Of a DNA stretch of 64,000 bases, positions 1-64,000 are shown piece after piece; within the stretch, counting starts at the first letter, position 1; each line of letters starts with the position of its first letter. Made by a program: the position numbers and the translations under genes. Below the pieces are notes generated by a model. It was not told the origin of the DNA. It made no database searches and saw only the letters and a list, made by a program, of their open reading frames with translations. This DNA is from Flavipsychrobacter stenotrophus (lineage in GTDB: Bacteria > Bacteroidota > Bacteroidia > Chitinophagales > Chitinophagaceae), in assembly GCF_002954265.1 (NCBI RefSeq), contig NZ_PPSL01000004.1, positions 124,001 through 188,000 on the forward strand. Reading direction: 5' to 3'.

Positions 1-249
1 TGTAGAAGGTCTATAGCGCGCAGTCCGGACTTTGTAAACGCGTATGCTAACCTTGGGTTGTGTTACATGAGGCAAGGGAAATTCGACTCTTCTTTGAAAA
101 ATTTATACATCGCGATCTCTAAAGATGCTAATTTCCTTTCGTCGTACGAAAATATGGCGTTTACCTATCAGGCAATGGGTAAGACAGATTCTATGAGGAA
201 ATATAACGAAATAGCCCAGGAGCTGAGGGCCGGTGGCAAGAGGCAATGA
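1..249 (+). CDS. TPR-repeat protein, C-terminal fragment
   Basis: The reading frame is open from the first base of the window and ends at TGA 247-249, so only about 82 C-terminal residues are present. They contain two TPR-like helix pairs: one around NAYANLGLCYMRQGKFDSSL, and a second around SYENMAFTYQAMGKTDSM, each with the alanine/glycine/tyrosine spacing of the family. TPR domains serve protein-protein contacts, and nothing in the fragment indicates a specific role. An intrinsic terminator follows directly, so this gene is not cotranscribed with the ribosomal cluster. The position normally held by fusA in str-S10 arrangements is occupied by this gene. Confidence 0.75.
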   Translation, partial: CRRSIARSPDFVNAYANLGLCYMRQGKFDSSLKNLYIAISKDANFLSSYENMAFTYQAMGKTDSMRKYNEIAQELRAGGKRQ

Positions 250-273
250 TAAAAGTAAGGTTGTTCTAAAATT

Positions 274-314
274 AGGTCTGGTTCATGAAAAAAGAATCAG
301 ACCTCTTTTTTTTT
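274..314 (+). terminator. Intrinsic terminator after the TPR gene
   Basis: An 11-bp stem (AGGTCTGGTTC pairing with GAATCAGACCT, one G-U) encloses a 9-base A-rich loop and is followed by a run of nine T. It separates the TPR gene from the S10 cluster. Confidence 0.9.
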
Positions 315-845
315 GTTGATTTTGAAATTTTTTCAAAATTATTTTTTTGCATCCTGACTACTGTAAGAATGCCGGTTTCTTCATAGATTATGCGCGATGT
401 AAATGCATTTAGATTCAGCCGATAGAGAGGGTGGGGGTAAAATGGCCGGATAAATATTGAATATTTTAGTTGATAAAGAGTGATTTTTATTCACTTTGCA
501 GCTTTGATCAACAACCGAAAAATGGGCTCTTAAATTTGATAAAATATTGATAATCAATACTATTTACAAAGTAAATCCATCGTTATTGCTTGTGATTTTA
601 TTTCCATTGTTACCTGATAAAGACGGTGTTAGTAAATATTATTTTTTGATGAAAATATTTTATCAATTATTAAGAAAAAGTGTTACTTTTGCAGTCCGAA
701 AATAAATCAAGTGCTCGGGGGATTGACAAGATAAGTAAAAAGAAATGAGTAATAAAATAAAATTTCTTTTAAAAAAGTTTGTCTATTCAAAACACTTCAT
801 TACCTTTGCAGTCCCAAATTTTTAGGGTAGAATATAACAAACAGT
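315..845 (+). promoter_or_regulatory. Long AT-rich leader and promoter region of the S10 operon
   Basis: This 530-base gap has no credible gene. It contains a TACTTTTG -7-like element at 684-691 followed by GCAGTCC, and a complete Bacteroidota-type promoter nearer the gene: TTTG at 778-781, a 19-bp spacer and TACCTTTG at 801-808, again followed by GCAGTCC. The start codon of rpsJ is 37 bases beyond the second element. A 15-base palindrome (TATTGAT-A-ATCAATA) lies at 545-559 and could be an operator, but nothing else supports that. Two tandem promoters for the ribosomal operon are inferred. The second is well supported by both boxes; the first lacks an obvious -33 box. Confidence 0.7.
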
Positions 846-1151
846 ATGTCACAGCGAATCAGAATAAAGCTAAAATCTTACGATCACAACCTGGTTGATA
901 AATCAGCTGATAAGATCGTGAAGACTGTTCGTAATACAGGAGCGGTTGTAACAGGCCCCATTCCATTGCCTACAGAAAAGAAGATCTTTACCGTATTGCG
1001 TTCACCGCACGTAAACAAGAAATCACGTGAGCAGTTCCAGTTGTGCACTCACAAGCGCCTATTGGATATCTACACGTCTTCTTCACGTACCGTAGATGCA
1101 CTATCAAAGCTCGACCTGCCAAGCGGTGTTGAGGTTGAGATCAAAGCATAA
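846..1151 (+). CDS. rpsJ: 30S ribosomal protein S10
   Basis: S10 of 101 residues, the normal bacterial length, with the family N-terminus ([20 protein letters not shown]) and the conserved HKRLLDI segment. It sits in the 30S head near the A site and also binds NusB in antitermination complexes. It is the first gene of the S10-spc cluster here and follows a strong promoter at 778-808. The start ATG is the only reasonable one. A 130-base gap separates it from rplC. Confidence 0.98.
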
Positions 1152-1163
1152 TGAATGATTGTT

Positions 1164-1195
1164 AATTGGCTGATCAGCTAATTTGGTAATCGAAG
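1164..1195 (+). repeat. 8-bp-periodic degenerate repeat upstream of rplC
   Basis: Four consecutive octamers AATTGGCT, GATCAGCT, AATTTGGT and AATCGAAG share the A/G-A-T start at an exact 8-base period. The same style of repeat occurs before rpsE (10142-10173) and beside accC (29168-29199). The first two and a half units can also pair as a short hairpin. Downstream, at about 1230-1258, a CCCGG/CCGGG pair brackets a possible leader hairpin before the rplC start. Confidence 0.5.
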
Positions 1196-1281
1196 GATAG
1201 TTCTTTAATAAATTGAAACAAAGTTAATCCCGGCCCACACAATTTTACGGCTCCGGGCGCTTAGCTCAAATAATAATAATA

Positions 1282-1899
1282 ATGAAAGGTATTATTGGTA
1301 AAAAAATTGGCATGACCAGTATTTTCGAGCCGAATGGCAAGCAGACCGCTTGTACCATCATCGAAGCTGGGCCTTGTGTGGTTACTCAAAAGAAGACCGT
1401 TGATACCGACGGTTACGATGCGCTCCAAATCGCATTCGGAGAGGCTAAAGTAAAGAACACTACTGCAGCTCTCGTAAATCACTTCGCTAAGGCGAGCACG
1501 ACTCCAAAACGTGTAGTAAAAGAACTTCGCAATTGCTCTATAGATAAACAACTGGGCGAAAGCATTACCTGCGAGATTTTCACTGAAGGTGAAAAAGTAA
1601 GCGTAGTAGGAACTACAAAGGGTAAAGGCTTCCAGGGTGTAGTTAAGCGTCACGGCTTTAGCGGTGTGGGTGAAGCAACCCATGGCCAGCATGACCGTTC
1701 ACGTGCTCCGGGATCTATCGGTGGTTCATCTTATCCAAGCCGAGTATTCAAAGGTATGCGCATGGCAGGCCGTATGGGTACAGACCAGGTGAAGATCAAG
1801 GCACTTCGTGTAGTGAAAATATTCCCTGAGAAAAACTACATCTTAATCAGCGGTTCGGTTCCGGGTCATAACGGATCTATTGTTTTAATTCAGAATTAA
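1282..1899 (+). CDS. rplC: 50S ribosomal protein L3
   Basis: L3 of 205 residues. It begins with the family signature MKGIIGKKIGMTSIF and carries the conserved central loop GKGFQGVVKRHGF and the GGSSYPSRVFKGMRMAGRMG segment that reaches toward the peptidyl-transferase centre. It is one of the first proteins to bind 23S rRNA and nucleates 50S assembly. Only 8 bases separate it from rplD, so the two are probably translated as a unit. Several spurious frames lie on the other strand. Confidence 0.98.
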   Translation: MKGIIGKKIGMTSIFEPNGKQTACTIIEAGPCVVTQKKTVDTDGYDALQIAFGEAKVKNTTAALVNHFAKASTTPKRVVKELRNCSIDKQLGESITCEIFTEGEKVSVVGTTKGKGFQGVVKRHGFSGVGEATHGQHDRSRAPGSIGGSSYPSRVFKGMRMAGRMGTDQVKIKALRVVKIFPEKNYILISGSVPGHNGSIVLIQN

Positions 1900-1907
1900 T
1901 TTTAGTC

Positions 1908-2549
1908 ATGCAAGTTGACGTTTTAAATAGTAAAGGTGCAAAGACAGGCCGTTCAGTAGAACTTCCTGATGATATCTTCAACATTGAGCCAAATGATCAT
2001 TGTATCTACCTAGCGGTAAAGCAATATCTGGCTGCTCAGCGTCAAGGTACGCACAAATCAAAGACCCGTGCTGAGGTAAAGGGTTCTTCAAAGAAATTGC
2101 ACAAGCAGAAAGGAACAGGTGGTAGCCGTAAGGGTAATATCCGTAATCCTTTGTACAAGGGTGGTGGTGCCGTTAATGGTCCAGTTCCGCACATGTACGG
2201 CTTCAAACTTAACCGTAAGGTTAAGGATCTGGCAAAGGTGAGTGCATTGACTTACAAAGCTCGTGCTAACCAGATAGTAGTAGTAGAGGACCTGAAAATG
2301 GAAGCTCCTAAGACTAAGGCTTACACCGAGATACTGGATGCCCTTCGTGGTGATAACCGCAAGTCAATGATGGTTGTACCTGAATTTGACAGCAACATCT
2401 ACCTGAGCAGCCGTAACGTGCCAAACACAAAGACAGTAATGCTTAGCGATCTGAACACTTACGATATCACTCACACAAACGTGATCGTATTTACTGAATC
2501 AGTAGCTAAGATGTTTACCGAAGAAATGGCTGTTGTAGAAGAAGCTTAA
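1908..2549 (+). CDS. rplD: 50S ribosomal protein L4
   Basis: L4 of 213 residues. The long basic loop with KLHKQKGTGGSRKGNIRNP, which lines the peptide exit tunnel, is intact. In enterobacteria L4 also represses the S10 operon at a leader hairpin; whether that happens here cannot be told from sequence. The C-terminus has a short acidic end (EEMAVVEEA). Confidence 0.97.
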   Translation: MQVDVLNSKGAKTGRSVELPDDIFNIEPNDHCIYLAVKQYLAAQRQGTHKSKTRAEVKGSSKKLHKQKGTGGSRKGNIRNPLYKGGGAVNGPVPHMYGFKLNRKVKDLAKVSALTYKARANQIVVVEDLKMEAPKTKAYTEILDALRGDNRKSMMVVPEFDSNIYLSSRNVPNTKTVMLSDLNTYDITHTNVIVFTESVAKMFTEEMAVVEEA

Positions 2550-2624
2550 TTGCTGATAATACCAGAGTAAAATAAAATAATAATCAGTTTGTTTGTAACG
2601 AACGGACTCTTAAAAATAAATACG

Positions 2625-2924
2625 ATGAAACTTTCAGAAGTGTTGGTACGGCCGGTAATTACCGAAAAGGTAAATCGCCAGATGGAAAAAAGCGGCCGCT
2701 ACACATTTGTAGTAGGACATGCAGCTAATAAGATCGAGATCAAAAAAGCTGTTGAAGAGTTTTACAACGTCAAAGTAAGCGAAGTAAACACTATCGTAGT
2801 TCCTGCGAAAAATAAGACGCGCTATACTAAGGCAGGTTTTCTTCAGGGAAGAAAATCTTCATACAAGAAGGCAGTAGTTTCTCTTGCAGAAGGAGAATCA
2901 ATTGATCTTTTCGCCCAGGGATAG
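2625..2924 (+). CDS. rplW: 50S ribosomal protein L23
   Basis: L23 of 99 residues, at the exit of the peptide tunnel where trigger factor and SRP dock. The family motif LVRPVITEK is at the N-terminus and the flexible basic loop around VPAKNKTRYTKAGFLQGRK is present. The frame extends upstream to a TTG at 2589, but the ATG at 2625 gives the family-typical MKLSEVLVRP start and is preceded by an A-rich stretch, so it is chosen. Confidence 0.96.
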   Translation: MKLSEVLVRPVITEKVNRQMEKSGRYTFVVGHAANKIEIKKAVEEFYNVKVSEVNTIVVPAKNKTRYTKAGFLQGRKSSYKKAVVSLAEGESIDLFAQG

Positions 2925-3037
2925 TAGATAGTCGACAGGGAAACCTGTAGATGGTATAAGTAAACTAACAAACAAATAATACGATGTGGATAGGCTAGTT
3001 AGTTAGCAAATTATCGCATCAGTTAATAAAAGTAAAA

Positions 3038-3871
3038 ATGGCATTACGTAAATACAAACCGGTTACAGCCGGAACACGCTGGAGAATAGGTAACGCATAC
3101 GCGGAAATTACCACTAACGTGCCTGAGAAAAGCCTTCTGGAGCACCAGCATGGTACAGGTGGTCGTAACTTTCAGGGTCGCCGTGCAATGCGCTACATAG
3201 GTGGCGGTAACAAGATCATGTATCGTTTGGTAGATTTCAAACGTAACAAGAGTGAGATCAAGGCTACTGTTAAGTCAATAGAGTATGATCCAAACCGTAC
3301 AGCTTTCATCGCATTGTTACATTATATAGATGGTGAAAAGCGTTACATCATCGCTCCACAGGGCTTGGAAGTTGGTTCTTCTGTATTAAGTGGTCCGGCG
3401 GTTGCTCCTGAAGTAGGTAATGCATTGTTGTTGAAGAATATGCCTTTGGGTACTGTTATCCACAACATTGAGTTGCAGCCAGGTAAGGGTGGTGCACTTG
3501 CACGTTCTGCAGGTACATATGCCCAGCTTAGCGCTAAGGAAGAAAAGTATTGCGTACTGAAAATGCCAAGTGGTGAGCTTCGTAAAGTATTGAGCACATG
3601 TATGGCAACTGTAGGTATCGTATCTAACAGCGATCACGCGCTCCAGTCAATGGGTAAAGCAGGTCGTAACCGTTGGAAGGGTATCAAGCCACGTAACCGT
3701 GGTGTTGCGATGAACCCGGTAGATCACCCGATGGGTGGTGGTGAAGGTAGGTCTTCAGGTGGTCATCCACGTAGCCGTACTGGTAAGTATGCTAAGGGTG
3801 AAAAGACAAGAAGCCGTACCAAGTCAACTAATAAGCTGATCATCCAACGCAAGAACGGTAAGAAGCTCTAG
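3038..3871 (+). CDS. rplB: 50S ribosomal protein L2
   Basis: L2 of 277 residues, full length. It contains the RNA-binding SH3/OB half ([14 protein letters not shown]...) and the C-terminal segment [20 protein letters not shown] with the conserved histidine needed for subunit association and peptidyl transfer. The 113-base gap before it is AT-rich with no clear promoter box. Confidence 0.98.
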
Positions 3872-3931
3872 TCTGATAATAAGTTAAATGGGGTAGTACC
3901 CCGAACATAAACAAAAAAATAGTCAATAAAA

Positions 3932-4201
3932 ATGGCTCGTTCAATAAGCAAAGGACCTTATGTAGATGCAAAACTGGGACGTAAGGTATCCGCAGTAAAT
4001 GATGGTAAAGTGAAGAAGGGTGTTGTAAAAACCTGGAGTCGCCGTAGCACTATCACCCCGGATTTCGTAGGACTTACTTTCGCAGTTCACAATGGTAACA
4101 AGTTTATACCGGTATATGTTACTGAGTATATGGTTGGCCATAAGTTGGGTGAGTTTGCACCTACCCGTAACTTCAGGGGACATAGCGGAAGCAAACAGTA
4201 A
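3932..4201 (+). CDS. rpsS: 30S ribosomal protein S19
   Basis: S19 of 89 residues with the N-terminal [15 protein letters not shown], the central [21 protein letters not shown] and the C-terminal [18 protein letters not shown] signatures. It lies in the 30S head next to S13 and contributes to bridge B1. It is followed by a 119-base gap before rplV. Confidence 0.98.
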
Positions 4202-4320
4202 GTAAGTTGATGGCAGAAGGGTAATACCGGTAGCCTGATATAATATAAAAGAGAAACAATAGTAATAATAGCGATTTGGCACAGCGAGATATCTGTGTCT
4301 GAGATCAAAAATCAAAAATA

Positions 4321-4689
4321 ATGGAAGCTGTAGCTCGCTTACGAAATTATCCTACCTCTCCCCGCAAAATGCGCCTTTTGGCAGATTTGATCCGTGGGAC
4401 AGACGTAGAACAAGCACTGAATACTTTGAAATTCAGCACAAAACATCCTTCAGTAGCAATGGAAAAATTGCTGTTGAGTGCGATCGCAAACTGGAGAGTA
4501 AAGAACGAAGGTGTGGATCTGATTGATGCAAGTCTGTTTGTAAAAACAATATTTGTAGATGGTGGCCGTGTTCTGAAGAGGATGCGCCCTGCGCCACAAG
4601 GCCGTGCATACCGTGTTCGTAAGCGCAGCAATCATATCACTATCATAGTAGATAGTCGTATTCCGCAGGTACAAACAACTGAAGCTTAA
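4321..4689 (+). CDS. rplV: 50S ribosomal protein L22
   Basis: L22 of 122 residues. [17 protein letters not shown] at the start and the beta-hairpin with [20 protein letters not shown], which extends into the exit tunnel near the macrolide site, are both complete. The ATG follows the A-rich stretch AAAAATCAAAAATA that replaces a Shine-Dalgarno sequence in this phylum. Confidence 0.97.
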
Positions 4690-4720
4690 ACATTAAATAA
4701 TATAACTCAATAATAGTACA

Positions 4721-5608
4721 ATGGGTCAAAAATGTAATCCTATAGGTAACAGGTTGGGCATCATCCGCGGATGGGATTCAATGTGGTATGGAGAAAAAAA
4801 GGACTTCGGCCAGAAACTGGTAGAAGATCACAAAATCCGCACTTACTTGGCGGCGCGTATCAACAAAGGTGGTATTTCACGTATAGTTATAGAGCGCACA
4901 TTAGGTAAGTTGATCGTGACCATCCACACGTCTAAGCCTGGTATTATCATAGGCAAGGGTGGAACTGAAGTTGACCGTATCAAGGAAGAACTTAAGAACC
5001 TTACTAAAAAGGATGACGTTCAGATAAACATCATGGAAATTCGCCGCCCTGAGTTGGATGCGATGATCGTTGGTGACACTATCGCCCGTCAGATTGAAGG
5101 CCGTGTTAGCTACAAGCGCGCAATTAAGATGGCAATATCAACTGCAATGAGAATGGGGGCCGAAGGTATCAAGATCAAAGCAAGCGGTCGTCTTAACGGT
5201 TCTGAAATAGCACGTTCTGAAGAATTCAAACAAGGACGTACACCACTACATACTTTCCGTATGGAAATAGACTATGCTTCTGTATATGCTATGACCGTAT
5301 ATGGTAAGATCGGATTGAAGATCTGGATCTGTAAGGGTGAAGTTTTGGGCGAAGTTGAATTGAACCCTAACTTCTCTGCTAACTCAGATAGTCGCGGTAA
5401 CAACCGTCAGCCAGGTTTTGCAGGAGTAGAAGGATCACGTGGTGAGCGTGGTGGCAACGATCGCAGAGGTGGTGGTAATGACCGTGGCGGAGATCGCCGT
5501 GGTGGTGGACAGGGTGGTGATCGTCGCGGTGGTACCGGTGGCGGTGGCAACCGTGGAGGCGCAGCAGGCGGTGGTAACCGTGGTGGTGCAGCAGGCGGCC
5601 GTCGCTAA
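4721..5608 (+). CDS. rpsC: 30S ribosomal protein S3 with Gly/Arg-rich C-terminal tail
   Basis: S3, part of the mRNA entry site and helicase with S4 and S5. Residues 1-220 are a normal S3: N-terminal domain, type II KH domain with the [14 protein letters not shown] loop, and the C-terminal domain ending near GEVELNPNF. Residues 221-295 are an added low-complexity tail made almost only of Gly, Arg, Asp, Asn and Ala, with repeated RGG, DRRGG and NRGG units. The total of 295 residues compares with about 230-240 in well-known bacteria. The corresponding DNA (about 5380-5605) is itself repetitive, so the tail length may vary between strains. No frameshift is visible and the frame closes at TAA 5606-5608. 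Confidence 0.96.
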
Positions 5609-5678
5609 GATAGCCTTACCCAAGCGGAAGGACAAGATAAATTCATAATATTTAGCATACTCTTATAATTTTGTAACA

Positions 5679-6101
5679 ATGTTACAGCCGAAAAAAGTAA
5701 AACACCGTAAAGCCCATAAAGGCAGGATAAAGGGAAACGCACAGCGTGGTGCAATGATTGCCTTTGGTTCGTTTGGTCTTAAAGCCATGGAACCTAAGTG
5801 GATCACAAACCGCCAGATTGAGGCAGCCCGTCAGGCAATGACCCGCCACATGAAGCGTGAAGGTAATGTGTGGATCCGTATATTCCCTGACAAACCAATT
5901 ACCCGCAAGCCTGCAGAGGTTCGTATGGGTAAGGGTAAAGGTAGCCTGGAGTTTTGGGCTGCAGTTGTTAAGCCAGGTCTGATCATGTTCGAAATGGATG
6001 GTATCCCTGAAGAACTGGCACGTGAAGCTATGTTGCTTGCCGCACAGAAGCTTCCTATCAGAACTAAGTTTGTTGTTCGTCACGATTACGCAGGCGAATA
6101 A
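5679..6101 (+). CDS. rplP: 50S ribosomal protein L16
   Basis: L16 of 140 residues, with [11 protein letters not shown] at the start, the conserved [20 protein letters not shown], and [17 protein letters not shown] near the tRNA-binding surface. It occupies the A-site side of the 50S central protuberance. A 114-base spacer with a weak AGATAG/CTATCT inverted repeat separates it from rpmC. Confidence 0.98.
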
Positions 6102-6215
6102 TACCGGGAGGAGAAATGTAGTTAGATAGTCGTTAAGACTGCAATAACTATCTCAATAATAAAAACAGTAAGTGAAAAGTCTGTGACTGATTACTAACTA
6201 CTAATAAAAAATAAA

Positions 6216-6428
6216 ATGGCAAAAGACAAAAAAGCGAAGGTTGATGATTACCGCTCGCTGGATAATGCAGGACTAGCTTCAAAGATCAGCGAAGAAGAAT
6301 TGCGTCTGAAAAAGACAAAGTTTAGTCATGCGGTTAATCCAATTGAGAATCCACTCGTTATTAAGCAAATGCGTCGTCAGATAGCACGCCTGAAAACTGA
6401 GAATCGTAAAAGAGAACTAGGTTCCTAA
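6216..6428 (+). CDS. rpmC: 50S ribosomal protein L29
   Basis: L29 of 70 residues: two long helices with the conserved [11 protein letters not shown] and the C-terminal [10 protein letters not shown] signature. It sits beside L23 at the tunnel exit. The N-terminus is a little longer and more basic than in enterobacteria. The next gene begins about 11 bases after its stop codon. Confidence 0.95.
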
Positions 6429-6439
6429 TAAATATATTG

Positions 6440-6709
6440 ATGTCCGTTATGGCAATTGAAAGAAAAAGCAGGAAAACCCGTATCGGGGTAGTTAGCAGTG
6501 ATAAGATGGAGAAGACCATCACCATTACTGTAGAACGTAAAGTTAAACACCCTTTATACGGTAAATTCCTTAAGAAATCATCGAGCTTCCACGCTCATGA
6601 TGAAAGCAATTCTGCAGGAATTGGCGATGTAGTTCGCATTATGGAAACGCGTCCGCTTAGTAAGACTAAACGCTGGCGCCTGGTAGAAATTATTGAAAAA
6701 GCTAAGTAA
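6440..6709 (+). CDS. rpsQ: 30S ribosomal protein S17
   Basis: S17, an OB-fold primary 16S rRNA binder, recognised by [20 protein letters not shown] and [19 protein letters not shown]. Two in-frame ATG codons are possible: 6440 (MSVMAIERK, 89 residues) and 6449 (MAIERK, 86 residues). Conserved sequence only begins near residue 7, so neither is excluded. 6440 is given because it is closest to the rpmC stop. Confidence 0.95.
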
Positions 6710-6718
6710 CTTTTTAGA

Positions 6719-7087
6719 ATGATACAACAAGAATCCCGGCTCAATGTAGCCGACAACAGCGGTGCCAAAGAAGTACTTTGCATTCGTGTGTTGGGCAATT
6801 CGGGTCAAGACTATGCAGGTATAGGCGATAAGATCGTTGTTACTGTTAAGGATGCTATCCCAGGTGGTGGTATGAAGAAGGGTACTGTGTCAAAAGCAGT
6901 TATCGTTCGTACCAAGAAGAAACTTCGCCGCAGGGATGGTTCTTATATCAGTTTCGATGACAACGCAGTGGTGTTGCTCAACAACTCTGATGATCCGCGC
7001 GGTACCCGTATCTTTGGACCGGTAGCCCGTGAATTGCGTGACAAGGGTTATATGAAAATAGTTTCCCTCGCACCAGAAGTATTGTAA
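6719..7087 (+). CDS. rplN: 50S ribosomal protein L14
   Basis: L14 of 122 residues, exactly the bacterial norm, starting [17 protein letters not shown] and containing the [15 protein letters not shown] and [24 protein letters not shown] motifs. It forms bridge B8 with h14 of 16S rRNA. The start is 9 bases past the rpsQ stop. A promoter-like element directly follows the gene. Confidence 0.98.
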
Positions 7088-7096
7088 AATTTGTTG

Positions 7097-7125
7097 TACC
7101 TTTGCAGCCCGTTACGAAAAACGGG
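7097..7125 (+). promoter_or_regulatory. Internal promoter-like element and hairpin before rplX
   Basis: TACCTTTG (7097-7104) followed by GCAGCCC is nearly identical to the element upstream of rpsJ. No TTTG -33 box lies at the proper distance, so promoter activity is uncertain. Immediately downstream, CCCGTT (7108-7113) and AACGGG (7120-7125) form a 6-bp hairpin with a 6-base loop at what would be the 5' end of the transcript. Confidence 0.5.
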
Positions 7126-7154
7126 GTAAAGTATAACGTTAATTCATAGTAATC

Positions 7155-7493
7155 GTGAAACAGAGATTCAAACCAAAGTTTAATATCAAGAAGGGCGATA
7201 ACGTGGTAGTTATTGCTGGTGACGATAAGGATCGCACCACACCACGTAAGGTGCTTAGTGTTATTATCGCTGAAGGCCGCATAGTGGTTGAAGGTGTTAA
7301 TATGATCACCAAGCATTTGAAGCCTAATGCGCAAAATCCTCAGGGTGGTATTATAAAGGAGGAAGCTCCTTTCGCTATCTCTAATGTAATGCTGTGGGAT
7401 GCGAAGTCAAAAGGTGGAACACGTGTATCACGTACTCGTACTGAAACCGGTTTTTCTCGTATTTCTAAAAAATCAGGGGAGGTAATCAAGTAA
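7155..7493 (+). CDS. rplX: 50S ribosomal protein L24
   Basis: L24 of 112 residues with the KOW motif ([25 protein letters not shown]) and the [17 protein letters not shown] segment. It is an assembly-initiating 23S rRNA binder. The start codon is GTG at 7155; there is no ATG in frame upstream and the GTG gives [15 protein letters not shown] as expected. Its stop codon shares one base with the rplE start. Confidence 0.96.
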
Positions 7494-8068
7494 TGGAAAA
7501 CACAACAAAATATTCCCCTCGTTTACTTAAGAAGTACAGGGATGAAGTGGTTCCCGGAATGATGAAGAAATTCGGGTACAAAACAGTAATGCAATGCCCA
7601 CGTTTGGTTAAGATCTGTCTTAATCAGGGTGTAAAGGGTTCTGTTTCTGACAAGAAAATGATCGATGATGCAGTAAACGAAATGTCAATGATCACTGGTC
7701 AGAAGTCAATTCCTACTATGTCTAAGAAAGACATCTCTAACTTTAAGCTTCGTAAGAACATGCCTATCGGCTGCCGTGTTACGTTGCGTAATGTTAACAT
7801 GTTCGAATTCCTGGATCGTTTTATATCTGTATCTCTCCCACGTGTACGTGATTTCAAGGGTATCAATGAGAAATCATTTGATGGCCGTGGTAACTATACA
7901 ATGGGTATTACAGAGCAGATCATCTATCCTGAGATCAACATCGACAAATTGCCTCGCATCAGCGGTATGGACATAACTTTTGTTACTACAGCTGCTACTA
8001 ATGAAGAAGCATACGAGTTGCTCAGATTGATGGGTATGCCATTCAAAAACATGGAAAAAACAGGCTAG
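7493..8068 (+). CDS. rplE: 50S ribosomal protein L5
   Basis: L5 of 191 residues, the 5S rRNA-binding protein of the central protuberance. Recognised by [14 protein letters not shown], the [19 protein letters not shown] segment and the late [20 protein letters not shown]. The TAATG overlap with rplX indicates translational coupling. A terminator-like hairpin lies just after the stop. Confidence 0.98.
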
Positions 8069-8079
8069 TACTTTTGGAG

Positions 8080-8108
8080 ACCGGGGTATGAAAATACGTC
8101 CGGTTTTT
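8080..8108 (+). terminator. Terminator-like hairpin between rplE and rpsN
   Basis: ACCGGGGTAT and ATACGTCCGGT pair with one small bulge around a GAAA loop and are followed by TTTTT. It lies inside the ribosomal operon, so it would act as an attenuator or 3'-end processing/stability element and not as an end point. Confidence 0.55.
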
Positions 8109-8175
8109 ACTTGATCTATCAAATATATTTAAGAACATTTTCACGGATAAAACCGGGGAATAAGATAACAGAAAA

Positions 8176-8445
8176 ATGGCTAGAGAATCAGTAAAAGCCC
8201 GTCAACGCAAACGCGAGAAAATGGTAGTTAAGTACGCTTCTAAGCGTGCTGCACTTAAGGCCGCAGGAGATTATGAAGGTTTGGATGCACTTCCAAGAAA
8301 TTCATCTGCTGTACGCTTGAAGAACAGGTGTCAGATCACCGGCCGTCCTCGTGGTTATATGAGATATTTCGGCATCTGCCGTAATGCTTTCCGCGACATG
8401 GCGCTTGACGGTAAAATACCAGGAGTAAGAAAAGCGAGCTGGTAA
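8176..8445 (+). CDS. rpsN: 30S ribosomal protein S14 (long, zinc-free type)
   Basis: S14 of 89 residues with [42 protein letters not shown] and a basic N-terminus. The paired CxxC zinc ribbon of the short form is absent, so this is the zinc-independent long form. It sits in the 30S head next to S3 and S10. Confidence 0.97.
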
Positions 8446-8545
8446 ACCCCTATTCTGCAAAGGCAGAAAAAGGAAAAAGTTTCAAGGTCAGGATAGAAAC
8501 TCCTGAAACCCGTAACAATTGTTTTACAAAACCTAAAAAATAAAA

Positions 8546-8944
8546 ATGGTAACAGATCCAATAGCAGATTTATTGACCCGTATCCGTAACGCACAAATGG
8601 CTCGTCATCGTATCGTTGAGATACCGGCCTCTAACGTTAAAAAGCGTATCGCTGAAATACTTTATGACAAAGGTTATATCCTGAAGTACAAGTTTGAAGC
8701 AGATAGCAAACAAGGTCTTATCAAAATAGCGTTGAAGTACGATCCGATCACTAAGGAGCCAGCTATTAAGTCTTTAGAGCGCGTTAGCCGTCCAGGTCTT
8801 CGCCAGTATTCTAAGCCAGCTGATATCCGTCGTGTATTGAATGGTTTGGGTATCTCTATCATCTCTACATCTAAGGGTGTAATGACAGATAAAGAAGCAC
8901 GTAGCCAGAATGTAGGTGGAGAAGTAATGTGCAATATTTACTAG
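8546..8944 (+). CDS. rpsH: 30S ribosomal protein S8
   Basis: S8 of 132 residues, beginning MVTDPIADLLTRIRNAQMA and ending with the RNA-binding STSKGVMTDKEAR...GGEVMCNIY. It is a primary binder of the 16S central domain; in E. coli it represses the spc operon through an L5 mRNA hairpin. A hairpin plus T-run follows its stop codon. Confidence 0.98.
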   Translation: MVTDPIADLLTRIRNAQMARHRIVEIPASNVKKRIAEILYDKGYILKYKFEADSKQGLIKIALKYDPITKEPAIKSLERVSRPGLRQYSKPADIRRVLNGLGISIISTSKGVMTDKEARSQNVGGEVMCNIY

Positions 8945-8953
8945 TATTTGCTT

Positions 8954-8988
8954 ATTTGTAGCTGGTTAGCCGGCTACAAATATTTTTT
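8954..8988 (+). terminator. Terminator-like hairpin between rpsH and rplF
   Basis: ATTTGTAGCTGG and CCGGCTACAAAT form a 12-bp stem (one T-G pair) with a TTAG tetraloop, followed by ATTTTTT. Structurally it is as good as the terminators at real gene ends in this window, yet it lies 93 bases before rplF in the same operon. Confidence 0.7.
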
Positions 8989-9080
8989 ATAGAAAGAGTG
9001 CAGCTGATAATATTAAGTTCTCTATACGGTGACTGAACACGGCTTACACTTTAGTTTTTTAATTTTTACAATTTTTTTTT

Positions 9081-9635
9081 ATGTCTCGTATAGGTAAAAA
9101 ACCTGTAGTTCTTACAAACGGTGTCACAGTTTCGGTTAATGCTGCAAACGAGTTGACAGTTAAAGGCCCTAAGGGTCAGTTAGTACAAGCGATCGATCGC
9201 GATATTTCTATCAAAGTAGAAGAAGGCCAGCTGGTAGTTGAGCGTCCTACAGATCAGATCCGCCACCGTGCATTGCATGGTTTGTACCGTTCTTTGGTTG
9301 CTAACATGGTAACTGGTGTTACTACTGGTTTCAAAAGAGAACTTGAATTGGTCGGTGTAGGTTATCGTGCTGCCGTTAATGGCCAGCAGATAGATCTTGC
9401 ACTTGGATTTTCTCACAACATCATCATGGATCTTCCGATTGAAGTTAAAGCAAACGCTATAGCTGAAAAAGGTCAGAATCCAAGGATCATACTTGAATCA
9501 ATTGATAAGCAATTGCTTGGCCAGGTAGCTGCAAAGCTTCGTAGTCTTCGTAAGCCTGAACCATACAAGGGTAAAGGTGTGCGTTACTCAGATGAAATTG
9601 TACGCCGCAAAGCAGGTAAATCAGCTGGTAAATAA
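9081..9635 (+). CDS. rplF: 50S ribosomal protein L6
   Basis: L6 of 184 residues: two duplicated alpha/beta domains, MSRIGKKPV start, GVGYRAAVNGQQIDLALGFSH in the second half, and the C-terminal PEPYKGKGVRYSDEIVRRKAGK. It binds near the sarcin-ricin loop. The ATG follows a long T-rich stretch. The downstream gap carries a perfect 20-bp inverted repeat. Confidence 0.98.
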   Translation: MSRIGKKPVVLTNGVTVSVNAANELTVKGPKGQLVQAIDRDISIKVEEGQLVVERPTDQIRHRALHGLYRSLVANMVTGVTTGFKRELELVGVGYRAAVNGQQIDLALGFSHNIIMDLPIEVKANAIAEKGQNPRIILESIDKQLLGQVAAKLRSLRKPEPYKGKGVRYSDEIVRRKAGKSAGK

Positions 9636-9647
9636 TTGGTGCATCAT

Positions 9648-9691
9648 CAATAAGATAAACAAGTTGTACACACAACTTGTTTATCTTATTG
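9648..9691. repeat. Perfect 20-bp inverted repeat between rplF and rplR
   Basis: Bases 9648-9667 (starting CAATAAGATA) are the exact reverse complement of 9672-9691, with a four-base ACAC loop. The right arm is T-rich but not followed by a clean T-run, so this is not a standard terminator. It would be a very stable mRNA hairpin, of a length suitable for a double-strand-specific nuclease, in the 136-base rplF-rplR gap. Confidence 0.85.
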
Positions 9692-9771
9692 AAGTTTCAC
9701 TTAATAAACAATATAACTTAATCAAATTCCGGCAGCCACCCATAAAGGTGAGCCCGTAAAAACTAGATATT

Positions 9772-10131
9772 ATGTCTTTAGATGCAAAAGTAGTCCGCCG
9801 TCAGAAACTTCGCTGGCGTATTCGTGCCAGAGTTTCTGGTACAGCACAGATGCCAAGGCTTTCTGTATTTCGTAGTAACAGTGATATTTACGCTCAGTTG
9901 ATAGATGATAAGACCGGTACAACACTGGTATCAGCAAATTCCCGTATGAAGGACATAGCTGCTATCAAGGGCACTAAGGTTGAAAAATCTGCAATGGTAG
10001 GCAAGATCGTAGCTCAAAAAGCTTTGGCTCTTGGTCTTACTGCATGCGTATTCGATCGTGGTGGTTATTTGTATCACGGCCGTGTTAAGTCTGTTGCAGA
10101 TGGTGCACGTGAAGGTGGTCTTAAATTCTAA
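9772..10131 (+). CDS. rplR: 50S ribosomal protein L18
   Basis: L18 of 119 residues, 5S rRNA binder. Recognised by [18 protein letters not shown], the [39 protein letters not shown] run, and a basic N-terminal helix. It forms the 5S particle together with L5. The gene starts after the strong hairpin at 9648-9691. Confidence 0.97.
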
Positions 10132-10141
10132 ATAAATTATT

Positions 10142-10173
10142 AATCAGCAAATTAGCAAATTAGCTAATCAGCT
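10142..10173 (+). repeat. 8-bp-periodic repeat upstream of rpsE
   Basis: Four head-to-tail octamers AATCAGCA, AATTAGCA, AATTAGCT and AATCAGCT run at an exact 8-base period, with a degenerate fifth (AATTTTAC). Because the unit is nearly self-complementary, bases 10157-10165 and 10170-10178 also form a perfect 9-bp hairpin ending 11 bases before the rpsE start. Confidence 0.75.
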
Positions 10174-10188
10174 AATTTTACAAATAAT

Positions 10189-10704
10189 ATGAAAGCAACA
10201 TTAAATCGCATTAAAGGGGGAGACCTCGAATTGACTGAAAAGGTAGTGTCTATCAACCGTGTGGTTAAGACTACTAAGGGTGGTCGTGCATTCAGCTTTT
10301 CAGCTCTTGTGGTTGTGGGTAATGGCAATGGCGTAGTAGGTCATGGTCTTGGTAAAGCAAAAGAAGTTCAGGAAGCTATCACTAAGGGTATCGACGATGC
10401 TAAGAAGAATCTGATCAAGGTTCCGGTTATGCACGGTACTATTCCTCACGAGCAGTTTGCTAAAGAAGGTGCTGCAAAGGTTTTGATAAAGCCAGCTGCA
10501 CATGGTACCGGTGTTATCGCCGGAGGTAGCATGCGTGCTGTTCTTGAAGCTGCAGGTATTACCGATATCCTTTCTAAGTCATTAGGTTCTGCTAATCCTC
10601 ACAACGTTGTAAAAGCTACTTTTATCGCATTGGGTATGCTTCGTGAGCCAATTGCAGTAGCTAAGCAACGTAACATCAGCCTGAAGAAGGTATTTAACGG
10701 ATAG
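10189..10704 (+). CDS. rpsE: 30S ribosomal protein S5
   Basis: S5 of 171 residues. The N-terminal dsRBD-like domain has [21 protein letters not shown] and [17 protein letters not shown]; the C-terminal domain has [34 protein letters not shown]. It is part of the mRNA entry channel and a translational fidelity determinant. A hairpin formed by the octamer repeat lies right at its translation start. Confidence 0.98.
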
Positions 10705-10756
10705 TATTTTACTTTCCAACTGAATTTTGAACATTTACTATTAGAATAGAATTTTT

Positions 10757-10939
10757 ATGTCAAAGATTAAGATAACACAGGTTAGAAGCGGTATCGATCG
10801 CATGGCTCGCCAGAAGCGCACGCTTGTAGCTTTAGGTCTGAAGAAGATGTTTTACTCTGTAGAAGTGGAAGCAACACCTCAGATCCTTGGTATGGTTAAG
10901 GCTGTACATCACCTGGTTAAGGTAGAAGAAGTTAAGTAA
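10757..10939 (+). CDS. rpmD: 50S ribosomal protein L30
   Basis: L30 of 60 residues, short bacterial form: IKITQVRSGIDR, RQKRTLVALGLKKM and GMVKAVHHLVKVEEV. It sits on the 50S surface near 5S rRNA. Position between rpsE and rplO matches the classical spc order. Confidence 0.96.
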   Translation: MSKIKITQVRSGIDRMARQKRTLVALGLKKMFYSVEVEATPQILGMVKAVHHLVKVEEVK

Positions 10940-11036
10940 ATTAATATAGCTCCTTTAAGTAGTGAGCTTGTCGAACTATTTTTTAATTGATTTGCGAGCG
11001 GTTTTACATTCCGCGCAAGTTTAAAAATCGTAAATA

Positions 11037-11483
11037 ATGCAACTGCATAATTTAAAGCCAGCAGCTGGCTCTACAAAAAAGACAAAACGTATTGGTCGTG
11101 GTGAAGGTAGCGGTCATGGTGGTACATCTACCAAGGGTAACAAGGGTCAGCAGGCTCGTACCGGCTATCAGGCTAAAACTGGTCACGAAGGTGGTCAGAT
11201 GCCAATCCAGCGTCGTATGCCTAAGCGTGGTTTCATCAATCCATTCCGCGTTGAATACAAGGTGTTCAACCTTGGTCAGCTTGATTTCTTTATTGAAAAG
11301 TATAACCTTCCTGAGTTCTCTCCAGAAGTTCTGTACATCAATGGTTTGATCAACCGTACAGACCTTATCAAGATACTTGGAAACGGAGAAGTAAAGTCTA
11401 CTATTTCTTTCAAAGTAAACAAGATAAGCGCAAAGGCTAAAGAAGCCCTGGCAGCAGCTGGCGCCACAGTTGAGCTTATATAA
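11037..11483 (+). CDS. rplO: 50S ribosomal protein L15
   Basis: L15 of 148 residues with the glycine/arginine/lysine-rich N-terminal extension (KRIGRGEGSGHGGTSTKGNKG, GHEGGQMPIQRRMPKRGF) that threads into 23S rRNA, and the C-terminal globular half. It is the last ribosomal gene here and is followed by a strong intrinsic terminator, which is unusual because secY normally follows in the same transcript. Confidence 0.97.
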   Translation: MQLHNLKPAAGSTKKTKRIGRGEGSGHGGTSTKGNKGQQARTGYQAKTGHEGGQMPIQRRMPKRGFINPFRVEYKVFNLGQLDFFIEKYNLPEFSPEVLYINGLINRTDLIKILGNGEVKSTISFKVNKISAKAKEALAAAGATVELI

Positions 11484-11498
11484 AAAATATATAGAAAG

Positions 11499-11530
11499 GG
11501 CGCATTTTTTTGGAAAAATGCGCCTTTTTT
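11499..11530 (+). terminator. Intrinsic terminator between rplO and secY
   Basis: GGCGCATTTTT pairs perfectly with AAAAATGCGCC around a TTGG loop and is followed by six T. The secY start lies 40 bases downstream and no TAnnTTTG promoter is visible in between, so partial readthrough must supply secY or the promoter is of another type. Confidence 0.85.
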
Positions 11531-11570
11531 CGTTTATTCGCATTTCATTTTTAGATTAACAACACTTCCT

Positions 11571-12962
11571 GTGAAGAAATTTATAGATAAGCTCAAAAAT
11601 ATCTGGAGTATTGACGAACTACGTAAACGCATAGTTTATACCATCCTTTTAATATTGGTATACCGCGTTGGTTGTTTGATCACACTGCCAGGTATTAACC
11701 CCAATATGATCGATGACTCAAGCAATAGCGGCGGTGGTCTTTTGGGTATATTAAATATGTTTGCAGGTGGTGCCTTCAACAGGGCGTCCATTTTTGCGTT
11801 GGGTGTTATGCCTTATATCTCTGCGTCTATCTTTATGCAGCTTGCCGGTATTGTTATACCTCAGGTAGCTAAGATGCAACGCGAAGATAGTGGTCGTCGT
11901 AAGATCAATCAGTATACACGTTACCTTACTGTGGGTGTTACAGCTTTACAGGCTAGTGCTTACGTTACCTATTTGCTCAATACACAGCCTTATGCAGGTG
12001 CAGTAGCTCAGAATTATTCGGCATTCGTTTTTTGGTTGTCAACTGTAGTAATTCTTACTGCAGGTACATTATTCGTAATGTGGATGGGTGAAAAGATCAC
12101 AGATCGTGGTATTGGTAATGGTACATCCCTTATCATCATGGTGGGTATCCTTGCTCGTTTCCCTGGTGCAGTTTGGCAGGAATTCGTTGATAAAACAGCG
12201 AGTGGTGCAGGTGCGGGTGGTTTGCTGATCCTTTTGATCGAAGTAGCTATGTTCATTGCTGTTGTTATTGGTCTTATCCTTTTAACGCAGGGTGTTCGTA
12301 AAATACCTCTGAACTACGCACGTCGTATAATTGGCAGCACAAATCAGGCTAAAGAAGTTAGCGGTAACCGTGACTTCATACCATTGAAAGTTAACTCTGC
12401 GGGTGTTATGCCTATTATCTTTGCTCAGGCTATGATGTTTATCCCTACGATTTTCAGAGGGTATGCAACAAGCGATGGTGCAGCTGGTTTCATCAACGCA
12501 TTGTCTGACAATCATTCATTGTGGTACAATCTGATCTATGCTATCATGGTAATTGCGTTCACTTATTTCTATACTGCGTTGATCTTCAACCCAACTGAAA
12601 TGGCTGATAACCTGAAACGTAATAACAGCTTCATACCTGGTGTTAAGCCTGGTGACGATACTGCTAACTACATCGCAACTATCATGGACCGTATTACACT
12701 TCCGGGTGCAGTATTCCTTGCTCTTGCAGGTATCCTTCCAGGTATCGCTTCATTGGTTGGTGTAACAAGTGGTTTCTCTTACTTCTTCGGTGGTACTTCC
12801 ATGTTGATCGGTGTTGGTGTTATCCTTGATACATTGCAGCAGGTTGAAAGCTATCTTCTAATGAACCATTACGATGGTTTGATGAAGACTGGCCGCATCA
12901 CAGGTCGCAATACCGCAGGTACTACTTCTGCGCCTTCATCGGCTAAGGGTATTTCTGCTTAA
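11571..12962 (+). CDS. secY: Protein translocase subunit SecY
   Basis: SecY of 463 residues, the ten-helix channel of the Sec translocon, working with SecE/SecG and SecA. Visible hallmarks: the N-terminal basic segment ELRKRIVYTILLILVYRVG, the plug region FAGGAFNRASIFALGVMPYISASI, GNGTSLIIMVGI, and the cytoplasmic loop PLKVNSAGVMPIIFAQA. Translation starts at GTG 11571; no ATG lies in frame upstream before the terminator. The gene is bracketed by terminators at 11499-11530 and 12973-13012. Confidence 0.97.
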   Translation: MKKFIDKLKNIWSIDELRKRIVYTILLILVYRVGCLITLPGINPNMIDDSSNSGGGLLGILNMFAGGAFNRASIFALGVMPYISASIFMQLAGIVIPQVAKMQREDSGRRKINQYTRYLTVGVTALQASAYVTYLLNTQPYAGAVAQNYSAFVFWLSTVVILTAGTLFVMWMGEKITDRGIGNGTSLIIMVGILARFPGAVWQEFVDKTASGAGAGGLLILLIEVAMFIAVVIGLILLTQGVRKIPLNYARRIIGSTNQAKEVSGNRDFIPLKVNSAGVMPIIFAQAMMFIPTIFRGYATSDGAAGFINALSDNHSLWYNLIYAIMVIAFTYFYTALIFNPTEMADNLKRNNSFIPGVKPGDDTANYIATIMDRITLPGAVFLALAGILPGIASLVGVTSGFSYFFGGTSMLIGVGVILDTLQQVESYLLMNHYDGLMKTGRITGRNTAGTTSAPSSAKGISA

Positions 12963-12972
12963 TAATATTTTA

Positions 12973-13012
12973 TCTGCTATGGCGCTGATGGTGCCATAGC
13001 AGATTTTTTTTG
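12973..13012 (+). terminator. Intrinsic terminator between secY and map
   Basis: ATCTGCTATGGC pairs with GCCATAGCAGAT (12 bp, extendable inward) and is followed by eight T. The map start codon is only 21 bases after the T-run. Confidence 0.85.
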
Positions 13013-13032
13013 ATACTTTATATTTTAATTTA

Positions 13033-13854
13033 ATGATATATATAAGGACGCACGAGGAGATCGAGACAATACGTAAAAGTGCTTTGATGGTTTCCGCTAC
13101 CTTAACTGAGGTTGCGAAGATATTGAAGCCTGGTATTACAACATTGTCTATCGATAAGATGGCGGAGACATTTATACGTGATAATGGTGGCGTTCCTTCA
13201 TTCAAAGGTTACCATGGTTTTCCTTTTTCTTTATGTATATCCGTCAATGAAGTGGTTGTACACGGATTTCCCGGTGCGCACATTTTAAAAGACGGTGATA
13301 TCATATCAGTAGACTGTGGCGTGTTTATGAATAACTACCATGGTGATTCCGCCTATACTTTTGCTATCGGCGATGTACATCCTGATACTTTGAAGTTACT
13401 GCGTGTTACTAAAGAGTCTGTTTATCGTGGTGTGAGACAGGCGTGCGATGGTAACCGGGTTGGTGATATTTCTTATGCCGTAGAAAGCTATACCAATGGT
13501 GAGCATGGGTACGGTGTAGTAAGAGAACTTGTAGGGCACGGTGTGGGCAGGAAGTTACACGAAGATCCTCAGGTACCTAATTTTGGCCGTAAGGGTGATG
13601 GTAAGAAATTAAGAGATGGTATGGTTATTGCGATTGAACCAATGATTAACCTGGGTACGAGAAATGTTCATACACTTAAAGACGGTTGGACTGTAGTTAC
13701 AGATGATGCGAAAATGTCTGCCCATTTTGAGCACACTACTGCCGTACGAAAAGGTGCAGGAGAACACTTATCAAGTTTCGCGCCAATTGAAGCTGCTGAA
13801 ATTGCAAATATAGAATTGAGTTCTGCTCATTATTCAGAGCCGGCTTTGGCCTAA
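13033..13854 (+). CDS. map: Type I methionine aminopeptidase
   Basis: Removes the initiator methionine from nascent proteins in the cytosol. 273 residues with the pita-bread metal ligands in order: Asp in SVDCGVFMNNYHGDSAYTF (two Asp), His in GHGVGRKLHEDPQVPN, Glu in MVIAIEPM and Glu in FEHTTAV. The short N-terminus without a zinc-finger extension defines type Ia. The C-terminus is about 20 residues longer than in E. coli. It ends the ribosomal cluster: infA, rpmJ and the alpha operon do not follow, and a terminator does. Confidence 0.97.
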   Translation: MIYIRTHEEIETIRKSALMVSATLTEVAKILKPGITTLSIDKMAETFIRDNGGVPSFKGYHGFPFSLCISVNEVVVHGFPGAHILKDGDIISVDCGVFMNNYHGDSAYTFAIGDVHPDTLKLLRVTKESVYRGVRQACDGNRVGDISYAVESYTNGEHGYGVVRELVGHGVGRKLHEDPQVPNFGRKGDGKKLRDGMVIAIEPMINLGTRNVHTLKDGWTVVTDDAKMSAHFEHTTAVRKGAGEHLSSFAPIEAAEIANIELSSAHYSEPALA

Positions 13855-13875
13855 TAGACAGTCGGGCATAACATT

Positions 13876-13916
13876 AAAAATGGGATTCACGTGTAAACAC
13901 ATGAATCCCATTTTTT
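13876..13916 (+). terminator. Intrinsic terminator after map
   Basis: AAAAATGGGATTCA pairs with TGAATCCCATTTTT, with a further GTGT/ACAC pair inside beyond a single C-A mismatch. The A/T-rich flanks allow it to work for the - strand gene at 13981-14217 as well. Confidence 0.9.
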
Positions 13917-13980
13917 ATTGAAATTGATCTGTATTATTTTATATAAGTTTAGAAGAAAGAGAGAATCTTATTCCGAAAAA

Positions 13981-14217
13981 CTATTGGAAATCAGTATCTA
14001 ACTGCTGGCGTTCATTGTCTTTCTTTACCGCATAGCTCAATAGTGTTATTGCAGTTATGCCGGTGGTTACAGATAGTATTATGTAAGGTACATCTTTAGC
14101 ATGGCCCACCTTAGTGGCAAATATGCTTACCGCAATTGATATAATGAGCAAGATGACGCCTGTAAATGCTGAAGTAAATATGTTGTTGTTGCTGTTGTTA
14201 AGTTTCCTCTGTTCCAT
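13981..14217 (-). CDS. Small two-helix membrane protein, unknown
   Basis: 78 residues with an N-terminal polar Asn-rich segment (KLNNSNNNIF), two hydrophobic helices at about residues 16-35 and 44-62, and a charged C-terminal tail (KKDNERQQLDTDFQ). I do not recognise the family. ATG start at the only reasonable position. It stands alone on the - strand, tail to tail with map. Confidence 0.6.
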   Translation of the reverse strand: MEQRKLNNSNNNIFTSAFTGVILLIISIAVSIFATKVGHAKDVPYIILSVTTGITAITLLSYAVKKDNERQQLDTDFQ

Positions 14218-14334
14218 GATTCCTTAGTTTTGTATGTAGTAATACAAAAATACCATGCCCAAGAAATGTGGGGAAACGTTTATCGGTGAATGTAACGATT
14301 GAATAGGTAAAGGGCCAATGACCAACGGACAATA

Positions 14335-14742
14335 TTACTTTGCGCCTGAAACAAAATACATGTACAAATAGGTCATTCTTGAAAGGCGCATTAACCAGGG
14401 TTGGAGTAGTATTACCACGGTTATACTAGATCCAAGATACCAGAAAACACTATTGTTCTCATACCAACTTTCATTGGGGTTTTCTTTCAGGGCAAGGTAT
14501 AGAGGACAGAACCATAGCAGGTTGAGCATGAATATTACAACCGTAAGGGCGTAATTCATTCCCGCACCATTATTTTTTTCAGAGGTGAGTTTCTGACCGC
14601 AAACATTGCAGCTGTCTTTTAGAGCTACTGTTTTTCCCAGCGGGAACACGCTCTTGTTTTGAAATACAAACCCCGTCCTGCAGTTGGGGCATTTCATTCC
14701 GAAAAATGCAGGTAATAACGGCCTCTTTGCTGTCTTATCCAT
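14335..14742 (-). CDS. DUF983 family membrane protein
   Basis: 135 residues. The N-terminal part carries two CxxC pairs (CPNC near residue 18 and CNVC near residue 44) in the arrangement of DUF983, followed by two hydrophobic helices around residues 62-82 and 100-120. The sequence PLLPAFFGMKCPNCRTG is a strong family hallmark. Function is unknown; a membrane protein with a cytosolic zinc ribbon is inferred. Confidence 0.85.
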   Translation of the reverse strand: MDKTAKRPLLPAFFGMKCPNCRTGFVFQNKSVFPLGKTVALKDSCNVCGQKLTSEKNNGAGMNYALTVVIFMLNLLWFCPLYLALKENPNESWYENNSVFWYLGSSITVVILLQPWLMRLSRMTYLYMYFVSGAK

Positions 14743-14861
14743 TGTGATGCAAATTTAAACATTGTGGGCAACATATACCTAATTGAATTTGCCGCTGATG
14801 GCATAGTTTTCCTGCAATGAAGTGAATAGGTGAGATTGTCTCGCCCGATAAACCGAAAGAT

Positions 14862-15122
14862 ATGTCAGTAAATATTGGTAATAACGAAGCAGAACAATTC
14901 AGTAACTATCGTAAGACGATAGACGGTACTGATGAGAAGGGCAAGACGGAAGGTAGCTCATATGAGGTGCCGGAAGATATCACATCAGATGATGACGATG
15001 ATGTTGTTGATACTGATAACCCCGATACTGAGGCAGAAGATGAGATTGAGGAAGAGGAATTTAAAGAGGAGATCAATCATAATTTTCCTCTCTCTGGTGG
15101 CGGTACACCTTTGGATGTGTAG
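14862..15122 (+). CDS. Small highly acidic protein, unknown
   Basis: 86 residues, very acidic in the middle: five consecutive Asp (about residues 44-48) and an EEEE run (about 67-70), no cysteine, no hydrophobic helix. Probably intrinsically disordered and cytosolic. A near-consensus TAGTTTTC element lies about 60 bases upstream and a bidirectional terminator follows, which supports a real short transcript. I do not recognise the family. Confidence 0.6.
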   Translation: MSVNIGNNEAEQFSNYRKTIDGTDEKGKTEGSSYEVPEDITSDDDDDVVDTDNPDTEAEDEIEEEEFKEEINHNFPLSGGGTPLDV

Positions 15123-15138
15123 TATTAGATATAAATTG

Positions 15139-15164
15139 AAATGCCGACCGCTTGGTCGGCATTT
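15139..15164. terminator. Bidirectional terminator between convergent genes
   Basis: AAATGCCGACC and GGTCGGCATTT form a perfect 11-bp stem with a GCTT loop. A/T ends on both sides serve the acidic-protein gene (+) and the beta-barrel gene (-) that converge here. Confidence 0.8.
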
Positions 15165-15170
15165 ATTTGC

Positions 15171-15986
15171 TTAAAGGACATTGAAAAGTAGATGCTCTAC
15201 TCTCAGTAGCACTCCATTTGGTGCACTTCGTAGCATATTGCTATACAGCTCCTTTCTAAAAGCAATATCAACTCTTGTCTGGCTCTTAAAAATGAACTGT
15301 AGTGACGGAGCAAAATCTACATACTGCTTACCGTTTTGTGGTTGTGTTTGTCCTATCACTTCCACCATCAGATTCATGTTCACCTGATTGTAGCCTTTAT
15401 ACTTTTTAGGGAGTAACAACCTACCTGCGGAAAAACAGTAATTGACAGCTTTATTGCCCATAGTTACCGGCAGTTCATTGCCCTTGTAGTTGTTGTACGC
15501 TTGCTCAAAATACACTGTGCCGGATAGTGCAAGCTTATGCAGCAATTGGGTGCCGATCAAGCCCAATTGATAGCCTGTATTATGGCCGTTAGTTACTATT
15601 TCATCCTGATGAATATCCCCATTATTAGTACTGGCTCTGGCAAATGCAGCCATCCTGAAATGCCTGTAAACATCATCCCTACTGTAAAAACGGTATTTGG
15701 CATAAACACCTATACCCTCAGCGGATAATCCTTTTTCGCGATTACTGAAAAAAACTTCTGCATGTAACATTAGCCTGTTATTCACGCCAACCATAACTTC
15801 GGGAATAAAGTGATAGTTGATGCGGGCAGTTGCTGATTCGTCCATCATCCAGTTGCTGAGCCTTATGCCCATTGATTTTGCAGGCATATTGCTGGCGGGC
15901 TCCGAGAAAACAAACAGTTCCTGAGCGTTGACATTAATGGCAATGGAAATTGCCACGAGTAATCCACCGATCTTATATCGTAACAT
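15171..15986 (-). CDS. Outer-membrane beta-barrel candidate, last gene of copper cluster
   Basis: 271 residues. A signal peptide (about residues 1-21, ending INVNAQ) is followed by a region of alternating polar/hydrophobic strands rich in Tyr, Phe, Arg and Asn, ending in LLRVEHLLFNVL, which fits an outer-membrane barrel. It overlaps the upstream HMA gene by 14 bases, so the two are cotranscribed and probably coupled. A role in moving metal ions across the outer envelope is an inference from context; no catalytic motif is seen. Confidence 0.65.
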   Translation of the reverse strand: MLRYKIGGLLVAISIAINVNAQELFVFSEPASNMPAKSMGIRLSNWMMDESATARINYHFIPEVMVGVNNRLMLHAEVFFSNREKGLSAEGIGVYAKYRFYSRDDVYRHFRMAAFARASTNNGDIHQDEIVTNGHNTGYQLGLIGTQLLHKLALSGTVYFEQAYNNYKGNELPVTMGNKAVNYCFSAGRLLLPKKYKGYNQVNMNLMVEVIGQTQPQNGKQYVDFAPSLQFIFKSQTRVDIAFRKELYSNMLRSAPNGVLLRVEHLLFNVL

Positions 15987-16512
15987 GGTATACCCTGTTT
16001 GCGGCGGATTTTCCTCCGGGGCAGCAACTACCCATCATGCCGGTTTCAAAACATTCCATTTTCGTGAACTTTTTGTACTTCTTGCGCTCACTAATGGATA
16101 GATAGTTTTTGTCTACAATGGTAAAAGTCTTTTCTCCGTTGAGTATCTGCTTAGGTACATTGAGAAAATGTAGTGTACTGCCGCCCACCTTTACATGGGC
16201 ATCATTGTATACTTCCATATTGTCGAACGAAGCGGTTACCTGCATGGAAGCCACTGAAAAGCCTGCATCCTGCACTGCCTTTTTTACATCGTCAATTACT
16301 ATTTGTTCGCCTTCCTTAAAGACGATGGCGTAGCTCGATTTTTCAACATCTGCGTCTACCGTCTTTATAAACGGGACTTTCTGAAGTGCCTTAAAAATAG
16401 CTTTGCTGCACATGCTGCATGTAAGGCCGCTGGCAGTAAGATTGGCCGATTTTATCTGGGCAATGGCCGGCATGCACCATAGCATAGCTATGATAATAAT
16501 TATCTTTTTCAT
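15973..16512 (-). CDS. Secreted heavy-metal-associated (HMA) domain protein
   Basis: 179 residues with a signal peptide (about 1-18, ending PAIAQ), an HMA metal-binding domain at about 22-90 with the CxxC loop in GLTCSMCSKAI, then a second globular half, and a C-terminal cysteine cluster MMGSCCPGG. HMA domains bind Cu(I), Zn(II) or Cd(II) through the two cysteines. Export to the periplasm suggests metal trapping or hand-over to an efflux system, not classical cytosolic chaperoning. It sits between the other HMA gene and the barrel gene. Confidence 0.8.
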   Translation of the reverse strand: MKKIIIIIAMLWCMPAIAQIKSANLTASGLTCSMCSKAIFKALQKVPFIKTVDADVEKSSYAIVFKEGEQIVIDDVKKAVQDAGFSVASMQVTASFDNMEVYNDAHVKVGGSTLHFLNVPKQILNGEKTFTIVDKNYLSISERKKYKKFTKMECFETGMMGSCCPGGKSAANRVYHVTI

Positions 16513-16571
16513 TGTTGTATGTTTTATATGAAATTGAAAGCAGGTGGTGAGTTTTATCTCACCACCGTCAA

Positions 16572-16916
16572 CTACTTAGCCTTTTTCTTGTTGTCGTACT
16601 GGCAGCAAGAGTGCAAAGCATTATAAGCTTTTTCATCGCCAACGTACTTCTCTGTATCATAGCCACTTGCAGCTACTTTTTTCTGTATAGCGTCGTTCGA
16701 TGTTTTCTGGTCATCGTAGGTAACGGTCAATACTTTTGTATCCTCGTCCCACTTAGCCTTATCAGCACCTGCTCCCTTTGCAGCTTTCTCTATTGTCTTT
16801 TCGCAGTTGCTGCAGTTGCCCGATACTTTTATTGTTTCAGTTTTAGAAGCAGCATAAGATGCAGTAATACCTGCGAACATAAGCAAAGCGGTAGCTATTG
16901 ATTTGATATTTTTCAT
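16572..16916 (-). CDS. Secreted HMA-domain metallochaperone-like protein
   Basis: 114 residues: signal peptide (1-22, ending ASYAA), one HMA domain with SGNCSNCEKTIEKA, and a C-terminal NALHSCCQYDN motif that gives two more cysteines. The arrangement is common for small Bacteroidota copper-associated proteins. Copper is more likely than other metals because the cluster has a CPC-type ATPase. The gap of 154 bases to the next upstream gene leaves room for a promoter. Confidence 0.82.
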   Translation of the reverse strand: MKNIKSIATALLMFAGITASYAASKTETIKVSGNCSNCEKTIEKAAKGAGADKAKWDEDTKVLTVTYDDQKTSNDAIQKKVAASGYDTEKYVGDEKAYNALHSCCQYDNKKKAK

Positions 16917-17070
16917 TTTGAAGTTTTTTTTAGTTTGAAATTAAAACGGTAGAGCCTCAGGTGTAATACCCTTAATGAAGCTATTAAATTAAGTGCCTTG
17001 AAATTATAAGACTGCACAAAGCACGCCTTACCCACCGCAGAATGCAGTGATATAGAGGGAGAAAAAAATA

Positions 17071-17466
17071 TCAAATACGAATGTTCCTTACTTGTAGGTA
17101 GAGTGGGCAACCCAAATAGAGATCGGGTGGTGCATGTGGCCTTAAAGATACATAGCTTAAGCCCTTGTAAATAGATGACGGGTAGCTTTGGTACACTACG
17201 GCAGGGGGAGTAGTTGACTCTACATGCGCAAGGTCAAAACTAGCCTTTACCTGATGGTGATCAGATGTTTTAAAAGTCTTGTGTTCATCTTTGCAACAGC
17301 CATTGGTCTTGCTTTTATGCATACCACACTTACGGCACTTGTCATCTTCCTTATGAACGAAGTTAGCACCCATATTCTTCCCCATGCAATAATGTATCTC
17401 TACAGTTGCACCCATGGCGCTGGCCATGTACAGGATGGATAATATGGTTACTAAAAAGCGTTTCAT
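17071..17466 (-). CDS. HYC_CC_PP family protein (copper cluster paralog)
   Basis: 131 residues. A signal-like N-terminus (MKRFLVTILSILYMASAMGA) is followed by HYCMG, a Cys/Lys/His-rich stretch (CRKCGMHKSKTNGCCKDEH), a Pro-Pro near HAPPDL and a C-terminal LQVRNIRI. This HYC...CC...PP layout is a small Bacteroidota family of unknown function; the name is from memory of the NCBI family. Many Cys, His and Met residues suggest metal binding. A second member is at 33688-34071, also beside copper genes. Confidence 0.75.
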   Translation of the reverse strand: MKRFLVTILSILYMASAMGATVEIHYCMGKNMGANFVHKEDDKCRKCGMHKSKTNGCCKDEHKTFKTSDHHQVKASFDLAHVESTTPPAVVYQSYPSSIYKGLSYVSLRPHAPPDLYLGCPLYLQVRNIRI

Positions 17467-17542
17467 TATTATAACAAAGATAAAAGATGTATTGTCAATA
17501 AAATGTTAAGCGATCATGATAGTGGTCACAACTGTAATATTT

Positions 17543-19759
17543 CTACAATTTACTCCACTTAAGTCTCAGGCTGTTACTTACTACAGACACTGAGCTTAAT
17601 GCCATTGCTGCACCGGCTATCATAGGGTTCAACAAAAATCCGTTGATAGGATATAAAGCGCCGGCAGCCAGTGGTATGGCAATGATATTATAGATAAATG
17701 CCCAGAACAGATTTTGCTTGATCGTTTTCACCGTAAGTTTGGATAACGACATTGCCTTTGGGATCAGTTTTAAGTCAGAAGACATCAGCGTGATCTTGGC
17801 AACGTCCATAGCAATATCTGTTCCTCTACCCATGGCAATGCTAACATCGGCTTGCGCTAATGCCTGGCTGTCATTTATGCCATCACCTACCATAGCTACG
17901 ATCTTTCCACGTGCTTGTATCGCTTTTATAAATTCCGACTTGTCGTTGGGAGAGGCTTCGGCTTTGTATTGGGTGATGCCTGCTTCAGCTGCAATTGTAT
18001 AAGCGGTGCGTTCGTTGTCGCCGGTAAGCATGTATACTTCTATTCCTCTTTGCTGCAACTCCTGCACAGCCGCGTGCGATGATAATTTGATCTTATCTGC
18101 CACGGCGATGGCTGCTACTGCCCTAAACTGATCTGACAGCCATATTACCGTATTAGATTGCCCGGCCCATTCAATTGCTTTGGTCTGTAAGCTCTCCGGA
18201 ATTTTTATGTTCATTGATTCCAGCATTTTCATGCTACCTGCAAAGTAAATGTTGCGCTCATATAAAGCAGTAACACCGCTGCCTGTTATACTGCTGAACG
18301 ATTTGATATCTACCGGCTTTATTGCCAGCTCTTTGAAAAATGAGGTCACCGCACCTGCCAACGGGTGTTCCGACTGCAGCTCCATACTTAGTAAGATCGA
18401 TGAAAGCAGTTCTTTGTTTGTATCTGCATCCCATGCAATGTCTACGACCTCTGGCATACCCTCTGTAATAGTGCCGGTCTTATCAAACACTATTGCAGTT
18501 ATCTTATGCAATGTCTCCAGGCTCTCGGCATCCTTCACCAATATTCCATTTTCCGCGCCCTTGCCAACACCAGTGATAATTGCTGTTGGCGTAGCCAGGC
18601 CCAGTGCGCACGGGCAGGCAATAATAAGTATCGTTACAACTGAGAGAATACCATGTGTAGTGCCTTGCTCACCACCAAGCGTTACCCACAATATAAATGT
18701 GGCAATGGCCAACAGCAATACAACAGGCACAAATATGCCGGCGATCTTGTCAGCCATTTTCTGCACCGGAGCTTTGCTTCCCTGTGCTTCCTGTACTTTC
18801 TTTATTATTTGAGAGAGTAATGTGTCTGCACCCACTTTTTCGGCTACAAACCTGAAGCTGCCTTTTTGATTGATGGTGCCGGCAAATACTTTAGATCCTT
18901 CTCTTTTGGCAACTGCTATCGGTTCGCCAGAGATCATACTCTCGTCGACATAAGAACTTCCTTTTATAACAATTCCGTCAACGGCTATTTTGTCTCCGGG
19001 TTTTGCCACCAATATGTCATCCACTTTCACATCTGCCATCAAGGCAATTTCTTCCTCTCCATCGGGTCGAATTCTGAATACAGACCTCGCCTGTAATCCC
19101 ATCAGTTTTTTTATGGCGGATGATGTATTGGTCTTAGCCCTATCCTCCAGCATTTTACCTAAAAGGATGAATGAGATGACCACAGCAGAAGCTTCGAAGT
19201 ATACGGGTGCTTCCAAACCTTTGTTGGTCCAGTATTGTGGATAAAGAGTATTGCAAACACTGAATATATACGCGATGCCTGTACTGAGGGCAACAAGCGT
19301 ATCCATATTGGCGGAGAAGTGGGATGCCTGCTTCCACGCACCGACAAAAAAGCGTTTGCCAAAAATGACAATTACCGGTGTAGACAATCCCCACATAATA
19401 AAATTGACATAGGGTATGTGCATACCGGCCATAGCTAAAACAACCAGTGGCACTGATAATATAATAGCCAGTGTAGTATTAGTGACAAGGCGGCGATATG
19501 CCTTAAGATTCAATATCTCAATGTCTTCGGCAGAGACAGCATCGTCTGTAATGATCCCATAACCAATGCTGTTTACAGTACTCTGGATATGAGGCAGATT
19601 TGTTTCCTTAGGATCATACTCCATTAGTGCTGATGCGTTAGCATAATTGACTGCTGCAGACTTTACACCTCTTTGACCTTTAAGTGTGTTCTCCACTGTG
19701 CGGGCACATGATGCGCAGGTCATACCAGTAACCGGAAATGCTTTCTTTATTGTTTTCAT
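17543..19759 (-). CDS. copA: Copper-translocating P1B-type ATPase
   Basis: 738 residues. One N-terminal HMA domain (GMTCASC, Cys15 and Cys18), eight predicted helices, actuator ISGEP (276-280), the metal-path CPC motif (382-384), phosphorylation site DKTGT (Asp426), SEHP with His465, TGDN (579-582) and GDGIND (625-630). CPC with SEHPL and the C-terminal YN...MAxSSxxVxxNSLRL pattern fits Cu(I) export across the inner membrane. It is the first and largest gene of the - strand cluster running to 15171. The AraC regulator at 21619-22188 is a candidate controller. Confidence 0.95.
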   Translation of the reverse strand: MKTIKKAFPVTGMTCASCARTVENTLKGQRGVKSAAVNYANASALMEYDPKETNLPHIQSTVNSIGYGIITDDAVSAEDIEILNLKAYRRLVTNTTLAIILSVPLVVLAMAGMHIPYVNFIMWGLSTPVIVIFGKRFFVGAWKQASHFSANMDTLVALSTGIAYIFSVCNTLYPQYWTNKGLEAPVYFEASAVVISFILLGKMLEDRAKTNTSSAIKKLMGLQARSVFRIRPDGEEEIALMADVKVDDILVAKPGDKIAVDGIVIKGSSYVDESMISGEPIAVAKREGSKVFAGTINQKGSFRFVAEKVGADTLLSQIIKKVQEAQGSKAPVQKMADKIAGIFVPVVLLLAIATFILWVTLGGEQGTTHGILSVVTILIIACPCALGLATPTAIITGVGKGAENGILVKDAESLETLHKITAIVFDKTGTITEGMPEVVDIAWDADTNKELLSSILLSMELQSEHPLAGAVTSFFKELAIKPVDIKSFSSITGSGVTALYERNIYFAGSMKMLESMNIKIPESLQTKAIEWAGQSNTVIWLSDQFRAVAAIAVADKIKLSSHAAVQELQQRGIEVYMLTGDNERTAYTIAAEAGITQYKAEASPNDKSEFIKAIQARGKIVAMVGDGINDSQALAQADVSIAMGRGTDIAMDVAKITLMSSDLKLIPKAMSLSKLTVKTIKQNLFWAFIYNIIAIPLAAGALYPINGFLLNPMIAGAAMALSSVSVVSNSLRLKWSKL

Positions 19760-19876
19760 TGCTTGCTGATGTAAAGGTCTGCATGATTGTGCAATAATAG
19801 GTTACACAATTTTGGAAATGATTTATAGAATCTTTTGGAGTTTGCTGTATTGTTGGCAATCCGCTACATTTATGCC

Positions 19877-20554
19877 ATGCACAATGAAAATTCAGACATT
19901 CAACAATATATTGAAATTGCCATTCAGGAAGCTTTAGACCCAACTTTTGAAATGACCAGGTTATATCTGGAAAATAATGAACTGGAATTAGTAAATGGAT
20001 TACCTAAAGTAGAACGCATTGATACAGATCTGCCAAACGGATTGGCTGCAGTATACCTGAAGTTCAGGGAAGGATTTTTTTTACAAGTCAATTTGACCAG
20101 GAAGCCTGAAATAGCTGTGGAGTACGTTTGGGTAGAATCTTCAAATGCTATTTCGCTTACTGCGGTCTCTGAAAAAAAGAAGTTTGATGACCTGGCCAAG
20201 TGTTTGAGTTTATCACCGCTCAAAGGTTGGTCGAAAGGTGATAAAAAGCAAACCGGTGATTCAAATTACATATTTACAAGTGTATCATATGAATCTGCGA
20301 TAAGTAACGCCTATGATATGGAGGCTAAATTGAAACTATTGCTCACGGAGCTGGAAACGGATACCGAAGGTGTTTTGAAATTGACACAGTGCTCAACGGC
20401 ACACATATCGATCTGTCGACGACAGTTTGTAAGCGGTAGTGCAGGCGTGCACTTTGATGCAGAGACTATAAATAGGTTGTCTAAATTGAACCTGAGTTTA
20501 GATATAGACACGATCATTGTTGGTAAGCCGGTGACAGAAGATTTGGATGATTAA
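19877..20554 (+). CDS. DUF4279-like protein
   Basis: 225 residues from ATG 19877; the frame extends to a TTG at 19835 but the ATG is preferred. The C-terminal half (about 120-225) has the pattern of DUF4279: a polar start, SNAYDMEAKLKLLLTELE, then a final INRLSKLNLSLDIDTIIVG. The N-terminal half has no recognisable family. No signal peptide. A TTTG-20 bp-TACATTTA promoter-like pair ends 5 bases before the ATG, so the mRNA may be almost leaderless. It is divergent from copA. Confidence 0.6.
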   Translation: MHNENSDIQQYIEIAIQEALDPTFEMTRLYLENNELELVNGLPKVERIDTDLPNGLAAVYLKFREGFFLQVNLTRKPEIAVEYVWVESSNAISLTAVSEKKKFDDLAKCLSLSPLKGWSKGDKKQTGDSNYIFTSVSYESAISNAYDMEAKLKLLLTELETDTEGVLKLTQCSTAHISICRRQFVSGSAGVHFDAETINRLSKLNLSLDIDTIIVGKPVTEDLDD

Positions 20555-20581
20555 ACAGATTTTGTACTTTACATGTGTGTT

Positions 20582-20746
20582 ATGAGTAAACAAATAAAGA
20601 AGCGGGAGTTAAAAAAGAAATGTAAAATTGAAGAAACCGAATATTTGCTTTCAACAGAAGCAAATAGGAGCAATTTGAAAAAAAGCATAGAGCAGTTGAA
20701 TGCTGGGAAAGGAAAAGCAATAAGAACAGTTGATATTTGGAAGTAG
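20582..20746 (+). CDS. Orphan antitoxin-like small protein
   Basis: 54 residues from ATG 20582 (a second in-frame ATG at 20573 would add three). After a very basic start (KQIKKRELKKK) comes EEETEYLLSTEANRSNL-like sequence and GKGKAIRTVDIWK, the pattern of short type II antitoxins (E-x-L-x-x-x-x-N, then a helix and a final strand). The expected RelE/ParE-type toxin is missing: the next gene is on the other strand and ends 10 bases later. It may be a relic or a solitary antitoxin. Confidence 0.5.
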   Translation: MSKQIKKRELKKKCKIEETEYLLSTEANRSNLKKSIEQLNAGKGKAIRTVDIWK

Positions 20747-20756
20747 AATATCTATG

Positions 20757-21584
20757 CTATTTTAACTCCCTCAGCGTACCCTTAATATCCTCAAATCTAG
20801 TCCATGGAATATCATGATGCACACCTTCGTAAACGTGTAATTTTACTGATGAAGCAGACGTGAGGTTTTGTTGGGCGAAATAACCATTTTTTGGCGGTAC
20901 CATGTTGTCGGAAAGACCCTGGAAGATGAATACCGGACATTTTATGGCATGAAGATCGGCGGGAATGGTTTGTACATCCTTTTTAAACCACCATATTTCC
21001 CTGTTGCAGGTTTGTAATGCAGTGGGCATTGCGAAGCTCACAGGCATCAGTAGCCTGCGCCACATCTCTTCATGTTCGCCACCGGGCGATACTGCACCCG
21101 CTAAAATAACCAATCCGTTTACTTCGGTAGGGTGTGCTGCGGCCACTTTAACGGCTACCGGTCCACCAAGGCTATGCCCTATAACATAAAACGGTTGGCC
21201 ATTCTGTAATGAAGCTACTAAGGTGCCAACTAAAGCTGCTTGTTCAGTTACAGTTGTAGCCTCACCAAAATTACTAAACCCAAAGCCTGGTCTGTCAATG
21301 CTGATAATGCGGAACTTCTTTACCAGGTCTGTATCCTGCATGTAGTTATCATAACAATGCCAGCTGGCAGGGGAGCCATGTATGAAGAATAGGGTAGGCT
21401 TGTTTGTGCGGCCGGTATTCACCTCTGCATAGTGAATGGTACGGCCTGATGTGGTAAAGTCTTTGAAAGTGATGGGTATATTTGCTCTTTCGAAAGCTAT
21501 GCGGGCTTTGTTATCGTGCATGCGGTAAGTGCAAGAGGAGCATGACAGGTAACCAATAGTCAGGAACAGAAGTAAGTGGCGCAT
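20757..21584 (-). CDS. Alpha/beta hydrolase, probable lipoprotein
   Basis: 275 residues. The N-terminus MRHLLLFLTIGYLSCSSC contains a lipobox-like cysteine, so the protein is probably anchored to a membrane outside the cytosol. The hydrolase core shows the oxyanion loop HGSPASW, the nucleophile elbow GHSLGG, an acid in GLSDNMVPP and a histidine in HHDIPW, all in the usual order. The substrate cannot be predicted. It lies head to tail after the AraC regulator gene with a 34-base gap, so cotranscription is likely. Confidence 0.88.
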   Translation of the reverse strand: MRHLLLFLTIGYLSCSSCTYRMHDNKARIAFERANIPITFKDFTTSGRTIHYAEVNTGRTNKPTLFFIHGSPASWHCYDNYMQDTDLVKKFRIISIDRPGFGFSNFGEATTVTEQAALVGTLVASLQNGQPFYVIGHSLGGPVAVKVAAAHPTEVNGLVILAGAVSPGGEHEEMWRRLLMPVSFAMPTALQTCNREIWWFKKDVQTIPADLHAIKCPVFIFQGLSDNMVPPKNGYFAQQNLTSASSVKLHVYEGVHHDIPWTRFEDIKGTLRELK

Positions 21585-21618
21585 TGTAATTTAACGCCAA
21601 TGACTATGATTTAGTATT

Positions 21619-22188
21619 TTACCTTCCTACCTCATCCAACCCCTTTCTCTGATTGACTCCCTTATTCTTAAAATGACTAGGTGGTAAACCAGTTATCTTT
21701 TTGAACTGGGCTGATAAGTGCGCTACGCTACTATAGCCCATCTGGTCGGCAATGGCGCTTAGGGTAAGTTCATCATAAACGATCAGCTCCTTTATACGTT
21801 CTACCTTTTGCTGAATAACGTACTGTTCAATAGTGATGCCTTCTATTTCTGAAAAGAGATTGCTGAGGTAGGGGTAGTCGTAGTGTAGTTCTTTGGAAAT
21901 AACATCACTCATCTTTTGTTTCGCGATCTCACCGGTGTGGTGAATCAACTGTACTATCACGGTCTTTATCTTTTCAATGATGCGGCTTTTTCTGTCGTCT
22001 ATCAGTTCGAATCCATTGGCTTTGAGTGCTTCTGCAACCAGTATTGACATTTGTGGTGACAATTCTTTCTCGGTCAATTCAACCTCTCCAAGGGCAATAT
22101 TGCCAGCATGAAGGCCCAATTTGTCCAATTCATTTTTTACTGCGGTTTTGCAGCGGTTACAGACCATATTTTTAATAAAAAGTGTCAT
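21619..22188 (-). CDS. AraC-family regulator with N-terminal CxxC metal-domain-like segment
   Basis: 189 residues. Residues 1-70 look like a small HMA-type fold with NMVCNRCKTAV, where the two cysteines occupy the metal-binding loop; the C-terminal third is an AraC DNA-binding domain (LTLSAIADQMGYSSVAHLSA, then FKKITGLPPSHFK). A metal signal sensed by the CxxC loop is inferred. It is separated from the copper cluster by 1.8 kb but is the only regulator nearby, so control of copA and neighbours is plausible. Confidence 0.8.
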   Translation of the reverse strand: MTLFIKNMVCNRCKTAVKNELDKLGLHAGNIALGEVELTEKELSPQMSILVAEALKANGFELIDDRKSRIIEKIKTVIVQLIHHTGEIAKQKMSDVISKELHYDYPYLSNLFSEIEGITIEQYVIQQKVERIKELIVYDELTLSAIADQMGYSSVAHLSAQFKKITGLPPSHFKNKGVNQRKGLDEVGR

Positions 22189-22392
22189 TGGGTCGATACG
22201 TTTTCAGCGGATATTTGCCATCGCGAAGATAGCAAGTAACCATTGAATACTTTTTTTACTCCACTACCCAAGTTTTGATGTTGATGATGCGTCTTTAATA
22301 GTAGGCAATATAGCATTGGGAATCTAATTGTAACACAGATGATTTGTTGTTATAACATGGCTTAAAACCCTTTTTTAGAGCGGTTTTGGTGA

Positions 22393-22481
22393 GTAATCCA
22401 CAGGGTTATTAACAAGTGGCTATTTAACGTATCCTACAGGCATATTTAAGGCGTAAATACGTGTGGAAAACGTTATATTTG
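22393..22481 (+). promoter_or_regulatory. gyrA promoter region with two DnaA-box-like sites
   Basis: The 317-base gap between the AraC gene and gyrA has no gene. It contains TATATTTG (22474-22481), a good -7 element 24 bases before the ATG. Two DnaA-box-like 9-mers are upstream: TAATCCACA near 22391-22401 (one mismatch to TTATCCACA) and TTTTCCACA on the - strand at 22462-22470. The site count is low, so an origin is not suggested. Confidence 0.5.
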
Positions 22482-22505
22482 CGCATCCTTTTTTAAGAGT
22501 GATTT

Positions 22506-25220
22506 ATGGATCAAAATAACGATAATTTATTGCCGCAAGAAACGCCTGAAGAGAATGATAAGATCATTCGGGTAAATATTGAGGAGCAGATGAAAACAGC
22601 CTATATAGATTACTCTATGTCGGTAATTGTTGGTCGTGCGCTCCCCGATGTAAGAGACGGCTTGAAGCCGGTTCACCGCAGGGTATTGTTCGCAATGCAT
22701 GAGTTAGGAAATACATTCAACAAGCCACATAAGAAATCTGCCCGTATAGTAGGGGAGGTATTGGGTAAGTATCACCCGCATGGTGATACTTCCGTTTACG
22801 ATGCTATTGTGCGTATGGCCCAGCCATGGAGCATGAGGTACATGGTAGTAGACGGTCAGGGTAACTTCGGATCGGCCGATGGTGATGGTCCGGCAGCAAT
22901 GCGTTATACAGAGGTACGTATGCACAAGCTGGGCGAGGCAATGATGGAAGATCTGGATAAGGAAACGGTTGACTTCAGCCTGAACTTTGATGACAGCCTT
23001 GAAGAGCCTACAGTATTGCCTACACGCATACCACAGTTGCTGGTCAACGGTTCATCGGGTATAGCCGTAGGTATGGCTACCAATATGATGCCGCACAACC
23101 TTACAGAGGTTATTGATGGCTGTATAGCTTATATAGACGACAGAGATATTACCATAGAAGACCTGATGAAGTATGTGAAAGCACCTGATTTTCCAACAGG
23201 TGGTATCATCTTCGGTGTTGAAGGTATAAAGGCAGGTTTTATGACCGGTCGCGGCAGGGTAGTGTTGCGTGGTAAGGTAAATGTGGAAACGCAGAAGAAT
23301 GGCAGGGAAACAATTGTAATTACAGAAGTTCCTTACCAGGTAAACCGCGATGCACTTACTGAGAAAATTGGTTATCTCGTTAATAGCAAGATCATTGACG
23401 GTATTACGCACGTTGCCAATGAATCTAATAAAGAAGGTACTCGTGTAGTTGTCGAAATTCGCCGCGATGCAGTTGCACAGGTGATCATCAACCAGCTATA
23501 TAAATATAGTGAACTGCAGAAGTCTTATGGTATCAACAATGTTGCATTGGTCAATGGCCGCCCGCGCACGCTGAACCTTAAAGATCTGATCTCTGAATTC
23601 ATCACTTTCCGTCATGAAGTAGTAGTACGTAGAACGGAGTATGAATTGAGAGAAGCTAAGAAGCGCGCTCACATATTGGAAGGTTATCTGATAGCATTGG
23701 ATCATCTGGATGCAGTAATTGCATTGATCCGTAACTCTACTACACCTGATATTGCGAAGGAAGGTTTGATCACTCAGTTCGGCATGACCGAGATTCAGGC
23801 TAAAGCCGTTCTGGAACTGCGTTTACAGCGTTTGACAGGGATGGAGATCAACAAGATCGTTGAGGAACATGCTGAATTGATGAAGCTGATAGCACATCTG
23901 CAGGGTATACTGGATAATGTAGATCAGCGTTATCAGATCATCAAAGACGAGCTGTTGGAAATACAGAAGAAATTTGGCGATGAGCGTAAGAGCGAGATCC
24001 ACTATATGGCCGATGAAATGAGCATTGAAGATCTTATTGAGAAAGAAGATGTGATCATCACTGTTTCTCACCTGGGTTATATCAAGCGCACATCTGCCGA
24101 TGAATACCGTTCACAGCGCCGCGGAGGCCGTGGTGCAATGGGTGGCAAAACACGTGAAGAAGATTATATAGAACATCTGTTCGTAGCATCTACCCACCAT
24201 ACTTTAATGTTCTTTACAGAAAAAGGACGTTGCTACTGGCTGAAGGTATATGAGATACCTGAAGGTGATAAGAACGGCAGAGGACGTGCTATTCAGAACA
24301 TGATGCAGATACCTGCTGATGATAAGATACGTACCGTAATTGACGTTCCTAAACTTGAAGATAAGGAGTTTATTGATAGTCACTTCCTGGTACTGTGTAC
24401 CAAGAAGGGTATCATCAAGAAGACAAGACTGGAAGATTTCAGTCGTCCGCGCTCTACAGGTGTTAATGCAATAACCATTGAAGAAGGTGATGAATTATTG
24501 GACGTTTCATTAACTCAGGATGGTGATTATGTGATGATGGCCATCCGCTCTGGTCGCGCTGTTTGCTTCCCTCAGGAGAAGGTTAGACCTACCGGCCGTG
24601 GTGCGATTGGTGTGTTTGGCATAGAATTGGATGAGAACAATGATGAGGTGATAGGTATGATCTGCGTTTCTAAGAAGGAAGTGAACAAACAGATCATGGT
24701 AGTTTCTGAAAAAGGTATGGGTAAGCGTACACCATTCTTTAAGAAAGTAGAAGAGATAGAAGCTGTAGAAGGCGAAGAGCAGGCAGAAGATGCCAGCAAT
24801 ATCATTCTGATCAATGATGAGAATGGCGATCCGCAGAAATATGCTTTGTCTTACCGTGTTACCAATCGTGGTGGTAAGGGTGTGAAGACCATGAACATAA
24901 CGGATAAGACCGGTCCGCTGGTTGGATTGCTTATTGTTGATGAAAGTGATGATCTGATCATTACATGTGAGTCTGGTGTAACTATCAGGATGAAGGTAGA
25001 TAACATCAGAGAGACCGGCAGAACAGCGCAGGGCGTGAAGTTGATCAACATCGACGCAAAAGATAAAATTGCAGCGGTAGCATCTATTAAGGAGCAGGCA
25101 GTTGTAGGATCTGATGATGACGATATCACAGAAGAAGGTGGTGAAGCGGAAGGTGCCGGTAACGGGGATGGAGAGAGTGATGATGCCGGAACAGAAACAG
25201 GACCGGAAGTAGTGGGATAA
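22506..25220 (+). CDS. gyrA: DNA gyrase subunit A
   Basis: 904 residues. Breaks and rejoins DNA in the GyrA2GyrB2 complex; the catalytic tyrosine is Tyr134 in AMRYTEVRM. The quinolone-pocket helix reads HPHGDTSVYDAIVRM. The C-terminal beta-pinwheel carries the GyrA box QRRGGRG at about residue 537, which separates gyrase from topoisomerase IV. After the pinwheel, about 35 residues are strongly acidic and Gly-rich (DDDDITEEGG...), a disordered tail longer than usual. It has its own promoter; a TPR gene follows after 44 bases. Confidence 0.97.
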   Translation: MDQNNDNLLPQETPEENDKIIRVNIEEQMKTAYIDYSMSVIVGRALPDVRDGLKPVHRRVLFAMHELGNTFNKPHKKSARIVGEVLGKYHPHGDTSVYDAIVRMAQPWSMRYMVVDGQGNFGSADGDGPAAMRYTEVRMHKLGEAMMEDLDKETVDFSLNFDDSLEEPTVLPTRIPQLLVNGSSGIAVGMATNMMPHNLTEVIDGCIAYIDDRDITIEDLMKYVKAPDFPTGGIIFGVEGIKAGFMTGRGRVVLRGKVNVETQKNGRETIVITEVPYQVNRDALTEKIGYLVNSKIIDGITHVANESNKEGTRVVVEIRRDAVAQVIINQLYKYSELQKSYGINNVALVNGRPRTLNLKDLISEFITFRHEVVVRRTEYELREAKKRAHILEGYLIALDHLDAVIALIRNSTTPDIAKEGLITQFGMTEIQAKAVLELRLQRLTGMEINKIVEEHAELMKLIAHLQGILDNVDQRYQIIKDELLEIQKKFGDERKSEIHYMADEMSIEDLIEKEDVIITVSHLGYIKRTSADEYRSQRRGGRGAMGGKTREEDYIEHLFVASTHHTLMFFTEKGRCYWLKVYEIPEGDKNGRGRAIQNMMQIPADDKIRTVIDVPKLEDKEFIDSHFLVLCTKKGIIKKTRLEDFSRPRSTGVNAITIEEGDELLDVSLTQDGDYVMMAIRSGRAVCFPQEKVRPTGRGAIGVFGIELDENNDEVIGMICVSKKEVNKQIMVVSEKGMGKRTPFFKKVEEIEAVEGEEQAEDASNIILINDENGDPQKYALSYRVTNRGGKGVKTMNITDKTGPLVGLLIVDESDDLIITCESGVTIRMKVDNIRETGRTAQGVKLINIDAKDKIAAVASIKEQAVVGSDDDDITEEGGEAEGAGNGDGESDDAGTETGPEVVG

Positions 25221-25264
25221 ATTGAAGCATAATAGTAATCAGTAACAATTAACATAAAACTTAG

Positions 25265-26557
25265 ATGAAAAAAGCACTTTTAGTTGTCGCAGCAGTAGGG
25301 CTTACATATGCCGGCGTAGCACAGGATAAATATGTTACCTCTGCGCTTACTAATTATAATACCAAAAGTTGGGATGATGCCAAAGCGGACATAGATAGAG
25401 CTGCTGTTAACCCTGAAACAAAAGGCAAGCCTAAAACATTGTATGCAAAGGGCGTGATATACGTAGCTATGCAGCAGGTTGATAAGTACAAAGCGGGTAA
25501 TCCATACAGAGAGGGAACTCAGGAAATGATAAAGCTGGCTGAACTAAAGCCTGATTACAAAGCGGAAGACGTTAACGGCGCGCTGTTATTTGGTGCAATG
25601 ATGTATTTCAATGATGGTATCAATGCCTATAACGATAAGAAGTACGCTGAATCAATTGAGTACATGAAGAATGCCGTTAAGATCCATAATCTTGGTGGAG
25701 GTCATCGTTTTGATAAATTTATGGAAGGTATGGTGTCTAAGAAACTGGATACTATGTCGGCAAGCGCTGAGACGCAGATGGCACGTAGCGCCTACGCAAT
25801 GGGTAATAGCGAAGAGGTGATCAAGATGATCAACAGTATCAAGACCAACCCTATCTGCAGGACCAAGGACAACTACATTATCTTGCTGGAATCTTACGAG
25901 AAGTACGACAAGGAGAATGCAAATAAGATGGCAGCTGAAGAATTGGCTGCTACTGCAGAAGCCCGCGCAGCATATCCTGACGATCCGAACATCAAGAACA
26001 TGGAAATGAATACCTTGATGAAGAATGGTAAGACTACTGATCTTTTGAAGAAAATGGAGGATGATGTAGCAAAAGAGCCAAACAACGCGGATCTCAACTT
26101 CAACCTGGGTGTGTTGTATCAGACTTTGGCAACGCCAAAAGACACTAAGGAAAAGAAGCCTGCAAATGCAGCTGAGTTAATGACAAAGGCGGATGTTTCC
26201 CTGAGCCGTGCGGTAAAGTTGGCTCCTGAAAATCCTAGTTATAACAGCGCATTAGGTAGCGTTTACTATCAGCTGGCTTATGAATATAATGAGCAGATGA
26301 ACCTGATTACCGGCACATCTACCGCAGATAATAAGAAGTATGATGACCTGAAAGCAAAGCGCGATGCACAATTTAATAAGGCAATGGTGCCATACGAAAA
26401 AGCAGTTGCGGTATACGACGCCAGGGGTAAGGTGGAAGGTAATGACCAGGACATCTACCACCAAACATTAGATTGTTTGAAGCAGATCTACTCAATTTTG
26501 AATAAGACGGATAAGGCAAAAGAAATTGCTGAAAAATTGCAGAAATCTGGTTGGTAA
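25265..26557 (+). CDS. Secreted TPR-repeat protein
   Basis: 430 residues with a signal peptide (1-19, ending YAGVAQ) and several TPR-like helical repeats spread over the length, for example around ADLNFNLGVLYQTLATP and NPSYNSALGSVYYQLAY. No enzymatic motif. Periplasmic scaffold function is likely but unspecified. It follows gyrA by 44 bases without an intervening terminator, so readthrough from gyrA is possible. A strong terminator ends it. Confidence 0.85.
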   Translation: MKKALLVVAAVGLTYAGVAQDKYVTSALTNYNTKSWDDAKADIDRAAVNPETKGKPKTLYAKGVIYVAMQQVDKYKAGNPYREGTQEMIKLAELKPDYKAEDVNGALLFGAMMYFNDGINAYNDKKYAESIEYMKNAVKIHNLGGGHRFDKFMEGMVSKKLDTMSASAETQMARSAYAMGNSEEVIKMINSIKTNPICRTKDNYIILLESYEKYDKENANKMAAEELAATAEARAAYPDDPNIKNMEMNTLMKNGKTTDLLKKMEDDVAKEPNNADLNFNLGVLYQTLATPKDTKEKKPANAAELMTKADVSLSRAVKLAPENPSYNSALGSVYYQLAYEYNEQMNLITGTSTADNKKYDDLKAKRDAQFNKAMVPYEKAVAVYDARGKVEGNDQDIYHQTLDCLKQIYSILNKTDKAKEIAEKLQKSGW

Positions 26558-26586
26558 TTAATGCATACCAGTGAAATTTAATAACG

Positions 26587-26623
26587 AAAGAGCCGTATAG
26601 TTTGAAAGCTATACGGCTCTTTT
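26587..26623 (+). terminator. Intrinsic terminator after the TPR gene
   Basis: AAAGAGCCGTATAG pairs perfectly with CTATACGGCTCTTT (14 bp) around an 8-base loop and runs into TTTT. Confidence 0.9.
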
Positions 26624-26650
26624 AATTTTATTAAGTTTGATCTTCACTAA

Positions 26651-26701
26651 AACTAAAATGCCCCTTCGCTACTGTCCGACAGTGCATTGGGGAATTTAGT
26701 T
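26651..26701. other. Long interrupted hairpin between convergent genes
   Basis: Three nested complementary pairs are separated by unpaired loops: AACTAAA with TTTAGTT, CCCC with GGGG, and ACTGT with ACAGT around a CCG loop. There is no T-run in either direction. It lies between the TPR terminator and the scpA stop codon. It could be a structured 3' end of the scpA mRNA or a small repeat element. Confidence 0.5.
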
Positions 26702-26740
26702 CAGCAGATCGCTCTGCCTACATTACATACGTATCAATAT

Positions 26741-27592
26741 CTATGCCGGATTTTCTGTGTCAGGCTCATTCTCGTCAGTTATGATGCTTTCCGGTAAGTG
26801 CGTTTCTTCAGTTACTTCTACCGGTATATCAATTTCGGCTGCTGTCATATCTTCGGTATTCCACTCCAATATAAAGTTGTTGCGACCTTCCCCTACCAAT
26901 ATGCCCAGGAAACGCTGCTGTATCAGTTCCAGCATAGCCAGGAAGGTAAATATAGCATGGATGCGGTTTTCGCAGGTATCGAACAAAGTTTCAAAAGGAA
27001 TGCGCTTCTTTTCCTTAAGATGATCGAGCAGGAAAACACGCTGGCCTTCCAGGCTATAGTTATACTTAACTACTACGTGCTGCGGTTTGTTCATCCGCTC
27101 ATTAAAGCGTTTCACTGCCTTTTCATAAGCCTGTAACAGCTTATACATCGTAACGGTCTGTATTTCAGTGCCTTCAGAATAGCTTTCGCCTATCTCATGC
27201 ATTTCAGTAGAGATATTGCCTCTCTTCTGCTGCATCAGTCTGTCGGCTTCCATTACTGTCATCACCTCTGATGCTTCCTTAAAACGCTTGTATTCCAGTA
27301 TCTTATCAACCAGTTCCTGACGCGGATCTATCTCATTCCCCAGAGCATCCTTTTCCCTGCGAGGCAACAACATTCTCGCCTTTATACGCATAAGCGTAGA
27401 TACAAAAAGAATGAATTCACTTGCCAGCTCTATATTGAGTTGTTCAAGCGTCTTTATGTAAGCCAGGAAGTCGTTGGTAAGCGATGTGATGGGTATATTG
27501 TAAATATCCAGCTCATCCCGCTCTATAAAGAACAGAAGCAGGTCGAAAGGCCCTTCGAACTGGGGCAGTTTTATCTGGTAGGATACTGACAT
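26741..27592 (-). CDS. scpA: Segregation and condensation protein A
   Basis: The kleisin of the bacterial SMC-ScpAB condensin, acting in chromosome organisation. 283 residues from ATG 27592; the frame extends 10 codons upstream (MRWQSLLILL) but the family starts with YQIKLPQFEGPFDLLLFFIE, as here. Central LASEFILFVSTLMRIKARMLLP and the C-terminal winged helix are recognisable. The last 30 residues are acidic (EETHLPESIITDENEPDTENPA). scpB is not adjacent. A 77-base gap separates it from accC upstream. Confidence 0.93.
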   Translation of the reverse strand: MSVSYQIKLPQFEGPFDLLLFFIERDELDIYNIPITSLTNDFLAYIKTLEQLNIELASEFILFVSTLMRIKARMLLPRREKDALGNEIDPRQELVDKILEYKRFKEASEVMTVMEADRLMQQKRGNISTEMHEIGESYSEGTEIQTVTMYKLLQAYEKAVKRFNERMNKPQHVVVKYNYSLEGQRVFLLDHLKEKKRIPFETLFDTCENRIHAIFTFLAMLELIQQRFLGILVGEGRNNFILEWNTEDMTAAEIDIPVEVTEETHLPESIITDENEPDTENPA

Positions 27593-27669
27593 TAAAAGAA
27601 TTAAAAGGGATTGCCACCTCAAAAGTAAACTATTTCAATGATAGTTACTTTTGAGGCGGTATATTGTAT

Positions 27670-29148
27670 TTATTTTCTATTTAATTTCCATTTGCTGATG
27701 TGTCCGGTACCGGCAGCAGCCAACTCAGGCTTCTTTTCTTGCTCCCATATGTAAGCACCCAACAGTGCCGCTACCTGGTTGGCACCCTCATCTTCCACCA
27801 ACAAATACTCGGGTTTGTAATACTTTTCAATGAATTTGGTATCGAACTTACCTGTGCGGAACGGCTCGGTGCGTACAGCCCATTTGCCAAACGCAAGGGT
27901 GGTTTTGATGCCTTTTATGTGGTATTCATCAATACCTCTGCACAAGCGCTCTATGGCTTCCTCACGGTCTGCGCCATAAGCAACCAGCTTGGCTATCATT
28001 GGGTCATAATAGATAGGCACTGCCATTCCTTCTTCAAAGCCATCATCTACACGAATGCCCGGACCCTTTGGTGGTTGGTACATTTCCAGTGTGCCGGTAT
28101 CTGGCAAGAAGTTATTCAGCGGATCTTCCGTACAAACACGCAATTCTATTGCATGTCCGGTTATTTTCAGGTCGCTTTGTGCAAATGATAACTTGTTACC
28201 ACGCGCCACATTGATCTGTTCCTTCACCAGGTCTATACCGGTGATCATTTCGGTAACGCAATGTTCTACCTGCAGGCGGGTATTCATTTCGAGGAAGTAG
28301 AAGTTGAGCTCTTCATCAACCAGGAACTCTACTGTACCAGCACCATAATAGTTGCAAGCCTTGGCTACTGCTACAGCGCATTCGCCCATTTTATGGCGGA
28401 TATCTTCTGTAAGGCAGCTCGACGGTGCCTCTTCAATCAACTTCTGGTGGCGGCGCTGAATGGAACATTCGCGCTCGAACAGGTAGGCATAGTTGCCGTG
28501 CTGGTCGCCCATTAATTGTATCTCTATATGGCGCGGAGCACCTACATACTTTTCTATAAATACTGCATCGTTCCCAAACGCGTTTAATGCTTCGCTCTTC
28601 GCTGTGAGCATCTGCTGTTCCAGCTCTGCGTCGTTTTCTACCACACGCATACCCTTACCACCACCACCGGCAGATGCTTTGATGAGGATAGGGAACCCAA
28701 TTCGTGCAGCAATTTCACGCGCCTCAGCTACATCTCGCAACGGATCTTCGGTTCCCGGTACCATTGGTACATTGAACTTTTTAGCGGCTTGCTTTGCTGA
28801 TATCTTATCACCCATCATTTCGATAGAGTGGGCAGATGGACCTATAAATATCAATCCGGCATCAGATACCGACTTAGAGAATGCAGCATTTTCACTCAAA
28901 AAACCATAACCGGGGTGAATAGCATCCGCGCCTGTTTGTTTGGCTACAGCTATTATTTTTTCACCACGCAGGTAAGACTGCGCCGATAGCGCAGGACCTA
29001 TACAAACAGCTTCATCAGCATACCGTACAAACGGCATATTTCTGTCGGCCTCAGAGAAAACGGCTACTGTTTTAATACCCATTTCTTTGGCAGTGCGCAT
29101 AATACGCATGGCTATTTCACCACGATTGGCGATAAGTATTTTTTGCAT
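27670..29148 (-). CDS. accC: Biotin carboxylase subunit of acyl/acetyl-CoA carboxylase
   Basis: Carboxylates biotin on its carrier with ATP and bicarbonate. 492 residues: ILIANRGEIAMRIMRTAKEMG start, ATP-grasp glycine loop KASAGGGGKGMRVV, the catalytic EMNTRLQVEHCVTE and the HPGYGFLSEN motif. It is about 45 residues longer than E. coli AccC, with a C-terminal extension (YIWEQEKK...WKLNRK) as in Bacteroidota and propionyl-type homologues, so acetyl- or propionyl-CoA specificity cannot be fixed. accB and accD/pccB are not neighbours. A near-consensus TACCTTAG lies just before the start. Confidence 0.92.
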   Translation of the reverse strand: MQKILIANRGEIAMRIMRTAKEMGIKTVAVFSEADRNMPFVRYADEAVCIGPALSAQSYLRGEKIIAVAKQTGADAIHPGYGFLSENAAFSKSVSDAGLIFIGPSAHSIEMMGDKISAKQAAKKFNVPMVPGTEDPLRDVAEAREIAARIGFPILIKASAGGGGKGMRVVENDAELEQQMLTAKSEALNAFGNDAVFIEKYVGAPRHIEIQLMGDQHGNYAYLFERECSIQRRHQKLIEEAPSSCLTEDIRHKMGECAVAVAKACNYYGAGTVEFLVDEELNFYFLEMNTRLQVEHCVTEMITGIDLVKEQINVARGNKLSFAQSDLKITGHAIELRVCTEDPLNNFLPDTGTLEMYQPPKGPGIRVDDGFEEGMAVPIYYDPMIAKLVAYGADREEAIERLCRGIDEYHIKGIKTTLAFGKWAVRTEPFRTGKFDTKFIEKYYKPEYLLVEDEGANQVAALLGAYIWEQEKKPELAAAGTGHISKWKLNRK

Positions 29149-29167
29149 GGAGCTAAGGTAGGATTTA

Positions 29168-29199
29168 ATGTGTTAATGTGGAAATGTGCCGATGTGAAA
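29168..29199. repeat. Octamer tandem repeat (ATGTGnnn) x4
   Basis: ATGTGTTA, ATGTGGAA, ATGTGCCG and ATGTGAAA run head to tail at an exact 8-base period, with a decayed fifth unit. It lies between the divergent accC and hydrolase genes. The period matches the repeats before rplC and rpsE although the unit sequence differs. Confidence 0.8.
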
Positions 29200-29319
29200 G
29201 TGACTTGACGGGAAAACTACTTAGCTGAATTGGTATAGCTTAGTGTTATTCATTCCTTTTTTTAGTGATGAATATGCGCATCACGTTGATTTTAGGTACT
29301 CCTGCATTATCTTGTACTC

Positions 29320-30861
29320 ATGAAAGCAATATTCTTCTCACTGCTATTGGTTGGTGCATTATCGATCACCGCTCACGCCCAACCCCTCACCTCCAAACAA
29401 ATAGACACCCTTACCGAGCGCACCCTCAAAGCATTTGATGTGCCGGGGATAGCTGTGTGTATTATCAAAGATGGTAAAGTGATTCATTCAAAAGGGTATG
29501 GTGTAAGGTCATTGAACTCGAAGAAACCTGTTGATGAAAATACACTGTTTGGTATAGCCAGTAATAGTAAAGCCTTTACTGCGGCTGCATTGGGTATATT
29601 GGTAGATGAGGGTAAACTGAAGTGGGATGATAAAGTGCGTGATTATATCCCTGAGTTCAAGTTGTATGACCCATATGTTACGGAGTCATTCACCATTCGC
29701 GATCTTTTGACTCACAGAAGTGGTCTTGGACTTGGTTCAGGTGACCTTATGTTGTTCCCCAGCCCCAATGCGTTTACCTTAAAGGAGGTGATCTATAATC
29801 TCCGGTACCTGAAACCTGTATCACAGTTCAGAACCAAGTATGACTACGACAATAACATGTACGTACTGGCCGGCGAAGTGGTAGCGCGGGTAAGTGGTAT
29901 GAGCTGGGATGCATTTGTAGAAAGACGCATAATGAAGAAGCTGGGCATGGCTAATAGCGCAGGCTCGTATGCTCGTGTGAAAGACCATAGCAATGAAATA
30001 GACGGTCATGCACCTGTAGATGGTAAGGTACAGGTGGTGGACAGAGATACAATGGCGCTTGGCCACTCTGCAGGTGGTATATACAGCAGCATTGCCGACC
30101 TCAGTAAATGGGTGAAATACCTGCTGAGTGATGATACTACAAAGAAGGTGATAAGTGGAGATGTAAAGGAAGAAATGTTCACCCCGCAGACCATTATTCC
30201 GGTGCATGGCAAGTCGGCATACAATACACACTTCGCTTCTTACGGTTTTGGCTTTTTCTTGTCTGATGTTAAGGGCTACAAGCAGGTAACCCACACAGGC
30301 GGACTGGAAGGAATGGTTACTCAGGTAACTATGATACCTGAGTTAGGATTGGGTATTATTGTATTGACCAATCAGCAAGAGGGTGATGCATTTTCAGCGA
30401 TAACCAACCAGATAAAAGACTCGTATCTGGGTGTAACGAACACTGACCGTGTAAAGGAATACTCTGCCCGCCGTGCAGGATCGGTAGACGAAGCTAAGAA
30501 GATAACCGATGCTGTATGGACGACGGTTGCTAATAATGAAAAGCGTGGCTCAACCGATATCAGCGAAGTAAAAGGCACCTACAAAGATCCGTGGTTTGGA
30601 GAGGTCACTATCTCTGTAAAGAATGGCAAGGCCTGGTTTGAATCAAAGAAGGCATATAAGCTTAAGGGGCAATTGTTCTTTTATAAGGCAAACACCTATG
30701 TAGTAAAGTGGGTAGACCGTAGCATGGATGCAGATGCCTTTGTAACATTTACATTAAACGAAGAAGGAAAGACCAAGGGCATGACCATGAATGCCATCTC
30801 GCCCAACACCGATTTTAGTTTCGATTTTCAGGATCTTGATTTTGTGAAGTTACAGGAGTAG
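29320..30861 (+). CDS. Secreted serine beta-lactamase-like hydrolase with DUF3471-type C-terminus
   Basis: 513 residues with a signal peptide (1-20, ending ITAHAQ). The penicillin-binding-fold catalytic triad is complete: SxxK in ASNSKAFTA, YxN in YDYDNNMYV, and HTGG. The extra C-terminal region after about residue 400 (GTYKDPWFGEVTISV... ) matches DUF3471. Such proteins include class C beta-lactamase relatives, D-aminopeptidases and esterases, so resistance should not be assumed. No regulator is adjacent. Confidence 0.9.
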   Translation: MKAIFFSLLLVGALSITAHAQPLTSKQIDTLTERTLKAFDVPGIAVCIIKDGKVIHSKGYGVRSLNSKKPVDENTLFGIASNSKAFTAAALGILVDEGKLKWDDKVRDYIPEFKLYDPYVTESFTIRDLLTHRSGLGLGSGDLMLFPSPNAFTLKEVIYNLRYLKPVSQFRTKYDYDNNMYVLAGEVVARVSGMSWDAFVERRIMKKLGMANSAGSYARVKDHSNEIDGHAPVDGKVQVVDRDTMALGHSAGGIYSSIADLSKWVKYLLSDDTTKKVISGDVKEEMFTPQTIIPVHGKSAYNTHFASYGFGFFLSDVKGYKQVTHTGGLEGMVTQVTMIPELGLGIIVLTNQQEGDAFSAITNQIKDSYLGVTNTDRVKEYSARRAGSVDEAKKITDAVWTTVANNEKRGSTDISEVKGTYKDPWFGEVTISVKNGKAWFESKKAYKLKGQLFFYKANTYVVKWVDRSMDADAFVTFTLNEEGKTKGMTMNAISPNTDFSFDFQDLDFVKLQE

Positions 30862-30911
30862 ATATTCCTTCAAATGTTGCTATCAAACTAAGTTAATTAT
30901 GGACGTTTTTT

Positions 30912-30953
30912 AAACAATAAATCCCGCCTCAACCGAAGCGGGATTTATTGTTT
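30912..30953. terminator. Strong bidirectional terminator (ATCCCGC type)
   Basis: AAACAATAAATCCCGC pairs perfectly with GCGGGATTTATTGTTT (16 bp) around CTCAACCGAA. It separates the convergent hydrolase and multicopper oxidase genes. The same ATCCCGCCTC...GAAGCGGGAT core recurs at 36035-36066 and, decayed, at 34168-34198. Confidence 0.92.
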
Positions 30954-30969
30954 GATTTTCTTAGCAATA

Positions 30970-32661
30970 TTACTGTACTATCAATTTTTTAACAGAAGTT
31001 GAATCTCCAGTAGTAATATTGATCAGGTACATACCTTTCGGCCATTCAGCTACATTTAGTAGCAACTGGTCCTCTGTGGAAGTGCCGTGAAACAATATTC
31101 GCCCTGTAAGATCAGTTGCAGTTACGGTCGCTTCCTTACCCATATGATTAGTAGAGATGGTAACGGTTTCACTAGCCGGATTTGGGAAAAGCTTAGCATC
31201 CCTTGAATTGTCAATGGTTGCCACGCTGATAGGACTGCCGGGTGTGACTATGAATTGCCCCATCATACCATCATCTTCATGCATTAATATGTGACAGTGA
31301 TACATGTAAGGAGTTGAAGTATCAGCGAAATCTGTGAACTGAGCAATGAATCTTACTGTTTCATTTGGCTCTATCATCAGCACATCTTTTCTTCCTCTTT
31401 CATATAACGGTGGAGGATTGCCATTACGGTCCAGAATATAAAAATGTACATCATGCAAATGGAAAGGATGGGCTACCATAGTGCTATCCAGTAGCGTCCA
31501 TACTTCTACATTATTGACAGGTATGCGATAGTCTATCCTCATCATGTCAAATAGGTTATGGTTGAAGTAGAATGGACCATCCATTACCATCATACTATCA
31601 GCCGTCATGTTGATAGACCTGTTGGTGTGCAATAATGATTCAGTGAGTGGTGTATCAACTGCCAGCGCAGATGGTATTGTAGTAACAGGCGAAGCCGTAG
31701 GTGCAGTCACATTTATCTGTAGTATGTTGAAGTCGATACCATTCAGCGGGCTGTTCATTGGCGGACTTCCGGGAGGCATGGGCATTGTAGGCCCGCCTTG
31801 TACGCCCATTGGTAATTCCGATGCATAGCTCATCAGGTAAAGTGTTTGCCCGTTGAGCCCAGTCAGGTCCAGCAGTATTTCATACCGCTCGCCGGGAGCT
31901 ATGCTTATCCTTGTGGTATTCACCGGTGCCTGTAACAGGCCATTATCGCTGGCAATGATCTTGAACGAACGATTGGCTGTAAAGCCAAAGTTGAATGTAC
32001 GTTCGCCACTTGCATTAAGTAGTCGCATTCTCACTACTTGTGCTGGCATATTTACATAGGGACTGTCAGTGCCGTTTACTAATACAATACTATCTACCAT
32101 TCCCTTGGGCATAAACTGGTTATTGGTGTCCAGCTCAAAACTTTGCACGATTACAGGTATGTCGTCAACTCCATAAGTGCGGGGCAATGTTAGCGCTGCC
32201 TCAGCATTGTCTCTAACTATTATAAACCCTGCATCTCCTTTAATTGCTTGTTCAGCTGTCTTACCCATCATGTGCGGGTGATACCAATAGCTGGCAGCAT
32301 TGTTTCTAACCACAAACATTGGATTCCATGACATGCCGGGCATGATCATATTAAACGGACCGCCATCATTCTTTGGTGCCACGTGCAGGCCATGCCAGTG
32401 CATGGTTGTCGTGTCGCCCATTTGGTTATGCACATTCAGGCTTATGCTGTCCCCTTTTTTTAGTAATAATGTGGGACCCAGGTAGGCATTGGCATTAATG
32501 CCGAATGTCTGAGTAAATTTTCCGGGTTTCAATTGGACACTATCTCTGTGAACAGTGATATCGAACGTAGTGCCGGATAGCGTATCCGGAATATACAACT
32601 GATGCTGGGCTATGCAGCAATGTGCAAAGCCCAGCATAGCCAGGATCAATAATTTTTTCAT
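30970..32661 (-). CDS. Multicopper oxidase with T9SS sorting domain
   Basis: 563 residues. Signal peptide (1-18), three cupredoxin domains, and all four copper motifs: HWHGLH (88-93), WYHPH (126-130), HPFHLH (398-403) and YHCHILMHEDDGMM (about 454-467). A Met/Pro-rich insertion (GGPTMPMPPGSPPMNSP) before the third domain is reminiscent of the CueO methionine segment. From about residue 490 a T9SS type A sorting domain (KLFPNPASETVTI ... KKLIVQ) directs secretion across the outer membrane. A periplasmic or cell-surface cuprous oxidase is inferred. It is followed in the operon order by a T9SS protein and a HYC_CC_PP protein upstream. Confidence 0.93.
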   Translation of the reverse strand: MKKLLILAMLGFAHCCIAQHQLYIPDTLSGTTFDITVHRDSVQLKPGKFTQTFGINANAYLGPTLLLKKGDSISLNVHNQMGDTTTMHWHGLHVAPKNDGGPFNMIMPGMSWNPMFVVRNNAASYWYHPHMMGKTAEQAIKGDAGFIIVRDNAEAALTLPRTYGVDDIPVIVQSFELDTNNQFMPKGMVDSIVLVNGTDSPYVNMPAQVVRMRLLNASGERTFNFGFTANRSFKIIASDNGLLQAPVNTTRISIAPGERYEILLDLTGLNGQTLYLMSYASELPMGVQGGPTMPMPPGSPPMNSPLNGIDFNILQINVTAPTASPVTTIPSALAVDTPLTESLLHTNRSINMTADSMMVMDGPFYFNHNLFDMMRIDYRIPVNNVEVWTLLDSTMVAHPFHLHDVHFYILDRNGNPPPLYERGRKDVLMIEPNETVRFIAQFTDFADTSTPYMYHCHILMHEDDGMMGQFIVTPGSPISVATIDNSRDAKLFPNPASETVTISTNHMGKEATVTATDLTGRILFHGTSTEDQLLLNVAEWPKGMYLINITTGDSTSVKKLIVQ

Positions 32662-32708
32662 TGTCGGGAAATTTATTGAGGAGGGAGGCGCCCCCTCCTC
32701 ATGTTACT

Positions 32709-33602
32709 TTATTCTATCACCAATTTTTCTGTATGCTTGCCGGCATCGCTTATCAGCGTTACCAGATACAGTCCTTTACTGAAGGATGTAGTGTTGAAAG
32801 AATAGGTGTTATTTCCTGCTGTAGTTTTCGGCGTAGAAGCGGCAACTATTTTGCCGGTAATGTCGCACACCTGAATAGTTATGTTGCTGGATGTTGTAGT
32901 TTCAAAAATAACAGTAAAATCACCTGTAGCCGGATTAGGGTAAAGTTTAACATCGTTCAAGCTGTTATTCACTGATGCAATACCACTAGGTACAGTGCCT
33001 GTGAAGGCCAGGTCGTCAACATACAAGTAACTATTGTTTACCGGAGTTGCTCCGCTCGCCGACAAAATGATCATCGCACTGTCGGGGAACTTAGGTGATT
33101 GATAGGTCAATGGAATAGTAAATGAAGCCCAGCTCATGACCATGCCTGCAAGTGGTTGCGTAGCATAGGCAATTGTATCGCGCATCATGGTGGTCATATT
33201 CCATTTAGAAAGTAGAATGGTCACACTGCCTGCGTCTGATCCGTAGGCCATGTATTGCCATGAACCAGTAAGACTAACGGGTCTTGTAGTGTTTGGAAAG
33301 CCTGATTTCGGCGCATAATTGGCTACATCTATTAAGCCGCTTACTGCTACACCCGGTGCTACACCAACACCTGTTACTGTCTTCGACGTGAGCTGTAGAT
33401 AACTTGCGCCCATCATTCCCGGAGTGCCTTTTGTGCATGTATATACCGACGCGGCATTAGTTGTAGCATTAAGATTATCCCAGCCGGTTGGTACATTATA
33501 ACCACCTGTGTTCGTCCAGGTTTCAAATCCGGCATTAGGTATTTGTGCTATAGCTGTCATTGTTGCAGTCACTGCTGCAAATAAGAATATTACTTTTTTC
33601 AT
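32709..33602 (-). CDS. T9SS-sorted surface protein, PCMD-like
   Basis: 297 residues: signal peptide (1-19, ending ATMTAIAQ), a PCMD-like N-terminal NAGFETWTN...PTGWDNLN pattern, a Thr/Ser-rich beta region, then a T9SS type A C-terminus (KLYPNPATGDFTV ... HTEKLVIE). PCMD is a putative carbohydrate-metabolism domain with no proven function. The gene sits 47 bases upstream of the multicopper oxidase on the same strand, which suggests cotranscription. Confidence 0.78.
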   Translation of the reverse strand: MKKVIFLFAAVTATMTAIAQIPNAGFETWTNTGGYNVPTGWDNLNATTNAASVYTCTKGTPGMMGASYLQLTSKTVTGVGVAPGVAVSGLIDVANYAPKSGFPNTTRPVSLTGSWQYMAYGSDAGSVTILLSKWNMTTMMRDTIAYATQPLAGMVMSWASFTIPLTYQSPKFPDSAMIILSASGATPVNNSYLYVDDLAFTGTVPSGIASVNNSLNDVKLYPNPATGDFTVIFETTTSSNITIQVCDITGKIVAASTPKTTAGNNTYSFNTTSFSKGLYLVTLISDAGKHTEKLVIE

Positions 33603-33687
33603 TTTTATTGGTTGAAAAGTTAGATTAAGTATAAGAGTATAATGCCCATATCAGTAGGATATGGGAATGACGAATCACAAGCTCAGA

Positions 33688-34071
33688 TCAAATTCTAAGA
33701 TTTCTAACTAATAAATAGATGGGAATTGTTTGTAGTAAAGGCGGGGAAGGCCCATGTGCTATGTGGGTGTCATCCTGATAAACAAGGAATGATTTATGGG
33801 TGTTGGTGTATTGTTGTGGGACAATGGCTTCACAGATAGTCTTAAATGCTAGTGTAAACGCCTTTAGTGTATGATTATCCTTAAATTTTGCTTTCACAAA
33901 ATGGTCCTTGCAGCACCCCGACTTTTCACCCTCGCCACAACAGTTTTTTTCCGTATCAGCCGTAAAGCAAACCTGCCTGAATGACCCACCGCAATAGTGC
34001 ATAGTGAACGACATGCCTATGGCATTCACCATATAGCACAACATTATCAATGTGGTCAGCAGCCTTTTCAT
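33688..34071 (-). CDS. HYC_CC_PP family protein, second copy
   Basis: 127 residues with a signal-like N-terminus (MKRLLTTLIMLCYMVNAIG), HYCGG, NCCGEGEKSGCCKDHF, a Pro-Pro near GPSPPL and a LLVRNLRI C-terminus. The layout and both ends match the protein at 17071-17466, so the two are paralogs. This copy heads the multicopper oxidase group. Unknown function; metal binding is inferred from the cysteines and histidines. Confidence 0.72.
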   Translation of the reverse strand: MKRLLTTLIMLCYMVNAIGMSFTMHYCGGSFRQVCFTADTEKNCCGEGEKSGCCKDHFVKAKFKDNHTLKAFTLAFKTICEAIVPQQYTNTHKSFLVYQDDTHIAHGPSPPLLQTIPIYLLVRNLRI

Positions 34072-34348
34072 CTTCCTTGCAAATATAGCATACTAATTTT
34101 TATTGTGACTTATTCTTTGGTGCAAAACATTGACCTTTAGCCATTTAATGCACAAAAGTGTCGAAACAAAAATCCCGCCTCTGACGAAGCTGATTTTTTA
34201 ACTATGTAAACTCATTGAGGTATCTGTGGGCGCATGCTTGCAATCGATTAACCGTTACACCGTCGCTATGCCAGGTATATTTACATCACGGGGTCATCTG
34301 GCACCTGCTATTTTGGTTTTGATTAGCTTCTATAAAGCCTATTTTTTT
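34072..34348. other. Intergenic gap with decayed ATCCCGC-type hairpin
   Basis: No gene is visible in these 277 bases. At 34168-34198 AAAATCCCGC is followed by CTCTGACGAA and GCTGATTTTTT, a copy of the ATCCCGC terminator with a lost or changed base in the right arm, so the stem is interrupted but the T-run is kept. Confidence 0.5.
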
Positions 34349-35872
34349 TTACCAGATTGTTACTTTATCTCTGTACACGCTTCCTTCGCAATCTACTAAT
34401 ATTAGATATGTACCTTTTGCCAGACTACTCCCAGCTACAGGGATATTTGAATTGTCGGTAGACTGTGCTGTATATACCACCTTTCCCGTTACATCTGTAA
34501 TTGTTATAATGGCGTTTTGGCCTGGCACCGATACTTCAAAAGATCCGTAAGACGGGTTGGGATAGATACTGATGCCAGTTTCTTTTTTGTGCCCCGTAAT
34601 ACCTGCTGTGCAAACAGAAGACGGCAATATGCTCAAAGGATAGGTAACGGTAGTAGCACCGCAGCCATTAGTAACTGTGTACGAAATATTTGCGCTCCCT
34701 GCGCTGATCCCTGAAACTATACCGCCGCTTACACTTGCATCTGGTGAACTGCTGCTCCATACACCACCGGGTGTAATATTGGAAAGAGATATGAAGCTGC
34801 CCTCGCAAACTGATGATGCACCTGTGATTGCTGAAACTACTGGTGAAGTGTTATTTATAGTTACATGTACCTGTAGTATGGTGTCAGTCATGCTTATGTT
34901 TTCCCACATCTGCATGTAATAAGTGCCCGTGTCTGCCAGGGTAAGGTTAGGTATTACAAGGGTAGTGTCTAATGACAAGCCGAAATAACTACCGTCGTGG
35001 CTCCACGAGTATAGACGATTAGGGCCAAAGACAGGATAAGTACCACCGGCCATTGGTACAATATCATAATGAAGTACGCCGGTTGTATCTGTGCGGTGGT
35101 ATGCATTAAGAAATTGAGCTATGGTATCTACGATGCCAAGTCTTAAAGTATCACCTACGCAATATGCGCGGCTGCCACCTATCTGCGGAGCGCCCCTGCC
35201 TGCATTCCCTGCTACCCATAAAGCAGTTTTGGGCATAATGGTAATCGGGCAGGTAAGTGTATCATATGAATAGGAATATTGGGTACTAATGATATACTGA
35301 CCGGCATATTGGTAATGCGACGAATGGGCAGGATCTGCAATACCGCCTATTAATGCCAATGTATCCAATGCCTGTGTTAGAGATGTTGCAGTTCCGTTGC
35401 CCCAGTTTATGTGCATATTGACCTTTAGATCCAGGTCGTTAACAACGCCATGCGGGAACTGTATGTAGATCGAATTAGGGTCGGTTATTACAGATTGCCT
35501 GAACGTATAGGCTCCGGAATACCCATAGTCAATACCAGGTAACATAGTGCAGTTAAAGACCAAATTGGTACTTATATTATCTGTACTGCTACAGGTAGTT
35601 CCTGGTGCGCTTGCTGTAATTGTGTAACTGTGGATAGTAGACGCATCAATGACAGGTAGAGACACAATGGAACCGGTATGTGACGTGCCTATATCAGATA
35701 ACCACGTATATGTATACCCACTACCCAGTCCTGCTGTGTCAGCAACCATTACCTGGTAGGTGGTGTCATGTACGTGTGTCTCTGATATTCTGTGGGCGCT
35801 TATAGAACACTGTCCGTAAGAAGAGGACGACAAACATAAGAATACCAACGCACAAGTGATAAGGTGTTTCAT
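34349..35872 (-). CDS. T9SS-sorted extracellular protein with Ig-like repeats
   Basis: 507 residues from ATG 35872, which starts the signal peptide MKHLITCALVFLCLSSSSYG; the frame extends 30 codons further but that adds a non-signal-like segment. The mature part is Ser/Thr-rich with Ig/PKD-like beta segments (for example SSVCEGSFISLSNITPGG-like and GGVWSS around residues 390-420). The C-terminus is a T9SS type A domain (ISIYPNPSYGSFEVSV). Probably a secreted adhesin or surface protein; no catalytic motif. Confidence 0.8.
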   Translation of the reverse strand: MKHLITCALVFLCLSSSSYGQCSISAHRISETHVHDTTYQVMVADTAGLGSGYTYTWLSDIGTSHTGSIVSLPVIDASTIHSYTITASAPGTTCSSTDNISTNLVFNCTMLPGIDYGYSGAYTFRQSVITDPNSIYIQFPHGVVNDLDLKVNMHINWGNGTATSLTQALDTLALIGGIADPAHSSHYQYAGQYIISTQYSYSYDTLTCPITIMPKTALWVAGNAGRGAPQIGGSRAYCVGDTLRLGIVDTIAQFLNAYHRTDTTGVLHYDIVPMAGGTYPVFGPNRLYSWSHDGSYFGLSLDTTLVIPNLTLADTGTYYMQMWENISMTDTILQVHVTINNTSPVVSAITGASSVCEGSFISLSNITPGGVWSSSSPDASVSGGIVSGISAGSANISYTVTNGCGATTVTYPLSILPSSVCTAGITGHKKETGISIYPNPSYGSFEVSVPGQNAIITITDVTGKVVYTAQSTDNSNIPVAGSSLAKGTYLILVDCEGSVYRDKVTIW

Positions 35873-36034
35873 TTTGATAAGTTTTATTTGACAAAAGTAA
35901 AAAAAGGAAATTATATGATATGTTTTTGTTGATAAACGGTCGTTTTTGTTTACGAACGGCATTTTTCAAGCAAGGTTAATATGTAAATAAAATTTACTTA
36001 ATGTGATGCAGTTGCTGCCAATGCACATTCAAAC

Positions 36035-36066
36035 TAAAATCCCGCCTCAAAAGAAGCGGGATTTTA
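36035..36066. terminator. Bidirectional terminator (ATCCCGC type)
   Basis: TAAAATCCCGC and GCGGGATTTTA form an 11-bp stem around CTCAAAAGAA, with A/T flanks on both sides. It ends the ABC-F gene transcript. Confidence 0.85.
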
Positions 36067-36120
36067 TATCATTATCCTCATTGTCCGATTAAGCCATTGA
36101 GTAATTGAGCCATTTATTAG

Positions 36121-37752
36121 TTATGCCATTACGCCTCCGTACATTTCTATACGCTGTGCTTTCACACGATCGTTTTCCATGTATTCGTCAAAGGTCATTT
36201 CGCGGTCTATAAGTCCGTTAGGCGTTATTTCGAGTACGCGGTCTGCAACAGTGTTGGCCAATTCATGGTCACGACTGGTAAACAGAATAGTACCCTTAAA
36301 GTCTTTCATGCCATTATTGAGGGCGGTGATACTTTCCAGGTCTAAGTGGTTGGTAGGTTCGTCCAGTAGCAACACATTACCCTTCATCATCATCATGCGG
36401 CTCATCATGCAACGCATTTTTTCTCCTCCCGAAAGCACCGAAGATTTCTTCAGCGTTTCTTCGCCAGAGAACAACATACGGCCCAGGAAGCCACGAATGA
36501 ACGTTTCATCCTTTTCTTCTGAATATTGTCTCAGCCAATCGATAAGGTTGTCATCATTACCAACAAAGTAAGAAGAGTTGTCATTGGGTAGATAAGCGTT
36601 GGTAACGGTTACGCCCCATTTGAAAGTGCCTTCAAAATCAGTGTCAATTCCGGAAAGTATTTCATAGAAAGCAGTTGTAGCCAGTGAGTTCTGAGACAAT
36701 ACTGCTACCTTCTGACCGCGCTTCAGGTCGAAAGAAACATCCTTGAACAGTACTTCACCATTTACTGTCTTGCCCAATCCTTTTACTTCAATGATCTGGT
36801 CACCGGCTTCACGTACCTGGTTATTGAACAGGATGGCCGGATATTTACGGTTGGATACCGTCATGTCGTCCAGCTTTATCTTATCCAATGCCTTCTTACG
36901 GCTGGTAGCCTGCTTAGACTTTGATGCATTGGCCGAGAAACGGGCAATGAACTCTTTCAGTTCAGCTATCTTATCTTCAGCTTTCTTATTCTGATCGCTG
37001 CGCTGTTTCAGCAACAACTGGCTTGATTCGTACCAGAAAGAGTAGTTGCCCGTAAAGGTGTTGATCTTACCAAAGTCAATATCCGAAACGTGTGTACAAA
37101 CAGTATCTAAGAAGTGACGGTCATGCGATACAACCAATACTATCTTCTCATAATCAGCCAGGAAGTTTTCCAGCCAGCCTATTGTTTCAAGATCAAGGTC
37201 ATTGGTAGGTTCATCCAACAGCAGGATATCCGGGTTGCCGAAAAGTGCCTGTGCCAATAGCACACGTACCTTCTGGTTACCATCTATTTCCTTCAGTAGT
37301 TTGCTGTGCAATACTTCTTTGATACCCAGGTTGCTCAATAGGGTAGCCGCATCGCTTTCTGCGTTCCAACCATCCATTTCAGCAAACAGACCTTCCAGTT
37401 CACCGGCCTTTATACCGTCTTCTTCAGTGAAATCTTCTTTAGCGTAGATAGCATCCTTAGCCTGCATTACTTCAAACAGGGTAGTATTGCCGCGCATTAC
37501 CGTTTCGAGTACAGTTATTTCATCATACTCATAGTGGTTCTGCTTCAACACGCTCATTCTCTGGCCCTTGGTGATATCTACCTTACCTGTGGTAGGCTCT
37601 ATCTCGCCCGAAATGATCTTTAAAAATGTGGATTTACCGGCACCGTTAGCACCAATAATACCATAACAATTACCCTCTGTAAACCGGGTATTCACGTCTT
37701 CAAACAACACGCGCTTGCCATAGCGAAGCGATAAATTATTAATAGTAATCAT
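36121..37752 (-). CDS. ABC-F family ATPase with one degenerate ATP site
   Basis: 543 residues from ATG 37752 (the frame extends 10 codons upstream). YbiT-like ABC-F protein: two ABC domains joined by a linker, no membrane part; family members act on ribosomes. NBD1 has an intact Walker A (GANGAGKST, 34-42), Walker B and SHDR H-loop but a replaced signature (EIDGNQKVR). NBD2 has a normal signature (LSGGEKMR, about 440-447) and Walker B but lost Walker A (VLSQNSLATT, about 351-360) and an altered H-loop (SRDH). In the head-to-tail fold these changes fall on the same site, leaving one canonical ATP site. TACCTTTG on the - strand at 37808-37815 is a promoter candidate. Confidence 0.9.
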   Translation of the reverse strand: MITINNLSLRYGKRVLFEDVNTRFTEGNCYGIIGANGAGKSTFLKIISGEIEPTTGKVDITKGQRMSVLKQNHYEYDEITVLETVMRGNTTLFEVMQAKDAIYAKEDFTEEDGIKAGELEGLFAEMDGWNAESDAATLLSNLGIKEVLHSKLLKEIDGNQKVRVLLAQALFGNPDILLLDEPTNDLDLETIGWLENFLADYEKIVLVVSHDRHFLDTVCTHVSDIDFGKINTFTGNYSFWYESSQLLLKQRSDQNKKAEDKIAELKEFIARFSANASKSKQATSRKKALDKIKLDDMTVSNRKYPAILFNNQVREAGDQIIEVKGLGKTVNGEVLFKDVSFDLKRGQKVAVLSQNSLATTAFYEILSGIDTDFEGTFKWGVTVTNAYLPNDNSSYFVGNDDNLIDWLRQYSEEKDETFIRGFLGRMLFSGEETLKKSSVLSGGEKMRCMMSRMMMMKGNVLLLDEPTNHLDLESITALNNGMKDFKGTILFTSRDHELANTVADRVLEITPNGLIDREMTFDEYMENDRVKAQRIEMYGGVMA

Positions 37753-37807
37753 AATATTGTTAACCGTCGGTAGCACTAACACCTAAAGCCACCTCTTTTT
37801 GCGGCTG

Positions 37808-37815
37808 CAAAGGTA
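37808..37815 (-). promoter_or_regulatory. -7 promoter element of the ABC-F gene
   Basis: TACCTTTG followed by GCAGCCG on the - strand, 56 bases before the ABC-F start. It shares the extended TACCTTTGCAGCC form seen at 801, 7097 and 38010. No clear -33 box. Confidence 0.6.
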
Positions 37816-38009
37816 CGGAATATATGGTGGAAAACTATGTAGGGGTATTGTAGATTTTGAAGAAGGTATAAGAGAAATTAATAATGGTTGTTGTATGCAT
37901 TTCCCTTGCATTTAAGAAATCAGTTTTTGCCAGAAATTATATTGATACGCCTAATACCATTATTCCGTTTTATGTAAATCACTCATTTAATCCTTATAAA
38001 CAATAACCG

Positions 38010-38017
38010 TACCTTTG
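38010..38017 (+). promoter_or_regulatory. -7 promoter element of ribBA
   Basis: TACCTTTG followed by GCAGCCA, 22 bases before the ribBA start, with a weak TTTA -33-like box about 20 bases upstream. No FMN riboswitch is seen in the 287-base gap. Confidence 0.7.
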
Positions 38018-38039
38018 CAGCCATTTAGAGAGAGTTTAT

Positions 38040-39239
38040 ATGCTGGATACTATAGAAGCTGCGTTGGAAGACCTGAAACAGGGCAAATTACTGATTGTTG
38101 TAGATGATGAGGACCGTGAGAATGAGGGTGATTTTGTAACTGCCGCGCGCAATGTAACCCCCGAGGTTATCAACTTTATGTCAAAACACGGCCGTGGTTT
38201 GATCTGTGCACCCATCACCGAGGCTCGTTGCAACGAGTTGAAACTGAACCTGATGGTTGAAAACAACACTGTTTTGCACCAAACTCCGTTTACTGTTTCT
38301 GTCGATCTGATAGGGCAGGGATGCACTACAGGTATTTCTGCACAAGACCGCTCTAAGACAGTTCAGGCATTAATAGATCCGAATACCCAACCCGAAGACC
38401 TTGGCCGCCCGGGCCATATCTTCCCGCTAAGGGCAAGAGATGGGGGCGTATTGCGTCGTACCGGTCACACCGAAGCTACAGTTGATCTGGCTCGCCTTGC
38501 AGGTATGGAACCTGCCGGAGTGCTGGTAGAGATCATGAATGATGATGGCACGATGGCTCGTATGCCGCAGCTGCTGGAAATCGCTAAGAAATTCAACCTT
38601 AAGATCATTTCTATAAAAGACCTTATTGCATACAGATTGAAAGTAGAAAGTCTGGTAGAGGAAATAGTGCATGTACATATGCCTACCAAGCACGGCGATT
38701 TTGAACTGCATGCATTCAGGCAGTTATCAACAGGTGAAAATCACCTGGCGTTAGTTAAGGGTACGTGGGAAAAAGATGAACCTGTATTGGTAAGAGTGCA
38801 TAGCTCTTGCTTTACCGGAGATATTTTACATTCGCTCCGCTGCGATTGCGGCGACCAGCTGGAAGCCGCCATGGAAATGGTGGAGCGCGAAGGCAAGGGT
38901 ATAGTATTGTACATGAATCAGGAAGGTAGGGGAATAGGTTTGTTCAATAAACTGAAAGCTTACAAACTGCAGGAAGAAGGTAAGGATACTGTAGAGGCTA
39001 ACCTTGCATTAGGGTTTAAAAACGACGAGCGCGATTATGGCGTTGGTGCGCAGATACTCCGCCATCTGGGTGCTACAAGGCTTAGGCTGATGAGCAACAA
39101 TCCGCGTAAGCGTGCAGGCTTGCTTGGCTATGGTATTGAGATAGTGGAAAATGTGCCTATTGAGATCAAGGCCAACAAACACAATGAATTTTACCTGCAG
39201 ACCAAGCGCGATAAGCTGGGGCATGAGATAATGAAGTAA
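38040..39239 (+). CDS. ribBA: Bifunctional DHBP synthase / GTP cyclohydrolase II
   Basis: Makes both riboflavin precursors: 3,4-dihydroxy-2-butanone 4-phosphate from ribulose 5-phosphate and the pyrimidine from GTP. 399 residues. RibB domain (about 1-200) has [19 protein letters not shown] and RTGHTEA. RibA domain (about 205-399) has the zinc-binding [18 protein letters not shown] and NQEGRGIGL. No other rib gene is adjacent. The start ATG is 22 bases after a TACCTTTG element. Confidence 0.97.
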
Positions 39240-39260
39240 TGTGTGTTTTGTTAAACCTTA

Positions 39261-39398
39261 CCCCGACCAGTTCCAAGCCTGCCTGTCGGCAGACAGGGGA
39301 GAGGGAGGTGTGGTTACGAACTCAAAGAGATACGTCCCGATGCGTTAGTCGGGAGACTGGCAACCGCTCGGACGTAGTCAGAGACTACGCCCAGCACT
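39261..39398. repeat. Intergenic stretch with three short hairpins, candidate interspersed repeat
   Basis: Three stems follow one another: CCTGTC/GACAGG (39282-39297), TCCCGA/TCGGGA (39335-39354) and CGTAGTC/GACTACG (39373-39389) with an AGA loop. GC content is above the flanks. No frame of use. Similar hairpin strings occur as dispersed repeats in this phylum, but copies cannot be checked within this window. Confidence 0.45.
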
Positions 39399-39425
39399 TT
39401 TAATAATTATTATTAATAGTTTACA

Positions 39426-40613
39426 TTGAAGATACTGTTCCTCGCCAACCGGGTACCATACCCGCCATATCGTGGCGACAAGTTGAAGATCTATAACCTG
39501 GCCAAAAGGCTGAAGGACAGGCATGAACTGTACCTGCTCACTTTTGCCCAGAACGAAGAAGACCTGCAGTATAAAGAGGAACTGGAAAAGATATTTACCG
39601 AAGTACATTTTATCTACCTGCCTAAGTGGAAGAGTGCTGTGCAGTGTCTTTCAGGCGCATGGAGCAGCAAGCCTTTACAGGTGCTCTATTTTCAGAGTAG
39701 CGAAATGCAAACTGCCCTCGATGCATTATTGCAAAGAGTTCATTTCGATGCTATACATGTGCAGCACCTGCGCATGTCTCCCTACCTAGCCAATAGAAAA
39801 GACCTTGCCCGAATACTCGATCTGCCGGATGCTTTCTCGCTTTACTGGGAGCGCCGTAAGACCGTAAAGCGTGGCCTGCTTACCACCATCTTTGAGAACA
39901 TAGAGCAAAAGCGCGTACTGGGTTATGAGCCTATTCTTAAGGAGTATGACATGAGCCTCGTGTGCTCTCAGGAAGATCTCGAATACATGGTGAAAACACA
40001 CCACACAGGTAATATGCGCCTGCTGCCTAATGGTGTAGATATGAGCACCTTTAAAGCTGGCAACCACGATTACTGCCCGAATGATACGATCCTCTTTACG
40101 GGTAATATGGACTATGCACCCAATGTAGATGCTGTTGTTTACTTCACAGAAACTATATTGCCTGCTATAAGAAAAGAAATGCCACATGTACGGTTTATCA
40201 TAGCCGGTCAGCGCCCTGTTCCCAAAGTACAGGAGCTAGCCAATGATCATGTGGAAGTGACGGGTTTTATCAAAGATCTGGCTGCCGTTTATAACACTGC
40301 CAGCGTAGTGGTAGCGCCATTGCGGTTTGGTGCGGGCACACAGAATAAAGTGCTGGAAGCTATGGCTATGGGTATCCCTGTAGTATGCTCCAACATTGGT
40401 TTTGGTGGGCTGGGCATTCAAAGTGGTGAAGGGGCATTTATGCAAACCGACCCTGCAAAATTTGCACAGAGCGTTATAGACTTACTCTCATCGGAACAAT
40501 TACGCAGACAAACCGGCGAAGCAGGTATGCAGGTCATCAAAACAAAATTTGACTGGGATGTTGTAGCGCTTACACTGGAAAAGTATCTGGAAGAAGTGGC
40601 TACGAAACATTAG
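39426..40613 (+). CDS. Glycosyltransferase family 4, sugar transferase
   Basis: 395 residues. Starts at TTG 39426, giving MKILFLANRVPYPPYRGDK, the typical N-terminus of TIGR03087-like/GT4 enzymes; no in-frame ATG upstream fits. The C-terminal GT-B domain has LLPNGVDMSTF, FTGNMDYAPNVDAV and the donor-site GAGTQNKVLEAMAMGIPVV. It probably transfers a sugar from a nucleotide donor in exopolysaccharide or glycolipid synthesis. It stands alone with no cluster of sugar genes nearby. Acceptor unknown. Confidence 0.88.
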   Translation: MKILFLANRVPYPPYRGDKLKIYNLAKRLKDRHELYLLTFAQNEEDLQYKEELEKIFTEVHFIYLPKWKSAVQCLSGAWSSKPLQVLYFQSSEMQTALDALLQRVHFDAIHVQHLRMSPYLANRKDLARILDLPDAFSLYWERRKTVKRGLLTTIFENIEQKRVLGYEPILKEYDMSLVCSQEDLEYMVKTHHTGNMRLLPNGVDMSTFKAGNHDYCPNDTILFTGNMDYAPNVDAVVYFTETILPAIRKEMPHVRFIIAGQRPVPKVQELANDHVEVTGFIKDLAAVYNTASVVVAPLRFGAGTQNKVLEAMAMGIPVVCSNIGFGGLGIQSGEGAFMQTDPAKFAQSVIDLLSSEQLRRQTGEAGMQVIKTKFDWDVVALTLEKYLEEVATKH

Positions 40614-40716
40614 GCTTTTGGTGTTTCATACACCAGATTTGAAAAGGTTTTAGAAAGTTGTCAAATCTTTGAATATGAAGATTACTACACCTCGCACTTT
40701 TAAGTTATTACTTTTT

Positions 40717-43700
40717 TTACTGCCCCTTCTCTATGATCACCTGCGTTTTATCGGCGCTATCATCTTCATACTGCTTCTTCAGCATCTCTTCTCTTTTCTT
40801 TGCAGCTACAGCACTGCTCTGGAAGATCTCACTAAATTTATCAAACGATTTTCTCCAGCTGATACCTGCACCACCACGCGTTATATCCTTGTCTTGTATC
40901 ACGTCGTAGTCGCTGGTGCGGAATGCATTCAGGCGTAACCCGGTAGAACTCGGAAGTATGTATTGTATTCTGAAATCGCCCGTTATGTTGAAACTGGATG
41001 TGGTGCTTGCGCTGGCCGGCCTTCCCCAGTCTGATGTTGTGCCCACTTCAACCAATAGGTTTTCATTCAGGAACGGATGGCTCAGCCCAAGTTTTACTGT
41101 ATTACGGTTTATTCCGGTGGTTCCAGGTGTCTGGTCCGTAAAGCTGTAGTTATTATACTTCACATCCACGTTCAGCTTATTGTCACCTATCAGTTTTGAT
41201 ACAAGGTTGGTCAGTCCCAAAGACGCAGTACTGGAAACCAGTTGGCTTAGGTTACTTATAGCTGCTGTGCCAGCCGAAGATCCACTCACCAGCCCTTCCG
41301 ATGGTATAAATGTACCTATCAACAATAATGATCCTACCTGCTCCAGCTTCTGTCTGTCATCCTGGTTAATGCGGAAAAATTTAGTCTGCGCATAGGTGCC
41401 TATAGAGTGTTTCTCAGGCAGGTCCAGGTCAAAGGTAAGTATGGGACTATTAAGTGTGCCCTTCATATGCAGCAGTACGTTCACCACCTGTGGCGCTTTG
41501 GCATCGGCCTTCTCCGCGTCAGACATTATCGATGATGCACTCGTTATTTCAGAAGGGCTCAGCAGATCGTACAGCCTGGCTTTCTTAGAGTAAGTTGCAT
41601 TTACGTCCATCGCTGTTTCAAAGAATGGACCGGTAAAGCGTATTACACTACCTTGATCTAATATAAACTGCCTGCGATATTCCAGGTTCTTAAAGGTAAA
41701 GTCATAGGTGCCCTGGTTTATGGTATAGGTACCTGTTATGCGCATGTCGTTACTAGGCGGCATTGTCAGCTGTATATTGCCATTTCCCCTTGCCGTTATC
41801 GCATCACCCGCTGCGGGGTCCAGTACAATAGTCATCTCTGCCAGCTCATTCAAGTTTGCATCAATAGCCAAGTCCAGTTTAAAACGATTAGAGCGCTTTA
41901 CAGGAGTCTGATTTTTGCCATAGTTCTTGAAAGTAACAAAGCTATAGGTGCTGATGCTTCCTGCCGTACTTACAGGTATGAAAATACGTGACTTGGCAGC
42001 CGGTGCGGCATTATAGGCATGCAGCCTTATGTAGTTGAACGGTCCACGTATGGTGAATGAGTCCATGCCGGCGATCACATTGCCATAGAACATATTGTTG
42101 TCATTGGCGGTCAGCTTCATTACCTCCAGTTTCTCCGTTGCAACGGTGAGGTGCATCTTCATGTCATAAAACAAATTATGAGAGAAGTAACCTGTGAGGT
42201 AGGCCGGGTTATTATAGGCATCAAACACCTCTACTTTACCAAAGCTTATTCTATGATTGTCTACCTTTACTGTGGCCGAAGGGATAGTGTAGGAGCAGCC
42301 CATATAGTCCACCTTCATTGCACCATTCTCTAATTGCACTTTCCCGTCAATGATGGGCTCATAAGATGTTCCTCTGAAACTCAGGCTGCCATTTACCACG
42401 CCACCCATATTACTGAAGATGTCTACGAGGAAGGGTGACACCCACTTAACCTGCGCATTGTTGAATGCTACATAACCATCCAGCTTCTGGTTGGTGGTAC
42501 TATCGAACGATATATTTCCCGACGCTACAATAGACGAGTTGTTACGGTAGATACCAGTCTGCGGATCAAGGTTAATTAGTTTTTTAGCACCGTCGTAACT
42601 GCCTATAAGATTTATTGTGCCTACGGTGTCTGCGCCAAATTTCACATCAGTACCCTTCAGGTTAGCTGCAACATATAACTGTCTGAAAATTTTATTGATC
42701 GTTATCGAGCCGTTTAACCTGCCGTCAGGCTGATAGACGGATAGCCCCGCCCAATACCCAAACTGACCTAGGTCCAGGTTCTCCGTATTGATCACCAGCG
42801 ATTGGTCATCTGGTAAGAGAATAGTATTGGTCGTAATTTTTTGAACACCCGAAGTCAACACTATATTTTCTACCTGCAGGAACTTAGAACTGTACGAAAC
42901 TTTACTGCCACCTGCAATATCCCACTTAGCCCTGTTAAGGAAAAACTGCGACGGAAGTATGGATAGGAACAATGAATCTTTACGTGCCAGTATCTGCCCG
43001 TTCAGTGTTATGGCAGTGCTGGAATCCGGAGCCGTAGTGGCCACGGTGAAATTCAATGAATCATTCGCCAGTGTTGTGGTCAGACTCAGTGAACTATTGA
43101 TCAGGCTGTCGCCAATGGCTACATTCTGTATGTTAGTGCTCAGTGCAATATGGTCAAGGTTGCCATCCCCGTTAATAGAAATGTTGCTCATGTGAAATCT
43201 GCCAATACTACCACTGGGTATGGCCACATTCAGTGTTAGTTTTTGTGCTGTAGTATTGAACGAGCCAGATAGGGTGGCCGTGTCGAATCCCGTTACACCA
43301 TCAAGTGTTACCGCCAGTAAGCTGTCAATATTTTTAGTGGTGATGGTAAATGCCAGGTTCTGATCGGGTGGGAACTTAACCGGCGCGTTAATGTAGTTAG
43401 GTATATATTTCGACAGGTAATATTGTACAGATAAAGGCAGTTTGGTTAGCTGGTAATCTCCCGTAATACTGGCGGTGGCAACATTACTTTGCAGGGTTAG
43501 TTCCTTGTGTCCATCACTGGTTATTGCGGAGTTCAGGTAAATAGAATCCACGGCCACCTTATGCGCATTGCGCTTCAGGTCAATATTGTACAGCCGTGCA
43601 TAACCAAAGAAATTGTCAATGTTGCTGCCGGTGCAGTTGAGGTCAAAGTCAGCAGATGTCGTTACAGAATCACCGGTAAGATTAAGTGCCTTCAGGTTGC

Positions 43701-45504
43701 TATACAGCAGGTGTGCCGAAGCATTGATCTTTATATTTTTTATTTCGTTATAGTCAAATCCGCCATCAAATTCAAGCGCCAGGTTGGGGTCATCCACTAA
43801 CAGCGAACCTACAAACTGCTTCTTTCCGAGCGTACCATGAGTGGTTATATTATGGTAGGCATATTTGTTTGCGTTGAACTCGCTTATCGTTCCATCCAGC
43901 GTTATCTGTGCATTCTCTGCATCAAATGATACGCCCGATACCTTTTCATTGCAGGTAATGCTACCCAGCAGATCTTCCTGTCGAAGTATCATACCCACTT
44001 CAAGTTTGTCAGTAGCTATAGTTCCGGTGTAGGTAGCCTTGCCGGGGTTAAATTCCGGGATATTCATTCTTACATCGGCCTTCATAGAACCAAGGTTCGA
44101 TGTGATCTCCCCTTTAACAGTAAAATTGTCTATATACCCTTCATACCTGCCCTTAAAATAGGCATGTGTCAGTTGTTTAAAAGAGAGATTTGGATTATCA
44201 ATAAGTTGTGGTGCATACTTCACTATGCCTGCATTGTTGGTGTAAACCTCAGCATTGGTAAATTTGATGTAGGTATTATAGATGTCCGGCAGACCCTTCA
44301 TGGTCATGTCACCTTTAGCCACATTGTTGCCGTCGCTTACCACCAGGTGGCTGCCGTTCAGGTTAGCTACGGTACCCCAGCCATCACCACTGGCTTGCAG
44401 TATGGCGGGAATGTTTTTCATCTCCGGTGCAAAGAATGCAATATCACGGGTGTCTATGGTCGAATTTCTCAGGTGCCCTACCATGCTCACGCTGTCTATG
44501 TAGTCAAGGAAGTTTGGGAACCTATGATAATGCATTGCATAGTAGTTCCTTATCTTACTATGGTTGGTCTCCAGGTACAGTTCATCACATATGCTGGCCA
44601 CCGGCGATACCGTTATCTTACTGCGCAGGTCTTTTATAATTACGCCACACCGCTCATGTGCATACAGACTTAGTGCATTACCTTTTATGGTGTCACCTAT
44701 TATACTCACATCCGTAACCGTCGTGCTGATCTTTGTAATGTCCAGGTGGTCCTCGTCAAACAGATCTGGCACAGGCACTTTATTATTGCCGGTCAGTTTA
44801 AATGCACATTCTTCAAGTGCTATCTTATTTACTTTTATCGACCACTTGTCGGGGTTGAATGGAGTAGTGTCAACAGGCTCAACATAGTCTGCTGGTCTTA
44901 TTCTTTTAGGCTTGCCTGCCGGATATTCATTGATAGATATCAGCATGTTCTTTATGTTGATATCTTTTACGTCCAGTAATCGCTTCTTAAAATCAAGGCT
45001 CCGGGCATCCAGAGTAAGCGAGTCAAAATCGAAATCAAGATCTTCACCGCCCCATGAGTCATCCATATGGAACCGCACATTGGTCAGAGCCACTTTTTGC
45101 AGGTCAAATTCAAATTTCTTACCTGTGTCAGTTTTTGAAGTGGTGTCGTTGGTCTCAAAAGCTTTCGCTATAAAATCATAGTTCCAGTCTTTTGATATTG
45201 CCGTGCGATAAAGGTGTGCATAGGCATTGTGCAGCTCCAGGTTACGCAACACAGGTTTATCAATAAACAGAAACCAGTCTGTCAGAGATACCGTGGCTTC
45301 CCCGGCGTACAAAAGGGTGTCATGTGCCTGATCTTCTATATAAAGTCCGTTAAGGGATAAATGATTGCGCAGATCTATGCTCACATGCTGCACCGCCACC
45401 TTGGTCTTTAGTTTCTGTGAAAGCCAGTTCGCTGCCCTGTGGGCAATATAATTCTGTACGGGAGTTGTATTGATCAATACTACCGCAAGAACAATAATAG
45501 CCAT
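40717..45504 (-). CDS. TamB-like translocation/assembly protein (giant AsmA-fold protein)
   Basis: 1595 residues from ATG 45504. A single N-terminal membrane helix is followed by AsmA-like repeats and a long beta-rich groove of repeated strands, ending in the TamB (DUF490) C-terminal domain (about 1300-1596: FIPSEGLVSGSSAGTAA, LGLTNLVSKLIGDNKLNVDV). Such proteins bridge inner and outer membranes and move phospholipids or help barrel assembly. The frame stays open 17 codons upstream of the ATG to a stop, with sequence LKRFLKIFRNTILLL that reads like a natural basic N-terminus; a CTG at 45547-45549 could be the true start. Confidence 0.9.
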   Translation of the reverse strand: MAIIVLAVVLINTTPVQNYIAHRAANWLSQKLKTKVAVQHVSIDLRNHLSLNGLYIEDQAHDTLLYAGEATVSLTDWFLFIDKPVLRNLELHNAYAHLYRTAISKDWNYDFIAKAFETNDTTSKTDTGKKFEFDLQKVALTNVRFHMDDSWGGEDLDFDFDSLTLDARSLDFKKRLLDVKDINIKNMLISINEYPAGKPKRIRPADYVEPVDTTPFNPDKWSIKVNKIALEECAFKLTGNNKVPVPDLFDEDHLDITKISTTVTDVSIIGDTIKGNALSLYAHERCGVIIKDLRSKITVSPVASICDELYLETNHSKIRNYYAMHYHRFPNFLDYIDSVSMVGHLRNSTIDTRDIAFFAPEMKNIPAILQASGDGWGTVANLNGSHLVVSDGNNVAKGDMTMKGLPDIYNTYIKFTNAEVYTNNAGIVKYAPQLIDNPNLSFKQLTHAYFKGRYEGYIDNFTVKGEITSNLGSMKADVRMNIPEFNPGKATYTGTIATDKLEVGMILRQEDLLGSITCNEKVSGVSFDAENAQITLDGTISEFNANKYAYHNITTHGTLGKKQFVGSLLVDDPNLALEFDGGFDYNEIKNIKINASAHLLYSNLKALNLTGDSVTTSADFDLNCTGSNIDNFFGYARLYNIDLKRNAHKVAVDSIYLNSAITSDGHKELTLQSNVATASITGDYQLTKLPLSVQYYLSKYIPNYINAPVKFPPDQNLAFTITTKNIDSLLAVTLDGVTGFDTATLSGSFNTTAQKLTLNVAIPSGSIGRFHMSNISINGDGNLDHIALSTNIQNVAIGDSLINSSLSLTTTLANDSLNFTVATTAPDSSTAITLNGQILARKDSLFLSILPSQFFLNRAKWDIAGGSKVSYSSKFLQVENIVLTSGVQKITTNTILLPDDQSLVINTENLDLGQFGYWAGLSVYQPDGRLNGSITINKIFRQLYVAANLKGTDVKFGADTVGTINLIGSYDGAKKLINLDPQTGIYRNNSSIVASGNISFDSTTNQKLDGYVAFNNAQVKWVSPFLVDIFSNMGGVVNGSLSFRGTSYEPIIDGKVQLENGAMKVDYMGCSYTIPSATVKVDNHRISFGKVEVFDAYNNPAYLTGYFSHNLFYDMKMHLTVATEKLEVMKLTANDNNMFYGNVIAGMDSFTIRGPFNYIRLHAYNAAPAAKSRIFIPVSTAGSISTYSFVTFKNYGKNQTPVKRSNRFKLDLAIDANLNELAEMTIVLDPAAGDAITARGNGNIQLTMPPSNDMRITGTYTINQGTYDFTFKNLEYRRQFILDQGSVIRFTGPFFETAMDVNATYSKKARLYDLLSPSEITSASSIMSDAEKADAKAPQVVNVLLHMKGTLNSPILTFDLDLPEKHSIGTYAQTKFFRINQDDRQKLEQVGSLLLIGTFIPSEGLVSGSSAGTAAISNLSQLVSSTASLGLTNLVSKLIGDNKLNVDVKYNNYSFTDQTPGTTGINRNTVKLGLSHPFLNENLLVEVGTTSDWGRPASASTTSSFNITGDFRIQYILPSSTGLRLNAFRTSDYDVIQDKDITRGGAGISWRKSFDKFSEIFQSSAVAAKKREEMLKKQYEDDSADKTQVIIEKGQ

Positions 45505-45656
45505 CAATAGGAGAATGGTATTACGAAATATTTTCAGAAACCTTTTCAGTACTTATATGCACGTTTGATTTACATAGTACAAATATAGAGCCAGACTATC
45601 AACTAATGAAGTTTTGAGCCGCCTCTAACCATTATAAATAACATCCATTTTACAGA

Positions 45657-46250
45657 TCAGAGGTGCTGAAGTTTCTTTTTTAGAATGTTTTGTATCACTT
45701 TCCTGCCAAATTCATCATTGAATTTTACATTAGATACCTCAAATTCAGCTATTCGTAATGTAGGGTTCAAACCATGCAATGTTGGCAACAGATCACTAAA
45801 GCAGTCCCGGTAGGCTCGTTGAGCGGTCCTTCCTCCTATAAAATTAAAGTCGTCAGTCGTTTTCTTTGCTCTGTACTTATTTGCCTTCAACTGGTTGGCC
45901 TGGCAGTAATTCTGCCAATCGGTAATTGAATAGTTAAGCTGAAGATCCGGAGGGTAATGTTTATAGGTATAGAATCGAGCAGTACTGAAATGTTGTATTT
46001 CGTCAAATTCGAAAAACATGTTGTATTTCCCGCCAAAGTAAGCGTCAGGATGCAATTTTCTGATTGAATTTAATTCCGGTTTACCCTTCAAAGAAGTGAA
46101 TATGCTGCTTATATTCTTAAAATACGCTTTAAAATGTTCGGGTTTATGCTGATTAATAAACCAGTCATAGGTTTGTTCCGGGTTGAATTTTTCTTCGAGC
46201 ACATCGCTCACAATTTGAGTAATAAGTATTTGTCTGTCCGTTTTAGCCAT
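45657..46250 (-). CDS. Unknown protein with a nuclease-like FFEFDEIQHF motif
   Basis: 197 residues from ATG 46250 (MAKTDRQILITQIVSDV...); the frame extends 16 codons further. No signal peptide or membrane helix. The stretch HPDAYFGGKYNMFFEFDEIQHF resembles the D-x(n)-E-x-D/K plus H core of DUF559/VSR-like PD-(D/E)XK nucleases, followed by basic helices. I do not recognise a named family, so nuclease activity is a hypothesis. No restriction or methylase partner is adjacent. Confidence 0.65.
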   Translation of the reverse strand: MAKTDRQILITQIVSDVLEEKFNPEQTYDWFINQHKPEHFKAYFKNISSIFTSLKGKPELNSIRKLHPDAYFGGKYNMFFEFDEIQHFSTARFYTYKHYPPDLQLNYSITDWQNYCQANQLKANKYRAKKTTDDFNFIGGRTAQRAYRDCFSDLLPTLHGLNPTLRIAEFEVSNVKFNDEFGRKVIQNILKKKLQHL

Positions 46251-46343
46251 AATTTTTATTTTAATACTGATAATATAGTGGTTGTAGGAATGTCTCAATT
46301 AATACCTTTACCCTGCAAACAATATTAAAACCAATTAAAGATA

Positions 46344-48458
46344 ATGAAATCACGCACACTCTGTACCTCATTATTATTAACCGTTATGGCAGCAAATGCT
46401 CAGCAGAAAACAATAAAATACCCGGATACTAAAAAGGGTACTCAAACCGATGTCTATTTTGGTACATCGGTTAGCGACCCTTATCGTTGGTTGGAAGATG
46501 ACCGGGCAGAAGATACCAAAGCATGGGTGATAGAGCAGAATAAGGTAACCAACAGCTATCTTAGTCAGATTCCCTTCAGAGATGCAATTAAGAAACGCCT
46601 TACTGAGCTATGGAATTATGAAAAGTATACCGCTCCTTTTAAAGAGGGTGCATATACCTATTTCTATAAAAACAATGGCCTTCAAAACCAGTATGTGCTG
46701 TATCGCCAGAAGGGCAATGGCACTCCAGAAGTATTCCTCGATCCTAATAAATTCTCTGACGATGGCACCGCGTCTTTGCAGGGCATTGAATTTACTAAAG
46801 ATGGTTCTTTCGCCGCCTGCCAGATGTCCGAAGGCGGTTCGGACTGGAGAAAAGTATTCGTAATGGATACAAAGACCATGAAGATTGTCGATGATACGCT
46901 TCGTGACGTAAAGTTCAGCGGATTATCTTGGTTGGGTAATGATGGTTTTTATTACAGCAGCTATGACAAGCCTAAGGGTAGCGAATTATCTGCCAAAACA
47001 GAAATGCATAAGCTTTACTACCACAAGCTGGGTACACCACAAAGTAGCGATAAGCTGATATTCGGAGGCGAAAGTATGGTGCGCCGCTACATTGGTGCAG
47101 GTGTTACAGAGGACCAGAAATTTTTGATCATATCTGCCTCTAATGCTACCTATGGCAATGAGCTATACATACAGAGTCTTGCAACACCAAATGCACCAAT
47201 AAAGGCAATAGTTACAGGCTTTGATTATGAGCAGAGCGTAGCTTACAATGAAGGCAATACGCTGTTCATTGAGACCAACCAGGGAGCTCCAAACCACAGG
47301 CTGGTAAAGGTCGATGCCGGGGATCCAACGCCATCAAAGTGGGTAGATGTCATTAAGGAAACAAAGTTCCCATTGAGCGTAAGTACATGCGGTGGCAAAT
47401 TCTTCGCTCACTATCTCAAAGATGCTGTTTCAGAAGTGATTCAGTATGACACTAAGGGTAATAAGGAGCATGTTATCAAATTGCCGGGACTCGGCACTGC
47501 AAGCGGATTTGGCGGTAAGATAGATGAGCACGAGACTTACTATACTTACACATCTTACATCTATCCTTCTACTATCTTTAAGTATGATATCACTAAGGGT
47601 ACTTCTACTGTTTACAAACAGTCCAACGTAAAATTCGATCCTACTAAGTATGAGAGCAAGCAGGTATTTTACACTTCCAAAGACGGTACAAAAGTGCCTA
47701 TGATCATGACCTGGAAAAAGGGCATGAAACAGAATGGTAAGAACCCGACAATGCTTTATGGTTATGGCGGTTTCAACATCAGCCTGAGCCCTTCTTTTAG
47801 CGTAAGTAACCTCGCATTCCTTGAGAACGGTGGTATCTACTGTGTGGCCAATCTGCGTGGCGGTGGCGAGTATGGCGATGTATGGCACATTGCAGGCACC
47901 AAGATGAGTAAGCAGAATGTATTCAATGACTTCATCGCTGCCGGTGAATACCTCATCAAAGAGAAATACACATCGTCAGACTACCTGGCTATTTCCGGTG
48001 GTTCCAATGGTGGTCTCTTGGTAGGTGCATCACTTACCCAGCGCCCCGATCTGTTTAAAGTTTGCTTCCCTGCGGTTGGTGTGTTAGATATGCTTCGTTA
48101 CAATAAATTTACTGCGGGTGCAGGTTGGGCTTATGACTACGGTACTGCCGAAGACAGTAAGGAAATGTTCGACTACCTGCTTAAGTATTCCCCTGTTCAC
48201 AATGCGAAGGCCGGAACTTGTTATCCCGCTACTATGGTGCTTACCGGAGATCATGATGACAGGGTAGTGCCGGCACACTCATTCAAGTTTGGATCAGCAC
48301 TACAGGCTGCACAGAGTTGCGATAAACCTGTATTGATCCGCATAGAAACCAAAGCCGGCCATGGTGCGGGTAAGCCTACAGACATGGTCATTGCCGAGCA
48401 AGCCGACAAATGGGCATTTATGCTTTGGAATATGGGATTGACTTATAAGATGCCATAA
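46344..48458 (+). CDS. Prolyl oligopeptidase (S9 family), secreted
   Basis: 704 residues with a signal peptide (1-19, ending MAANAQ). The N-terminal beta-propeller is followed by the alpha/beta hydrolase domain with the catalytic Ser in SGGSNGGLL, Asp in GDHDDRVVPAHS and His in KAGHGAGK. Prolyl oligopeptidases cleave short peptides after proline; the start of the mature sequence (DPYRWLEDD) is the S9A hallmark. Periplasmic peptide degradation is likely. It ends at a bidirectional terminator shared with the next gene. Confidence 0.95.
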   Translation: MKSRTLCTSLLLTVMAANAQQKTIKYPDTKKGTQTDVYFGTSVSDPYRWLEDDRAEDTKAWVIEQNKVTNSYLSQIPFRDAIKKRLTELWNYEKYTAPFKEGAYTYFYKNNGLQNQYVLYRQKGNGTPEVFLDPNKFSDDGTASLQGIEFTKDGSFAACQMSEGGSDWRKVFVMDTKTMKIVDDTLRDVKFSGLSWLGNDGFYYSSYDKPKGSELSAKTEMHKLYYHKLGTPQSSDKLIFGGESMVRRYIGAGVTEDQKFLIISASNATYGNELYIQSLATPNAPIKAIVTGFDYEQSVAYNEGNTLFIETNQGAPNHRLVKVDAGDPTPSKWVDVIKETKFPLSVSTCGGKFFAHYLKDAVSEVIQYDTKGNKEHVIKLPGLGTASGFGGKIDEHETYYTYTSYIYPSTIFKYDITKGTSTVYKQSNVKFDPTKYESKQVFYTSKDGTKVPMIMTWKKGMKQNGKNPTMLYGYGGFNISLSPSFSVSNLAFLENGGIYCVANLRGGGEYGDVWHIAGTKMSKQNVFNDFIAAGEYLIKEKYTSSDYLAISGGSNGGLLVGASLTQRPDLFKVCFPAVGVLDMLRYNKFTAGAGWAYDYGTAEDSKEMFDYLLKYSPVHNAKAGTCYPATMVLTGDHDDRVVPAHSFKFGSALQAAQSCDKPVLIRIETKAGHGAGKPTDMVIAEQADKWAFMLWNMGLTYKMP

Positions 48459-48475
48459 TTTCAGTCGATACTTAT

Positions 48476-48516
48476 AAAATAGCAAACGGGTGGCATTGCC
48501 ACCCGTTTGCTATTTT
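48476..48516. terminator. 19-bp perfect bidirectional terminator
   Basis: AAAATAGCAAACGGGTGGC pairs fully with GCCACCCGTTTGCTATTTT around ATT. It lies between convergent genes and overlaps the stop codon of the - strand gene by two bases. Confidence 0.92.
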
Positions 48517-50272
48517 ACTTTTTCTTCCCAAATATCTTCCTCAAAAACCCTTTCTTCTTTTCCGGTGTTTCTGCCTTTACTGCTCCCTTTACATTCTCAA
48601 CCAGTTCGGGGCTGCGAAGAGCTGTATTCTTGGCACCCATAAATACATTCTTCCAGATAAGGCTGAAAAAGCCTTTATAGGGATCCCTTTTAATAGAAGT
48701 CGTTATCTGCCTTACTTCTTTACCCGGCATAGGGTTTGATGGATACAGTGCCAGCGTATTGGCAAGGAATGATAACGCACCCTTTCCTTTTTTATCGGTT
48801 TTATTATCCTCATTCATTTTCAGAAAGGTGATGTTCAGGTCATTATACAGCATCGTGAACTTCCCCTTCCCATAATCCTCGTTTCCTTCCACGTGCATAT
48901 CCAGTTTATTCAAGTGGAAACTGCTTACTTCTGTAAGCGCCAGCGCCTTTGCCGGTTGATTCACATCTGCCGCGTCTACGTTTATAGCAGTGCCATCAAC
49001 AGTGAAATAACCTTTTTTATCAGATAGTAGCAGCATGAAGGTGGCAGCAATATCGCCATGATCCATGTATTTCCCTTTTAGCTTTATAAAGCATTTGTCA
49101 TTTTTAGCTACAAGGGTATCAATGTTGGTTATGTTGTTCATGGTGCCACTTACCTGCTCAAACCTTATCACGCCTTCTTTATGAGTCGTCGCACTCATTT
49201 CGGTATACTTAAAGTGGCCATTGGTCAGTTGCATGGTCCGTATATCCAGGGGAAGTCCAATTTTGGTCAGCAGCTGGTGAGGATAGTTGCCGACTTTACT
49301 TTTGGTATTAGGAGCATATAGCCTGCTGAAGTAAATCTCCAGCGACGGGTCAGCTATTTGCATGGTGTCGGCATGCAATGCCCCCCCCCCGTTGAGCAGC
49401 GCCTTCCAGTTAAGTCCTGCTATTTTTATGGAAGGGAAGAACAAGTCATATATATCCTTCTGTTGCCCTGCTTGCTTGTAGAAATTCTCCTTACTTCCAG
49501 TTATATGTATAAATACCTTTCTTAGGTCAATGCTCTTTCCTGCAGTTGAAAATGCCAGTCCCGCTGCACCTATGCCATACGGGCTGCCCCTCTTTACATA
49601 ATTAAAACTGTCCAGTGCTATTTCTGCATTGCGGGCAAAAAAGAAAGTACTTGTATCCAGGCCCTTACCAGGTTCCAGTTTCCAGTCAGACAACAGTATT
49701 TTTCCTCCTTTTATCCAAAGGGAATAGTCGCTGGTGTCACTGACATAATGGTAGGTAACTGTTGGGTTCAGGACATCTATCTTACCCGCCGAGATCAATT
49801 CGATTGATGCCTTTTTTGTGCTTGTATCTTTTCCCTTCAGGCTGTCCAGTGGTTTTGGTGAGCCATCTATCAATATCGTGGGCGAGTTTATAATTATATA
49901 CTTACAATCAAATGAACTGTTAGATGCAAGATTCTCCCATTCTATTCCTGCAATATGTATTTCAGTGATGGCTACAGATAATAGTTTTGCAGGGAGTCTG
50001 TTGTTTTGCTTCAAAAAGTCACGTCTTGACGAATCGGGTGCAAAGCGCACATTCTTTAACGTAACCGTTCTGGTCAATACGTTTATACTAATGTCCTCTA
50101 GTGATACATTGTATAAGCTATCTGTATTTTTTGTAACAATGGATGGTAATTGCTGCCTGATGATATTCTTATAATGGTAAGACACCCAAAACGAAAATAT
50201 GCCTATCGCTGCAAGCAATATGCCTGTTATCCATAGGCCTATATGTAGGCTTTTTCGTTTATTTTTTAACAT
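48515..50272 (-). CDS. AsmA-like membrane-anchored protein with a G10 tract in its gene
   Basis: 585 residues from ATG 50272 (MLKNKRKSLH...; a second ATG at 50308 adds 12). One N-terminal membrane helix (about 9-30), then a long beta-rich region of AsmA/TamB type (SLEDISINVLTRTVTLKNVRF and NHKWALLN-like strands) and a very basic C-terminus (KKKGFLRKIFGKKK). Periplasmic face of the inner membrane is inferred. A run of ten G on the coding strand (49381-49390) encodes GlyGlyGly; slippage there would shift the frame. No obvious partner gene. Confidence 0.82.
   Translation of the reverse strand: MLKNKRKSLHIGLWITGILLAAIGIFSFWVSYHYKNIIRQQLPSIVTKNTDSLYNVSLEDISINVLTRTVTLKNVRFAPDSSRRDFLKQNNRLPAKLLSVAITEIHIAGIEWENLASNSSFDCKYIIINSPTILIDGSPKPLDSLKGKDTSTKKASIELISAGKIDVLNPTVTYHYVSDTSDYSLWIKGGKILLSDWKLEPGKGLDTSTFFFARNAEIALDSFNYVKRGSPYGIGAAGLAFSTAGKSIDLRKVFIHITGSKENFYKQAGQQKDIYDLFFPSIKIAGLNWKALLNGGGALHADTMQIADPSLEIYFSRLYAPNTKSKVGNYPHQLLTKIGLPLDIRTMQLTNGHFKYTEMSATTHKEGVIRFEQVSGTMNNITNIDTLVAKNDKCFIKLKGKYMDHGDIAATFMLLLSDKKGYFTVDGTAINVDAADVNQPAKALALTEVSSFHLNKLDMHVEGNEDYGKGKFTMLYNDLNITFLKMNEDNKTDKKGKGALSFLANTLALYPSNPMPGKEVRQITTSIKRDPYKGFFSLIWKNVFMGAKNTALRSPELVENVKGAVKAETPEKKKGFLRKIFGKKK
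49381..49390 (-). repeat. Poly-G(10) homopolymer inside a coding sequence
   Basis: Ten C on the + strand (G10 on the coding strand) in the AsmA-like gene, about residue 295 of 585. The reading is AAC GGG GGG GGG GCA. The present length is in frame; gain or loss of one base would truncate the protein. Confidence 0.9.
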
Positions 50273-50455
50273 TGCTAACTGCTTTAAAATTTCATGCCAA
50301 CAGGACATTGTTCAATGATGCCGGTAAATGACAACATATTCTTTGCACTACTGACTGATCTGGATAATAGTGTTTTCGTCATTTTAACAACCTTTAACTA
50401 TAGTTCGGTCAATTACAGTTCCTAAAACAATAGCTTTGTTTCAGAAAAATCATAA

Positions 50456-50968
50456 ATGCCGGAAATAGAAATTACTGAGATACACGCGAACCTCTTATCT
50501 AAATATAAGGCGTTCATGCGTGAAGGGTTAATAAAAGACGAAGAACACTTTGGTATTACTCCTCATGACGACGAAAATGCTGTATTCCCTACAGAAGGAA
50601 AGGAAGATAGCTTTACGCTTGCTGCTTACTCAGGCGATAATCTGGCGGGGGTAGTTAGCTTTCGTCGCGATGGTAAAGATAGGGAGAAGCTTCGCCACAA
50701 GGGCGATCTTTTCAGAATGTATGTAAGCCGGAGGTTCCGGGGTAAGGGAATATCGAGTCTTTTAATAGAGCATCTTCTGGAGCGGGTAAAACAACTAAAA
50801 GATATTGAGCAGATCACTTTGTTTGTAATTGCGGAAAATACGGTTGCCCGCAGCTTGTATGAAAAATATGGTTTCAAAACATATGGTGTAGAACCTAATG
50901 CAATAAAATGGAAAGGGAAATATTTTGGTAAGGAACTGATGGTGAGAATGATGGTTGAAGATAAATAA
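50456..50968 (+). CDS. GNAT family N-acetyltransferase
   Basis: 170 residues. The acetyl-CoA pyrophosphate loop is RFRGKGISSLLIEHLL (RxxGxG/A) at about 98-112, and the C-terminal beta-strand/helix VIAENTVARSLYEKYGFKTYG is the GNAT motif B. No signal peptide. The substrate is not predictable. It begins after a 150-base gap with no clear promoter motif. Confidence 0.9.
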   Translation: MPEIEITEIHANLLSKYKAFMREGLIKDEEHFGITPHDDENAVFPTEGKEDSFTLAAYSGDNLAGVVSFRRDGKDREKLRHKGDLFRMYVSRRFRGKGISSLLIEHLLERVKQLKDIEQITLFVIAENTVARSLYEKYGFKTYGVEPNAIKWKGKYFGKELMVRMMVEDK

Positions 50969-51026
50969 TTCATCGAATTGATTTCTTTTTAACTAAATCA
51001 ATTAGAGAATAGGTAAATGATTTTTC

Positions 51027-51034
51027 TACCTTTG
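51027..51034 (+). promoter_or_regulatory. -7 promoter element of the transaldolase gene
   Basis: TACCTTTG 21 bases before the ATG, in an AT-rich gap. The upstream -33 box is not obvious. Confidence 0.6.
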
Positions 51035-51055
51035 CGCTCATAAAAAGCACTTGTC

Positions 51056-51709
51056 ATGAAATTTTTTATAGATACGGCTAATCTTGACCAGATCAGGGAA
51101 GCAAATGAACTGGGAATATTAGATGGTGTAACCACCAACCCTACGCTGATGGCCAAAGAAGGCATCAAGGGTACTGAAGCCATTGCAAAGCATTATCTGA
51201 CTATCTGCGAAATGGTAGATGGTCCGGTTAGCGCTGAAGTTTTGGGCACAACATTCGAAGGAATGGTGGAAGAAGGTAAGAAGCTCGCTGCTATTCACAA
51301 GAATATAGTGGTTAAGATTCCAATGACCAAAGACGGTATCAAGGCTATCAAGTGGTTTACTGATAATGATATCCAGACAAACTGCACACTAGTGTTTTCA
51401 GCAGGCCAGGCTATACTTGCTGCAAAGGCGGGTGCTACTTATGTATCTCCTTTCATTGGCCGTATCGACGATAGCAGCTGGGATGGTGTTCAGTTGATAG
51501 AGCAGATCGTTAAGATCTACATGGCACAGGGTTTCATGACTGAAGTTCTTGCTGCTTCTATCCGCACTCCATTACACATTGTACGCTGTGCAGAAGCCGG
51601 TGCTGATGTTTGCACTTGCCCGCTGCCTTCTATACTTGGTTTATTAAAGCATCCGCTTACCGATCTTGGACTGGCTCAGTTCCTCAATGACGCTAAGTCA
51701 ATGCAATAA
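51056..51709 (+). CDS. fsa: Transaldolase / fructose-6-phosphate aldolase (TalC type)
   Basis: 217 residues, the short single-domain form of transaldolase. MKFFIDTANLDQIREAN start, GVTTNPTL, the Schiff-base lysine in VVKIPMTKDG, TLVFSAGQAILAAKAGA and FIGRIDD match the TalC/FSA group. The reaction is either dihydroxyacetone transfer or aldol cleavage of fructose 6-phosphate; the sequence does not decide. A TACCTTTG element precedes it and a terminator follows. Confidence 0.94.
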   Translation: MKFFIDTANLDQIREANELGILDGVTTNPTLMAKEGIKGTEAIAKHYLTICEMVDGPVSAEVLGTTFEGMVEEGKKLAAIHKNIVVKIPMTKDGIKAIKWFTDNDIQTNCTLVFSAGQAILAAKAGATYVSPFIGRIDDSSWDGVQLIEQIVKIYMAQGFMTEVLAASIRTPLHIVRCAEAGADVCTCPLPSILGLLKHPLTDLGLAQFLNDAKSMQ

Positions 51710-51723
51710 TTAGATAAAAATTG

Positions 51724-51758
51724 ATATTCCCGGCTGTTTTCAGCCGGGAATATTTTTT
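51724..51758 (+). terminator. Intrinsic terminator after the transaldolase gene
   Basis: ATATTCCCGGCTG and CAGCCGGGAATAT (13-bp perfect stem) around TTTT, followed by six T. Confidence 0.93.
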
Positions 51759-51796
51759 ATTATATAGCCTGTTTCTTATCTAATCTCAACACATTC

Positions 51797-52246
51797 ATGG
51801 GTGCCAAACGTACTATTCCTTTCCTGCTGCTTTTAGCCGGCCTTTCGGCGGTATCGGGTTTTCTTATGTCTAATATGTCATGGATAGGAAGAATTGGTAT
51901 CAACCTTATACACAAAGAATACAAGTTTCTCAAAGTATGGTGGCAAGGTGCTCTGGCTGTATATGTGGCTTTACTGGTGCTGTTTGTTGTTCAATATATT
52001 ATTCAGAAACGCACTCATTTTGTTGTGGGTAAGCTACTGCACGTTTTATGTTTTGCCGCTGCTATCGGTGGTCTCTACTTTACATTCAGCGATTTTTCTA
52101 ATGACATTACCCATCGCATGCTTCGCGATGTATTTCATGTTGGGGCCTATCTCTTTTGGGTGGGGTGGATGCTGATCTCTATTTTCTTTTTGGCTATAAG
52201 AAGGGCTGTAATTACAAATTCAGATAGTATGGAGCCAACAGCGTAG
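51797..52246 (+). CDS. Four-helix membrane protein, unknown
   Basis: 149 residues with four hydrophobic helices (about 7-25, 50-70, 80-98, 112-134). No conserved catalytic motif. I do not recognise a named family. Its last 35 bases overlap the 3' end of the convergent methyltransferase gene. Confidence 0.7.
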   Translation: MGAKRTIPFLLLLAGLSAVSGFLMSNMSWIGRIGINLIHKEYKFLKVWWQGALAVYVALLVLFVVQYIIQKRTHFVVGKLLHVLCFAAAIGGLYFTFSDFSNDITHRMLRDVFHVGAYLFWVGWMLISIFFLAIRRAVITNSDSMEPTA

Positions 52247-52931
52247 TAAATATTTCAGTATAACTACTGTTGTTTTCTTGAATGACAAGTGTCTGTGATC
52301 GTAGTGTCTCAGGTGGCGTATTGCTAATGATGATCACTTTTCTTTTTACAGTTGCATTATCCCTGTGTTTTACAGAGAGTGTGTTTACAACATGCCAACC
52401 GCTACCGATCACAAGTTCTTCCCATATACTTGCTTCAGGCACAGGTAGCAATATTGATGCTGTTCCGTTGTCGGCAAGAAGAGCCTTTATGGCGTCGAAT
52501 AGATTTTCATAGCTAAGCGTTACTGTATGTCTTGCTTTATTCTTAGCTTCTTTGCCGCTCAGCAAACTATTATTAAAGAATGGCGGGTTACAGATGATCA
52601 GGTCATATTTATTGTCTGTCTGGAATTTGTTTATGTCGCAGGTCAATACATTTATTCTATCTGCCCATGGCGATGCTGCGATATTTACCTGTGCCTGGCG
52701 TGCAGCATCAATGTCTATCTCTGCAGCATCTATGATTACATCTTTGCTTTTCTGGGCGATCATCAGGCTCAGTAGCCCTGTTCCTGTGCCAATATCCAGT
52801 ACGCGCTTTACGTTGTTGGTTACTGGTGTCCAGGCCCCCTGCATGCAGGCATCTGTTGTTACTTTCATCGCACACCCTTCCTGCGAGATGCGAAATTGTT
52901 TGAAGTCGAAATATGAATTACCTACCCCCAT
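52212..52931 (-). CDS. trmN6: tRNA1(Val) (adenine-N6)-methyltransferase, TrmN6/YfiC type
   Basis: 239 residues. SAM-binding DIGTGTGLLSLMIAQ and the catalytic NPPFF motif of amino-methyltransferases, with the family N-terminus YFDFKQFRISQEGCAMKVTTDACMQGAW. The homologue methylates A37 of valine tRNA1 in E. coli; the target is not proven here. Its start overlaps the end of tsaD by 10 bases, so they are coupled. Confidence 0.88.
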   Translation of the reverse strand: MGVGNSYFDFKQFRISQEGCAMKVTTDACMQGAWTPVTNNVKRVLDIGTGTGLLSLMIAQKSKDVIIDAAEIDIDAARQAQVNIAASPWADRINVLTCDINKFQTDNKYDLIICNPPFFNNSLLSGKEAKNKARHTVTLSYENLFDAIKALLADNGTASILLPVPEASIWEELVIGSGWHVVNTLSVKHRDNATVKRKVIIISNTPPETLRSQTLVIQENNSSYTEIFTTLLAPYYLNL

Positions 52932-53932
52932 GTTGCTCGCGCGCTTGGACTCACCGACAGGTCGGTAAAATCACCTTTCAGGAATTTATAATAGCCTGTT
53001 ATGCCTATCATGGCGGCATTGTCGGTGCAATATTCAAATTTCGGTATGTATACCTTCCAGCCGTTCTTTTCTCCGGCCTCCAGTAGCGCTTTTCTTAGTC
53101 CGCTGTTGGCAGACACTCCGCCTGCTATGCCTACGTGCTTGATGTTCTGGGCTTTGGCAGCCTTTGTTAGCTTGTTTATGAGCATCTTAACAATAGTGTA
53201 TTGAGCTGATGCACAGATGTCATTTAGATTTTTCTCGGCAAAATCAGGATCTAGTTTTCTTTCTTTTTGCAGGAAGTAGAGAATAGATGTCTTCACTCCG
53301 CTGAAACTAAAGTTGTATTCAGGCATTTCGCTCAGCGGGAACTTAAACCTCAACGGATCGCCAAGTTTTGCATACTTATCTACTAATGGTCCGCCGGGGT
53401 AGGGAAGTCCCAGCATTTTAGCTACTTTGTCAAAAGCTTCTCCTGCCGCATCGTCTATCGTTTCACCCATTATTTCCATATTCAGGTAGTCTTTGCACAA
53501 TACTATCTGCGTATGCCCGCCCGAAACGGTAAGACACATGAAAGGAAATGGTGGTTGTTCATCTATAAAATGGGCCAGTACATGAGCCTGCATATGATGA
53601 ACCGCAATTAGCGGCAAGTTTCTTGCCTGCGCAAATGCCTTCGCAAAACATGCTCCTACCAGCAGGGAGCCAATTAAACCCGGGGCTTGGGTGAATGCCA
53701 ATGCTGTTATTTCTTCATTAACTATTCCGGCGTCTTTTATTGCTGCATCGACTACAGGAATGATATTTTGCATATGCGCTCTCGATGCCAGTTCCGGAAC
53801 TACTCCTCCGTATCGTTCGTGTACATGTTGCGTTGCTATGTGATTACTTAATACCTTGCCATTTTGTATAATAGCAGCGCTGGTTTCGTCGCATGACGAC
53901 TCAATAGCTAGTATGTTTGTTATTTTTTGCAT
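52922..53932 (-). CDS. tsaD: tRNA N6-threonylcarbamoyltransferase TsaD
   Basis: Part of the universal t6A37 pathway, with TsaB and TsaE. 336 residues with ESSCDETSAAI, GGVVPELASRAHMQNI, metal ligands in AVHHMQAHVLAHFID and CTDNAAMIG near the C-terminus. TACCTTTG on the - strand at 53958-53965 is its likely -7 promoter. tsaB and tsaE are not nearby. Confidence 0.97.
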   Translation of the reverse strand: MQKITNILAIESSCDETSAAIIQNGKVLSNHIATQHVHERYGGVVPELASRAHMQNIIPVVDAAIKDAGIVNEEITALAFTQAPGLIGSLLVGACFAKAFAQARNLPLIAVHHMQAHVLAHFIDEQPPFPFMCLTVSGGHTQIVLCKDYLNMEIMGETIDDAAGEAFDKVAKMLGLPYPGGPLVDKYAKLGDPLRFKFPLSEMPEYNFSFSGVKTSILYFLQKERKLDPDFAEKNLNDICASAQYTIVKMLINKLTKAAKAQNIKHVGIAGGVSANSGLRKALLEAGEKNGWKVYIPKFEYCTDNAAMIGITGYYKFLKGDFTDLSVSPSARATWG

Positions 53933-53957
53933 TTGTTAAAGGCGAATAAAAGTACTA

Positions 53958-53965
53958 CAAAGGTA
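53958..53965 (-). promoter_or_regulatory. -7 promoter element of tsaD
   Basis: TACCTTTG on the - strand 25 bases before the ATG, with a TTTAG about 20 bases upstream. Confidence 0.65.
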
Positions 53966-54043
53966 CTCCATTGTTTATCGTTCACCTAAAGCAGAAAAAC
54001 TATAATTAAAAAATAGATTAATTTAATTTAATTGCATTGAGAC

Positions 54044-54073
54044 TTGTTTATGAAATTAATTTATGTATCTTTG
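54044..54073 (+). promoter_or_regulatory. rnpB promoter
   Basis: TTG (54044-54046), 19-bp spacer, TATCTTTG (54066-54073): the full Bacteroidota pattern, ending 5-6 bases before the first paired base of the RNA. Confidence 0.85.
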
Positions 54074-54078
54074 TTTGA

Positions 54079-54448
54079 CTACAAAAGCGGGTTATCGCTT
54101 CATTCTTGTAATGGAGAGGAAAGTCCGGACAGTATATAGTAGCGCGCTACCTAACGGGTAGGCAACTCTGTAAAGGGTTGACAGACAGTGCCACAGAGAA
54201 TAACCGCCATTCTAAAGAGAGGGTGGTAAGGGTGAAAACGTAGTGTAAGAGACTACGATATGCCTTAGTGATAGGGTGTATGGGTAAACCTTGCGTACTG
54301 AAATGCCAAATAAGCAGACGTTTGAGGGTCACTTGCCCGATGTTTGTGGGTTGGCAGCTAGAGGTGAAGCGTGAGTTTCATCCCAGATAAATGATAACCA
54401 TCTTGTTGTAAAAGACAGGATACAGGATCCGGCTTATAGTTTTTGTGG
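54079..54448 (+). ncRNA. rnpB: RNase P RNA
   Basis: The catalytic RNA that removes 5' leaders from tRNA precursors. The universal GAGGAAAGTCCGGAC (54116-54130) is the 5' half of the conserved core, and ACAGGATCCGGCTTAT (54422-54437) its 3' partner (P4). Between them are the typical GGGTGGTAAGGGTGAAA and TAAGAGACTAC parts. The ends pair as P1: CTACAAAA (54079-54086) with TTTTGTGG (54441-54448). A T-run follows at 54449-54455. The length of about 370 bases is normal. It stands alone after tsaD on the opposite strand. Ends are inferred from P1. Confidence 0.96.
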
Positions 54449-54522
54449 TTTTTTTGTAATATTTGACATAGCATATACCCAACAATTGTGGACGTGGAAT
54501 TGTGATTTAATTGTTAAACATA

Positions 54523-54552
54523 TTGTTTTTTCGAAAACAATAGCTAAATTTG
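54523..54552 (+). promoter_or_regulatory. Promoter of the PID-CTERM-like gene
   Basis: TTG (54523-54525), 19-bp spacer, TAAATTTG (54545-54552), 11 bases before the start codon. Confidence 0.75.
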
Positions 54553-54562
54553 TAGTACCAAT

Positions 54563-54823
54563 ATGAGAAAAATGAAGCAAATCCTTATGAAATCGAAGCT
54601 GCTTTTATTACCCATTTTAATGTTTTTTATCTTCACCGTGCTTCCAAATATCGTTTTGGCGCAGTCGGGGTTTGATAATAATACAGGATCGGATACAGGT
54701 GGAGTAGATGTGGTTGACGTACCCCTGGATGGTGGTACAGTGATTCTGATAGCCGCGGGTGTATTATTTGGAGTTTACAAATTATACAAGATTGCCCAAG
54801 ATAGATTGGTTACAACTAACTAA
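54563..54823 (+). CDS. Small PID-CTERM-like membrane protein
   Basis: 86 residues. N-terminal signal/anchor (about 5-34, ending NIVLAQ), a Gly/Asp/Asn-rich spacer, then VPLDGGTVILIAAGVLFGVYK, which matches the PIDGG...LLAAGVGYG pattern of the PID-CTERM sorting domain with Leu in place of Ile, and a short basic tail. Sorting and a membrane-embedded C-terminus are inferred; the mature core is only about 20 residues, so the protein may be a small surface or signalling peptide. Strong promoter and terminator are present. Confidence 0.7.
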   Translation: MRKMKQILMKSKLLLLPILMFFIFTVLPNIVLAQSGFDNNTGSDTGGVDVVDVPLDGGTVILIAAGVLFGVYKLYKIAQDRLVTTN

Positions 54824-54859
54824 TAGTCAATCTTTTAGGTTATTCTTTACAAAGATATT

Positions 54860-54900
54860 AATGCCAATCAGCAATATTATTTATCGCTGATTGGCATTTT
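54860..54900 (+). terminator. Intrinsic terminator after the PID-CTERM-like gene
   Basis: AATGCCAATCAGC pairs with GCTGATTGGCATT (13 bp) across a 13-base loop, followed by TT. The 168 bases beyond to the next gene hold nothing recognised. Confidence 0.8.
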
Positions 54901-55068
54901 CTATTGCTTGAACTGAAGGTTTTATATTTCATTTGGTTTAGGTCTGTCCGGTTATTGTTTGGACGAACGCAAATATCCACTGCACCCACTCAAATAGTGG
55001 TGAGCTTAATTTATTAAATCCGTTGTGTATTGTTTTAATGTTCTATACTGGCTGCATAAAATCAATGC

Positions 55069-55971
55069 CTAGTTGCTTAGTATTCTTATCTCTACGCGCC
55101 TGTTCTTTTCTGCATCTTCCTCCGATCGCTCGTAGGCAACAATTGGGTGTTGCTTGCCAAATCCGGCAAACTGCAAACGTTCCTCATCTATCCCTTTGTT
55201 TACAAGGTAGCGCAGTATGGCTTTTGCCCTGTTTACCGACAATAGAAGCTCATTAGTATCTATATCCAGCGCATCGGGTACATCTCCGTGTATACAGCAC
55301 ACGTGACCTTCAATACTGATCTTCAATCTGGGGTTGTCTTTTAGCGTAGCGTATAACTTCTCCAGTGTGTTGAATGATTCCGGTTTTATCATATGGCTCC
55401 CAGCCGGGAAATATACATTCTTTAACAAAATTGTTTGACCTTCTTTCAGGGTGTTTAGTTCTTTAATATCACTTGGTTTATTGCTGCCGCTGCCGGCTGT
55501 TGTGGTCTCTTTTGGCGGTTTAGATGCAGTTGTGGGGTAGTGGCGGGGTTGTTCTGAAAAGTTAAATTTGTTGTTCACAACAATATCTACTTTCCGGTCT
55601 ACAGGGTTGCCTTCTTTATCTGTGGTATCCCTTCTTTTTACTTCGCCCTTACCTACGCATACTTTTACATCGGCTGCATTTATTCCGTATTTGATAAGGT
55701 AATCCTTCACGTTTTTGGCGCGTTGCATAGACAGGTTCTTGTTGTATTGCTCAGAACCAAGAAAGTCGGCATAACCTACTACCATTACGGTACTTCCGTT
55801 AATGATCTTGTCATTGTAAATAAGCAGGTCGATCTTCTTTTCAGTATTCTTGTTGAGTGCCGCTACGTTCAGGTCAAAGTACAGGTGAAAAGTATCTATC
55901 ATGCGTTGCGCAGATACAGACAATGTAAAGAAAGTAAAGAGTAGGGAAAGCAAAATTCTATACATAACCAA
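55069..55971 (-). CDS. Tandem OmpA-domain protein
   Basis: 300 residues with a signal peptide (about 1-21, ending SVSAQR). Two OmpA-like peptidoglycan-binding domains: the first at about 28-135 (VGYADFLGSEQYNKNLSMQR), the second at about 180-300 (VYFPAGSHMIKPES ... SIEGHVCCIHGDVPD ... VNRAKAILRYLVNKG). The second contains two neighbouring cysteines (HVCCIHGD), uncommon at this point. A Thr/Ser/Pro-rich linker joins the domains. No barrel is present, so it is a periplasmic or outer-membrane-attached peptidoglycan anchor. MVMYR or MYR start is possible. Confidence 0.88.
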   Translation of the reverse strand: MVMYRILLSLLFTFFTLSVSAQRMIDTFHLYFDLNVAALNKNTEKKIDLLIYNDKIINGSTVMVVGYADFLGSEQYNKNLSMQRAKNVKDYLIKYGINAADVKVCVGKGEVKRRDTTDKEGNPVDRKVDIVVNNKFNFSEQPRHYPTTASKPPKETTTAGSGSNKPSDIKELNTLKEGQTILLKNVYFPAGSHMIKPESFNTLEKLYATLKDNPRLKISIEGHVCCIHGDVPDALDIDTNELLLSVNRAKAILRYLVNKGIDEERLQFAGFGKQHPIVAYERSEEDAEKNRRVEIRILSN

Positions 55972-56099
55972 CTAAATCAGGTATAAAGTAAGTATATTTT
56001 TTTGATATACGGCGTCTGTCATGTAAGTTCATGATCGGGAATTGCCCGAAAATGAAAAGTTTTATGACTTTCTTAGCGGTTTTTCTCACCAGGTCTCGT

Positions 56100-56549
56100 T
56101 TATTTCTTTTTTGCCATCAGGTATCCAGCATATGCTGTTGGTACATACGCAAAGGCATTGGCTATAACAAACCATGTAGGGTGAGATAGTGATGTAGCAT
56201 TAATAACACCACCCAAAGTAAATACCAACCCGCATATAACGGCCGGTCTCCAGGTTTTATTTGAAATAGCTTCTGTAGTCAATGTTGGATTTTTAATTTT
56301 CGTGCTGCCGCTTTCCGCTATAAGGGTCGTCACAATGCCAACTGCCATTGCTGCTAGGGCATAAATGCTTAGCAGCAATAAATAGGCTTGCATAGGCATT
56401 TTGGCAAGTGCAAGAATCATCTGAGCTTTGTTGTTAACGTCTGTTCCTTCCGGCAGGGGATACAATGTACCCGAAAAACTCTCGCCTGCCGATATGATCA
56501 GAAATCCGGTAATCAGGCCGGTAACAATAGACAAGATCCTTTTTTTCAT
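56100..56549 (-). CDS. Four-helix membrane protein, unknown
   Basis: 149 residues, helices at about 4-22, 50-75, 100-120 and 125-145, the first possibly a signal anchor. No motif recognised. It stands alone between the OmpA gene and the queuosine transporter with 128 and 117 base gaps. Confidence 0.65.
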   Translation of the reverse strand: MKKRILSIVTGLITGFLIISAGESFSGTLYPLPEGTDVNNKAQMILALAKMPMQAYLLLLSIYALAAMAVGIVTTLIAESGSTKIKNPTLTTEAISNKTWRPAVICGLVFTLGGVINATSLSHPTWFVIANAFAYVPTAYAGYLMAKKK

Positions 56550-56666
56550 AACTTATATGTTGCTGTAATAGACATTGCAAATATGGCCATTTTTAAATTA
56601 ATAGTATAGCGTTCGGTTTAACTGGCTGGTGTTTGTATCTTTATTCACATAAGTATAGCACAGTAT

Positions 56667-57452
56667 ATGGTTCATAAATTATTGGGTGACAGGCCTACAA
56701 AGTTGTTTGTTATCCTCGCATCTTTCTTTGTTGCTAATGCATTGATAGCAGAGTGTATTGGCGGCAAGCTATTCTCTTTAGAGCGCGTCTTCGGTGTGAT
56801 GCCACATCCGTTTAGTTTGCTGGGAGAGCCAGGACTTACTTTTACGCTTACTGCGGGTGTGCTGCTGTGGCCGTTTGAGTTCATCATGACTGACATAGTA
56901 AACGAATATTTCGGGCCTAAGGCGGTAAGGCGAATATCTTACATTGCTATCGGGCTTATATGCTATGCTTTTCTTATGTTCTATCTGGCGATACATGTGC
57001 CCGCTGACCAGGGCTTCTGGACCGGTAGCCAAAAGGATGCCGGTGTACCTGATATGCAGGTAGCTTTTACCAGTGTATTTGGCCAGGGTATGTGGATCAT
57101 TGTAGGTAGTCTTATGGCGTTTTTGCTGAGCCAATTGGTTGATGTTTATATCTTTCATAAGATCAAAAAGGTGACCGGTGAAAAGAAGGTATGGTTGCGG
57201 GCTACGGGGTCAACAGTAGTGTCGCAGCTGGTAGACAGTTTTGTGGTGCTGTTCATTGCATTTAAGATAGGCAAAGGCTGGTCTTATCAGCGTGTATTGT
57301 CTATATGCCTTGTCAACTATGCTTATAAGTTTACAATGGCAATTGTGCTTACTCCCCTCATATACATAATAGAGCAAAGTATAGAAAAATACCTGGGTAA
57401 AGAAATAACGCATAAGATGAAACAAAGTGCTATGGGTATCATTAATGAATAA
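56667..57452 (+). CDS. Queuosine precursor transporter (YhhQ/VUT family)
   Basis: 261 residues, six or seven membrane helices. The family residues LIAECIGGKL, FEFIMTDIVNEYFGPKAVRR, GSLMAFLLSQLVDVYIFHKIKK, and WLRATGSTVVSQLVDSFVVLFIAF are all present. It imports preQ0/preQ1 for queuosine synthesis. No que gene is nearby. Only about 90 bases separate it from the CDF gene. Confidence 0.93.
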   Translation: MVHKLLGDRPTKLFVILASFFVANALIAECIGGKLFSLERVFGVMPHPFSLLGEPGLTFTLTAGVLLWPFEFIMTDIVNEYFGPKAVRRISYIAIGLICYAFLMFYLAIHVPADQGFWTGSQKDAGVPDMQVAFTSVFGQGMWIIVGSLMAFLLSQLVDVYIFHKIKKVTGEKKVWLRATGSTVVSQLVDSFVVLFIAFKIGKGWSYQRVLSICLVNYAYKFTMAIVLTPLIYIIEQSIEKYLGKEITHKMKQSAMGIINE

Positions 57453-57543
57453 GGAATAATGATAAATTTTATATTCGTTTGCTGATTAAAACATGCCCCT
57501 TGGTTGGTAAAAAAGCGGGAACTTTGCGCTACAGCTGCCATCA

Positions 57544-58542
57544 ATGAGTTTAGCCACACAGAATCTAAGTTTCCAGAAAAAATTAACCGCCATTACTGTT
57601 TTACTGTTTATAGTAAAGGTGGTGGCGTGGGCATTTACACATTCTGTTGCTATACTTACCGATACGCTTGAATACACCATAAATGTTGTAGCTGGTTTTA
57701 TTAGTCTTTATAGTCTTTATTTATCTGCCCAGCCTAAGGATGAAAACCATCCGTATGGTCATGGTAAAGCGGAGTTTGTGTCTGCTGCAATAGAGGGTAT
57801 CCTTATGGTGGTATCTTGCTTTGTGATAGTCTATGAAGCGATCAATAATCTCTTTTACCGGCCACATACTTTTCATAAGCTCGACTATGGTATCTACCTG
57901 GTGGCACTAACTGCTATTGTGAACTTTATAGCGGGCTATTATGCCATAAGAAAGGGCAAACAAAACAATGCACTCACGCTGATTGCAACAGGTAAGCATA
58001 TGCAGAGCGATACCTATGGTACGCTCGGTATTGTAGTCGGATTGATCATTTTGTACTTCACTGGTTATGCCTGGATAGATAGCGCCATAAGTATACTTTT
58101 TGCCGTATTTATCTTTGTTGCAGGCTATAAGGTATTGCGTAGTTCTATTGCAGGAATAATGGATGAAGCAGATAAAGAGTTGTTGGATAGGGTAGTGAAA
58201 TATCTTAGTGAGCACCGCCGCCAAAACTGGATGGATATTCATAACCTGCGCATCATTAAGTATGGCAGCATTCTTCATCTGGATTGCCACACTACTATTC
58301 CATGGTACTTTAATATTAATGAAGGGCACGAAGAAGTAAAAGCGCTGGAAGATATGATCAGGGAGAACTTTGGTGAGCACGTTGAGATGTTTGTACACAC
58401 AGATGGTTGCCTGCCAATATCTTGCGCTATATGTATCAAACAAGACTGTAATGTACGCCAGCACGAGTTTATAAGGCGTGTGCAGTGGGACGTGAAGAAT
58501 GTGTCTAATAATGGCAAGCATACTATTAATACAGAAAATTAA
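57544..58542 (+). CDS. Cation diffusion facilitator with Cys-rich C-terminus
   Basis: 332 residues. Six membrane helices then a cytosolic domain. Helix 2 has TDTLEYTINV, where the Asp/His metal ligands of YiiP-type transporters are Glu and Asn, as in a subgroup of the family; helix 5 has HMQSDTYGT with His and Asp. HPYGHGKAE follows helix 3. The C-terminal end DGCLPISCAICIKQDCN adds four cysteines. Metal specificity cannot be set; Zn, Fe or Co are possible. arsR begins 40 bases after its stop. Confidence 0.88.
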   Translation: MSLATQNLSFQKKLTAITVLLFIVKVVAWAFTHSVAILTDTLEYTINVVAGFISLYSLYLSAQPKDENHPYGHGKAEFVSAAIEGILMVVSCFVIVYEAINNLFYRPHTFHKLDYGIYLVALTAIVNFIAGYYAIRKGKQNNALTLIATGKHMQSDTYGTLGIVVGLIILYFTGYAWIDSAISILFAVFIFVAGYKVLRSSIAGIMDEADKELLDRVVKYLSEHRRQNWMDIHNLRIIKYGSILHLDCHTTIPWYFNINEGHEEVKALEDMIRENFGEHVEMFVHTDGCLPISCAICIKQDCNVRQHEFIRRVQWDVKNVSNNGKHTINTEN

Positions 58543-58559
58543 TTTGGTGGGTTGATAAT

Positions 58560-58579
58560 TCAATCGTAATATTACAATA
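58560..58579. promoter_or_regulatory. Operator-like element upstream of arsR (copy 1)
   Basis: TCAATCGTAATATTACAATA ends 4 bases before the arsR ATG. Its inner GTAATATTAC is a perfect palindrome. It matches the element at 58927-58946 in 18 of 20 positions. A repressor site overlapping the translation start region is inferred. Confidence 0.7.
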
Positions 58580-58582
58580 GAT

Positions 58583-58909
58583 ATGGGGCTTACTAAAACT
58601 GAAATTTTTACTGAAGAACAAAACAGGCTGGCAACGATGCTTAAGGCATTGGCGCATCCGGCCCGTATTGCCATTCTGCAGCAGATCATCAAAGCCAATG
58701 CCTGCATCTGTGGTCAGCTGGTAGATGAGCTTGGCCTTGCTCAGGCAACCATTTCGCAGCACCTAAAAGAATTGAAAAATGCGGGTATCATACAAGGCAC
58801 TATAGAAGGTGTTACGGTTTGTTATTGTATAGAGCCCAAGGCGTGGAAGCTGCTGCAAAAAGATCTGTCTATATTCTTCAAGTCATTTGATGTGAAGAAT
58901 TGTTGTTGA
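58583..58909 (+). CDS. arsR: ArsR-family metalloregulator
   Basis: 108 residues, winged helix with the DNA-recognition helix in LGLAQATISQHLKELKNAGI. Cysteines in NACICGQL (the ArsR ELCVCDL position) and the C-terminal NCC could form a trivalent arsenic site. It should repress the operon and release it on metalloid binding. Its own start lies next to an operator-like repeat, which suggests autoregulation. Confidence 0.92.
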   Translation: MGLTKTEIFTEEQNRLATMLKALAHPARIAILQQIIKANACICGQLVDELGLAQATISQHLKELKNAGIIQGTIEGVTVCYCIEPKAWKLLQKDLSIFFKSFDVKNCC

Positions 58910-58926
58910 TTTTTTTTTAGTCTAAA

Positions 58927-58946
58927 TCAATCGTAAAATTGCAATA
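58927..58946. promoter_or_regulatory. Operator-like element upstream of the DUF6428 gene (copy 2)
   Basis: TCAATCGTAAAATTGCAATA, 18 of 20 bases identical to the copy before arsR, followed by a further inverted repeat (CAATATTG). It lies 39 bases before the DUF6428 gene, so this gene and acr3 may have a second ArsR-controlled promoter. Confidence 0.7.
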
Positions 58947-58984
58947 TTGTAATCATTGAATAGTCATCTAAACTAAATTGAAAA

Positions 58985-59458
58985 ATGAAACTATCTGAAA
59001 TAAAGTTGCACCTGGAGAATGCTGACGGAGTTAATTTTAAATTGCCCAATGGCACGATGGTTCCGGAGCATTTCCATGTTACAGAAGTGGGTATCATTAC
59101 CAAAGATTTTATAGATTGCGGCGGTACTGTGCGGCACGAAAAAGTAGCTAACTTCCAGCTGTGGAATGCCAACGATACAGAGCATAGGTTGAAGGCCGGG
59201 AAACTGTTAAAGATCATAGCGCTGTCGGAAAAAGTATTGGGCATAGAAGACCTGGAGATCGAAGTGGAGTATCAGTCTGATACCATTGGGAAATATGATT
59301 TGGGTTTCGATGGAACAGACTTCTTGCTACTGCCCAAACAGACTGCGTGTCTTGCATCTGACCATTGCGGTATACCGCAGCATAAGCAAAAAATAGAGAT
59401 GAAAGTGTTGGGTTCATCGGCTGATAGCTGCTGCACACCGGGTGGTGGTTGCTGCTGA
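58985..59458 (+). CDS. DUF6428-like arsenic-operon protein
   Basis: 157 residues without signal peptide or membrane helix. MKLSEIKLHLENADGVNFKL start, the GTMVPEHFHVTEVGIITK and DCGGTVRHEKVANFQLW segments are typical of DUF6428, a family found in arsenic operons of Bacteroidota, as recalled from its usual neighbours. The C-terminus CCTPGGGCC has four cysteines and could bind arsenite. Cytosolic. It takes the place where arsC or arsD often lies. Confidence 0.8.
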   Translation: MKLSEIKLHLENADGVNFKLPNGTMVPEHFHVTEVGIITKDFIDCGGTVRHEKVANFQLWNANDTEHRLKAGKLLKIIALSEKVLGIEDLEIEVEYQSDTIGKYDLGFDGTDFLLLPKQTACLASDHCGIPQHKQKIEMKVLGSSADSCCTPGGGCC

Positions 59459-59483
59459 TTTTTCTATACATAAACTATTATAA

Positions 59484-60566
59484 ATGTCTGCAAATAATTG
59501 TGCTCCCGCCGCCAATAGAAAGCGCCTGGGATTTATTGACCGGTACCTTACGCTCTGGATATTTCTGGCAATGATCATTGGTGTGGGGATGGGTTATTTT
59601 ATCCCTTCCTTGCCTGCCACTATCAATTCTTATTCCAGCGGTACTACCAATATACCACTGGCTGTTGGGCTGATATTAATGATGTATCCGCCATTGGCTA
59701 AGGTGCGTTTTGAGAAGATACCTAAGGTGTTTAAGAATGTAAAATTGCTGGCGGTATCGCTCTTTATTACGTGGATAATAGGGCCTTTATTAATGTTCTC
59801 TTTAAGTGCATTGTTTCTCAGTCATTACCCCGAGTATATGACCGGGCTCATCATCATAGGTATAGCGCCATGTATAGCCATGGTGATAGTGTGGAACGAG
59901 CTTGCAGAGGGTAATAGGGAGTATGTGGCTGGGCTTGTTGGCATTAATAGTTTGCTGCAGGTTTTGTTCTTTAGTGTATATGCCTGGTTCTTGCTGCAGG
60001 TGTTGCTACCGCTGCTGGGTATACCGGGTTTGCACATAGATATATCTATTTCGGAGATAGCCAAAACAGTAGGCGTGTACCTGGGTATACCATTTGTAGC
60101 AGGTGTCGTAAGCAGGGCGATTCTTGTAAAAGTTAAGGGTGAGGAATGGTTCAATAGCAAGTATATACCGGCAATTTCGCCCATTACTTTGGTGGCACTT
60201 TTGTTTACTATAATTGTTATGTTCAGCCTTAAGGGAGACCTTGTTGTGAAGCTGCCTTTTGATGTGTTGCGGATAGCCGTGCCGCTGGCTGTATACTTTG
60301 CTGTTATGTTCATAGTGGCGTTTTTTGCAGGTAAGTGGGCCGGTGCAGATTATGCTGAAAATGCTGCGGTTTCATTTACTGCAGCAGGTAATAATTTTGA
60401 GTTGGCGATAGCTGTTTCCATAGGTGTTTTCGGTATCAATTCGGGACAGGCATTCGCTGGTGTGATAGGGCCATTGGTAGAGGTGCCTGCCTTGATATCT
60501 CTGGTCAATGTAGCCTTCTGGCTCAGAAAAAAATATTATGCTCATCAACTAAAAGAACAATTATGA
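59484..60566 (+). CDS. acr3: ACR3-family arsenite efflux permease
   Basis: 360 residues, ten membrane helices. [24 protein letters not shown] start, [12 protein letters not shown], the conserved cysteine in [19 protein letters not shown], and the C-terminal [18 protein letters not shown] are the ACR3 fingerprint. It exports arsenite. It begins 25 bases after the DUF6428 gene. Its stop overlaps the phosphoesterase start by 4 bases. Confidence 0.96.
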
Positions 60567-61336
60567 GAATAGCCCTTTTCAGCGATATTCATGCCAACCT
60601 TCCTGCTCTGGAAGCCTTCTTTACGGATGTAGACAGGCACGATGTAGATGCCATTTATTGCCTGGGCGATATGGTTGGCTACAACATATGGCCTAACGAG
60701 GTAGTAAACGAAATACGCAGGAGAAAGATACCATCCATTGCCGGCAATTATGACTTCGGTATAGGGCGTGCTATCAACGACTGCGGGTGCGCTTATAAGA
60801 CCGATGAAGAGAAAGCCAATGGCAATATCTCCATCACCTATACCAATTCGATAATGAACGATGCTGAGCGTAACTATCTGCGTACATTGCCGGCACATAT
60901 AAAAGTGGAGTTTCAGCTGAATAATGACCAACTGAACCTACTGCTGGTACATGGTTCTCCCCGCAAGATCAATGAGTATTTATTTGAAGACCGTGAAGAG
61001 AAGAGTATGCTGCGTATCATGCGCGATGCAGGTGCTGATATCATGTGCTTTGGGCATACCCACAAGCCTTATCATAGAGTGCTTACCGTAGTTAATGGTG
61101 ATACAACCTCATACCGACATGCGATAAATATTGGGTCGGTAGGGAAGCCGAAGGATGGGGATGCCCGTGGTGGATATGTGCTGCTGACAGTGAATGATGA
61201 TAGCTCTGTTTTGGTGGAGGATAGCATAGAGGTAGCGTTTATACGATTTGAGTATGATGTGGAACAAGCTGCAAAGGCGGTAGAGGATAGTCCGTTACCT
61301 AATGCCTATGCCGAGAGTTTAAGAAAGGGTATTTAG
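60563..61336 (+). CDS. Metallophosphoesterase coupled to acr3
   Basis: 257 residues, calcineurin-like fold with the metal motifs in order: [31 protein letters not shown] and FGHTHKPYH. It is similar to the MJ0936/YfcE group. The ATG overlaps the acr3 stop in an ATGA, so it is translationally coupled to arsenite export. The substrate is unknown; a role in arsenic or phosphate metabolism is inferred from context. It converges with the SMR gene by a 4-base overlap. Confidence 0.93.
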
Positions 61337-61662
61337 TGGCTGGAGACGAACTTTAATCCGGCGATAGATCCGATCAAAGTGAAGAGGAAGAATATGCGCC
61401 AGAAAGTGGCCGGTTCTTTAAAAATGAAGATACCTACCAGCACTGTGCCTACCGCACCTATACCGGTCCATACGGCATATGCGGTGCCGATAGGCAGTGT
61501 TAGTGTGGCTTTATAAAGCAGCAACATACTGATGATGAGGCATACAAAGAAACCTGCTCCCCATAGGGTGGCGGTAGTGCCGGTGGTTTCTTTCATCTTG
61601 CCCAGGCATGAAGCGAATCCTGTCTCGAATAGTCCGGCGATGATGAGTAATATCCAGTTCAT
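61333..61662 (-). CDS. gdx: SMR-family exporter, Gdx/SugE type (guanidinium)
   Basis: 109 residues, four helices. The conserved proton/substrate glutamate is Glu13 in IIAGLFETGFA, and LPIGTAYAVWTGIGAVGTVLVGI is the SugE/Gdx signature. The AGLFE start with a small-residue helix 1 and the GTAYAVWTGIGA loop favour the guanidinium exporter over EmrE. No guanidine riboswitch is seen upstream. It is divergent from the fluoride riboswitch. Confidence 0.87.
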   Translation of the reverse strand: MNWILLIIAGLFETGFASCLGKMKETTGTTATLWGAGFFVCLIISMLLLYKATLTLPIGTAYAVWTGIGAVGTVLVGIFIFKEPATFWRIFFLFTLIGSIAGLKFVSSH

Positions 61663-61680
61663 GGTGGCAAAGGTATTTGA

Positions 61681-61711
61681 TTTGGCGTTTTTGAGGTAAA
61701 GGCTATCTTTG
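61681..61711 (+). promoter_or_regulatory. Promoter of the fluoride-riboswitch transcript
   Basis: TTTG (61681-61684), 19-bp spacer, TATCTTTG (61704-61711), ideally placed about 10 bases before the riboswitch. Confidence 0.85.
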
Positions 61712-61720
61712 TATCAACAA

Positions 61721-61773
61721 AAGGCAATGGTGTCTGCCTACTCAACCGCCCTAAAAAGCTGATGGCGCCTGCA
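61721..61773 (+). promoter_or_regulatory. Fluoride riboswitch (crcB motif)
   Basis: GGCAATGGTGTCTGCC, then AACCGCC, then GCTGATGGCGCCTGC: the conserved parts of the fluoride aptamer in order and at the right spacing. It is in the leader of the CLC-F gene, with its own promoter. No separate terminator or anti-terminator is obvious, so control may be on translation. Confidence 0.9.
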
Positions 61774-61823
61774 AATAATAGTGCTGCAATAACGTGGTAA
61801 CTATAAATGTATTATTTGTGGGT

Positions 61824-63077
61824 ATGCAACAATTCAAACAATTTTTCAAAGCTGATCTTATACTCCGGTATCTACTTAAGTGGACCGCGCTGGCTATTCC
61901 TGTGACGCTGGTGACCGGTTCGATTGTGGCCTTCTTTCTGTGGCTGCTCGATGGGGTTACACAATACAGGTGGCAGCATATGTGGCTGCTGTATTTGCTG
62001 CCGGTGGCAGGTGTGGCCATCCATTTTCTGTATAAGGTTTTGGGCAAAGATGCTGAGCGGGGTAATAATCTGATCATTGACGAGATACACGAACCGGGTG
62101 GGGGCGTGCCCCTGCGTATGGTGCCGCTGGTATTGCTCACTACGCTCATCACCCACCTTTTTGGAGGATCTGCAGGACGGGAGGGGACTGCAGTGCAGAT
62201 AGGGGGGAGTATGGCAGGGGGCATAGGAAAGTTATTAAAGCTGTCTGCTGCTGATACCCACGTAGTGTTGATGATGGGTATAGCTGCGGGCTTTGGTGCT
62301 GTGTTTGGTACGCCTGTTGCCGGTGCTGTATTTGCCATAGAAGTACTGGTATTTAGTAAGCTACAATTCGATGCGTTGGTGCCCTGCCTATTAGCCGGGT
62401 TTATTGGGGATATTGTATGTACAGCATGGGGCATTCATCATACACATTATCTTGTTTCTTTTCATAGTGGATCGTCTGTTTTTCTTCATGTTAATACTTT
62501 GTTGTTGGTAAAGGCAGCGATTGCCGGCGCGCTGTTTGGACTGTGTGCATGGTTGTTCATTTTTCTATCCAATAAGGTAAAATCGTTGTCGCTCAAGTAC
62601 ATACCTGTGCAATGGCTTATTCCTGTGGTTGGTGGCTGCATCATTATCGGGCTTACGTGGTTGGTAGGTTCTACCGACTACCTGGGCCTGGGTGTGACAT
62701 CTCAGGATCTGCACGGTATCTCTATAGTCAATGCATTTCATGGGCATGGTGTTACGTACTGGAGCTGGCTGTGGAAGCTGGTGTTTACGGTCATTACGCT
62801 GAGTATGGGTTTTAAGGGTGGAGAGGTAACGCCGCTGTTCTTTATTGGTGCCGCACTGGGTAATACACTGGCAGTGGCTATGGGCGTGCCCGCAGATATG
62901 TTTGCGGCACTTGGTTTTATAGCTGTATTTGCCGGGGCCACTAATACGCCTGTTGCCTGCACGCTCTTGGGCATCGAGTTGTTTGGCGGTGAGTATAGCT
63001 TGTATTATGCTGTAGCATGTTTTGCGGCTTTTTATTGCAGTGGTAAGGGTGGGATATATCATGCGCAAAGGAGGTAG
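61824..63077 (+). CDS. eriC: Fluoride-exporting CLC-F type antiporter
   Basis: 417 residues from ATG 61824; a GTG at 61794 is less likely. CLC fold with GGSAGREGTAVQIGG and FGAVFGTPVAGAVFAIEV; the GSGIP chloride filter of common CLCs is not present. Together with the fluoride riboswitch immediately upstream this makes fluoride export by the CLC-F subgroup very likely. It acts in the inner membrane as F-/H+ antiporter. Symbol eriC is given for the family (often eriC-F). Confidence 0.87.
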   Translation: MQQFKQFFKADLILRYLLKWTALAIPVTLVTGSIVAFFLWLLDGVTQYRWQHMWLLYLLPVAGVAIHFLYKVLGKDAERGNNLIIDEIHEPGGGVPLRMVPLVLLTTLITHLFGGSAGREGTAVQIGGSMAGGIGKLLKLSAADTHVVLMMGIAAGFGAVFGTPVAGAVFAIEVLVFSKLQFDALVPCLLAGFIGDIVCTAWGIHHTHYLVSFHSGSSVFLHVNTLLLVKAAIAGALFGLCAWLFIFLSNKVKSLSLKYIPVQWLIPVVGGCIIIGLTWLVGSTDYLGLGVTSQDLHGISIVNAFHGHGVTYWSWLWKLVFTVITLSMGFKGGEVTPLFFIGAALGNTLAVAMGVPADMFAALGFIAVFAGATNTPVACTLLGIELFGGEYSLYYAVACFAAFYCSGKGGIYHAQRR

Positions 63078-63173
63078 AGTTCTTCCATTTTAGGTATCGA
63101 TTGGGTGAATAAATAGTGTAATAACCTTGTAACTGTCATTTAGTGTTGGGGTTTGTCCTAAATTAGCGGCTAT

Positions 63174-64000
63174 ATGGTTACGAGCTATCCTAAAGAGAAA
63201 TTGAATATACTGCTGCTGGAAAATGTGAGCAATGAGGCGGTGAAGGAGTTGACGGCGGCGGGATACACTAATGTGGTCCATCTTACGGCTGCAATGGGAG
63301 AGGAAGAGCTGATCAAAAAGATAAAGAATGTGCATATTTTGGGCATCAGATCTAAAACGCAGGTGACTAAGAATGTACTCAATGCTGCTACCAAGTTGCT
63401 GGGAATTGGTTGCTTTTGTATTGGTACCAACCAGGTAGATATACCCCATGCTATGAGCCTGGGTATTGCGGTATTTAATGCACCATATTCCAACACTCGC
63501 TCTGTGGCTGAACTGGTGATAGGAGCATCGATAATGCTGATACGTGGAATACCTGATAAAAACAGGTTGATGCATGAGGGTGTGTGGATGAAAGATGCAA
63601 GCCATAGTCATGAGTTGCGTGGAAAGACGCTGGGGATAATAGGGTACGGTAATATAGGTAGCCAGGTAAGTGTGCTGGCCGAGGCAATAGGTATGAAGGT
63701 GGTGTTTTATGATACCCAGAAAAAACTGCCATTGGGGAATGCGGTGTCGGCAGATAGCCTTAAATGGCTGTTGCAGAATGCAGATATCATTACCCTTCAT
63801 ACTCCCGCAATGAGATCTACGCATAACCTTATCAATAAGGCTACGTTAGCGCAGTGTAAGGCCGGCGCTATTCTTATCAATTATGCGAGGGGTGAAGTGG
63901 TAGATATTGCCGCATTGAAAGATAGCCTGGTAAGTGGCAGGCTATCGGGTGCAGCAGTGGATGTGTTTGCGGAAGAACCATCGGGTAGCGGCGATCCGTT
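63174..64000 (+). CDS. serA: D-3-phosphoglycerate dehydrogenase, N-terminal part
   Basis: First step of serine synthesis. The frame opens at ATG 63174 and is still open at the window end (275 residues present). Very close to E. coli SerA over this part: LGIGCFCIGTNQVDI, FNAPYSNTRSVAELVIG, the NAD-binding GIIGYGNIGSQ, FYDTQKKLPLGNA, and INYARGEVVDI. The catalytic His and the C-terminal ACT domain lie beyond the window, so regulation by serine cannot be seen. Confidence 0.95.
   Translation, partial: MVTSYPKEKLNILLLENVSNEAVKELTAAGYTNVVHLTAAMGEEELIKKIKNVHILGIRSKTQVTKNVLNAATKLLGIGCFCIGTNQVDIPHAMSLGIAVFNAPYSNTRSVAELVIGASIMLIRGIPDKNRLMHEGVWMKDASHSHELRGKTLGIIGYGNIGSQVSVLAEAIGMKVVFYDTQKKLPLGNAVSADSLKWLLQNADIITLHTPAMRSTHNLINKATLAQCKAGAILINYARGEVVDIAALKDSLVSGRLSGAAVDVFAEEPSGSGDP

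Follow-up and report, generated by a model that had tools for sequence, protein, structure and literature searches.

An in-frame run of ten G, private to its lineage, in a probable envelope gene of Flavipsychrobacter stenotrophus, and three secreted-protein genes of the same genome broken at G/C runs

The run of ten G (G10) on the coding strand of a 585-codon gene of Flavipsychrobacter stenotrophus (Chitinophagaceae, Bacteroidota; a genome of 5.43 Mb in 21 contigs) is best explained as an incidental, slip-prone homopolymer that is kept in frame by ordinary purifying selection, and not as a selected ON/OFF switch; we give this reading a probability of about 0.6. It is favoured because the run is absent from every homologous locus compared, because long G/C runs are depleted in open reading frames (ORFs) and stand in frame in housekeeping-type genes of the genus, because about one coding run of such length is expected per genome by chance, and because the mismatch-repair genes MutS1 and MutL are present. 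It is weakened by three secreted-protein genes whose reading frames are lost at G/C runs, as would be seen in contingency genes sampled in their OFF state, by the plausibility of an envelope gene as a target of switching, and by runs of 14 and 20 that suggest growth of G runs in this lineage. For phase variation in this genome, the three secreted-protein genes (L057, L060 and L064 in Table 1) are a better lead than the G10 gene.

The G10 was noticed in the window, the whole stretch of 64,000 nucleotides that was analysed. The initial annotation had placed ten G, in frame, at about residue 295 of 585, had called them the longest C/G run of the window and had held that a one-base change would remove the C-terminal half of the protein; sequence and translation bear out all of this. 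The run occupies nucleotides 883-892 of the gene, read AAC GGG GGG GGG GCA, and on the forward strand it is the sole C run of at least six in the window, which contains one G run of exactly six and none longer. The gene is open for all of its codons (597 if an alternative ATG start at 50308 is used), and in the alternative frames a stop is reached 8 and 9 codons past the run. A G/C run of at least 7-8 within a reading frame, as in genes classed as phase variable by homopolymer (SSR), is thus present here, as is, by translation only, a full-length product toggled by a single base; among the homologous loci compared, of which the nearest that covers the site is only 51% identical, the tract is not kept at varying length. 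Mechanistically, the run would lie in a turn made of glycines, in an envelope protein with remote similarity to DUF748/AsmA-like proteins whose gene, in its present, in-frame state, would be ON. It is expected to be a hot spot of slippage, a one-base slip truncating the protein after ~305 residues and a three-base change making the turn longer or shorter by one residue, while selection for switching would be lacking.

Table 1. Coordinates of the G10, its gene and surroundings (positions in the window) and of genes with long G runs or C runs elsewhere; G000 is the genome under study.
Feature	Coordinates	Strand	Remarks
G10 homopolymer (C10 on the forward strand)	49381..49390	-	codons 295-298, N-GGG-A, in frame
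585-codon gene, probable envelope protein	48515..50272	-	N-terminal hydrophobic segment read from sequence; remote DUF748 similarity
C-terminal half lost upon a one-base change of the G10	48515..49380	-	from alignment and translation
Perfect 21-bp inverted repeat with T-rich tail	48475..48517	.	between convergent genes
Convergent 704-codon gene beside the 3' end of the G10 gene	46344-48458
L057, T9SS-tailed secreted gene of ~5,340 codons	L192:3805-19825 = G000 C14:1131804-1147824	-	broken once, at G10
L060, PKD/Ig-repeat T9SS protein	L060:3242-8357; G000 C15:485971-485978	+	broken at C8
L064, NHL-repeat T9SS protein	L064:2924-5092; G000 C21:349922-349931	-	frames differ across G10
L116, GTPase with GTP-bdg_N/MMR_HSR1 architecture (genome G005)	3001-3010		in-frame G10

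Of 294 genomes of the family, 143 contain a match to the protein encoded by the G10 gene. This protein resembles DUF748 proteins (PF05359), which we take to be grouped with AsmA-like proteins, in its N-terminal hydrophobic segment and in a weak similarity confined to its first 90 residues, and differs from them in scoring only 23.2 bits against a Pfam cut-off of 50; among 30 aligned members of the family, seven match DUF748 at an E-value of at most 0.01 (best 4.6e-9). The name given in the initial annotation, AsmA-like envelope protein, is therefore a fair but unproven reading of the sequence, borne by a remote similarity and set back by a sub-threshold match. Neither Pfam nor NCBIfam gave a model covering the family (NCBIfam gave one stray match over the 30 members), a profile search of solved structures returned chance matches only (E 0.47 and worse), and an AlphaFold2 model built from two sequences was unusable (mean pLDDT 31). 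Of the five columns that are invariant in the 30-row alignment, three (P331, N383 and Y476) fall in the C-terminal half that a one-base slip would remove. Loss of this half should spare downstream genes, since the 3' end of the gene faces a convergent gene across the inverted repeat, a likely terminator.

The initial annotation had suggested looking for the tract in related genomes, and there it is not found. At the site of the G10, all 39 homologous loci (one genome per species, the genome's own paralogue L014 included and five weak, distant matches, L016-L020, left out) are covered by sequence, and none has a G/C run of at least eight; elsewhere in the gene, one of the 39 has a run of seven and three have a run of six. 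The closest relative (G010, same genus) is 94% identical over residues 1-249 on a contig of 5,776 bases (C228) that ends 133 bases before the site, and when the remainder of the gene was searched for in the DNA of G010, no more than the last 77 bases of this contig matched. The nearest homologue that covers the site is a protein of G006, only 51% identical, which reads N-G-R-Q-L where this genome reads N-G-G-G-A-L. The run is thus private to this lineage and probably young. GGG is the rarest of the four glycine codons in the 41 ORFs of the window (100 of 1,180), and the simplest history of the run would be drift to GGG codons followed by a gain in length of three bases.

This raises the question as to whether the run serves the turn itself, three-base changes varying its glycines by whole residues in a gene that is never switched. 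The protein is one residue longer in the turn than 28 of 29 aligned homologues (the remaining one, L005, shares the extra residue without the glycines), and homologues differ from one another by one or two residues in the length of the turn, as such a register-keeping process would leave it. The confinement of the run to one lineage speaks against tuning of this kind, as does the fact that one-base slips are a commoner event than three-base ones, and we consider it quite unlikely.

The length of the run is in itself less striking than it appears. The genome holds 16 G/C runs of at least eight, seven of which reach ten (lengths 10, 10, 10, 10, 11, 14 and 20). Markov models trained on the window, with the G10 included, predict about 2.6 G or C runs of at least ten per 5.43 Mb at first order and 0.29 at second order, or, scaled by hand, ~0.03 or less per 64 kb; for G8 words, 8 of 100 dinucleotide shuffles, which retain the GG steps of the G10 itself, reach the count of the window. 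In a null drawn from codon usage, the proteins of the 40 window ORFs other than the G10 gene were kept fixed and their synonymous codons drawn anew at the observed frequencies; with a coding share of 88% assumed for the genome, 0.97 coding G/C runs of at least ten are expected per genome (an earlier, noisy sampling estimate that included the G10 gene gave 0.34) and three are seen, in the G10 gene, L057 and L064. For in-gene runs of at least eight, 18.1 are expected and eight are seen; if a dubious ORF at L063 is counted, four runs of at least ten and nine of at least eight lie in genes. That some gene of this genome should contain a run of ten is therefore unsurprising by itself, the idea that a coding run of this length exceeds chance is weakened, and there is little excess of long G/C runs within genes.

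Long G/C runs are, on the contrary, depleted in ORFs. Of the runs of at least nine, mechanical ORFs of at least 120 codons contain four of nine in the genome under study, against a background share of 0.81 (one-sided p 0.016), and 22 of 40 in ten congeners, against a share of 0.87 (p 9e-7). Runs as such are widespread: a G10 is present in 50 of 117 genomes of the family and a G9 in all 11 genomes of the genus. The runs of 14 and 20 exceed both Markov models by far, which suggests that they lengthened through slippage; the G20 might instead be an assembly artefact. This G20 (G000 C13:333873-333892; L055:5001-5020) is the longest G/C run of the genome and has no ORFs of 100 codons around it. The G14 (G000 C20:5967-5980; L063:5967-5980) lies ~110 bases past the gene of a T9SS-tailed M43 peptidase, in the dubious ORF, which has 120 codons. 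A third tract, T9 followed by G11 (G000 C13:17452-17462; L054:4992-5011), is found ~250 bases upstream of an acyltransferase-3 gene (PF01757) and is possibly a promoter-region tract.

Runs of nine or ten G are also carried in frame by housekeeping-type genes of congeners. Besides L116, a GTPase of the kind that binds the ribosome (50S subunit), presumably of the HflX type, they include genes for a dehydrogenase E1 component (L117), an amidohydrolase (L110) and a nucleotidyltransferase (L113), so that an in-frame run of such length is no sign of a switch by itself in this genus. In L116 the G10 directly precedes the residues GSRGPGETE and is read as incidental in a housekeeping-type gene. Five further congener genes with T9SS-type or repeat-protein features likewise keep the run in frame (L104, L106, L107, L126 and L130), the proteins of L104, L106 and L126 being T9SS-tailed. 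None of the 40 congener runs of at least nine (11 of which were read by eye) sits at a frame break under a rule that asks for two different frames, one on either side of the run, each open for at least 60 codons; this rule can miss breaks near an N-terminus and left L064 unflagged.

The genome under study presents a different picture. Its eight in-gene G/C runs of at least eight lie in the G10 gene and in L053, L056, L057, L058, L060, L062 and L064 (the C8 of L056, whose frame ends 29 codons past the run, was counted as in frame from its own sequence), and three of the eight, in L057, L060 and L064, sit precisely at a break of an otherwise open reading frame, the far part of each gene carrying a T9SS sorting domain. 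All three runs that lie in T9SS-tailed proteins are thus broken, while congener runs occur in housekeeping-type genes also and runs are depleted in ORFs. The run of L063 was flagged as a shift as well, between frames of 68 and 95 codons, and was left out of this count as both are short; its inclusion would make the figure 4/9.

In L057, ~606 codons lead from the start up to a G10 on the coding strand (C14:1145995-1146004) and 4,735 codons follow in another frame, with no further stop and no G/C run of at least six besides the break point. Its orthologue in the sister genome (L140), 80-85% identical at the DNA level where the two could be aligned (in two parts), has one open frame of 3,038 codons that runs through the site, where it has mixed glycine codons and no run, and reaches the end of its contig. 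That the frame of this ~16-kb gene is lost only at the run argues against old decay; a slip that is recent or reversible would leave such a break, as would a sequencing error in the homopolymer, and L057 is a strong candidate for a contingency gene in its OFF phase. The sister orthologue has an in-frame G9 of its own (L130:3001-3009, G010) at another pair of glycines, where the genome under study has an interrupted G run; long runs thus arise at different glycine sites within one gene. In L064, the signal peptide and a body of 695 codons with NHL repeats and the T9SS tail are in different frames, which meet at the G10; the case was found by reading the signal peptide, the upstream frame being too short for the frame-break rule, and in the sister orthologue (L143, 89% identical DNA) both parts form one open frame of 730 codons, with no run there. 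In L060, for which there is no clear orthologue, the break is deduced from its own internal repeats: a PKD/Ig-type repeat found in a frame of 590 codons recurs in a second frame of 1,118 codons, with the T9SS tail at the end.

Runs of A or T served as a control. The 218,786 bases examined contain 29 in-gene A/T runs of at least seven (each counted once; 32 if counted per strand), and no gene is broken at any of these, although only three of them reach eight and none nine, so that the control is not matched in length. Frame changes flagged in the window at 16924 (T8) and 60527 (A7) turned out, when read, to mark ordinary gene boundaries; of the candidates in the wider control, position 6293 of L062 reads as a gene boundary, position 8648 of L060 concerns two short frames judged to be non-genes, and the third is a gene boundary already flagged in the window. 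These counts bear on the proposal that homopolymer length is simply wrong in the assembly or the reads, at the G10 and possibly at the three broken genes too. Since all three breaks fall at long G/C runs and the A/T runs are shorter, such errors could account for them; ten bases, however, keep the G10 gene open over 585 codons, and no A/T run of at least seven in the examined stretches breaks a gene, which makes an error of this kind very improbable.

A further reading is selected phase variation, in which slipped-strand mispairing at the G10 would flip the gene between full length (ON) and ~305 residues, as one of a small poly-G contingency set together with the three T9SS-tailed proteins now OFF. 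The length and place of the G10, the coincidence of three of eight in-gene runs with frame breaks, all in T9SS-tailed genes, the intact A/T runs, the long open frame past the break of L057 at its only G/C run of at least six, and the sister orthologues of L057 and L064 that are open through the site all point this way. Against it stand the privacy of the G10, the depletion of runs in ORFs, the unbroken congener runs (by a rule blind near the N-terminus), the five T9SS-type or repeat genes and the housekeeping-type genes of congeners that hold their runs in frame, and the presence of MutS1 and MutL, which should restrain slippage. On balance, a selected switch at the G10 is unlikely. The suggestion of the initial annotation that the gene is phase variable thus agrees with the length, position and consequence of the run and is weakened by its absence from the homologous loci; as a general idea for this genome it gains from the three other genes broken at G/C runs and loses from the in-frame runs of nine or ten G in housekeeping-type genes of the genus.

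A broader version, likewise unlikely, is that in this genome with its MutS and MutL genes poly-G stretches in glycine-rich turns act as contingency switches, so that the surface make-up would be random between cells: three large T9SS surface proteins (the ~5,340-residue protein, the PKD/Ig-repeat protein and the NHL-repeat protein) would be OFF in the sequenced line and the AsmA-like protein ON. Finally, RNA polymerase might slip, or the ribosome shift frame, on the G run, so that one DNA length would yield a mix of full-length and truncated products. Homopolymers can be slippery for RNA polymerase, according to a passage of PMC3711429; the runs named in that passage are of A or T, the G10 gene is in frame and no homologue keeps the run, and we regard this as highly improbable.

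If the G10 were to vary in length, an envelope protein of possible lipid-transport type would come under random control; if it is incidental, as we favour, it calls for caution, since housekeeping-type genes of this genus carry runs of nine or ten G as well. More widely, homopolymer phase variation in Bacteroidota, where switching is better known from DNA inversion, could be tested directly on the three genes of secreted proteins whose frames are lost at G/C runs and nowhere else; among the literature matches listed, none dealt with homopolymer switching in Chitinophagaceae. Known systems from other bacteria serve for comparison. In the PhasomeIt set, as described in PMC6321876, candidate phase-variable genes are flagged from at least seven G/C, ORFs contain 77% of the poly-G/C tracts of Campylobacter, and variation between homologues is seen in most core-phasome tracts. 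The G10 gene is like these Campylobacter genes in that a coding-strand G run of 9-10 lies inside an ORF which a one-base change truncates, and unlike them in that runs are here depleted in ORFs and the G10 is private. In Helicobacter canadensis, according to PMC2823697, all 29 homopolymer tracts vary in reads; as in the present genome, G tracts of about ten or more lie in genes, some of which are frame-shifted at the tract, whereas the variation there was seen in reads and the tracts described here are known from assembled sequence.
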